Positions 1 to 38,101 of a DNA stretch of 38,101 nt are shown one piece after another. The translations under genes were made by a program, and so were the position numbers. Below the pieces are notes generated by a model. The model was not told the DNA's origin, made no database searches, and was given only the letters and a program-made list of their open reading frames with translations. Origin of the DNA: an uncultured Hyphomicrobiaceae bacterium (GTDB taxonomy: Bacteria; Pseudomonadota; Alphaproteobacteria; Rhizobiales; CALHAX01); the NCBI GenBank assembly GCA_937931785.1, contig CALHAX010000087.1:1-38101 (forward strand). The letters are read 5' to 3'. Position 1 is the first letter of the stretch. Every line of letters starts with the position of its first letter.

Positions 1-1250
1 TTCGACATCGTATTGGTGACCGCCGTGGTCAGCGCCGAAACCGCAAGATACAGCGCCGGTCCGCTTTCAATTGCAAGGGGTTTCAACATCGACAGGAAAC
101 TGTTCGCCACCCAGAGCGCAGCCCCTGTATCCTTCATCTGCACGCCAAGCGAGATGGCTGCACCGTACAGCAACACCACGCCCCAGTTCACCCCCGTGTT
201 GATCTCTTCCCAGCGCACAAGACCGATCACCAGAAAGGCGATAGCGCCAAGGATTGCAACAATCCCAAGTCCGAGAACGTCGGAATATCCGACCCACCCA
301 ACCAGCACGACGGCAAAAACGGCAACCGTAATCCAGTCGCGTGGCTTCATCGGTCCCTCATTGTCAATCTGCTGGCGCAGCTTCACAACCGCACGTGACA
401 TCTTCTTGTATTCCGGACGGAACGTCCAAAACAAAATCGCGGTGACAAAAGGCAGTTGCGCCAGAAAAACCGGATAGCAGTACATCACCCAGCTCACGTA
501 ATCGATGATGTATTTCTGCGTGTCAGGGTTGGTCGGATCGAAAAAGAACTCCTTCCAGTATCCGATCATGATGGCGTTCCGTGCACCACCGGACGGCGTA
601 CCAATCCCGGCAATCGAACAGCCATAGGAAATCGAGAACAACAGAACCGCAGCCAGACGGCGTACTTCTCGTGGGTCATCCGACGTCAACGTGATCAGCG
701 TGATCGCCACAGGCAGCATCATGGCAGCGACCGTATGCTCACCAATGATCGAGGCCAGCACACCGCAGACCAGCGAGATGCCAACGCAGATGTTCACCGT
801 CTTCGTGCCGGTGACCTTGACGATCAGATAGGCAATACGCTTGTCGAGCTTCTGCTTCACAACAGCCACGGCAAGCATCAGCGAGCCCATGATGAACAAA
901 ACACTGTCGCTCATCAGGCTGCGGGCCACGACGGTGGACTCAAGACCAAGCAACAGCACTTGCCCAACGACAATCAACAGCGCAACGGTCGGCAGGGGCA
1001 CAGGCTCTGTCACGAACAGGATGACAGAAATCAACGACATCGCGAGCACGATCTGTCCGGCGCGCGTCAAACCCTCCGGTGTGTCGAGAGCCATAACGAT
1101 CGCACCGGCGGCGAGCGCGATGAAGAACCAGCGCTTTTCCCAGAAGAAGAATGCAAGTCCCCGCAGTGACTCAAGTTGGCGGGCATGCCCGAACGCTGCT
1201 TGCGGGACGCGGGCGATCGTAGAAAGCCCCGGAATGCGGCGCTGGCCCAT
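1..1250 (-). CDS. SLC13/DASS-family anion permease (3' end outside window)
   Basis: Inner-membrane carrier of the divalent anion:sodium symporter (SLC13) family, probably for dicarboxylates, sulfate or similar anions; the substrate cannot be read from sequence. Read on the minus strand, the frame is open from 1250 to the window edge and gives about 416 residues with many hydrophobic helices. Family landmarks are VAAMMLP after the first hairpin, GTPSGGARNAIM, and TTAVTNTMS near the visible end. The first hairpin motif, usually SNT, reads EHT (residues 171-173). ATG at 1250 is preceded by GGGGGTG about 9 bases upstream; the frame stays open further upstream, so a longer form is possible. It is the last gene of a minus-strand run after a TusA-like gene. 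The C-terminus is missing because the window ends. Confidence 0.85.
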   Translation of the reverse strand, partial: MGQRRIPGLSTIARVPQAAFGHARQLESLRGLAFFFWEKRWFFIALAAGAIVMALDTPEGLTRAGQIVLAMSLISVILFVTEPVPLPTVALLIVVGQVLLLGLESTVVARSLMSDSVLFIMGSLMLAVAVVKQKLDKRIAYLIVKVTGTKTVNICVGISLVCGVLASIIGEHTVAAMMLPVAITLITLTSDDPREVRRLAAVLLFSISYGCSIAGIGTPSGGARNAIMIGYWKEFFFDPTNPDTQKYIIDYVSWVMYCYPVFLAQLPFVTAILFWTFRPEYKKMSRAVVKLRQQIDNEGPMKPRDWITVAVFAVVLVGWVGYSDVLGLGIVAILGAIAFLVIGLVRWEEINTGVNWGVVLLYGAAISLGVQMKDTGAALWVANSFLSMLKPLAIESGPALYLAVSALTTAVTNTMS

Positions 1251-1512
1251 GCGTGGTACACCCCCAAAATTGCGGATATGCGTCGCGGCCGCGAGCAGCA
1301 GCAAGCACAGTCTCTGCGTGTTTTGATGCAGGATGGCGTCAGCCGGGTGGACCGGTCAAATTCGCAAAAGACTCATGCGAGTCAGAAAGCAACCAGTCCA
1401 AGCGGCGGCGTCACCGCCTTGAAACGTCGGCGAGTTCTGAGCCTATTCCGCGCGAAACTCAAGAGGTCAGCAGATCAAATATAACAATACGAATAATGGT
1501 GAGGTGCATTGA

Positions 1513-1734
1513 TCACGTCTGAATGAGAAATCGCAACACACCGTCTTCCTCGGTTTGCTCCGCAAGCGTGTGCCCGGTCAGCTCGCAAAACGTCTCGAAA
1601 TCTGCGCGTGCTCCCGGGTCAGTCGCAAGCACTTCCAGACGCCCCCCCGCCGGCACACTCTTTATGGCTTTCTTCGCTTTCAGGATCGGAAGCGGGCAAA
1701 TCAACCCGGTCGTATCGAGAGTTATCGTATCCAC
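1513..1734 (-). CDS. TusA/SirA-family sulfur carrier protein
   Basis: A 73-residue protein of the TusA (SirA/YeeD) family. Members carry sulfur as a persulfide on the cysteine of a CPxP motif, for tRNA thiolation or other sulfur trafficking. The motif is visible as CPLPILKAKKAI with Cys13, and the length matches the family. No tusBCD or tusE partner lies nearby, so it could be classical TusA or one of the paralogues used in sulfur or anion metabolism. It lies between an EamA transporter and an SLC13 anion permease on the same strand, which hints weakly at sulfur-anion handling. That link is inference only. Confidence 0.88.
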   Translation of the reverse strand: MDTITLDTTGLICPLPILKAKKAIKSVPAGGRLEVLATDPGARADFETFCELTGHTLAEQTEEDGVLRFLIQT

Positions 1735-1806
1735 AATGTCAGGCCATCCGGAGTTAAAGACCGAAGTTACGGGTCAGCTTGGACGCGTTTAGACGCATCA
1801 GGAACA

Positions 1807-2730
1807 TCATGATTGCACCCGACCGCGGAACAATCGACCGTCAACGACCAGAAGTGCCAGACCAATCACAACCGCACCAGCAATCTGTCGCAATACAACG
1901 GGCTCTCCCAGCCAGAATATGCCCATTGCGATAGCGGAAACGGGAATGAGCAACGTCACCAACGACACATTGATTGCACCCGCACCCTTTAGAATCCGAA
2001 AGAACATAATGTAGGCCAGTGCCGTAGAAAAAACGGCGAGTCCGATCAGGCTGGCAATCACTTCGCCTCCGGGCATGTTCAGCATCCAGGGGCGCTCGAG
2101 CAGTCCCGCAACCGGAATCATTATGACTGTCGAACAAATAAGTTGCCCAGTGGCAACCACCATCGGATCCATTCCGGAAAGGCGCTTCCCCCACGTTGCT
2201 GCAAATCCGTAGGAACAGGCCGCCCCCAGGATCGCAAACTGACCGATAATGCTTGTCTCGCCTGCAACAGCCGCTGGTCCGACAAGAACGGCAACACCGA
2301 GAAACCCCAGCACCACACCCACAGTCTTGTTCACCGAGAGGCGTTCGTCCGCTGTCAGAACATGTGCAACAAGCAGTGCAAAAATCGGTGTCGTGCCGTT
2401 GAGAATGGATGCCAGACCAGCCGTTATGTGCGTTTGCCCCCACACAATCAGCGAGAACGGAATGACGTTGTTCAGAATGGACATCACGAATAACTGAAAC
2501 CAACGCCCTGGATCGCGCGGCAGGCGTTTGCCAAGCATCCAGCTGATCACCATGATCGTGATGGCACCGAGCCCCACACGTACCAGTACGACTGTGAGTG
2601 GCGGGAGCGCTTCAAGTGCGACTGCGGCAAAAACAAACGAGCCACCCCACACAATCGACAGAAGCACAAGCAATCCGACCTCGAACGGACTCATCGAGAG
2701 CGAAGTCGGAACAGTCGAAGAAGATGACAT
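1807..2730 (-). CDS. EamA/DMT-family transporter
   Basis: Inner-membrane protein of the drug/metabolite transporter superfamily (EamA, RhaT/YdcZ type), probably exporting a small metabolite. About ten hydrophobic helices form two repeated EamA halves: the first begins with LLVLLSIVWGGSFVF, and the second starts near FAILGAACSYGFAATWGKRL. Length (307 residues from this start) fits the family. The frame also has an ATG at 2766 that would add a polar 12-residue leader; neither start has a good Shine-Dalgarno, and 2730 is preferred because the protein then begins shortly before the first helix. It follows gph on the same strand. Substrate unknown. Confidence 0.85.
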   Translation of the reverse strand: MSSSSTVPTSLSMSPFEVGLLVLLSIVWGGSFVFAAVALEALPPLTVVLVRVGLGAITIMVISWMLGKRLPRDPGRWFQLFVMSILNNVIPFSLIVWGQTHITAGLASILNGTTPIFALLVAHVLTADERLSVNKTVGVVLGFLGVAVLVGPAAVAGETSIIGQFAILGAACSYGFAATWGKRLSGMDPMVVATGQLICSTVIMIPVAGLLERPWMLNMPGGEVIASLIGLAVFSTALAYIMFFRILKGAGAINVSLVTLLIPVSAIAMGIFWLGEPVVLRQIAGAVVIGLALLVVDGRLFRGRVQS

Positions 2731-2846
2731 GAAGTGGCCTGCCCGGGTTGGTTCGCGTCCGCGCATCTAACGCATGGGATTACCCGGCGCCACCCGCTTC
2801 TGGTTCATGTCGTTGGGAAAGAAATCTGCGGACCTTGATATCGCAC

Positions 2847-3527
2847 TCACGCCACCGCTTGCACCGCATTGGAAATCGCGTTTTGCAATTCGCCATAATT
2901 CGAGATGACAGCATCCGGTCGGATATCTTCCATCGGAACAGGCGAATAGCCAAAATTGCATCCAACAACAGGAATACCGGCCTGGCGCGCTGTGTTCACA
3001 TCGGTATCACTGTCACCAACCATGACTGCGCGTCCCGGGTTTCCGTCCGCAAGTATGATCGCACCGATCAGATGACCAGGATCCGGTTTGTGAACCGGCA
3101 ACGTGTCGCGCCCGACAACAGCGTGAAAATAGGGATGCAACCCCAATTCCTTCAACAACTTGCGCGACAGATCTTCCCGCTTGTTCGTACAGACGGCAAG
3201 ACGGGCTCCCGCCTCGTTCAGGGCACGAAGCACAAGCTCAACGCCCCTGTAAGCCGCACTCTCAACGGCGATGTTCGCAGCGTAATGATCGACGAACTCA
3301 TCGAACATGCGATCCAGATCAGAGTCCGGCACGTCTTCCCGACCAGCCAGTCGCAAGGCCTCAACGATCATGGCTCGCCCACCATAACTGATATGATTGC
3401 GGACAGGTTCGATATCGAATCCCGTGACATCCATCAGTCCGAGCACATGGCGCACGGCATTCAGCAGATCGGGCGCGGTATCAACCAGCGTTCCGTCCAG
3501 ATCGAAGACCACAGTAAAATTCTTCAT
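2847..3527 (-). CDS. gph: Phosphoglycolate phosphatase (HAD hydrolase)
   Basis: HAD-superfamily hydrolase that removes phosphate from 2-phosphoglycolate, salvaging the product of DNA 3'-end repair or Rubisco side reactions. The 226-residue protein starts with the nucleophile motif DLDGTLVDTAPD (FDLDGT, Asp10 and Asp12), has motif II in AVCTNK, and motif III/IV in MVGDSDTDVNTARQAG. The cap region holds the PGHLIGAI and KPDP signatures typical of Gph. Length and motifs match Gph more closely than general HAD proteins. It is divergent from gabD and rpiA across a 280-base gap. The Shine-Dalgarno is weak (GGGTGGG-like). A related phosphatase specificity cannot be excluded. Confidence 0.88.
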   Translation of the reverse strand: MKNFTVVFDLDGTLVDTAPDLLNAVRHVLGLMDVTGFDIEPVRNHISYGGRAMIVEALRLAGREDVPDSDLDRMFDEFVDHYAANIAVESAAYRGVELVLRALNEAGARLAVCTNKREDLSRKLLKELGLHPYFHAVVGRDTLPVHKPDPGHLIGAIILADGNPGRAVMVGDSDTDVNTARQAGIPVVGCNFGYSPVPMEDIRPDAVISNYGELQNAISNAVQAVA

Positions 3528-3807
3528 TCAGCCCACCCGGCACCAGGCCATGAACCGCTGCAAATGACCAGCTCGCGCACATTATGCAGTTCGCCTGTCG
3601 GTGTCATCTGCTGATTTCCACATCAATACTGCACTTTGATACGCAAACAGATTACCTGATTGCACGCACTATCAGCCAAGATGTGTACGCCTGCAAACTT
3701 GCGCTTCAACGATCTGCAGCCTATCCAAACGGACAAAAGTCGGGCGTGACTACCGCGCTTGCCGTTCGCAACTCACGATGACAGCCTCACGACAAGGACG
3801 CCCAATC

Positions 3808-5256
3808 ATGGACCAGCGTGTCAAAAGCCTCATGCACGAAGCCTGTTACATCGACGGTAGCTGGGTTGGCAAACCGACGATGGTTGTAACAAATCCGGCA
3901 ACTGGCGACGAAATCGGCAAGGTTCCGGAGCTTGGCGCCAAGGAAACGCGGGATGCTATTGAAGCCGCTCACGCTGCATTCAAGATCTGGAGCAAAACAC
4001 TTGCCAAGGAACGAGCCGCAATCCTCCGCCGCTGGTATGAACTTCAGATGGAGCATATCGACGAACTCGCCCACCTCATGACGCTGGAACAGGGCAAGCC
4101 GCTGGCCGAAGCGCGCGGCGAAGTCGCCTACGGTGCCTCATTCGTCGAGTTCTACGCGGAGGAAGCAAAGCGCATCCACGGCGAAACGATACCAACGCAC
4201 AAAGCGGATGCACGGATTGTTGTGGGTCGCCAGCCTATCGGCGTGATCGGTGCAATCACCCCCTGGAATTTTCCGCACGCCATGATTACGCGCAAAGTCG
4301 CCCCCGCACTGGCCGTGGGTTGCACTGCGGTGTGCAAACCTGCGGAAGACACGCCATTCACCGCCCTGGCACTCGCCGATCTCGCGCATCAGGCGGGTCT
4401 ACCAAAAGGTGTCCTCAACATCATCACCGGCAACCCCGTCGAGATCGGAAAGGAACTGACGTCGAACAAGACCGTCCGCCTGATCACGTTCACGGGCTCC
4501 ACAGAAGTCGGCAAATTGCTGATGCGCCAGTCGGCCGACACAGTGAAAAAAGTATCGCTCGAACTCGGTGGCAATGCCCCTTTCATCGTTTTCGACGATG
4601 CGGATCTGGACAAGGCCGTTGTCGGCGCAATGGGATCGAAATTTCGCAACGCTGGACAAACGTGCGTGTGCGCCAACCGTATCTACGTGCAGGATGGCGT
4701 TTACGACGCGTTCGCCGAGAAGTTCACCGCCGAAGTCCGGAAGCTGAAAGTCGGACATGGCGATCAGGACGGCGTTACGATCGGCCCATTGATCAACGAG
4801 CAGGGTATCACCAAGGTTGATGAGCACGTAACGGACGCGATCGCAAAAGGCGCACAGGTCAAAACAGGGGGCAAACGTCACAGCCTCGGTGGCGGATTTT
4901 TCGAACCCACGGTGTTAACCGGTGTTACCGCCGAGATGCGTGTCGGACGTGAGGAAACCTTTGGCCCGGTAGCCCCGTTATTCCGCTTCACCGACGAAGC
5001 CGATGTGATCGAAAAGGCCAATAGCACCGACAGCGGATTGGCAGCCTATTTTTACACCCGTGATATTGGCCGAGTATGGCGCGTCGCCGAAGCGCTTGAA
5101 TTCGGCATTGTCAGTATCAACGAAGGCGTGTTCTCGAACGAGGTCGCGCCATTCGGCGGCGTAAAGGAATCCGGCATCGGACGTGAGGGCTCGCACCACG
5201 GCACGGAAGAATTCCTCGAAATGAAGTACATGCTTATGGGCGGCCTCGACGACTGA
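3808..5256 (+). CDS. gabD: NAD(P)-dependent succinate-semialdehyde dehydrogenase
   Basis: Aldehyde dehydrogenase of the GabD type, oxidising succinate semialdehyde to succinate at the end of GABA degradation; related semialdehydes such as glutarate semialdehyde may also be used. The 482-residue length equals the classical GabD length. Visible are PWNFP with Asn154, the cofactor loop FTGSTEVG, the catalytic base Glu252 in LELGG, and nucleophile Cys286 in GQTCVCANR; the second nearby cysteine is usual in GabD. The ATG at 3808 is chosen over one at 3778 because AAGGA lies 9 bases upstream of it. No gabT aminotransferase is adjacent. rpiA follows after 30 bases and may be cotranscribed. Confidence 0.92.
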   Translation: MDQRVKSLMHEACYIDGSWVGKPTMVVTNPATGDEIGKVPELGAKETRDAIEAAHAAFKIWSKTLAKERAAILRRWYELQMEHIDELAHLMTLEQGKPLAEARGEVAYGASFVEFYAEEAKRIHGETIPTHKADARIVVGRQPIGVIGAITPWNFPHAMITRKVAPALAVGCTAVCKPAEDTPFTALALADLAHQAGLPKGVLNIITGNPVEIGKELTSNKTVRLITFTGSTEVGKLLMRQSADTVKKVSLELGGNAPFIVFDDADLDKAVVGAMGSKFRNAGQTCVCANRIYVQDGVYDAFAEKFTAEVRKLKVGHGDQDGVTIGPLINEQGITKVDEHVTDAIAKGAQVKTGGKRHSLGGGFFEPTVLTGVTAEMRVGREETFGPVAPLFRFTDEADVIEKANSTDSGLAAYFYTRDIGRVWRVAEALEFGIVSINEGVFSNEVAPFGGVKESGIGREGSHHGTEEFLEMKYMLMGGLDD

Positions 5257-5286
5257 GCGAGATTTTAATTCGGAAAGACCTGCAAC

Positions 5287-5997
5287 ATGGCATCACAAGA
5301 CGAGTTGAAACGCCGCGCTGCGGAACGAGCCATCGAGTTGATCGAGCCAGGTATGAAACTCGGGCTCGGCACAGGTTCGACGGCCGCCTATTTCGTTGAA
5401 CTTCTGGGCCTGCGGGCGTCGAAAGGTCTCGATGTGATCGGCGTTCCAACATCAGAGGCAACGCGACTGCAGTGCGAACAGGTCGGCATCCGCCTCACAA
5501 CACTTGATGACGATCCTTATCTCGACATGACAGTTGATGGTGCCGACGAACTCGACGGCGAACTGCGTCTCATCAAGGGCGGAGGCGGCGCGTTGTTGCG
5601 CGAAAAAATCGTAGCATCGGCTTCGGAACGCATGGTCGTGCTCGCTGATGACAGCAAGAAAGTGGAGATGCTGGGCAAGTACCCGCTTCCGGTCGAAGTT
5701 GTCGAATTCGGACTTGGAGCCACACGCGCAATCATTGAAGCCCTAGCCAGCGATGCCGGGTGCGAAGGTCCCATCACGGTTCGCAAGATTGCAGACGGCA
5801 AACCATTCCGTAGCGACAGTGGACACCTCATCCTGGATTGCGCATTCGGCAAGATCCCGGAACCGGAACTGTTGGCGGAAGCCTTGCAGATGATTCCCGG
5901 CGTCGTCGAACATGGGCTTTTCCTGCAACTCGCTGACGTTGCCGTGATCGCAGGTCTGAACGGGGTTGAACTTCTTGAGTCTCCCGACCTTGAATAG
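5287..5997 (+). CDS. rpiA: Ribose-5-phosphate isomerase A
   Basis: Interconverts ribose 5-phosphate and ribulose 5-phosphate in the non-oxidative pentose phosphate pathway (cytosolic). The 236-residue protein shows the RpiA signatures: [12 protein letters not shown] near residue 26, the active-site loop [11 protein letters not shown], and [14 protein letters not shown] with the catalytic Glu/Lys region, followed by LPVEVVEFG. Length is normal for the family. GGAAAGA sits upstream of the ATG. It follows gabD closely and precedes a DUF2059 gene and gor. This order is common in Hyphomicrobiales and supports the assignment. Confidence 0.95.
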
Positions 5998-6031
5998 CAA
6001 ACGGTTCCTCTCGCACAACGAGATCTCACGC

Positions 6032-6544
6032 ATGTCATTAAGCACTTCCGCCAAACGCGTCGTACTTTCGCTTGCGTTGATCCCGATCCTGTTCGCAACC
6101 GCGCCATCGTCCGCGGGAGACAAGATTTCCGCGGATCACCTTGCCGCCGCACGCAACGCGGCCGTAGCTGTGGGGGCTACACGGCAGATGGAGCTTGTGT
6201 TGCCTATCATGCTCAGCCAGATGGAACGGACGTTCTCCCAGTTCAATCCGGAATTGACGGCGGATTTCGCCGCCGTTTTCGAAACCTTGCAGGATACGTT
6301 CTCGAACCGTATGGACTCTTTCACAGACCAGATCGCCACAGACTATGCGAAAAAATTCACAGTAACCGAACTCGAAACCATTGCCGCGTTTCACAGCAGC
6401 GCCGCCGGGAAAAAATTCTTCAAGACGGAACGCGAACTGCAAAAGTCCAGCGCACGGGTCGGTCGCGCGTTCAGTGAACAACTTGGCCGCGAGATTGACA
6501 CGGCCGTGCGCGCCGAAATGAAAAAACGCGGCCACCCCCTCTAA
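6032..6544 (+). CDS. DUF2059 domain secreted protein
   Basis: Exported protein of unknown function with a DUF2059 domain. The first 27 or so residues form a signal peptide (positive SAKR, hydrophobic VVLSLALIPILFA, then a small-residue site near PSSAG). The mature part is helical, with the family's FTVTELETIAAFHSSAAGKKFF segment, where the TxxEL...FY/H..P..GKK pattern is recognisable. 170 residues from ATG 6032. An in-frame ATG at 5966 would overlap rpiA by 32 bases and add a non-signal leader, so the later start is preferred. It lies between rpiA and gor, a conserved neighbourhood in this order, but no mechanistic link to either is known to me. Confidence 0.85.
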   Translation: MSLSTSAKRVVLSLALIPILFATAPSSAGDKISADHLAAARNAAVAVGATRQMELVLPIMLSQMERTFSQFNPELTADFAAVFETLQDTFSNRMDSFTDQIATDYAKKFTVTELETIAAFHSSAAGKKFFKTERELQKSSARVGRAFSEQLGREIDTAVRAEMKKRGHPL

Positions 6545-6574
6545 AACGGCAATCGATCAGGAAGGCACATCCCC

Positions 6575-7954
6575 ATGTCCGAATACGACTACGACCTTTT
6601 TGTCATTGGTGCCGGATCAGGCGGTGTGCGCGCAGCGCGCATGGCTGCTGGTCGCGGCGCAAAGGTGGGGTTGGCGGAAGAATACCGTGTCGGCGGCACA
6701 TGCGTCATACGCGGCTGCGTGCCAAAGAAGCTGTTCGCCTACGCCAGCCGCTTCGGCGACGAGTTCGAAGATGCAAAAGGGTTTGGCTGGTCGGCTGACA
6801 ACGTTCGTTTTGATTGGCAAACACTCCTGAGAAACAAGGACACCGAAATCGACCGACTTGAGGGCATTTACCATCGTAATGTTGAATCCGCAGGCGTCAC
6901 GCTCTACGAAAGCCGCGCGACCCTCGCCGACGCCCACACGGTTCGGATCGAAAAATCCGGTGAAACGTTCTCGGCAAAACATATCCTGATCGCAACCGGG
7001 GGCTGGCCTTTCAAACCGGACATCCCCGGCGCGGATCTTGCCATCACATCGAACGAAGCTTTCCACCTTGATGCTCTGCCCAAACGCGCGATTGTCGTGG
7101 GCGGCGGCTACATCGCCGCAGAGTTCGCTGGAATATTCAATGGCCTCGGTGTTGAAACACAACTCCACTATCGCGGACCAAAAATTCTTCGCGGTTTTGA
7201 CGAAGACCTCCGCGATGGCCTGACCGAAGAGATGTCCGCACGTGGCGTCACAATCGTCACAAACTCCGACCCGCGCGAAATCACGAAGTCGGGCGACACA
7301 CTCACCATGCAGACCAAAGACGGCCAGAGTCACGAGGCAGATCTTATCATGTTTGCCACGGGTCGTGTTCCAAACACATCGAATCTCGGTCTGGAAGCGG
7401 TCGGTGTTACACTCGGCGAGCGCAGCAGGATCGTCGTGGATGCTTATTCCCGCACCTCGGTCGACCACATCTTCGCCATCGGCGACGTCACGGACCGCGT
7501 GGCCCTCACGCCAGTTGCCATCCACGAAGCCATGGTTCTTGTTGAAACCCTTTTCAACGACAACCCGACACCTGTTGATCACGACATGATCGCAACCGCT
7601 GTGTTTTCCGAACCCGAACTCGGTACCGTCGGCATGCCCGAAGCCGATGCCCGCGCGGCCTACAAGAACATCGATATCTACAAATCCCGCTTCCGCGCGA
7701 TGAAGCACACGCTATCCGGCCGCAACGAGCGCATGTTGATGAAACTCATCGTGGACGCCGACAGCGACCGCGTTCTCGGGTGCCACGTGATGGGACCGGA
7801 CGCCGCCGAGATGGTTCAGATGACCGCCATCGCCATGCGCATGGGAGCAACCAAAGCCGACTTCGATGCCACCCGCGCGCTGCATCCCTCGGCCGCGGAA
7901 GAATTCGTCACGATGCGGGAAAAATGGACCCCGCCAGCCGAGGCTGCAGAATGA
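6575..7954 (+). CDS. gor: Glutathione-disulfide reductase
   Basis: FAD-dependent cytosolic reductase that uses NADPH to regenerate glutathione from GSSG. The 459-residue protein has the FAD-binding GAGSGGVRAARMAA near residue 12, the redox disulfide GGTCVIRGCVPKK (Cys43, Cys48), the NAD(P)-domain GGGYIAAEFAG, the second FAD motif IFAIGDVTDRVALTPVA, and the catalytic HPSAAEEF near the C-terminus. The sequence fits glutathione reductase better than lipoamide dehydrogenase or mercuric reductase because GCVPKK is the usual Gor form. AGGAAGG precedes ATG 6575. The stop overlaps the next gene's start as ATGA. The Atm1-type exporter elsewhere in the window also belongs to glutathione biology. Confidence 0.93.
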   Translation: MSEYDYDLFVIGAGSGGVRAARMAAGRGAKVGLAEEYRVGGTCVIRGCVPKKLFAYASRFGDEFEDAKGFGWSADNVRFDWQTLLRNKDTEIDRLEGIYHRNVESAGVTLYESRATLADAHTVRIEKSGETFSAKHILIATGGWPFKPDIPGADLAITSNEAFHLDALPKRAIVVGGGYIAAEFAGIFNGLGVETQLHYRGPKILRGFDEDLRDGLTEEMSARGVTIVTNSDPREITKSGDTLTMQTKDGQSHEADLIMFATGRVPNTSNLGLEAVGVTLGERSRIVVDAYSRTSVDHIFAIGDVTDRVALTPVAIHEAMVLVETLFNDNPTPVDHDMIATAVFSEPELGTVGMPEADARAAYKNIDIYKSRFRAMKHTLSGRNERMLMKLIVDADSDRVLGCHVMGPDAAEMVQMTAIAMRMGATKADFDATRALHPSAAEEFVTMREKWTPPAEAAE

Positions 7955-8709
7955 CAGCACGTTTTGAAGGACGAAACGTTCTGATCACCGGAGCCGGCAA
8001 TGGCATCGGTCGCGGTATGGCAACCGCCTTTGCCGCAGAAGGTGCTCACGTCTGGGTTACAGATCTCAAGCGCGAGACGGCAGAAGCCGTCACGCAGGAC
8101 CTGACTGCAAGTGGCGGCAACTGCACAGCACATACGCTGGACGTCACCAATCCGCAGGACGTTGCCACTTTGCTTGCCGAAATTGAACGGGTCGATGGCC
8201 GCATCGACACCTTGATCAACAACGCAGGTTTAAACGTCCGCGCCGACTTCCGTCACCTGAGCGACGATGATTGGCAAACAATCCGTGAAACCAATCTTGA
8301 CAGTCTCATCCGGATTTCGCGTGACGCTTTTTCTCTCCTCAAGGCATCTGAACACGCCTCGATCATCAACCTCGCATCGATCATGGCCAAACGCGGTCTG
8401 CGGCAACTCGTGGCCTACTCCGCCACGAAAGGCGCTGTGGTGTCGCTGACCCGTGGCATGGCCGTGGAATACGCCGCATTCGGCATTCGCGTGAACGCTC
8501 TCGCCCCAGGCTTTGTTGAAACAGCACTCACGGATCGCATCCTCCGCAACCCGGCCATGAACAAAGCGCTCGTCGACCAGACGCCGCTGCGCCGTCTCGG
8601 CACAACCGAGGACATCGCCAACGCGGCCATGTTCCTTGCATCCGATCACGCAACCTTCATCACCGGCGAAACATTGACGGTCGATGGCGGCATGTCGATC
8701 GGACTATAG
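7951..8709 (+). CDS. SDR-family NAD(P)-dependent oxidoreductase
   Basis: Classical short-chain dehydrogenase of 252 residues. It has the cofactor motif TGAGNGIG (residues 13-20), NNAG at 90-93, and the catalytic Ser143, Tyr156 and Lys160 (YSATK), followed by the PG motif in NALAPGFVETAL and a C-terminal GETLTVDGGMSIGL. This is the FabG-like group; the substrate is unknown, and sugar or polyol dehydrogenases of the same shape are equally possible. The ATG overlaps the gor stop (ATGA), so translation is probably coupled. That overlap decides the start over a longer in-frame start inside gor. It converges with the TPR gene after three bases. Confidence 0.88.
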   Translation: MTARFEGRNVLITGAGNGIGRGMATAFAAEGAHVWVTDLKRETAEAVTQDLTASGGNCTAHTLDVTNPQDVATLLAEIERVDGRIDTLINNAGLNVRADFRHLSDDDWQTIRETNLDSLIRISRDAFSLLKASEHASIINLASIMAKRGLRQLVAYSATKGAVVSLTRGMAVEYAAFGIRVNALAPGFVETALTDRILRNPAMNKALVDQTPLRRLGTTEDIANAAMFLASDHATFITGETLTVDGGMSIGL

Positions 8710-8712
8710 ACG

Positions 8713-9648
8713 CTAGAAATCTTTCAACCGCACATTTCTCAACTCACGACTGACCAGCCAGTCCAGCAGTATTCCGCGCGTCGCGGCGAACACGACAACA
8801 GCCAACAAACAGATGATCCCGGCCAGGGTTCCCCAGTCCCGCGCGCCATTCTGCCAACGCGATGCACAGAATGCGAAAACAAGAACACCAACAGCGCCAA
8901 GTACAACGCGCAACCACGTTGGCATCCGGTCCCATCCAAGCGCAAGCCGGAACGGCAGCCCTGAAACGCGTGACTGTGAAAACTTAACGTTCGCCAGCAA
9001 GGCAATCGCTTCGGGATCATCCGGATTATTCTCCAGAACCCAGAGCGCGCGGTCATGCGCTTCATCAACCCGACGCACTTTAAGGGCAAGCTCTCCCATC
9101 AAAAGCACATAGGACGGATCGCTCTGCCCGATCTCATCCACCTGTGACAGAATTTCATGCGCACCGTTCGCATCACCGCGATCCAGCTTCAACTGCGCAA
9201 GAGCAACCGCGATGGACGCATCCGCAGGGGCCAGCTCCTGCGCTTTCATAAATGCCGCTTCTGCCTCGCCGGTTTGATAAAATCCACTCAGGATCAGGCC
9301 ACGAATGTAGTGCGCATCTGCACGTTCAGGATCTTCGGCAAGCGCACGATCACAGGCCGTCTGCGCATCTCCCAAATGGCCGCGGTTGAGATGCAACAAG
9401 GCAGAGACGACAAATCCGTCAGGATCAGTGGGGATGATCGCCCGTGCCGCAGTCAACGCTTGCTCCGCCGCATCAAGTTCATCATTGTCGATCAACGTGC
9501 GGGCATAGACAATCAGAAGATCACAATCATCCGGAGCCTGCTGCAGGGCGTCCCGCAGCGTCGACAGGGCCGATCGCACATTTCCTGCCGCGCGATATGT
9601 TTCGGCCAGGTGCATCAGTCTGGGAACGTCAGACCATGGGTTATCCAT
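8713..9648 (-). CDS. Tetratricopeptide-repeat protein with C-terminal membrane segments
   Basis: A 311-residue protein of unknown function. Residues 1 to about 210 are helical TPR repeats; units such as LAETYRAAGNVRSALSTLRDAL, ARTLIDNDELDAAEQALTAA and AHYIRGLILSG..GEAEAAFMKAQELAP are clear. After these come two hydrophobic stretches, VVLGAVGVLVFAFCA and LAGIICLLAVVVFAATRGILL, so the repeats are probably anchored to the inner membrane from the C-terminal side. There is no signal peptide, which places the TPR part in the cytoplasm unless topology is unusual. TPRs usually mediate protein binding. GAGGCGTG precedes the ATG at 9648. It is convergent with the SDR gene and divergent from DAHP synthase. 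Confidence 0.8.
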   Translation of the reverse strand: MDNPWSDVPRLMHLAETYRAAGNVRSALSTLRDALQQAPDDCDLLIVYARTLIDNDELDAAEQALTAARAIIPTDPDGFVVSALLHLNRGHLGDAQTACDRALAEDPERADAHYIRGLILSGFYQTGEAEAAFMKAQELAPADASIAVALAQLKLDRGDANGAHEILSQVDEIGQSDPSYVLLMGELALKVRRVDEAHDRALWVLENNPDDPEAIALLANVKFSQSRVSGLPFRLALGWDRMPTWLRVVLGAVGVLVFAFCASRWQNGARDWGTLAGIICLLAVVVFAATRGILLDWLVSRELRNVRLKDF

Positions 9649-9738
9649 CGCGCACGCCTCTGAATTTTAGACTGAACCCAAACCGTCAGACAGCCATAAG
9701 CATCACGGGTGATCTAGCCAAGACCACAATGGCATGCC

Positions 9739-9744
9739 TATAAG
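9739..9744 (+). promoter_or_regulatory. Possible -10 element for DAHP synthase
   Basis: TATAAG lies about 80 bases upstream of the class II DAHP synthase ATG in a 174-base gap between divergent genes. No good -35 hexamer is at the right distance, so this is a weak candidate that rests on the -10 match alone. Confidence 0.25.
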
Positions 9745-9822
9745 GCTCCAAAGCCAAGTCAGCGCCGCCCGTTGCCGTTATATGCGTGGGCACCGCGTTG
9801 AATCTACAAGGAGAATGTTGTC

Positions 9823-11205
9823 ATGGCCGCGTCCTGGTCACCCGATAGCTGGCGCAATAAACCAGTGGTGCAGATCCCGAACTATCCGGATGCTGCGATG
9901 CTTACCGATGTTGAGGCACGCCTTTCCAAAGTCCCACCTCTGGTTTTTGCTGGTGAGTCCCGCGACCTGAAGGCCAAGCTGGCCGATGTCGCTGCCGGGA
10001 AGGCATTTCTGCTCCAGGGCGGTGACTGCGCAGAAAGCTTCAAGGAACACGCAGCCGACAACATTCGCGACTATTTCCGTGTCTTTCTGCAAATGTCCGT
10101 CGCACTGACATTCGCCGGTGGCTCGCCTGTTGTGAAAGTTGGTCGCATCGCCGGACAGTTCGCCAAACCTCGTTCGGCGGATATGGAAAAGGTCGGCGAT
10201 GTCGAGTTACCGAGCTACCGTGGCGACATCATCAATGGTTCGGAATTCACGGCTGAAGAGCGCATTCCAGATCCTGAACGCCAGATCATGGCCTACAATC
10301 AGGCCGCGGCGACACTAAACCTGATCCGCGCGTTTGCTCAGGGCGGCTATTCGAATCTGGAACACGTTCACAACTGGACCCTTGGCACGTTCCAGAAAAG
10401 CACGGCTGGTGAAAAGTATCGCGAGATGACCGACCGTATCGGCGAGGCCATCAGCTTCATGCGCGCATGCGGCGTGACGCCTGAGAATACGGCGTCATTA
10501 CGGTCCACGAGTTTCTACACCAGTCACGAAGCACTTCTTCTCGGCTACGAGCAAGCGTTGACCCGCAAGGACACAACCTCGGGGGACTGGTACGCCACGT
10601 CCGGGCATATGGTCTGGATCGGCGATCGCACACGTCAACTCGATCATGCCCACGTCGAATACTGCCGCGGCATCAAGAACCCGCTCGGCGTCAAATGCGG
10701 GCCATCCACGAAGCCGGACGACCTGATAAAACTGATCGACATCCTGAACCCGCAGAATGAGCCCGGTCGACTAACTCTCATTGCACGCTTCGGCTCCGAC
10801 GAGGTTGAAAAGCATCTCCCGGCTCTCATTCGCGCCGTTGAAAAGGAAGGCAAGTCCGTTGTCTGGTCGTGCGATCCAATGCACGGCAACACAATCAAGG
10901 CAGCATCGAACTACAAAACGCGACCATTCGAGCGTATCCTCAAGGAAGTCCATCAGTTCTTCGATATACATCAGGCTGAGGGCACTTACCCCGGTGGCGT
11001 GCACATCGAGATGACGGGACAGGACGTGACGGAATGCATCGGCGGCACAGCGGCCATCGGCGAAACAGATTTGTCCGATCGTTATCACACCCATTGCGAC
11101 CCGCGTCTGAATTGCGATCAGTCTCTGGAACTTGCGTTTCTGATTGCGGAGCATATTCGCGTAGCCCGATCCGAAGAAGCCGCGCCACTATCGGCGACTG
11201 GCTGA
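9823..11205 (+). CDS. Class II (plant-type) 3-deoxy-7-phosphoheptulonate synthase
   Basis: DAHP synthase, first enzyme of the shikimate pathway, joining phosphoenolpyruvate and erythrose 4-phosphate. It is the class II (plant/AroA-II) type, not the AroFGH type. Visible are [11 protein letters not shown] (residues 63-73) with a metal-binding cysteine, [38 protein letters not shown], and the catalytic/metal site [12 protein letters not shown] followed by [15 protein letters not shown]. The 460-residue length is normal. AAGGAGA stands 7 bases before ATG 9823. NAD synthetase follows after 29 bases and may be cotranscribed. Regulation by aromatic amino acids is usual for the class but cannot be judged here. 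Confidence 0.93.
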
Positions 11206-11234
11206 TCGGCAAGCGAGAGCAGTGAACCTGACGC

Positions 11235-12923
11235 ATGGCATCCCCAACACCTGAGCCGCCTCTGGAGCGTCTACGTATCGCGCTCGCCCAACTCAATCCC
11301 GTGTTGGGCGACCTCGACGGCAATCTTGAGAAGGCACGCACAGCACGGAAAAAAGCTGCGGCCGACGGCGCGCATCTTATTGTCTTTCCGGAATTGTTCG
11401 TCACGGGATATCCGCCGGAGGACCTGGTTCTGAAACCGGCTTTGCAGGATGCCGCACACGCCATCGTCGAGACCTTTGCCAAAGACACAGCCGACAGCGG
11501 ACCCGGCATTCTGATCGGCACCCCCTGGCGCGAGAATGAAAAACTCCATAACTCTGTTGCGCTGCTTGATGGCGGCAAGGTCGAGGCGATCCGCCACAAA
11601 GTCGATCTTCCAAACTATGGCGTGTTCGACGAAAAACGGATATTTGCCCCCGGCCCGATGCCAGGCCCTATCAACTTCCGGGGCGTCCGGATCGGTGTCC
11701 CCATCTGCGAGGACATCTGGCAGGAAGATGTTTGCGAATGTCTGGAAGAGACCGGTGCGGAATTCCTCATCGTGCCGAACGGGTCCCCCTGGTGCATCGA
11801 CAAGCATGACGTTCGCATGAACGTCGCGGTGTCACGCGTTGCCGAAACCAGCATGCCGCTCATCTACGTGAACCAGGTTGGCGGCCAGGACGAACTTGTG
11901 TTCGATGGCGCGTCATTCGCACTGAACGCAGGAGGAAAACTCGCTGCGCAACTCCCGGCCTGGCGTGAAGAGATCGTCACCATAGAACTCACGCGAAACA
12001 ACGATGCGTTTGAGATCGAGGATACGAACAAAGCCGTGCTCGACGAAGGCGATGTTGCAACCTATCAGGCCTGTGTGCTGGGTCTGCGTGACTATGTTGA
12101 AAAGAACGGCTTCCCCGGCGTTGTGCTGGGGCTTTCGGGTGGTATCGACTCCGCAATCTGCGCCGCCATGAGCGTCGATGCCCTTGGCGCGGATCGCGTC
12201 CACTGCATTATGATGCCCTATCGTTACACATCGGACGAAAGTCTCGGCGATGCCGCACAGTGCGCGGAAGCCCTTGGCGTGCGTTACGACAGCATCCCGA
12301 TTGAGCCGCCTGTCGCCGGTTTCCTCGAAACGCTCGCCCCTGCCCTGGCCGGAACGAAAGAGGATACAACGGAAGAAAACCTCCAGTCCCGCACACGCGG
12401 CACAATCCTCATGGCCATCTCCAACAAGTTTGGAGCCATGGTTGTCACGACAGGCAACAAGTCGGAAGTGTCGGTCGGATACGCGACGCTCTATGGCGAC
12501 ATGAACGGTGGGTTCAATCCGATCAAGGATCTCTACAAGACCGAAGTTTATGCGCTGTCCCGCCTCCGCAACATAGTGCGCCCTGAAGGGTGCCATGGCC
12601 CGGAAGGTGTTGTGATCCCGGCAAACATTATCGACAAGCCACCAACCGCAGAGTTACGCGAAGGTCAGACCGATCAGGATTCGCTTCCGCCCTACGATGC
12701 GTTGGATGATATATTGCGCGGCTTCGTGGAGCAGGAATTGTCCCTGCCCGACATCGTTGCAAAAGGACACACCGCGGAGACGGTCGCAAAGATTCAACGG
12801 CTCCTCTACCTTGCGGAATATAAAAGACGGCAAGCTGCCCCTGGCGTGAAAGTTTCGGAGCGGAATTTTGGCCGTGATCGCCGTTACCCGATCACCAACC
12901 GTTTCAGGGAACCGATGTCCTGA
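11235..12923 (+). CDS. nadE: Glutamine-dependent NAD+ synthetase
   Basis: Makes NAD+ from nicotinic acid adenine dinucleotide, ATP and glutamine; the last step of NAD synthesis. Two domains are visible. The N-terminal nitrilase-fold glutaminase (residues 10-270) has the triad Glu53 (FPELF), Lys122 (RHKVDLPNYGVFDEKR) and Cys158 (VPICEDIW). The C-terminal synthetase (about 290-560) has the ATP pyrophosphatase P-loop SGGIDSA from Ser301, then TGNKSEVSVGYATLYGDM. The 562-residue length matches two-domain bacterial NadE, so ammonia comes from glutamine through an internal transfer. The Shine-Dalgarno is weak, consistent with reading on from the upstream DAHP synthase transcript. It ends five bases before the convergent GNAT stop. 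Confidence 0.95.
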   Translation: MASPTPEPPLERLRIALAQLNPVLGDLDGNLEKARTARKKAAADGAHLIVFPELFVTGYPPEDLVLKPALQDAAHAIVETFAKDTADSGPGILIGTPWRENEKLHNSVALLDGGKVEAIRHKVDLPNYGVFDEKRIFAPGPMPGPINFRGVRIGVPICEDIWQEDVCECLEETGAEFLIVPNGSPWCIDKHDVRMNVAVSRVAETSMPLIYVNQVGGQDELVFDGASFALNAGGKLAAQLPAWREEIVTIELTRNNDAFEIEDTNKAVLDEGDVATYQACVLGLRDYVEKNGFPGVVLGLSGGIDSAICAAMSVDALGADRVHCIMMPYRYTSDESLGDAAQCAEALGVRYDSIPIEPPVAGFLETLAPALAGTKEDTTEENLQSRTRGTILMAISNKFGAMVVTTGNKSEVSVGYATLYGDMNGGFNPIKDLYKTEVYALSRLRNIVRPEGCHGPEGVVIPANIIDKPPTAELREGQTDQDSLPPYDALDDILRGFVEQELSLPDIVAKGHTAETVAKIQRLLYLAEYKRRQAAPGVKVSERNFGRDRRYPITNRFREPMS

Positions 12924-12927
12924 GACT

Positions 12928-13500
12928 TCAGGCCCCGCGCGGATCCAGAGAACCAGATTGAGCATCCACAGCGACTTTGCGCATGAATGCCACAGGCAAC
13001 GGCACGTCATCGGCAAGGTTGTAAACACCTTGAGATGTCATCCTGTACCCAAGGTCTTCAAACAAGCTGATGGCATGAAAACCAACACGTAGCGTGAACG
13101 ATTTAAATCCGGCTTCCTGTGCGCGCTGCTCTGCATGACCAACGAGCATCCGGCCCAACCCCACCCGCGCAAACAACGGGCTGACAAAGACATCAGAGAT
13201 GCGGGCTGCAATCTGGTCATCTCCGGCCGGGCACCAGCCACATGTCCCGGTCAAATGGCCTTCAATCCATGCCCCGTAACACTTCGATCGAAAAATACGA
13301 TCAGCATAGTCGTTGCTGTAAACCTGCCGCGTGAAAGCATCCACTTCCTGGTCGCTGTAAAGCCCGCCACCTTGAATTCGAAACGCCGACGCGTGTAGAT
13401 GACGAATATCAGACAGGTCATCCAGACCGATCGGACGAATCTCGGCGAGTTTAACGAGAGAAGCACGCCAACTCTCAAGCCATACTGCTCTTTCCGTCAT
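12928..13500 (-). CDS. GNAT-family N-acetyltransferase
   Basis: A 190-residue acetyltransferase of the GNAT fold; substrate unknown. Acetyl-CoA-binding motif A is visible as ISDVFVSPLFARVGLGRMLVGHAEQRA (the R-x-x-G-x-G loop is RVGLG), followed by the beta-6/7 region HAISLFEDLGYR usual near the C-terminus. The start at 13500 (beginning TERAVWLESW) is preferred over an in-frame upstream start at 13566 because the -10 of a likely promoter lies just beyond that point. The last residues run into the nadE 3' end on the opposite strand without overlap. It could act on a small amine or on a protein terminus. Confidence 0.78.
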   Translation of the reverse strand: MTERAVWLESWRASLVKLAEIRPIGLDDLSDIRHLHASAFRIQGGGLYSDQEVDAFTRQVYSNDYADRIFRSKCYGAWIEGHLTGTCGWCPAGDDQIAARISDVFVSPLFARVGLGRMLVGHAEQRAQEAGFKSFTLRVGFHAISLFEDLGYRMTSQGVYNLADDVPLPVAFMRKVAVDAQSGSLDPRGA

Positions 13501-13571
13501 GACCGCCGCCCAAATATCCACTACTTGGCAGGCCGCATTACGCATCATCAGACAGGTCAGCAGCAAACCAC

Positions 13572-13602
13572 ATTACACGTACGAATAGTCCCGTCTTGTC
13601 AA
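13572..13602 (-). promoter_or_regulatory. Likely sigma-70-type promoter for the GNAT gene
   Basis: On the minus strand a perfect TTGACA (13602 to 13597) is followed 19 bases later by TGTAAT (13577 to 13572), five of six matches to the -10 consensus. The spacer is slightly long. Transcription would start about 65 bases before the ATG at 13500. Confidence 0.5.
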
Positions 13603-13711
13603 AAATGGAAGCACGAGAAGCAGGTGGGAGAAATTTCACTCCGGCACTGCAGTACCACTGCAAAACAATGCACTGATCCGCGTCACTTCGTGCGCAGTTA
13701 TGGCACAATCT

Positions 13712-14830
13712 CTATTGCACGGTTGGAGAAGCTGCAGCCGCACCAGCCGCCACGTCAGACGGTTTCGGCGGTACCGGCAGTGCCGCAGCAGGTTTCTCTG
13801 GAACCGGTTTTGCACCCTCTTGCAAGATCACCGGTGGAGCAGGTTTTTCATTGCCACCTGTCGTGCCAGGAGGCGTTGAACCATCTCCCAGAATGGTGGC
13901 AGGTGATGAACTCGATTGTTGCGTGGCTGCCTGTTCCGTTCCGGCAAGCGGGTTGTAATCCGCCGTGCGGCACGAGCACCCCTGAATGTATTCCTTGCGA
14001 TAGCGAAATGCATTTTCAAGCTTCTTGTAGGGCCGCCCGTCAAGCGACACCATCTGTTCAACCTCGGCCCCGGGATTGCGGTACACGAACAATTCTGACG
14101 GTGCCGCACAGCTTGACGCGCACTGCGCTGCATCCCGCTGGAACCGACGTGGCAATGTCGAAAAGCTGACCGGGAAATAGTACCCGTCACATTGCCGCAC
14201 GCACATCGTGCGATACGTTGACCCAACGCGAATGCCGTCTTCAGGCGGCAACTCTCTCGGCGCATTGTCAAAGAAATCGCGTGTTCCGAACCCCTCACCA
14301 AACACCGAGGCAAAAGGGTTCCATCCTTGCTTGCGTTTGATACGACGCGCTTCACGTTGATAAATGCCACCACAGTTGTTGCGCGCGAGTGCACGAATGA
14401 TTTGAGCACGTTTCGCTTGCGTGTTGGATGGGCGCGACGACCCATTGAGTTGCGCGCGCAACCGTTGTCGCTGGCCATCAAGCCGTCGTGAGGACCGATC
14501 AAGTCGTCTGCAGCGCGCCGAGTTTTTCAGCGTTGTCGTAAAAAAGAAGGTCGAATAACAACTGGCGCGTTCAAGTCGTGCACGCGCCTGCCGATATTGC
14601 CGATTGACCCGACTGAGTTGGGCGCGAATGCGAGAGGACGACTGCTGTCTGCGTGAGCTGCCAAGCCGCTGCAACTGCTGCTCAAGCGCAAAACACCGTT
14701 GCTGGCTCTGGGCATTGGCATGTCTGAAATCCGCAAGCTGCATCACAACGCTGACAAGGAGCGCGCAAAGAACCGAACACACGACTGGCATGTGCGAAAC
14801 CTTGGAATTGGGCTTCAGTCTGGCGGTCAT
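13712..14830 (-). CDS. DUF2865 domain secreted protein
   Basis: Exported protein of unknown function carrying a DUF2865 domain, a family found mainly in Hyphomicrobiales. The N-terminus has a hydrophobic export segment (VVCSVLCALLVSVVMQLA) with a probable cleavage site near ANAQS. An Arg/Gln-rich helical region follows (about residues 45-150, likely coiled coil), then the conserved part with YRTMCVRQCDGYYFPVSFS and QCASSCAAPSELFVYRNPG. Many paired cysteines suggest disulfides in the periplasm. A proline/alanine-rich tail ends the protein. Start 14830 (372 residues) is chosen so that the signal sequence sits at the N-terminus; an upstream in-frame ATG at 14926 adds a cysteine-rich leader of doubtful value. 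It is divergent from the hydratase-family gene. Confidence 0.85.
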   Translation of the reverse strand: MTARLKPNSKVSHMPVVCSVLCALLVSVVMQLADFRHANAQSQQRCFALEQQLQRLGSSRRQQSSSRIRAQLSRVNRQYRQARARLERASCYSTFFFTTTLKNSARCRRLDRSSRRLDGQRQRLRAQLNGSSRPSNTQAKRAQIIRALARNNCGGIYQREARRIKRKQGWNPFASVFGEGFGTRDFFDNAPRELPPEDGIRVGSTYRTMCVRQCDGYYFPVSFSTLPRRFQRDAAQCASSCAAPSELFVYRNPGAEVEQMVSLDGRPYKKLENAFRYRKEYIQGCSCRTADYNPLAGTEQAATQQSSSSPATILGDGSTPPGTTGGNEKPAPPVILQEGAKPVPEKPAAALPVPPKPSDVAAGAAAASPTVQ

Positions 14831-15177
14831 TTGGTGAAACCAGTCCCATAGCAGTTCGAGTTGAATACACACACTATCAGAAGTGGCATCTACAGACGCA
14901 ATACGGCAGCAATCGGCATTAAACACATAAAAACATGTGAGAATACATCAGGTTACGCCCCGGTTCTGCTCTCGCAAGTCACGCCGTCAGAACCAGCAGC
15001 ATGACACCGTGCTGCAACATCGACTCGCCCGCACACAGACTAGCTGAAACCATCCCCCTTTGACCATGCCCCCGCCTCGACGGGTGCGCACGCTATTGCG
15101 ACCAAACACCGATCGGGTTAGCCATGCCCGCACGACGTGCCAACGGGGCCATTCCTTTCATCAGCAGGACAAACACA
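14831..15177. other. 347-base divergent intergenic region
   Basis: The gap separates the divergent DUF2865 and hydratase-family genes, so it should hold promoters for both. I see no convincing pair of -35 and -10 hexamers. TTGACC at 15060-15065 lacks a good partner. A small inverted repeat, CACAT (14924-14928) and ATGTG (14935-14939), is the only clear symmetry. No tRNA or long open frame with family features was found. Confidence 0.5.
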
Positions 15178-15960
15178 ATGGATCAGGCATCCATCCAGAC
15201 AGCAGTGACGGCCTTTCAAGCGGCACGCACAAGCACATCCACGATTGAGGCTTTACCGGACAGTGCCGCACCGCAAACGATGGCGGACGGATACGCGATT
15301 CAGGAGGCCTGCATTCAGGCCTGGGGCAAGAACGTCGTTGGCTGGAAGGTGGGAGCCACCAATCAGGCCGCCCTCGACTTGTTTGGTATCGATGAACCGT
15401 TCCTGGGTCCAATTTTCGATGGCACAGTTCATGAGTCTCCGTCCCAACTCGCATCCGCAAACTTTCAACACTACTGCGTAGAATCAGAGTTCGCCTTTCG
15501 CCTCGGCACAGACCTGCCCGCCAGAGACAGCGACTACAGCCATGACGAATTGCGCGCGGCAGTCGCCGAAGTCATCCCCGCATTCGAACTTATTTCACCG
15601 CGATTCAGTGGCATTCCGAAAGGCAACGGTCCGGCAGCAACAGCGGATTGTGGCATCGGAGCCGGCATAATCCTCGGCAAGCCGCACAAGGGACTCGACA
15701 ACCTCGATCTGATATCACATCCCGTAACACTGACCGTCGGCGGCAAAATGATCGCAGAAGGGACCGGTGGCCTCGTGATGGGCGATCCAATCAACGCGTT
15801 GCAATGGACAGCCCGCAAACTCGCCAGCCTCGGAAAATCACTCCACGCTGGAGATCTTGTCACAACGGGCACCTGCACCGGCGTGCAATTTGTCGAAGCT
15901 GGCAAAACTTGTGTCGCCGACTTCGGCACGCTTGGAACGGTCGAAACCATTTTCAACTAG
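15178..15960 (+). CDS. 2-keto-4-pentenoate hydratase / FAH-family protein
   Basis: A 260-residue protein of the fumarylacetoacetate hydrolase superfamily, closest in layout to 2-keto-4-pentenoate hydratases and 4-oxalocrotonate decarboxylases. Visible are the N-terminal YAIQEA..GWKVGATN, metal-binding acidic residues in VESEFAFRLGTDLP and EVIPAFELI, ADCGIGAGIILG, and the C-terminal GDLVTTGTCTGVQFVEAGKTCVADFGTLG. Family members act on 2-keto acids with a divalent metal. The substrate is unknown; no other aromatic meta-cleavage genes are near. ATG 15178 has AGGAC upstream; an in-frame ATG at 15124 has none. cysS follows after 21 bases. Confidence 0.85.
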   Translation: MDQASIQTAVTAFQAARTSTSTIEALPDSAAPQTMADGYAIQEACIQAWGKNVVGWKVGATNQAALDLFGIDEPFLGPIFDGTVHESPSQLASANFQHYCVESEFAFRLGTDLPARDSDYSHDELRAAVAEVIPAFELISPRFSGIPKGNGPAATADCGIGAGIILGKPHKGLDNLDLISHPVTLTVGGKMIAEGTGGLVMGDPINALQWTARKLASLGKSLHAGDLVTTGTCTGVQFVEAGKTCVADFGTLGTVETIFN

Positions 15961-15981
15961 TCTAAGGAAGCGGGCGACCCC

Positions 15982-17364
15982 ATGTCCGACACCGAACTCA
16001 CATTCTACAACACGTTGTCCCGTGAAAAGGCACCGTTCGAACCAATCGATCCTTCGAACGTGCGGATGTATGCGTGCGGACCGACGGTCTACGACTTTGC
16101 TCATATCGGCAATGCCCGGCCTATCATCGTGTTCGATGTACTTTTCCGCCTGCTCCGAAGCATCTACGGCGAAAAACACGTCACCTATGCACGCAACATC
16201 ACCGACGTGGATGACAAGATCAACGCGCGCGCCGCAGAGGAATACCCGAACCTGCCGCTCAATGAAGCAATTGCGCAGGTCACCAGTCATACAATAAAGC
16301 AGTTCCACGCAGACATCGCCGAACTTGGCGTCCTGCCACCCACGGTCGAACCAACCTGCACCAGTCATATCCCGCAGATGATCGCCATGATCGAGGTTCT
16401 GATCGAAAAAGGCTTCGCGTACGAAGCCGAAGGCCATGCCCTGCTGGATACATCGTCCGTCGAAGGATACGGTCGTTTATCCGGTCGTTCGCTTGACGAA
16501 ATGATTGCGGGTGCACGTGTTGAAGTGGCACCGTACAAGAAGAACCCGTCCGACTCTGTGCTCTGGAAGCCATCAACGGATGAACAGCCGGGATGGGACA
16601 GCCCCTGGGGTCGAGGGCGCCCAGGCTGGCACATCGAGTGCTCAGCCATGGCAAAAGAACATCTTGGCGAGGTGTTCGACATTCACGGCGGGGGAATAGA
16701 TCTCACATTCCCACATCATGAAAACGAACTTGCACAATCATGCTGCGCTCACGGCACGGATACAATGGCGAAGGTGTGGATGCACAATGGATTTCTTCAG
16801 GTTGAAGGAGAAAAAATGTCCAAGAGTGATGGCAACTTCATCACCATCAATGATCTGTTGAAAACCACACCCGGAGAAGCCATACGCCTTGCCATGCTCA
16901 ACACACATTATCGCCAGCCAATTGACTGGACGGCGAAGGCCGCCTCGCAAGCCCGCCGCACGCTCGACAACTGGTTTACACTCACAGACGGAGTGAAATC
17001 TGGCACCCCTGACCCGGATTTCATTGCTGCGCTTCGTGACGACATGAATACCCCGAAAGCAATCAGCATTCTGCACGAGCTGCGCCGCGAGGCCAGCAGT
17101 GGCAACGGCGAAGCCGCCCGCACGCTCAAAGGGTCTGCACAGTTCATTGGCCTCCTCCAGCTTTCGACCAAGGCATGGACTGCATGGCGGCCAGAGGGCA
17201 CCCAGATCGATGAAAAGGCGATCCGGAAACAGATTGAAGATCGCGCTGCAGCAAAGGCCGCAAAGGATTTCGTCGCTGCCGACACGATCCGCGACAACCT
17301 CGCAGAGCAGGGTATCATCCTGAAGGACAGCCCGGATGGCACAACGTGGGAGATCGCACGATGA
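15982..17364 (+). CDS. cysS: Cysteine--tRNA ligase
   Basis: Cysteinyl-tRNA synthetase, class I, charging tRNA-Cys in the cytosol. The 460-residue protein shows ACGPTVYD with zinc ligand Cys32, the HIGH motif as HIGN (41-44), GWHIECSAM and HHENELAQS carrying further zinc ligands, and KMSKS at 278-282. A C-terminal helical anticodon-binding region ends with [21 protein letters not shown], typical of CysS. AAGGAAG precedes ATG 15982. The stop overlaps the cimA start (ATGA), suggesting translational coupling; the cysS-cimA pair is common in this bacterial order. Confidence 0.96.
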
Positions 17365-18983
17365 CTCGTGAACGCCTCTACCTCTTCGATACGACACTCC
17401 GTGACGGGGCCCAGACCAATGGCGTCGATTTCTCGGTTGAAGACAAAATTCTCATTGCCCGTACGCTGGATGAACTCGGCCTTGATTATATCGAAGGTGG
17501 TTTCCCCGGCGCTAACGCGACCGACACAAAGTTTTTCTCCAAAGAACGGACATACCAGAACGCAAGGTTCACAGCGTTTGGCATGACCAAGCGCGCAGGC
17601 AGATCCGCATCGAACGATCCGGGCCTTCAAGGCGTCCTTCAAGCACATTGCGATGCGGTTTGCCTCGTCGCAAAATCCTGGGATTTTCACGTCCGTGTGG
17701 CACTCGGAATCGAAAATGAGGAAAACATCGAATCGATCCGTGATTCCGTAAAAGCTGTCGTTGCAAGCGAACGCGAAGCAATGATTGATTGCGAGCATTT
17801 CTTCGACGGTTACAAGGCCAATCCGGAGTATGCCGTGCGGTGCGTCAAGACAGCACTCGAAGCCGGCGCACGCTGGGCCGTGCTCTGCGACACCAACGGT
17901 GGAACGCTGCCAGACGAGATTACTGATATCGTCACGGCACTGACGCGCGACGTACCTGGCGCAAACCTCGGCATCCACACACATAACGACACTGAAAATG
18001 CGGTCGCCAACACGTTTGCCGCAGTCCGCGCTGGCGTGCGGCAGATTCAAGGAACGATCAATGGCATTGGCGAACGCTGCGGGAACGCAAACCTGATCTC
18101 GATCATCCCGACCCTGATGCTCAAGTCAGAATATGCAGACCGGTTTTCAATTGGCGTCACACCAGAGCGATTGACAAAAATATCGCACGCGTCGCGCGTG
18201 CTGGACGAAATCTTGAACCGTGCGCCCCTGCGCCAGGCGCCCTATGTCGGTGAATCCGCGTTCGCGACAAAAGCGGGCATTCATGCTTCAGCCATCATCA
18301 AGAACCCGGAAACTTACGAGCATGTCGATCCGGCGGCCGTTGGCAACAAACGGCGTCTGCTTGTTGGCGATCAGGCTGGTAAATCAAACATCCTGTCTGC
18401 ATTGACCGATATCGGCATCACGATCGAAAAGGGAGATCCTCGCCTCGACAGGATCCTTGAGGAGGTCAAGGCACGCGAAGCAGCGGGTTATGCCTACGAA
18501 GCAGCCGAAGCCTCCTTTGAACTATTGGCGCGTCGCCTGATGGGAGACGTACCACAATATTTCTCCGTCGATTCTTATCGCGTCCTCGTTGAGCGGCGCT
18601 ACGATGCCAATGGCGATTTGAAGACAATCTCGGAAGCCACTGTAAAGGTCTCTCTCGACGGTGCAGACGAGCAATTCTGGTCCGTCGCGGAAGGTAATGG
18701 CCCGGTCAACGCTCTTGATGGCGCGTTGCGAAAGGACCTCGGACGTTATCAAGACCACATCCGTGACATTGAGTTGGTCGACTACAAAGTGCGTATCCTT
18801 ACCGGTGGCACCGAAGCTGTCACACGTGTGCTGGTCGAAACGCGCGACACGGCCACTCGCGAACGCTGGTTTACGGTTGGTGTATCGCCGAACATCGTGG
18901 ACGCAAGCTTCGAAGCGCTGATTGATTCAATCAACTACAAGCTGATGAAGGATGGCGCGACTGCCGGAACCGTGGCCGCCTGA
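17361..18983 (+). CDS. cimA: Citramalate synthase
   Basis: Condenses pyruvate with acetyl-CoA to (R)-citramalate, giving a threonine-independent entry to isoleucine. The 540-residue protein belongs to the 2-isopropylmalate/homocitrate synthase family but has the CimA pattern: [20 protein letters not shown] near the start (catalytic Arg and metal Asp), ALCDTNGG-like [11 protein letters not shown], the metal-binding [15 protein letters not shown], and a C-terminal allosteric LeuA-type domain with ATVKVSLDG and [20 protein letters not shown]. The ATG overlaps the cysS stop, which decides the start over one 15 bases upstream. Isoleucine feedback through the C-terminal domain is usual for the family. 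Confidence 0.92.
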
Positions 18984-18995
18984 CACAACGGCACC

Positions 18996-19283
18996 TTATG
19001 CAGACGACGTGTCCGATTTGCCACCGCGGCTCGCCTTGTAGGTCACCAGCAAACCAGCAAAGCCAATCAACGCATTGGCCACGTTCAGAACCGTATTGAG
19101 ATCAAGCCCGCCCAAAACACGGTTGGCCCGTCTTGCACTTCGCGAAGAGCTTGTTCCAAGTTCATTCGCTGGCGGTTCAACGCCAGTGACGCTTTGCACA
19201 ACACCATCCAGCGCACCAAGAAACCAGCCTGCGCAAACAGCAACCAAAGCAAGACCGAACATCACAAGAAAAAAGCGTTTCAT
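18996..19283 (-). CDS. Small membrane protein of unknown function
   Basis: A 95-residue protein that I do not recognise. Residues 4-25 (FFLVMFGLALVAVCAGWFLGAL) form a membrane helix or uncleaved signal, a polar linker rich in serine and arginine follows, and residues about 66-83 (VLNVANALIGFAGLLVTY) form a second helix. The ATG at 19283 has GGAGG nine to ten bases upstream, which decides the start against a longer in-frame form from 19391 that overlaps the M48 gene. It is the third gene of a minus-strand run after the LOG and M48 genes, and may be a membrane partner of the protease, but only position supports this. Confidence 0.65.
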   Translation of the reverse strand: MKRFFLVMFGLALVAVCAGWFLGALDGVVQSVTGVEPPANELGTSSSRSARRANRVLGGLDLNTVLNVANALIGFAGLLVTYKASRGGKSDTSSA

Positions 19284-19381
19284 CAGGATAAGGCCTCCAA
19301 GCCTGAAACGAAATCCGTTGCTCCAGATGTTACAGGTCTTTGACAGAAACATGAACTGGCAAACGCAATCATTTCGCTCTG

Positions 19382-20380
19382 TCAGTACCACAACCCAGGT
19401 AGCCGATAACGAGGTCGCATTTCGATGGGTCCAAGCCCGATGGATGTCACCATGGGCGTATCGCGCAAAGCAACACGCGGCAACCGGCGCAGTAACGGAT
19501 AAGCTTCGATGGTCAGAAGATCACGCAGGCGGGCAAGTCGGTCCACCGTCTTCGGATGACTGCGCAGCAGTGACGGATACGGAATGCGACGTCCGGTCGG
19601 CAAGAGATCCTCCCACGCACCACCAGTGTAACGCTCCAGTTTGGTCAACGCGGATGCAAGCCCGTCCGGATCACCAGTCAGATATACAGCTTCCAGGTCA
19701 GCATCATATTCCCGAACCCGGGAGAGCGCGAGCTGAAGCAGGTTGGCAATCGTTGGTGCCACAAACAGCAGACCAAGCGCGAGCCACGGAATGCGGACAT
19801 TCCCGGCGATCATCGAGGGGATGAGCATGACAAACAAGATAATCGCCAGCAGCGACATGAACTGCATGAGACGACTCGCAACGTCTGCCATCGCCATAAC
19901 GCGCAGGTCGTAATTGCGGATGTGGCTCATCTCGTGAGCAATAACTGCCGCGACCTCGCGAACGTCAAGTGCACGTAACAAACCCTCCGTCAGACCGATG
20001 GCAGCATCTTCGGGATGCCCCGTGGCAAACGCGTTCAGTGTCTTGCTTGGAATAACAAACAATCGCGGTACTGCAGGCAATTCCGCACGGTTCGCAAGCG
20101 CTTCCACGATATGGAACAGTTGGCCCGCATGGCGTTCATCAGGCTCTTGTCCGCGGTAGAGCCGCATAACAGCGCTCCCGGGGATACGAGGTGCCAATGC
20201 GAGCATAAGGCCAGCCAGGACCAAAGTCATGCCAGCTCCGCTCCACCCCCACAGCAGTCCTGCCGCAACGCACATCAAGAGCACCATCGCGCCCATCAGC
20301 ACAACGGATTGCAGAAGATTCTGAGAACTGTGTGCAGCCCGACGTTCTGCGTCGAGCCTTGTAATGTAAGCGTTGGTCAT
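19382..20380 (-). CDS. M48-family membrane zinc metalloprotease (HtpX-like)
   Basis: Integral inner-membrane peptidase of family M48, related to HtpX, which takes part in quality control of membrane proteins. Two helices lie near residues 23-64. The zinc site is HEMSH (His149, Glu150, His153) after FVIPSKTLNAFATG, and the third ligand is probably Glu223 in REYDADLEA. Two more helices lie between about 172 and 215. The 332-residue length is a little above classical HtpX, and the tail adds a basic segment with RRLPRVALRD. The order LOG / M48 / small membrane protein suggests one transcript. Other M48B proteins would look alike, so the name htpX is not given. Confidence 0.87.
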   Translation of the reverse strand: MTNAYITRLDAERRAAHSSQNLLQSVVLMGAMVLLMCVAAGLLWGWSGAGMTLVLAGLMLALAPRIPGSAVMRLYRGQEPDERHAGQLFHIVEALANRAELPAVPRLFVIPSKTLNAFATGHPEDAAIGLTEGLLRALDVREVAAVIAHEMSHIRNYDLRVMAMADVASRLMQFMSLLAIILFVMLIPSMIAGNVRIPWLALGLLFVAPTIANLLQLALSRVREYDADLEAVYLTGDPDGLASALTKLERYTGGAWEDLLPTGRRIPYPSLLRSHPKTVDRLARLRDLLTIEAYPLLRRLPRVALRDTPMVTSIGLGPIEMRPRYRLPGLWY

Positions 20381-20418
20381 GCAATCGAATTCCCGGGCCG
20401 CAGCGATGGCGCGCTCGG

Positions 20419-21075
20419 CTAGAGTTTGACGCCAACCTCTTCCGGCTCAATGATGCCAGCGTCGTGACGCGCAGGCATGTGTTTGGTTGCATCAAGAAGC
20501 GTCGGAACAATGTCTTCGGCGGCTTCAGCGACCAGAAAATCCACCTCCAACCCGTTGCGAATGAATTGTTCGCCACGCATGTGATCCAGCAATCCAAGCA
20601 GAGGCTGCCAGAATCCGTCAATGTTGGCGAGGCAGATCGGCTTCACATGTTGGCCGAGTTGCGACCATGTCAGCTGTTCGACCAGTTCTTCCAGTGTTCC
20701 AATACCACCAGGCAACGCGACAATCGCGTCGGAGCGCTCGAACATGAGTCGTTTGCGCTCGTGCATGTCCTGCGTGACAATGAGTTCCTGCACATCCTCA
20801 AGCATTTTCTCGCGGTCTGAGAGAAAATCAGGAATAATTCCTGTCACGTGACCGCCGTTTTCAAGAACGCTACGCGCCGTCTCGCCCATGAGCCCAAGAC
20901 TGCCGCCGCCGTACACAAGGCCAAGCCCGGCCTGCGCGATCTGTGCGCCGAGTGTCTTCGCAGCGGTTGCAAATTTCGGATTCTGCCCTGAGCCGGACCC
21001 ACAATAAACGCAAATTCGTTTGAGCGGAGGATGGTTGGATGTCAAACTGTTCATGGTGTGGCCGTTAACGATCAT
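20419..21075 (-). CDS. LOG-family nucleotide 5'-monophosphate phosphoribohydrolase
   Basis: Member of the LOG (Lonely Guy, TIGR00730) family, which releases a free base from nucleoside 5'-monophosphates; plant and some bacterial members activate cytokinins. The 218-residue protein has CVYCGSGSG near residue 22, VYGGGSLGLMG, the catalytic ERKRLMFERSDAIVALPGGIGTLEE (PGGIGTLEE at 122-130) and the Q-L-T-W region after it. All family motifs are intact. AGGAG lies just upstream of ATG 21075, supporting it over an internal ATG at 21054. Whether cytokinin is the true product is unknown; many bacterial members are housekeeping nucleotide hydrolases. It is divergent from the large basic-tailed protein. 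Confidence 0.9.
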   Translation of the reverse strand: MIVNGHTMNSLTSNHPPLKRICVYCGSGSGQNPKFATAAKTLGAQIAQAGLGLVYGGGSLGLMGETARSVLENGGHVTGIIPDFLSDREKMLEDVQELIVTQDMHERKRLMFERSDAIVALPGGIGTLEELVEQLTWSQLGQHVKPICLANIDGFWQPLLGLLDHMRGEQFIRNGLEVDFLVAEAAEDIVPTLLDATKHMPARHDAGIIEPEEVGVKL

Positions 21076-21312
21076 GGAACTCCTGCAATCCGTTTATGCC
21101 CATATTGGGTTAATCTGAAGTGAGCGAATGAACCATGATGGTTAAGGGAATGCGGGGCCAAATTACGGCACGAACCAAACAGGAACATGACAGCGTCATC
21201 CGATGCCAAGTCCTGGTGTTGTCGAATTCTCGCTGTTCTTTGCCTCTAACATCATGATTATTAATCGAAATTACCGCACACAGTTGCGGCACGTACAAGC
21301 AGCGAGTTTGAT

Positions 21313-23223
21313 ATGAGTGGGAAGCGGGTATTTGGGGCGTTAGGGATACTTCTCACAGCGTTCATCGGGGCGGGCACTTTGATGCAATGGTCAAATGACG
21401 CCGAACGCCGAACCACAAGCGCAACCAAAGGTGTAATCAAGGTTGCCCAAAACGCGGCAAAGTCGGACGGGGCCCTGCTGCAGCCGGCGAATTACACCGC
21501 GACCTCTGCGACCAGCACGACGATCGATACAGCAAAGTCCACCAAATCCATCGTCACGAAGACCGCATCTTCTCTCAAGACAGATACTGCTGTCGCCAAA
21601 AAGAAAGACGCGCAAGAAAGCGCCCGTTTTGTCGAATTGAAACTGAATGCGGACGCACCTCAGTTCCTCTCCGGTCGCGCACCAAAAGGAGCAATGGTCG
21701 AAGCGTTTAAGAACGGAACCTCTATCGGCAAGACCGTCGCGTCCAAACTCGGCATCTGGAAATTGCCGCTCACAGCATCTATTACGGATAAAAAATACAG
21801 TCTCACACTGCAGTCTCAGGCAGCAGATGGCACGAGTACAGCCGCGATATTCGGCCAGAGCGCAGACGTCATCGTCGACGCTGATGGCCGGGCAAAGATC
21901 ACGATCAAACCCGCCCCGGTTCAGTCCACCTCGATTGCAAAGACGCCTGTAACGGGCGAGCCTGATCTGGCGAAAACCGAACCCGCAACAGACACAAGAA
22001 TTGCCGAAGTCACTCCAGATGAATCGGAGCAAGATACAGCAGCGAAAACACCTGAGCCGTCGGAAGCATCTGGGAAAGCTATGAATCCAACGCAGTCTGG
22101 TACTGCACAGAACGAAAACGACGACGTACCGAAATCTGAAAATTCAAAAGATGACGGGACCGAAGTCGATGTGGCGCAGTCAGAGAAGCTCACCACGACT
22201 GAGAGTAGCACAAGCCCATCCCAGCCAAACAAAGACGACGTCACCGCACAGTCGACCGACGCATCTCGGGCAACGCCCAGCGGATCCACTTCGGAACAAG
22301 CTGCGGAGATGAAGCGGTCACCGACTGAAAAACAAAAAACGGAAACAGCAAAAACCGAAGCGGCCAGCACAAAGACATCAGAGACCAAGGCGCCTGCGCC
22401 CGGCAAAGCCAAGCCGGACCAGACTATCCGGACAGTTAAGAGTACAGCTCAGAACACCACAGCATCCCAGAACACCACAGCATCAGAGTCTGCTACGAAA
22501 GCTGAACCCGACACTTCAGAGACAGGCATCCTGGACGGGCTTCTCGATCAGGCCAGCAAGATGGCGGAAGCAGCCACTGAGAAATTTTCAGATGTGCTTG
22601 GCACTGGATCCACCACGAAGCCGGATGAAACGAAAATCGATCCTGGAACCTCAGAAGAGAACGTCACGACTGCTGCTACGTCAGATCCAGAAACCAGGAA
22701 CACCACAGAAATTGCTTCTGCGCCCCCAACGACACAAGAATCATCCGTGGAAGTAGCCAAAGCAGAAGACACGACAGCCGGGGAAGCAAGTCAGAGCGAT
22801 ACAACGCAAAAGGATCACTCCAACAAAAGCAGCCCCACATCGTCCATCGTTTCAGCCGAAACGAGCAATGCCAAAACATCTGAGCAAACGGATGACGCAG
22901 CTCAAAGTGCGGCAAGCACCAAAACCCGTCATCAGGCAGCGCAACGCGCCCGCGCACTCAAGCGCAAAAAAGCGAAACAGCGCAGACGTAGCAGACTCGC
23001 AAGAGCTCAACGGCGCAAAAAGCGCAAGAAAGCGCTCGCGTCACTCCACCAGCAAACGTCTCCTTATATCCGCAACCGTCGAAACGGTCCGTGGTCCGGC
23101 GTCCGCGTCACGCGCCTGAACCGTGGAACACGAGAACGCCGCCACGCCCTCCGTCCACAGTCATCGAAGTCCGCAAGACCCGTGTCCAAACGCCAACGCC
23201 ACGTTCGCACGCTCAATCAATAG
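21313..23223 (+). CDS. Membrane-anchored Ser/Thr/Ala-rich protein with highly basic C-terminal tail
   Basis: A 636-residue protein of unknown function. Residues 6-24 form one membrane helix, so most of the chain is probably periplasmic. A Ser/Thr/Ala-rich linker follows. Residues about 105-200 look like one Ig-like beta domain (VELKLNADAPQFLSGRAPKG...IGKTVASKLGIWKLPL), of the kind found in alphaproteobacterial LysM proteins. Residues about 205-540 are acidic, Ser/Thr/Lys/Glu-rich and probably disordered. The last 100 residues are extraordinarily rich in Arg and Lys (RKKAKQRRRSRLARAQRR). No LysM motif is visible where relatives would have one. It is upstream of an Atm1-type exporter. It could bind peptidoglycan, LPS or nucleic acid; this is inference. 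Confidence 0.75.
   Translation: MSGKRVFGALGILLTAFIGAGTLMQWSNDAERRTTSATKGVIKVAQNAAKSDGALLQPANYTATSATSTTIDTAKSTKSIVTKTASSLKTDTAVAKKKDAQESARFVELKLNADAPQFLSGRAPKGAMVEAFKNGTSIGKTVASKLGIWKLPLTASITDKKYSLTLQSQAADGTSTAAIFGQSADVIVDADGRAKITIKPAPVQSTSIAKTPVTGEPDLAKTEPATDTRIAEVTPDESEQDTAAKTPEPSEASGKAMNPTQSGTAQNENDDVPKSENSKDDGTEVDVAQSEKLTTTESSTSPSQPNKDDVTAQSTDASRATPSGSTSEQAAEMKRSPTEKQKTETAKTEAASTKTSETKAPAPGKAKPDQTIRTVKSTAQNTTASQNTTASESATKAEPDTSETGILDGLLDQASKMAEAATEKFSDVLGTGSTTKPDETKIDPGTSEENVTTAATSDPETRNTTEIASAPPTTQESSVEVAKAEDTTAGEASQSDTTQKDHSNKSSPTSSIVSAETSNAKTSEQTDDAAQSAASTKTRHQAAQRARALKRKKAKQRRRSRLARAQRRKKRKKALASLHQQTSPYIRNRRNGPWSGVRVTRLNRGTRERRHALRPQSSKSARPVSKRQRHVRTLNQ
22450..22485 (+). repeat. Two tandem 18-base units inside the basic-tailed protein gene
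   Basis: Unit 22450-22467 is followed directly by 22468-22485, identical except for the last base. Each unit encodes QNTTAS. The near identity at DNA level points to a recent in-frame duplication in the disordered region. Confidence 0.85.
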
Positions 23224-23265
23224 ACCTGATCGCACCTCATCAATCGACCTGAGCGCATTCGCCAC

Positions 23266-23294
23266 TAGCTGAATGGCCATGACGCAGCTATTTT
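23266..23294 (+). terminator. Weak hairpin-plus-T-run terminator candidate
   Basis: TAGCTG (23266-23271) pairs perfectly with CAGCTA (23285-23290) around a 13-base loop and is followed at once by TTTT. It lies 43 bases after the stop of the basic-tailed protein gene and before the ABC exporter gene. The six-pair stem is only half G/C, so termination is probably partial. Confidence 0.35.
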
Positions 23295-23345
23295 AGTGTT
23301 CACAGTTGCCCGCGATGCATCAGCATCGGCAATAAAGAGCCGCGC

Positions 23346-25262
23346 TTGTCCCCTCCACGCATAATACCAGACGACGATGAAGCGTCCGCCCGTGAGGACA
23401 GCATCCCATCTTCGCGAACTGATCACTGGACTGTCGTGCGCGATCTGCTGCCCTATATCTGGCCTGAAGGACGCCCCGATTTACGGATGCGTGTCGTCTA
23501 CGCCTCAATTGCACTCGTTATCGCCAAACTGATTACCGTCTGTGTCCCGATCACATACAAATGGGCCGTGGACTGGCTGACTGTGAACCCTGGAGAAGCA
23601 GGCGGTGCCAGCCTCGACGCTGTCCTGCCCTGGCTCGTCGTCGGATCCATTCTCGCCTATGGTACCGGTCGTATGGCCATGATCGGCTTTACGCAGGTTC
23701 GCGACGTGCTGTTCACGAAGGTCGGCCAGAACGCCGTCCGCCAACTGACTAACAAGACGTTTCGCCATCTCCATGTGCTCTCGCTGCGGTTTCATCTGGA
23801 ACGTCGCACGGGCGGGCTCAGTCGTGTCATAGAACGGGCCCTGCGCGCCATCGAACTGATCATCCGTATGGGTGTCTTGAATACGATCCCGACAATCCTG
23901 GAATTGGGGTTCATTGCTATACTGCTGTCGGTTTATTTCGACTGGCGTTACGTCGCCATCGTCCTGATCACTGTTGCTCTCTATCTCTGGTACACAGTCG
24001 AAGCCAGCAAGTGGCGGATAAAAATCCGTCGAGAGTTGAACGACTCTGATACGGAAGCCAATTCCAAGGCCATCGACAGCCTGCTGAACTACGAGACTGT
24101 CAAATATTTCGGCAACGAGGATCTGGAAGCCCGACGCTTCGACGAGTCCATGGCAAAATACGAGATCGCGGCGATCAAGACGTATTACTCGCTCGGATGG
24201 CTGAACTTCGGTCAAGCCGTGATTTTCACTCTTGGTCTGACCCTCTGCATGTATCTTGCAGCCCGCGGCGTTGTTCAGGGAACCGCGACAGTCGGCGACT
24301 TCGTCATGCTCAACGCCATGTTGATCCAGCTCTACATGCCTCTGAATTTCATGGGCATGGTTTATCGGGAGATCAAACAGGCGCTCGTCGATCTGGAGAC
24401 GATGTTCGGTCTTCTGGATCAGTATCCGGAAATCAAGGATAGCCCCGGTGCTCCGGCCCTCAGGGTCGACAAGGCGCACATCGCATTCGAAAACGTTACC
24501 TTCGCCTATGAGCCGGACCGTACGATTCTGAACAACGTCAGCTTCGATGTCCCGGCAGGCAGCATGATCGCCATTGTCGGGCCATCCGGTGCTGGAAAGT
24601 CAACCATTTCGCGCATTCTGTTCCGCTTTTACGACACACTGAAGGGTGCGGTAACCATTGATGGACAATCGCTCAAGGATGTGACCCAGGAAAGCTTGCG
24701 GGCTGCAATCGGTGTGGTTCCACAAGATACCGTCCTGTTCAACGATACCATCGCCTACAACATTCGCTATGGCCGTCCAGATGCAACGGAAGACGAAGTG
24801 CATCGCGCCGCATCCCTTGCCCAGATCGACGATCTGATCAAGGCGTTGCCTCAAGGTTATGAAACCATGGTTGGCGAACGTGGCTTAAAGCTGTCTGGCG
24901 GAGAAAAACAGCGTGTTGCTATTGCCCGCACCATCCTCAAGGACCCGCCGATCCTGATGCTGGACGAAGCAACTTCCGCGCTCGACAGTCACACGGAAAA
25001 GGAAATCCAGGACGCGCTTGATCTGATCTCTAAGGATCGCACCACACTTGTCATCGCGCACAGACTTTCAACAATCGTCAATGCCGACAATATCATTGTG
25101 CTGGAAACTGGACGCATTGCCGAGCAAGGCACGCATGCCGAATTGATGGAAGCAGACGGTCTTTATGCCAGCATGTGGAACCGTCAGCGGGAAGCCGAAG
25201 AGGCCCGTCGTCGCCTCGCCGAGGCACTTGAAGCCGACAAGGCGTTGCTTGCCGCCACCTGA
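23346..25262 (+). CDS. Atm1/HMT1-type ABC exporter (fused permease and ATPase)
   Basis: Half-size ABC exporter working as a homodimer in the inner membrane. The sequence is of the Atm1/ABCB7/HMT1 group, which moves glutathione conjugates, metal-glutathione complexes or sulfur compounds. The six-helix permease spans about residues 40-330 and contains the group's DSLLNYETVKYFGNEDLEARRFDES. The ATPase has Walker A GPSGAGKST (412-420), signature LSGGEKQRVA, Walker B ILMLDEATSALD and the H-loop IAHRLST. Length 638 is usual. No ATG is available near the N-terminus; TTG at 23346 is the best start and has AAAGAG upstream. Glutathione reductase earlier in the window fits a glutathione-linked role, but they are not in one operon. 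Confidence 0.92.
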   Translation: MSPPRIIPDDDEASAREDSIPSSRTDHWTVVRDLLPYIWPEGRPDLRMRVVYASIALVIAKLITVCVPITYKWAVDWLTVNPGEAGGASLDAVLPWLVVGSILAYGTGRMAMIGFTQVRDVLFTKVGQNAVRQLTNKTFRHLHVLSLRFHLERRTGGLSRVIERALRAIELIIRMGVLNTIPTILELGFIAILLSVYFDWRYVAIVLITVALYLWYTVEASKWRIKIRRELNDSDTEANSKAIDSLLNYETVKYFGNEDLEARRFDESMAKYEIAAIKTYYSLGWLNFGQAVIFTLGLTLCMYLAARGVVQGTATVGDFVMLNAMLIQLYMPLNFMGMVYREIKQALVDLETMFGLLDQYPEIKDSPGAPALRVDKAHIAFENVTFAYEPDRTILNNVSFDVPAGSMIAIVGPSGAGKSTISRILFRFYDTLKGAVTIDGQSLKDVTQESLRAAIGVVPQDTVLFNDTIAYNIRYGRPDATEDEVHRAASLAQIDDLIKALPQGYETMVGERGLKLSGGEKQRVAIARTILKDPPILMLDEATSALDSHTEKEIQDALDLISKDRTTLVIAHRLSTIVNADNIIVLETGRIAEQGTHAELMEADGLYASMWNRQREAEEARRRLAEALEADKALLAAT

Positions 25263-25462
25263 TGACGCCTCGACGCGCGTCCGGGTCCCTCGCACGCATA
25301 CTGCCCCCAACATGTCACGAACATGAATCGCACATGAACAATGCATTCAGGCTGCAAACACGCGGCTGTGACTAAGGTGCATCCAAGTCAAGCGTTCGGC
25401 CTCCCTCGTCCCCCGGGGAAGTGCCGGACCGAACCGGGACCAAACACAGTGATCGGAAATCC

Positions 25463-25864
25463 ATGTCCGTCGTCTCAAAGTTCTCTGGTGCAACACTTGC
25501 GTATCTCGTTGCAGCCAACATCACGGTCTCCCTGGCCCACGCTTCCCCCGGCGTGCCAGCCTTGGAGACCGCGATGACGGCTCCCAAAGAACATGTGATT
25601 GCCGTCACCGATCGCTGTCATCCAACCATCAGTGCCTATGGCAAGGCTGGTGGATATGCACCCGACATCATCAAACGCCAGATCGCCAAGGTGCGCGCAA
25701 TGTCCGATTGGCGCGCAAAAGTCGAATCCCGACACGGGCGCTCTTACATGAAATGGCGCATCGCCAGAGATCGCGAGATCCAGTGTGATGCCTCCCTTGG
25801 CTCTTTGCATTGCGTTGCAGAAGCCAGACCCTGCAAAGGAACCGCTCTCGGAACACTATTCTGA
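25463..25864 (+). CDS. Small secreted four-cysteine protein, unknown function
   Basis: A 133-residue protein I do not recognise. Residues 1-27 form a signal peptide (FSGATLAYLVAANITVSLAHAS, likely cleaved after AHA). The mature part is short and basic and has one cysteine near DRCHPTIS and three near the C-terminus (QCDASLGSLHCVAEARPCKG), which could form two disulfides in the periplasm. The middle, APDIIKRQIAKVRAMSDWRAKVESRHG, is helical and amphipathic. ATG 25463 is preferred over one 42 bases upstream because the signal peptide then begins properly. A strong hairpin terminator lies about 100 bases downstream. It follows the Atm1-type exporter by 200 bases and is probably transcribed alone. 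Confidence 0.65.
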   Translation: MSVVSKFSGATLAYLVAANITVSLAHASPGVPALETAMTAPKEHVIAVTDRCHPTISAYGKAGGYAPDIIKRQIAKVRAMSDWRAKVESRHGRSYMKWRIARDREIQCDASLGSLHCVAEARPCKGTALGTLF

Positions 25865-25961
25865 CACCCAGACTTCCAGCCTGCACCGGACGCCCCCTGT
25901 CCTGCACGCTGAAAGGTAAGTTACGGGACGGATCCCAGCCCACAGCAAGTTCGTCCTGTAT

Positions 25962-26002
25962 GACCGGCGCCGGCTCACTTTGTGACCGAGCGCCGGTCTC
26001 TT
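25962..26002 (+). terminator. Strong rho-independent-type terminator
   Basis: GACCGGCGC (25962-25970) pairs perfectly with GCGCCGGTC (25990-25998). The enclosed 19 bases continue the stem (CGG with CCG, then TCAC with GTGA) around a TTT loop, with single-base bulges at about 25974 and 25989. TCTTTT-type pyrimidine-rich sequence follows. It ends the small secreted protein transcript and isolates the next operon. Confidence 0.7.
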
Positions 26003-26105
26003 TTCAGGCCGGCCCTCCATCGCTCATCATTTCCCGTTTGAACCACGCGTCGCATCCGCTACACAGGGCAAAACCTCAAACAAGTAATGGCGGAGCAACG
26101 ACAAA

Positions 26106-26984
26106 ATGAGCAAGATTGCGTGGATCGGACTGGGGGTCATGGGTTTCCCGATGGCGGGACACATCCGCGACAAGGGCGGCGATGACCTTGTCGTTTACAA
26201 CCGAACCGCAGCAAAGGCAGACGAATGGGTTGCCAAACACGGCGGCACCGCGGCTGCAACGCCCGCTGAAGCGGCCGATGGCGCAGATCTCGTTTTTTGT
26301 TGTGTTGGTAACGACAATGATCTGCGCTCAGTCACAACAGGTCCCGGCGGCGCCTTCGAAACACTGAAGAACGGTGCAATCTTCATCGATAACACCACGG
26401 CATCTGCTGATATCGCACGGGAGCTTTATGCGGCGGCAAAAGACAAGGGAGCTGATTTCCTAGACGCTCCCGTATCTGGCGGTCAGGCCGGTGCCGAAAA
26501 TGGTGCGCTCACGGTGATGGTCGGCGGCGACGCGGATGTTTATGCCAGGGCCGAACCCACGATCATGCACTACGCGAAGTCTGCCCGCCTGCTCGGGCCT
26601 TCCGGCAGCGGACAACTGGTGAAAATGGTCAACCAGATTTGCATTGCCGGGCTGGTTCAGGGCTTGTCCGAAGGCGTTCATTTCGCACAGAAGGCCGGCC
26701 TCGACATCCCGGCCCTGATGGATGTGATTTCCAAGGGCGCAGCCCAGTCCTGGCAGATGGAAAACCGCTGGGAAACGATGATGAACGGGGAATTCGAACA
26801 CGGTTTTGCTGTGGACTGGATGCGCAAGGACCTCTCTATTTGCCTCAACGAGGCAGCCAACAACGGTGCCAGTCTGCCTGTCACAGCGCTCGTCGATCAA
26901 TTCTATGGGGAAGTTCAGAAGATGGGCGGTCGCCGCTGGGACACATCCAGTCTGGTCGCTCGCCTGAACAACGCAGACAAATAA
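26106..26984 (+). CDS. 3-hydroxyisobutyrate dehydrogenase-family oxidoreductase
   Basis: NAD(P)-dependent beta-hydroxyacid dehydrogenase of the 3-hydroxyisobutyrate / tartronate semialdehyde / 6-phosphogluconate group (292 residues). The N-terminal Rossmann motif is IGLGVMGFPMAGHI. The substrate-binding FLDAPVSGGQAGAENGALTVMVGG is near residue 120, and the catalytic lysine lies in GSGQLVKMVNQI (about residue 172). A helical C-terminal domain ends with QKMGGRRWDTSSL. The motifs do not settle between MmsB-like and GarR/GlxR-like activity; valine catabolism partners are absent from the window. GGAG precedes ATG 26106. A PaaI thioesterase and a MAPEG gene follow closely and probably share the transcript. 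Confidence 0.88.
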   Translation: MSKIAWIGLGVMGFPMAGHIRDKGGDDLVVYNRTAAKADEWVAKHGGTAAATPAEAADGADLVFCCVGNDNDLRSVTTGPGGAFETLKNGAIFIDNTTASADIARELYAAAKDKGADFLDAPVSGGQAGAENGALTVMVGGDADVYARAEPTIMHYAKSARLLGPSGSGQLVKMVNQICIAGLVQGLSEGVHFAQKAGLDIPALMDVISKGAAQSWQMENRWETMMNGEFEHGFAVDWMRKDLSICLNEAANNGASLPVTALVDQFYGEVQKMGGRRWDTSSLVARLNNADK

Positions 26985-27003
26985 ACATCACCAGGGACAA
27001 TCC

Positions 27004-27459
27004 GTGACAGACAAGCCGACACCATGGGACGTTGCCAAATACATGGCGAGCGTCAATCCGGTCATGCTGAGTTCCGGCATGCGGATCATTGATACCCGCG
27101 AGGGCTACGCCGAACTGGCGATGCACATCGGTCCGGAATTCGGCAATACCTATGGCGTCTGTCATGGAGGTATCGTCTTTTCGCTGGCTGATATGTGCTT
27201 CGGTCTTGCAGCAAACTCGTATAACGAACGCTGCGTCACCGCATCAGCCGAAATCCAGTATATCCTTCCCGGCAATGTCGGGAAGGATATGACCGCGACC
27301 GCCACGGAAACCTGGCGAGGTTCTCGCAGCGCCGTGTATGACGTTCATGTCCGCAACGCAGATGGTGAAACGGCGGCTCTTGTAAGGGTCCGCGGTCGCA
27401 TCCTGGGAGGTCCTGTCGTCCCTCCCCCCGGGCAGGACAAACCCGAACAACTGAATTGA
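27004..27459 (+). CDS. PaaI-like hotdog-fold thioesterase
   Basis: Acyl-CoA thioesterase of the PaaI/YdiI hotdog group, hydrolysing aryl- or hydroxyaryl-CoA esters as a relief step in phenylacetate-type catabolism. The 151-residue protein has the family segment NTYGVCHGGIVFSLADMCFGLAAN, with the His-Gly-Gly turn and catalytic Asp region, then ASAEIQYILPG. No other paa genes are here, so the real substrate is open. The start is GTG at 27004 with AGGGA eight bases upstream. It is 19 bases after the dehydrogenase stop and its stop nearly touches the MAPEG gene. A perfect 12-pair hairpin lies within its coding sequence. Confidence 0.87.
   Translation: MTDKPTPWDVAKYMASVNPVMLSSGMRIIDTREGYAELAMHIGPEFGNTYGVCHGGIVFSLADMCFGLAANSYNERCVTASAEIQYILPGNVGKDMTATATETWRGSRSAVYDVHVRNADGETAALVRVRGRILGGPVVPPPGQDKPEQLN
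27260..27290. repeat. Perfect 12-base inverted repeat inside the PaaI-like gene
   Basis: ATATCCTTCCCG (27260-27271) and CGGGAAGGATAT (27279-27290) are exact reverse complements around a 7-base loop. They encode part of YILPGNVGKDM in the thioesterase, so the stem sits in translated mRNA. No T-run follows. Confidence 0.85.
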
Positions 27460-27470
27460 GGACGATGCCC

Positions 27471-27872
27471 ATGCTTGCCATCACAGGTTTTTACACCGCA
27501 CTTCTCGGACTGATGCTGCTCTGGCTCAGTTTCCGCGTTATCGCAAAACGCAAGGCATTGAAAATTGCGCATGGCACAGGCGGTGACGATCAGTTGAATC
27601 GTCGCCGCAATGCGCACAGCAACTTCACAGAATATGTACCGATCACCCTCATTTTGATGGCGACTGCGGAAGCCAGTAACACAAGCACGGTCTTCCTTCA
27701 TGCAGCCGGGGCGACACTTGTAGTCGGAAGACTGATCCACGCCGTTGGCATGACAAGCGACCCGGAAAATCTTAAATTCCGCCAAATCGGAATGATCATG
27801 ACCTTCCTGCCGTTGCTGACGCTCGCCGTTGTTAACCTGCTGCGCGCAGCTCAGGCGATCATGGCTGGGTAA
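27471..27872 (+). CDS. MAPEG-family membrane protein
   Basis: Small inner-membrane protein of the MAPEG superfamily (membrane-associated proteins in eicosanoid and glutathione metabolism), similar to YecN-type bacterial members, some of which use glutathione. The 133-residue chain has four hydrophobic helices: the first is GFYTALLGLMLLWLSFRVI, and RRRNAHSNFTEYVPITLILM carries the family's conserved N-x-x-E-Y region before the second. GRLIHAVGM precedes the third. GAGG nine bases upstream selects ATG 27471 over an ATG at 27465 and a TTG at 27456. It follows the PaaI-like gene directly. Activity is not shown by sequence alone. The 3' end overlaps the convergent UDG-family gene by 14 bases. Confidence 0.85.
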   Translation: MLAITGFYTALLGLMLLWLSFRVIAKRKALKIAHGTGGDDQLNRRRNAHSNFTEYVPITLILMATAEASNTSTVFLHAAGATLVVGRLIHAVGMTSDPENLKFRQIGMIMTFLPLLTLAVVNLLRAAQAIMAG

Positions 27873-28494
27873 GCGTGGCAACATCCTTCCGAAGAACAGG
27901 AAGTAAATCCGCATCAAACCACGGATTGCGCTTGAGCCACGTGTTGTTCCGCCATGACGGGTGCGGCATTGGCAGATAACGCGGCACACTGACCGGATCG
28001 TAGACCGCACGCCAGTTGGCGACAGTTTCCGTCAGGTTGCGTCCGGCACGCTCACGCAGGTGCCACTTCTGGGCATAAAGGCCCACAAGCAGGATCAACT
28101 CAACCTGAGGCATGGCTCCCATGACCTGTGTCCTCCACGCGGCAGCACACTCCTTGCGCGGGGGTAAATCTCCACCCTTGTCATCAAGACCAGGGAAACA
28201 AAACCCCATGGGGACGATCGCGACATACTCCGCATCGTAGAACACATCCTCACCAATCCCCATCCAGCGACGCAAGCGATCGCCAGACGGGTCGGTGAAC
28301 GGACGCCCTGAAGCGTGTACACGCGTTCCAGGAGCCTGCCCGCATATGCAGATGCGAGCCGTCGATGACGCAACCAACACAGGACGCGGCTCATGTGGAA
28401 GCGGTTTACCCGTTGGGGCATCACGGCAGAGCCGACACGCCCGAACGTCCTTGACGAGTGCATCAAGTCCCCTTGTCTGTGTTCTATCGGACAT
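27859..28494 (-). CDS. Uracil-DNA glycosylase family protein
   Basis: A 211-residue protein of the uracil-DNA glycosylase superfamily, a group common in proteobacteria but little studied. The active-site-like motif is CGQAPGTRVHASGRPFTDPSGDRLR, and the second is MPHPSWRNNTWLKRNPWF (the HPS loop). The pair CRLC near the N-terminus is reminiscent of family 4 iron-sulfur enzymes, but I do not see a clear full set of four ligands. Base excision is the expected role; the true lesion is unknown. AAGGAGG stands seven bases before ATG 28494. It lies 15 bases after the nuclease-like gene, so the two probably form an operon. Confidence 0.85.
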   Translation of the reverse strand: MSDRTQTRGLDALVKDVRACRLCRDAPTGKPLPHEPRPVLVASSTARICICGQAPGTRVHASGRPFTDPSGDRLRRWMGIGEDVFYDAEYVAIVPMGFCFPGLDDKGGDLPPRKECAAAWRTQVMGAMPQVELILLVGLYAQKWHLRERAGRNLTETVANWRAVYDPVSVPRYLPMPHPSWRNNTWLKRNPWFDADLLPVLRKDVATLTQP

Positions 28495-28509
28495 AAGCCG
28501 GCCTCCTTC

Positions 28510-29055
28510 TCAACTCGCTGCAGCAGCAACCGAACCGGTCAGATGTTCATCGCGCCACTCCTTCGGTTGATCGAACGAACCACTCCAGACACCGCGCTGC
28601 GCTTCGCGCGCACGTTGTTCTTCCGCCCGATAATCTCCGTAGGACACGGCCCACCCCTGCTCGACCATCCAGGCATTGAGATCACGTTCCCCCCGCGAAC
28701 AGACCGCGAGCAGACGGTCGTACTTGTCCAGTCCCTCGATTGCGCACTCGACGGTTTGTCGCCCAACGCCCTCTTTCAGCGCACGCGTTGCCGACGTGCC
28801 ACAGGCCCACGCCTTGCCGTGACGCGTGCACGTTTGCCGACTTTCAGGTGCATCAATCCCAACAAGACGAATTTCCTCTCCATTCACACGCAAGCTGTCA
28901 CCATCGATGATACGGGCCTTGCCAACAACGCGTTCCGGAATATCGCTCGGCCAGTAACGGAAAAGTGCAATAACAATCGAAACCACCAAGATGGTAAGGT
29001 AGCGCCACATACGCCTTGGTCCGCGTCGACGCCTCCGACCTGAAGAATTCGTCAA
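28510..29055 (-). CDS. Membrane-anchored SNase-like (thermonuclease) protein
   Basis: Staphylococcal-nuclease-fold protein of 181 residues. An Arg-rich N-terminus (RRRRRGPRR) is followed by a membrane helix (residues 17-32), so the catalytic domain is probably periplasmic. The domain keeps the nuclease residues: IDGDSL (Asp53), IRLVGIDAPES (Arg63, Asp68, Glu71) and DKYDRLLAVC. A QTCTRHGKAWACG insert with two cysteines is typical of alphaproteobacterial members. A TTG start at 29055 is chosen because GGAGGG lies six bases upstream; a GTG at 29079 and an ATG at 29010 are alternatives without such a site. It precedes the UDG-family gene closely. Degradation of DNA or RNA outside the cytoplasm is inferred. 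Confidence 0.85.
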   Translation of the reverse strand: MTNSSGRRRRRGPRRMWRYLTILVVSIVIALFRYWPSDIPERVVGKARIIDGDSLRVNGEEIRLVGIDAPESRQTCTRHGKAWACGTSATRALKEGVGRQTVECAIEGLDKYDRLLAVCSRGERDLNAWMVEQGWAVSYGDYRAEEQRAREAQRGVWSGSFDQPKEWRDEHLTGSVAAAAS

Positions 29056-29061
29056 GATTTT

Positions 29062-29067
29062 CCCTCC
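29062..29067 (-). promoter_or_regulatory. Shine-Dalgarno GGAGGG that selects a TTG start
   Basis: On the minus strand GGAGGG stands six bases before TTG at 29055, which makes that codon the best start for the SNase-like gene. Confidence 0.6.
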
Positions 29068-29227
29068 AAGACCTATCACTCCGTAAACTGGTGATTAATA
29101 CTTTCGCAACAGCATGCGGCGTATTCTTCAGACTCATTGTGTTCTTGCGATGCAATGGCGAGTTGCGCACACAATATATCGCATCCCTGATCGTTCAGAC
29201 ACCCAAGTTCCCCGAGTTCTAAGTCAT

Positions 29228-31030
29228 ATGGTTTTGAGTGAGACAAGCACCGGCGATACGAACGCTGCTCCACGCATAATCCAGCGTGAGGCGACTCGTC
29301 TACGCGTCCAGGAAGCGCGGGAGCGACTGGCGAACGGCTATGGCGCAAAACCCGAGTTTCAGCACGAGTTGCTATTGAAATTCGCAAACAACGAGATCAG
29401 CGCCCAGATCACGATCCCGCTACTGACCACGATCATCGCACTTGCAATGGCCTTCTGGGCTCCCATTGAGGAAGTCGCGCTTTGGTGGTGCGTGGTGATG
29501 GGCGGCCGCTATATGTTGATGCGAGCCTGCACCCAGTTCGCACGCGCACCCATCCACAACATGGACATTGCGGCGTGGCGCAACAGGTTGATCCGGGCTG
29601 AAGCACTGTACGGCACGACATGGGCATGCGTCGCACTGGTTGCATTCAATTCACCAAACCAGTCTGTTCACGTGTTCGTCTTCGCGACCCTTATCGTCGT
29701 CCTGACCATTCGCCTGTTGTTCGCGTCCACCGTGCTCCCGATCGTGAACGCGGGCACAATTCCGATGACGATCGCGCTCGTGATCCGCTTCGTGCTCCAG
29801 AACGATCCCTTCTACTGGGCCATGGCGCTGATGGCTCTGGGCATTCACACCTACTTTCTCTTTCTTGCTAAAGGCTTGCACGCAACCGTGTCCGCCATGC
29901 TGGAGTACCGGGGGGAGAAAGATCTTCTGGTCGCAGAACTCGAAAAAGCCTCCTCGATCTCTGATGAAGCACGCCGTCGCGCCGAGGAAGCCAACGTTGC
30001 GAAATCGCAGTTCCTTGCGACCATGAGCCATGAATTACGCACACCTCTGAACGCCATTCTCGGTTTTTCGGAAGTCATGAAGTCAGAATTGATGGGCCCA
30101 CTTCATAACGAGACCTACAAGGGATACGCAGACAACATCCACTCAAGTGGGACACACCTGCTGCACCTGATCAATGAAATACTGGACCTGTCACGCATCG
30201 AAGCAGGCAAGCACGAACTTGTCGAAGAACCTGTCTTTTTGCTTGATGTAGCAAATGATTGTCACGTCCTTCTTCGCCTGCGCGCTGAAGCAAAGAAAAT
30301 TCAGCTTGTTGAAGATTTCATTCCTGATTTGCCACAAGTTTGGATTGATGAACGAGCAATCCGTCAGGTCATTTTGAACTTACTTTCAAATGCCATTAAA
30401 TTCACCCCAAGCGGAGGAACGGTAACGCTGACTATTGGACGCCATCGCAATGGAGACCAATTCATCCGCGTTACTGACACAGGCCCCGGCATTCCAGCAG
30501 AAGAAATCCCCAAGGTGCTCCAAGCGTTTGGTCAAGGTTCACTTGCGCACACCAACGCCGAAGGCGGCACCGGGCTGGGGCTGCCCATCGTGCGAAGTTT
30601 GATTGAACTTCACGGCGGTCAATTCTCACTCGAAAGCGAGTTGCGGGTTGGCACGGTTGCCCATGCCACGATCCCGCATAGCCGCACAATTCAGACTAAC
30701 ACCTCCTTGGCCGCACGCGCCGAACAGCGACGGAAAACAGAGTTTGATATCGATATAACACCACCTTTGCAGGTGCCCCCAACGCCTGACATAAACACCC
30801 TTCCTCATGTCACGCAGGACAACCCTCAACCGGTCACCAGTGCGAACGTGCACCGCGCCTATGATGTGCGTGAACTCCTTGCCAATACAGTTTCACCATC
30901 GAACGGTTCGACCACTGTCGCAGCACAAGCCGTTGCAAGTCAGACACGATCAGACACAGAAGAAAATAAATCCACTGGCAACCACCCGATACGCCGGATG
31001 CAACTCGTTGCACCCGAAGCCCCGTATTAG
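29228..31030 (+). CDS. PdhS/PleC/DivJ-type membrane sensor histidine kinase
   Basis: Transmembrane histidine kinase of 600 residues from ATG 29228. Five or six hydrophobic helices lie between about residues 60 and 220, followed by a coiled coil (LVAELEKASSISDEARRRAEEA). The HisKA domain has phosphoacceptor His268 in SHELRTPLNAILGFSEVM, continuing into GPLHNETYKGYADNIHSSGTHLL, the pattern shared by PdhS, PleC and DivJ, whose partners are DivK and PleD. The ATPase domain has NLLSNAIKFTP, DTGPGIP and GGTGLGLPIV. About 130 polar residues follow the kinase core. No PAS domain or receiver is visible, and no response regulator is adjacent. An in-frame ATG at 29114 adds 38 residues; neither has a good Shine-Dalgarno. 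Confidence 0.88.
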   Translation: MVLSETSTGDTNAAPRIIQREATRLRVQEARERLANGYGAKPEFQHELLLKFANNEISAQITIPLLTTIIALAMAFWAPIEEVALWWCVVMGGRYMLMRACTQFARAPIHNMDIAAWRNRLIRAEALYGTTWACVALVAFNSPNQSVHVFVFATLIVVLTIRLLFASTVLPIVNAGTIPMTIALVIRFVLQNDPFYWAMALMALGIHTYFLFLAKGLHATVSAMLEYRGEKDLLVAELEKASSISDEARRRAEEANVAKSQFLATMSHELRTPLNAILGFSEVMKSELMGPLHNETYKGYADNIHSSGTHLLHLINEILDLSRIEAGKHELVEEPVFLLDVANDCHVLLRLRAEAKKIQLVEDFIPDLPQVWIDERAIRQVILNLLSNAIKFTPSGGTVTLTIGRHRNGDQFIRVTDTGPGIPAEEIPKVLQAFGQGSLAHTNAEGGTGLGLPIVRSLIELHGGQFSLESELRVGTVAHATIPHSRTIQTNTSLAARAEQRRKTEFDIDITPPLQVPPTPDINTLPHVTQDNPQPVTSANVHRAYDVRELLANTVSPSNGSTTVAAQAVASQTRSDTEENKSTGNHPIRRMQLVAPEAPY

Positions 31031-31053
31031 CGTCGATCGGGAGGGAAACACCT

Positions 31054-31761
31054 ATGGCACCCTGGATATCACTCATTCTCATGGTCCTCGCCGGACTTGG
31101 TTTGGTCTTGAGACATGATCTTCTGCCTGTTGTTGGATTCGATCTCGGGCTCGCATCCGCAGCTGTTGCCATCGCAGGCTTGCTGATGTTCTCCGGGCGA
31201 AGCGATGCAACGCCTGAGGATCCCGCACAGCCATCAAACGCATGGCGTGCCCCCATGATCACAGCAACGCTCGGTCTGTTCATTTTTGCCAGCTACACGT
31301 TTTCAAACCAGATCGCCGGTCTGCTATCAGGATCCACCGTTGAATTGAAACCCATGGCAAATAAGATCACAGCCCCAAAGCCAAATGGGCGCGTCGCACT
31401 CAGCCTGAAACGGCAGGCCAACGGGTTGTTTTCTGCACGGGCGCGCGTGAACGGTAGCGCAACCGAACTCACGATCGACACGGGCGCAGCAACGATCGTT
31501 CTGAGCGCCGAAGATGCGCGCCGCGCCGGGTTCAATATTGCCAATCTGTCATTTACCGTACCCGTTCAGACCGCAAACGGCACGGTGTATGCAGCACCAG
31601 CCCAACTGGAGCGCGTTTTTGTTGGACCACTTGGTGCGGCAGACGTGGCAGCGCTGATCGCAAAGCCCGGCCGACTGGAATTCAGTCTTTTGGGTATGAG
31701 TTTCTTAAAGCGCTTGCGGTCATATGAGATCAAAGGGAACCATCTCACGCTGGAAGGCTGA
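31054..31761 (+). CDS. Retropepsin-like aspartic protease, three membrane segments
   Basis: A 235-residue membrane protein with a C-terminal clan AA (retropepsin-fold, TIGR02281-type) domain. Helices lie near residues 4-18, 26-46 and 68-86. The catalytic motif is LTIDTGAATIVLS with Asp142, followed by ARRAGFN, TANGTVYAAP and the closing LLGMSFLKRLRSYEIKG. Active enzymes of this fold are dimers with one Asp each, probably acting in the periplasm here. GGGAGG nine bases before ATG 31054 is a strong ribosome-binding site. It begins 23 bases after the histidine kinase stop and is followed by a second gene of the same family, so the three genes probably form one transcript. Substrate unknown. Confidence 0.85.
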   Translation: MAPWISLILMVLAGLGLVLRHDLLPVVGFDLGLASAAVAIAGLLMFSGRSDATPEDPAQPSNAWRAPMITATLGLFIFASYTFSNQIAGLLSGSTVELKPMANKITAPKPNGRVALSLKRQANGLFSARARVNGSATELTIDTGAATIVLSAEDARRAGFNIANLSFTVPVQTANGTVYAAPAQLERVFVGPLGAADVAALIAKPGRLEFSLLGMSFLKRLRSYEIKGNHLTLEG

Positions 31762-31833
31762 GCTGGCACGTCAGTCCGCGACCAAACTTCTGGTTCGCGC
31801 ATGACAGTCGCGACGGAAGTGGAAGTTTATACG

Positions 31834-32418
31834 ATGGACAACCAGACCAGCGAAACCGGACGCGGCGCAGATCTGTTACTACTCATCAGCGGTTGCATCG
31901 GCATTTTTCTTGGGGTGTTCTACTACGAACAAATTACGGCCACCGTGGTTGAGCAGTACAAGACAACCGTTGCCGAATGGCAAAAACCCGATCCGGTAGT
32001 CGAAGAAACAAAAGTTGTCGCCACGACGAAACAGAGCGAAAGTTTTGAGCGTTCGGTCTTTCTCAAGGCTGATCGTTACAACCAATTCTATGCAGACGCC
32101 TACGTCAACGGTCGCAGGATCAACGTTCTGGTGGATACCGGCGCTTCACATGTCTCCCTCAACTACGAAGATGCGCGTGCCCTTGGCTTCTACCTCACAG
32201 ATCGCGATTTCACACATTCCGCACGCACGGCCAACGGAACGTCACGCGTTGCACCGATCCGCATCGACCGGGTCCGCATCGGTGAAGTTCAGGTCCGCGA
32301 TGTCGATGGGTTCGTTGGCGAAGAGGGTATCGAATTTCCAACCCTGCTTGGCATGACGTTCCTGCGCAAGCTGAGCCGCATGAACATCCGCGGTCGCCAG
32401 CTCGAACTCGTACAATAA
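31834..32418 (+). CDS. Second retropepsin-like aspartic protease, single membrane anchor
   Basis: A 194-residue paralogue of the preceding gene. One membrane helix (LLLLISGCIGIFLGVFYY) is followed by a linker and the retropepsin-fold domain with INVLVDTGASHVSLN (Asp101), ARALGFYL, TANGTSRVAPIRIDRVRIGEVQVRDVDGFV and LLGMTFLRKLSRMNIRG. This domain is closer to the family norm than its neighbour, which has a shortened strand region before LLGM. ATG 31834 has GGAAG-type sequence about eight bases upstream and is preferred over ATG 31801. The two may form a heterodimer or separate homodimers; sequence alone cannot tell. It is 72 bases from its paralogue and 106 bases upstream of the phosphomutase. 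Confidence 0.85.
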   Translation: MDNQTSETGRGADLLLLISGCIGIFLGVFYYEQITATVVEQYKTTVAEWQKPDPVVEETKVVATTKQSESFERSVFLKADRYNQFYADAYVNGRRINVLVDTGASHVSLNYEDARALGFYLTDRDFTHSARTANGTSRVAPIRIDRVRIGEVQVRDVDGFVGEEGIEFPTLLGMTFLRKLSRMNIRGRQLELVQ

Positions 32419-32524
32419 CAGCCTGCCCCAACCATTGTGATAAACTGAGCATCGAGACGATTCCTGCAACGAACCTGGCCTGACCGGGAGTATGCGAACG
32501 TCTGTCGCACATAAAGGAGCCAAC

Positions 32525-34027
32525 ATGTTTCCAACCCCACGCGCTGATCTGGTTGAAAACACCGCTGATTTCGAGTGCCTACCGCAGGTTAAACCGACCG
32601 GCTTTCGCGAGTATGACGCACGCTGGTTGTTCCCGCAGGAAATCAACCTGATGGGGCTGCAAGCAATCGGTATGGGCGTGGCTGAGCTGTTTCGTCGACG
32701 TGGGGTGCCGCTTCGCATTATCGTCGGACATGATTTCCGCTCTTACTCATCCTCAATCAAGAACTCGGTGATCTCTGGAATGCTGGCCGGCGGCATGGAA
32801 GTGCACGACATAGGACTGGCTCTTTCACCAATGGCCTATTTCGCCCAGTTCGACCTCGATGTCGAAGGCGTTGCCATGGTCACGGCCAGTCATAACGACA
32901 ACGGTTGGACCGGCATCAAGATGGGCATGCAGCGGCCCGTCACGTTTGGTCCCGATGATATGTCAGAGCTGAAAGAAATTGTTCTGTCCGGTGCGGCGCA
33001 ACCAACCGATGGAGGTGGACGCTATATCTTCGTTCCCGACTATGCCGCCCGTTACATGGCGAGCCTCACGGACCGACCAAAGCTGAAGCGCAAACTCAAG
33101 GTCATCGCTGCATGCGGCAACGGCACCGCCGGTTTCATAGCGCCCAGGGTGCTTGAGGCAGCAGGTTGCGAAGTCATTCCGCTCAACTGTGATCTCGATC
33201 ATTCATTCCCAAACCACAATCCAAACCCGGAAGACATGAAAATGCTTCACGCGGTGCGCGACGCCGTTCTGGAACATAAAGCCGATGTTGGCCTGGCGTT
33301 CGACGGCGACGGCGATCGGTGCGGCGTGATTGACAACAAAGGCGGAGAAATTTTCGCAGACAAGGTAGGCGTCATGCTGGCCCGCGATATTTCCACGCAA
33401 TATCCAGGCGCCAAATTCGTCGTCGACGTGAAGTCAACAGGCCTGTTCATGACCGATCCGGTACTGAAGGCAAACGGATCGGAAACCGCCTACTGGAAAA
33501 CGGGCCATTCCTACATCAAGCGTTACAACCATGAGAATGGCACGCTGGTGGGTTTCGAAAAATCAGGTCACTTCTTCTTCTCGCCACCGCTGGGCCGCGG
33601 GTACGACGATGGCCTGATCGCAGCACTCGCCGTATGCGACATGCTCGATCGCAACCCCGACAAGACCATGGCCGACCTGCAGGGCGAACTGCAGCAAACC
33701 TGGCAATCCCCGACCATGTCACCGCACTGCGATGACGAAAAGAAATACGCTGTTGTGGATCGCGCCATTGCACACTTCCAGACCAAGGCCGATGCTGGTG
33801 AACAACTCGCAGGGCAAGCCATTCGCGACGTGAACACAGTCAACGGCATCCGCATCACACTGGCTGATGGGACATGGGGTCTCGTACGCGCGTCCTCAAA
33901 CAAGCCAGAACTGGTCGTTGTCGTTGAAAGTCCGACCTCCCTGGAAGCGCGCAACGCAATCTTCAAGGAGATCGACGACTACCTTTCAACCGAACCGGAC
34001 GTCGGCGAATACAATCAGAAAATCTGA
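32525..34027 (+). CDS. Phosphomannomutase/phosphoglucomutase
   Basis: Alpha-D-phosphohexomutase of the AlgC/ManB type (500 residues), interconverting hexose 6- and 1-phosphates for GDP-mannose, UDP-glucose and envelope polysaccharides. All four active-site loops are visible: the phosphoserine loop TASHNDNGWTG with Ser122, the metal loop DGDGDRCGV (from Asp260), the sugar loop VGFEKSGHFFF, and the phosphate-binding RASSNKPEL. TASHND differs slightly from the commoner TASHNP. The start at 32525 is fixed by AAAGGAG six bases upstream, over an in-frame ATG at 32492. It stands alone between the second protease and the convergent MFS gene. Confidence 0.9.
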   Translation: MFPTPRADLVENTADFECLPQVKPTGFREYDARWLFPQEINLMGLQAIGMGVAELFRRRGVPLRIIVGHDFRSYSSSIKNSVISGMLAGGMEVHDIGLALSPMAYFAQFDLDVEGVAMVTASHNDNGWTGIKMGMQRPVTFGPDDMSELKEIVLSGAAQPTDGGGRYIFVPDYAARYMASLTDRPKLKRKLKVIAACGNGTAGFIAPRVLEAAGCEVIPLNCDLDHSFPNHNPNPEDMKMLHAVRDAVLEHKADVGLAFDGDGDRCGVIDNKGGEIFADKVGVMLARDISTQYPGAKFVVDVKSTGLFMTDPVLKANGSETAYWKTGHSYIKRYNHENGTLVGFEKSGHFFFSPPLGRGYDDGLIAALAVCDMLDRNPDKTMADLQGELQQTWQSPTMSPHCDDEKKYAVVDRAIAHFQTKADAGEQLAGQAIRDVNTVNGIRITLADGTWGLVRASSNKPELVVVVESPTSLEARNAIFKEIDDYLSTEPDVGEYNQKI

Positions 34028-34089
34028 TCCATCTCAGACGGGTCGCAACACTCCACGACTGAGCAGAGAGCTTCAAGAACGTTATTTGC

Positions 34090-35313
34090 CTATCGTCCAT
34101 CGCGCTGGCGCCGCAGGAGCCGCCCGATGAGGAACGACGTACGCGGTGCGTACACATATGGCGTTTTTTCATCCATTGTTGGACGAGCAAGCATCCGCAC
34201 GAGCCCAAGCCCGACCAGAAGCACATGCCAGACAGAGATAAACAGGAACAGCGCAACCGGACCATAAAACTCGATCAACGACGACGTTATGAGCGGGCTT
34301 GCGATCGCACCAACAGCGAAGCAAAACATCAGCGCGGCAGATAGCTCCACGCGTTCCTCACTTGACGCAAAATCATGTGCGTGAGCCGCTGCGACCGAGA
34401 AAATCGGGAACGTCGTAAAGCCGAACAGCCCCGCCGCCAGCATCACAGTCATCAAACTTCCACTCGTCACCACAACCGTTATGGCGCACGAACCAATCGC
34501 AGCGACCGACAACCAGATCATGATCCAGCGACGGTCAAACTTGTCTGCGAGCCAGCCAGCCGGATACTGCGCCAATGCTCCACCAAGTACAAAGGCCGCC
34601 AGAAAATATCCGATCTGATCCGGACGCAGTCCAACTTCCTGTCCGTAGATCGGACCAACCATTCGGAAGGCCGCACTCGTCATGCCAGCAATCATCACGG
34701 CAAACGCAGCCAATGGTGACATACGGAATGCAATCCCCGGCCTCAAACGAGGAGCTGGCGGAGTGTCCGGTTGCTTTAGTCGTGTCACAGTCAGCGGGAT
34801 CAACGAGGCACAGCAAAGGATCGCGAGAATATTGTAGGACACATAGGTCGCCGGCGGCAGCACACCAATCATCAGTTGCGCTGCAAGTGATCCGCAAATG
34901 TCAACAATACGATAAGTTCCAGTCGCCCGGCCACGCGTTTCGTTCGTCACCTTCGCATGCAACCATGCTTCGATAACGGTGTAGCACCCGGCGACGCATA
35001 TCCCGCTTCCGATGCGCATCACAGCCCAGGCATATGGATTGACGACCATCATGTGAGCCAGCAATCCGATTGCGCCCAGGGCTGTCAGTGCTGCGAATGT
35101 ACGAGAGTGACCAACAGAGCCCATGAGCCGTGGTGCCCACCAGCAGCCAATGAAAAAGCCAAGAAAGTGCGACGACCCGAGTAATCCAACCTCAGCGCGC
35201 GAAAAGCCTTGCGACAAGCCGGATATGGCATCAAGCGGTCCAACGCCCCCCGAACTGAGTTGCAGCAGTATTACGGACAGGAACAAGGCGGCAAACGAAA
35301 TCAGGAGGCGCAT
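34090..35313 (-). CDS. MFS transporter (YcaD/UMF2-like)
   Basis: Major facilitator of 407 residues with about twelve hydrophobic helices in two halves. The loop after helix 2 is poor (GCWWAPRLMGSVGHSRTF), while helices 4-5 carry the NETRGRATGTYRIVD segment, and the second half has GWLADKFDRRW, a good MFS loop 8-9 motif. The pattern resembles the YcaD/UMF2 group of putative exporters. The substrate is unknown. ATG 35313 is taken as start because the first helix follows directly; a TTG 20 codons upstream is possible, and neither has a clear Shine-Dalgarno. It is convergent with the phosphomutase and follows an ArsC/Spx-like gene across an 85-base-plus gap. Confidence 0.85.
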   Translation of the reverse strand: MRLLISFAALFLSVILLQLSSGGVGPLDAISGLSQGFSRAEVGLLGSSHFLGFFIGCWWAPRLMGSVGHSRTFAALTALGAIGLLAHMMVVNPYAWAVMRIGSGICVAGCYTVIEAWLHAKVTNETRGRATGTYRIVDICGSLAAQLMIGVLPPATYVSYNILAILCCASLIPLTVTRLKQPDTPPAPRLRPGIAFRMSPLAAFAVMIAGMTSAAFRMVGPIYGQEVGLRPDQIGYFLAAFVLGGALAQYPAGWLADKFDRRWIMIWLSVAAIGSCAITVVVTSGSLMTVMLAAGLFGFTTFPIFSVAAAHAHDFASSEERVELSAALMFCFAVGAIASPLITSSLIEFYGPVALFLFISVWHVLLVGLGLVRMLARPTMDEKTPYVYAPRTSFLIGRLLRRQRDGR

Positions 35314-35458
35314 ATTAAGCCGCCGGAGGTCGGAGGAAATAACTGTGTCAGTGCTAACGCGCGAACAGCTCAAACGCCAGACGTTATTCAGAGCGTCATG
35401 AGAGGCACATATCGATTTTGAAACAGCTGATCAAAGTGTTTCGCAGCCCCAGATGACT

Positions 35459-35803
35459 TCAGCCAAACACATCCTCATACATCTTCGCACTGAACCCGAC
35501 ATAGCGCGCGTCGCCCGTGTCGAGCAGCGGTCGTTTGATGAGCGTCGGTGCGTTCATGATTTCAGACACAGCCCGCGCGTTGTCCATCTCATTTCGCACG
35601 GACTCGACGAGCGCGCGCCATGTCGTGCTTCGCCGATTCAGGATCTTTTCCCAACCGAGCTCATCGACCCAGACTCGAACCCGAGCTTCGTCCAATCCAT
35701 CCTTGCGAAAGTCATGGAACCGATAATCCAATCCAGCCGCATCAAGCCACTTCAGCGCTTTCTTTACGGTGTCGCAGTTGGAAATACCATAAATCGTCGT
35801 CAT
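35459..35803 (-). CDS. ArsC/Spx/YffB-family thioredoxin-fold protein
   Basis: A 114-residue thioredoxin-fold protein of the ArsC/Spx/MgsR family, closest to YffB. The N-terminal CDTVKKALKWLD has one cysteine in the CxxxxxK arrangement (Cys9); there is no CxxC, which separates it from Spx redox switches. The conserved RSTTWRAL and IKRPLLDTG segments are present. YffB-type proteins are thought to act as glutathione-dependent thiol reductases, while true arsenate reductases keep three arginines that I cannot confirm. No ars genes are near. It follows the TauE/SafE gene by 12 bases and probably shares the dusA transcript. Confidence 0.87.
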   Translation of the reverse strand: MTTIYGISNCDTVKKALKWLDAAGLDYRFHDFRKDGLDEARVRVWVDELGWEKILNRRSTTWRALVESVRNEMDNARAVSEIMNAPTLIKRPLLDTGDARYVGFSAKMYEDVFG

Positions 35804-35815
35804 TTTATTCCTCCG

Positions 35816-36649
35816 CTATCCCGTCACGATCAGGCTGACAAGAAACCGCAGCGACACCAGACCGACAAAAATGCCGAATGCAACTTCCAGCGATCGCCGC
35901 GACCATCGATGACCAACCCGTGCGCCAATTGGCGCTGCAAGAACGCTGCTCGGAATGATCAACGCCGCACCAAGAAGACTGACATATCCCACCGTACCAA
36001 CCGGCAAGCCAGAAACACCCCAGCCCGCCCATATGAAACCGAGAACACCCGGAATGGCAATAAGCGGGCCAAAGGCAGAGGCCGTGGCAACACCTTGATG
36101 AATGGTGCGCCCATAGAGAGTCATCATCATTGTAATGAATGCACCACCACCAATACTCATCAGCGCGGAAACAATTCCAACAATATGCCCGTACCCTCGC
36201 AACCACAGCGTACGCGGCAGATCAGCCCCTAAGCGCCAGCTCTCACGGCCGAACAGGAATTTTACGGACAACAATCCCCCAACAAAAGCCCAGATCATCT
36301 TGAGCAAGGCGCCATCTGCATAGCGTGCTATCACTGACCCGACGACAACCCCGGCGACAACCGGAACAACCATTTTTCGAACCACACTCTCATCAACCTG
36401 ACCACTGGATCGATGGGAGAGAAAAGACCGGAACGAGGTCGGAATGATCACCGCAAGGGATGTTCCAATCGAAAGGTGCATCCGCACCGTTTCATCCACA
36501 CCGATGGCTCCAAAAACCTCGAATAGAACGGGTACAAGCACACCACCGCCACCGATCCCAAACAAGCCGGAGAGAAATCCCATCGCAAGCCCTGCCACGG
36601 CAAGAGCACCCGCAAGGATTGCCAAATCGAAGAATGAGGCCGCATCCAA
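35816..36649 (-). CDS. TauE/SafE-family sulfite/organosulfonate exporter-like permease
   Basis: Inner-membrane permease of the TauE/SafE (DUF81) family (277 residues, about eight helices), a group that exports sulfite or sulfoacetate or imports other small anions. Both internal repeats show the family's glycine-rich turn: MGFLSGLFGIGGGGVLVPVLFE near the N-terminus and SALMSIGGGAFITMMMTLYG in the middle. The initiator is TTG at 36649; AGGAGG lies only two bases upstream and overlaps the dusA stop, so a later start may be used. The TTG is the furthest plausible start, and the next TTG, seven codons on, sits at a looser 23-base spacing. It is in the dusA-TauE-ArsC run on the minus strand. Confidence 0.88.
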   Translation of the reverse strand: MDAASFFDLAILAGALAVAGLAMGFLSGLFGIGGGGVLVPVLFEVFGAIGVDETVRMHLSIGTSLAVIIPTSFRSFLSHRSSGQVDESVVRKMVVPVVAGVVVGSVIARYADGALLKMIWAFVGGLLSVKFLFGRESWRLGADLPRTLWLRGYGHIVGIVSALMSIGGGAFITMMMTLYGRTIHQGVATASAFGPLIAIPGVLGFIWAGWGVSGLPVGTVGYVSLLGAALIIPSSVLAAPIGARVGHRWSRRSLEVAFGIFVGLVSLRFLVSLIVTG

Positions 36650-36651
36650 CG

Positions 36652-36657
36652 CCTCCT
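36652..36657 (-). promoter_or_regulatory. AGGAGG overlapping the dusA stop codon
   Basis: On the minus strand AGGAGG spans 36657 to 36652 and covers part of the dusA TAG (36658-36656). Ribosomes ending dusA would sit on the binding site of the TauE/SafE gene, a layout that favours coupled translation. Confidence 0.55.
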
Positions 36658-37726
36658 ATGCTCCGGCGTTTTCGAGCATACGGCCTGCCGCATTTGGCAC
36701 CTTGGATACAGCATCAAGCGCGCGTTTCAGAACATCGACGCCGGCTCCATCACGCGGTGCATCTTCACTCAAAATACGTCGGAACAGCCGCGCACCCGGC
36801 TGTCCATGGAACAGTCCGAGGATGTGTCGCGTTATACTGTGAAGCCGCACACCATCGCATAACTGGCGTTCAACATAGGGAATATAGTCTGTCACCACGT
36901 CACGACGTGATCGATCTTCAAGCGTATCACCAAATACGCATGCATCGACCTCAGCAAGAATCCAGGGTGTTTGATAGGCTGCACGACCAAACATGACACC
37001 ATCCAGAATTTTCAGTTGAGGTAACGCCCTATCAAGTGCAGACAAACCTCCATTGATCACGATCGTCAACTCCGGATGCGCAGCCTTCAGACGATGAACA
37101 CGATCATGATTGAGCGGAGGAACATCTCGGTTTTCCTTGGGGCTGAGCCCGTTGAGCCACGCTTTGCGCGCATGCACGATAAATGTCGAGCAGCCCGCAG
37201 CCGCAACCGTGGATACAAAGCGCTCCAGATCCGCCTCACTGTCCTGATCATCAATACCGATCCGGCATTTAACCGTGACGGGAACATCAACCGCAGTCTT
37301 CATTGCTGAAACACAGCACGCAACCAGATCGGGGTCGGCCATCAAGGCCGCACCGAAACAGCCGGATTGCACCCGGTCCGACGGGCACCCGACGTTCAGG
37401 TTGATCTCATCGTAACCGAAATCTGCTCCGATCCGCGCCGCCTCCGAAAGCAATGCCGGATCAGATCCACCAAGTTGCAGCGCAACGGGATGCTCCGCCG
37501 CGTCAAACCCGATCAGCCGTTCCCGGTTCCCGTGCACCACCGCTGCTGCCGTCACCATCTCGGTGTACAGCAACGCGCGTCGTGTCAGCACGCGATGAAA
37601 CGCTCGACAATGCCGGTCCGTCCAATCCATCATCGGAGCGACAGAGAACCTATGTGATTGATATTGCACCGATTTTCCCGTAAATTCTGCGTACAAATTG
37701 GGGCTTGCGTACACTTTTGTTCGCAT
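36656..37726 (-). CDS. dusA: tRNA-dihydrouridine(20/20a) synthase DusA, 5' end remodelled by an attachment site
   Basis: Flavin enzyme that reduces uridines 20/20a in the tRNA D-loop. The 356-residue protein has the flavin-binding VAPMMDWTDRHCRAF, NLNVGCPSDRVQSGCFGAALM with general acid Cys123, VKCRIGIDD, FIVHARKAWLNGLSPKENR and VMFGRAAYQTPW. NGLSPKENR is the DusA signature that separates it from DusB and DusC. The first 25 residues (through SVQYQSH) are unlike the conserved part and contain two copies of the TGTACGCA repeat, so the present N-terminus probably comes from an integrated element's attachment site. ATG 37726 lacks a strong Shine-Dalgarno. It is first of the dusA-TauE-ArsC run. 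Confidence 0.93.
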   Translation of the reverse strand: MRTKVYASPNLYAEFTGKSVQYQSHRFSVAPMMDWTDRHCRAFHRVLTRRALLYTEMVTAAAVVHGNRERLIGFDAAEHPVALQLGGSDPALLSEAARIGADFGYDEINLNVGCPSDRVQSGCFGAALMADPDLVACCVSAMKTAVDVPVTVKCRIGIDDQDSEADLERFVSTVAAAGCSTFIVHARKAWLNGLSPKENRDVPPLNHDRVHRLKAAHPELTIVINGGLSALDRALPQLKILDGVMFGRAAYQTPWILAEVDACVFGDTLEDRSRRDVVTDYIPYVERQLCDGVRLHSITRHILGLFHGQPGARLFRRILSEDAPRDGAGVDVLKRALDAVSKVPNAAGRMLENAGA

Positions 37727-37772
37727 TCCTACGTAGCCCTACGCAACCCCAGTGTACGCAAAGTGTACGCAA
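37688..37772. repeat. Four TGTACGCA-type repeats at the dusA attachment region
   Basis: TGCGTACA occurs at 37688-37695 and 37706-37713, and its reverse complement TGTACGCA at 37753-37760 and 37764-37771. The inner copies sit in a perfect 12-base inverted pair: TTGCGTACACTT (37705-37716) and AAGTGTACGCAA (37761-37772). A second imperfect inverted pair, GGGGCTTGCGTA and TACGCAACCCC, overlaps them. The left copies lie inside dusA codons and the right copies just before the recombinase remnant. This looks like recombinase arm or core sites of a dusA-type att region. Confidence 0.7.
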
Positions 37773-37774
37773 AA

Positions 37775-37998
37775 ATGGCCACCTTTCAGAAAAACCGCTC
37801 GGGCACTTGGCAAGCCATCGTTCGACGCAAGGGGTCTTCCACCAGCAAATCGTTCCGGCGCAACGTAAACACACGGGCATTCCAAAAATTCGAAATTAAA
37901 ACTCTTTATTTTCACGATCTACGGCACGAGGCCACAAGTCGTTTTTTGAACCCGGCCTGGACAGTCTGCGTGTGCCTCGGATTCTGCACACCAGCATG
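37775..37998 (+). pseudogene. Tyrosine recombinase remnant of a dusA-targeted integrative element
   Basis: From ATG 37775 the frame reads MATFQKNRSGTWQAIVRRKG, the standard N-terminus of tyrosine recombinases of integrative elements (arm-binding SAM-like start). After about 30 residues it jumps directly to LYFHDLRHEATSRF, the box II HxxR motif that normally lies about 250 residues further on, so an internal deletion has removed the core-binding domain and catalytic Arg I. A run of six T (37942-37947) marks a one-base frameshift; restoring it reads FFEPGLDSLRV..ILHTSM, matching the usual GLD(T)MRV..ISGHKSM. No catalytic Tyr box follows. The frame remains open to the window end but is not recombinase-like after 37998. 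It is inactive by every visible criterion. Confidence 0.85.
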
Positions 37999-38101
37999 CG
38001 GTTACGCAACGAGGCTCGGGCAATTGCCAGCGACAGCAGCACTGAAACCGACACCAAGCGTGGAAGCATGGGGACGGTGGCAAGAAAGAAAAACGCGGCA
38101 G

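Follow-up and report, generated by a model that had tools for sequence, protein, structure and literature searches.

A broken dusA-associated integrase and the probable remnant of its island at the 5′ end of dusA in an uncultured Hyphomicrobiaceae bacterium

The window analyzed here is an entire contig (C87) of 38,101 bases, so the sequence can be read up to position 38101 only. The assembly it belongs to has 134 contigs and is 99% complete. Toward the right end, dusA for tRNA dihydrouridine(20/20a) synthase occupies 36656..37669 on the minus strand (NCBIfam NF008774, E = 2.8e-153). Its likely start is the GTG at 37667-37669, as island-type dusA genes have ATG or GTG at the equivalent place of the alignment, and the frame remains open up to an ATG at 37726. 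On the plus strand, an ATG at 37775 opens a frame reading MATFQKNRSGTWQAIVRRKGSSTSKSFRRNVNTRAFQKFEIKTLYFHDLRHEATS. This integrase stump is divergent from dusA and lies 135 bp off its APMM codon, the distance being 142-211 bp in most intact relatives.

Two pieces of an integrase gene make up the frame. A dedicated profile, built on 13 intact integrases that neighbor dusA in related genomes, matches it at model positions 1-35 (i-Evalue of 9e-10) and 286-308 (8e-8) in a 3-sequence search. The first piece (37775..37873, plus strand) is N-terminal and arm-binding, has ~33 codons, and is also matched in BLAST by a remnant in genome G009 and by intact integrases. The second piece (37871..37969, plus strand) contains the HxxR box, in which HDLR is kept with its H at 37913-37915. 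Since the two pieces lie next to each other, the intervening ~250 residues (~750 bp) are gone. When the region upstream of dusA was scanned in six frames at 114 loci using a ten-sequence profile, the pieces were detected with E values of 0.003 and 3e-6, and they were the sole integrase matches upstream of the window dusA.

The second piece also loses its frame. By alignment, a T6 run at 37942-37947 has one base fewer than in intact relatives, as CGTTTTTTGAA in the window vs CGTTTCTTCGAA at locus L204. The HxxR stretch at 37899-37955 matches annotated plasmid site-specific integrases (blastn, E = 8e-4 to 2e-4), with 57 query vs 58 subject bases. Integrase similarity of the window stops at ~37969, and no first Arg box, GHK box or Tyr box was found in the remnant with the profile and the alignment with relatives.

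No Pfam or NCBIfam family scores above its cut-off on the fused frame. Because Pfam alone stays below cut-off (12.7 bits vs 27.1), the integrase is identified by the dedicated profile, the blastn matches to annotated integrases and its place next to dusA. The dusA-associated tyrosine integrases (DAIs) integrate at the dusA 5′ end, where the island supplies a new 5′ end, and PCR has demonstrated excision (Farrugia et al. 2015, PMC4482086). The window shares with these islands the dusA 5′ target, a divergent adjacent integrase, an island-supplied 5′ end and a semi-conserved att core, and sequence similarity to the family is found over profile positions 1-35 and 286-308. Unlike in those islands, the integrase has lost most of its body. 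From the RHRH tetrad and the nucleophilic tyrosine of DAIs, HxxR is the sole remaining box, and the frame therefore belongs to the family as a pseudogene rather than as a working integrase. Judged by its sequence, it is a broken DAI, and the locus is an ordinary decayed case of this known integrase family. The sequence-only reading had claimed a decayed dusA-type integrase at dusA, an N-terminal recombinase segment fused straight to HxxR, a one-base slip in T6 and a missing Tyr box; all of this is borne out by the place and orientation of the frame, by the profile pieces lying side by side, by the extra base in intact relatives and by the lack of anything integrase-like past ~37969.

The interval between the integrase start and dusA is rich in repeats, as repeated 8-mers occur 19 times there vs a mean of 0.7 and a maximum of 8 in shuffled sequences. 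Two identical copies of AGTGTACGCAA stand in tandem with an 11-bp period at 37751..37772 (plus strand), laid out as the repeats of many intact relatives are. Repeat comparison adds an inverted copy, AAAGTGTACGCAA, matching at 13/13 positions (37705..37717, minus strand), and a degenerate fourth copy (37685-37695). These putative sites resemble arm-type sites of integrases. Many intact relatives have an equal layout but the sequence CGTGTGCA, which is that of most relatives compared, vs GTGTACGCAA in the window. The pair of sites was also used to trace the parent element, and none of 396 other genomes of the order has it. No viral contig had the exact pair; two had a looser form, with no DAI close to it.

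The codons of dusA before APMM (37640..37669, minus strand) are of the island type. With a matrix of 22 intact-island loci they score 31.6 bits vs a leave-one-out range of 0.6-31.1, equaling the best intact islands, and they are near-identical to those at L141, L151 and L127. Within the dusA start, 37626..37654 (minus strand) aligns with a 29-30 bp core that flanks a 61-kb Brevundimonas island on either side (locus L106, genome G397), where it is repeated exactly 61 kb apart as an attL/attR pair. The segment is the equivalent of this att core and would be the dusA-proximal att of the lost element. In four further genomes, no attL/attR pair was found within 60-80 kb. The island-type 5′ end could conceivably be a native look-alike, the comparison genomes being of the same order only. 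The original dusA start of the Brevundimonas genome, now displaced to the attR 61 kb away, is itself of the island type (AAATCAAG...CGTAGG), suggesting that islands inserted one after another at one dusA.

A 46-bp segment (37970..38015, plus strand) begins where the integrase similarity ends. It is 87% identical to C13:24918-24963 in the same genome (blastn, E = 3.5e-9 to 1e-8), and might be a scrap of cargo. On C13, the matching bases close a 154-codon frame located ~130 bp upstream of genes for an efflux adaptor and for a CusA-like pump. This copper-efflux cluster (L120 9498-15171, G000:C13) comprises the 154-codon leader frame, the efflux adaptor, the CusA-like RND pump and a CusF-like protein. 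A match so near to a cusBA-like copper-efflux operon is a hint, suggestive only, of metal-resistance cargo. The leader frame was considered as a conserved protein and rejected, since plasmids gave no match, genomes a single weak one, and Pfam no family. When the tail (37945-38101) was searched as DNA across the order, short chance matches within unrelated genes were all that appeared besides C13, and the tail peptide matched plasmids at E = 4 only. Copper cargo at dusA is already known, since island G08 of Acinetobacter baumannii at dusA carries the copper-resistance genes copABCD (PMC6070778). Unlike the window, G08 is intact and excisable, and it is likened here by the description of its cargo.

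Two further observations concern the tail. A 16-bp direct repeat (14/16) lies at 37797-37812 (GCTCGGGCACTTGGCA) and 38014-38029 (GCTCGGGCAATTGCCA), possibly as a second degenerate integrase start. At 38069-38101, an ATG frame, MGTVARKKNAA, resembles the first residues of a different DAI subtype (MGTVIARKQKDG at L090, MGTVVQRKRSDG at L071); a second integrase was not accepted on this ground, as 11 codons at the contig end are too few residues.

Decay of this kind was surveyed at 94 dusA loci of other genomes (L004-L032 and L040-L119), which were picked by dusA similarity rather than by integrase. Counted by hand from the six-frame scan, an essentially whole DAI is present at 12 loci (L031, L051, L055, L064, L071, L077, L082, L090, L091, L100, L106 and L116) and a broken one at another 12 (L005, L008, L015, L022, L048, L056, L061, L073, L074, L079, L094 and L111), both counts being lower bounds with upstream sequence short at some loci. 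The dusA-proximal integrase start is retained in most broken loci. Stumps are thus about as common at dusA as intact integrases, which makes the find in the window ordinary. Island-type 5′ ends also occur at several dusA genes that lack an integrase altogether (e.g., L081, L043, L045 and L103), and these may be older scars, or native sequence mimicked by islands.

The closest counterpart is G009 of the same order (L008/L198), where an N-terminal piece is likewise fused to a C-terminal catalytic piece beside an island-type dusA. There, the eroded integrase (L198/L008 1190-1420, G009:C210) is a 112-aa in-frame fusion. Unlike the window, it has another joint, its C-terminus is in frame with Tyr kept, and HxxR has become YxxG. 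Because the joints differ (~33/286 in the window, 23/266 in G009 and ~43/326 at L022), the N-terminal and C-terminal fusions are independent deletions.

We consider it about 92% probable that a DAI-bearing genomic island or prophage entered the dusA 5′ end and reset the dusA start, after which its integrase was broken and joined to unrelated DNA. In the proposed course, the element would have inserted into the dusA 5′ end through its DAI-type tyrosine integrase, and recombination would have exchanged the native dusA start for the island’s promoter region, GTG start and first codons, as expected from the family and from the type of sequence now in place. To judge from the relatives, the integrase, reading away from dusA, would then have been inactivated by the ~750-bp internal deletion, the one-base loss and truncation, and unrelated DNA would have come to abut its remnant at ~37969. 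The element would no longer be able to excise through its own integrase. The dusA-proximal stretch would persist because dusA needs it for its transcription and translation start.

What decayed in place was the whole element or, at the least, its integrase. When an element of this family excises, the integrase goes with it and dusA regains its original start (Farrugia et al. 2015, PMC4482086). In the window, the integrase stump and the island-type start both remain and a second att copy was not found in the assembly, so excision is rejected. Thus, when the sequence-only reading spoke of an excised or eroded element with its att region retained, erosion stands, as does the att region with its 31.6-bit 5′ end and aligned core, and excision does not. 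The second att copy that it had suggested looking for is absent from the assembly with up to 3 mismatches allowed, although a gap in the 134 contigs could hide one. While the island-supplied 5′ end and the att core of dusA-specific islands are both present, the far-end att copy is lacking in this 134-contig draft, and the claim is therefore limited to an island remnant, not an island.

It is possible, if rather unlikely, that the element is complete or nearly so past 38101, with only its integrase broken, and could be moved by another DAI in trans. Its right side would lie past the contig end, and the att core and arm sites are intact. However, no second att copy is recognizable in the 99% complete assembly, and neither of the genome’s two Pfam-detected integrases is shown to be of the dusA type.

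It is very improbable that the internal deletion, or the junction with copper-operon-like sequence at ~37969, was produced by misassembly near the contig end. The joints do fall within the last 330 bases of the contig, and the 46-bp match is on another contig. However, the deletion sits inside unique sequence and other assemblies have analogous deletions, and the match is no misplaced C13 read because its identity is 87%, not 100%.

Slighter still is the chance that the fused frame is a retained small gene, whose arm-binding piece binds the kept arm sites and regulates dusA: the sites are perfect copies between the integrase start and dusA, the frame runs from 37775 to the contig end without a stop, and the in-frame fusion of G009 stands at the equivalent place, but the differing fusion points of the window, G009 and L022 indicate separate deletions rather than one conserved gene, and the window frame passes via the slip into unrelated sequence. 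Presumably, from what we know of lambda Int, only about half of the arm-binding domain is kept, which also speaks against it. That the kept N-terminal piece and the perfect arm sites became a small dusA regulator, with similar truncations arising independently in G009 and L022, is the most speculative reading, and we give it hardly any weight.

The locus in the window is a modest addition to the known story of dusA islands. On the preferred reading, that of an eroded island remnant, it illustrates what becomes of an island that has given a gene a new front end: its body is lost and the part on which the host gene now depends stays. Together with the integrase-free island-type 5′ ends, the balance of 12 intact vs 12 broken integrases at 94 loci suggests that many bacteria run dusA from the start of a lost element.
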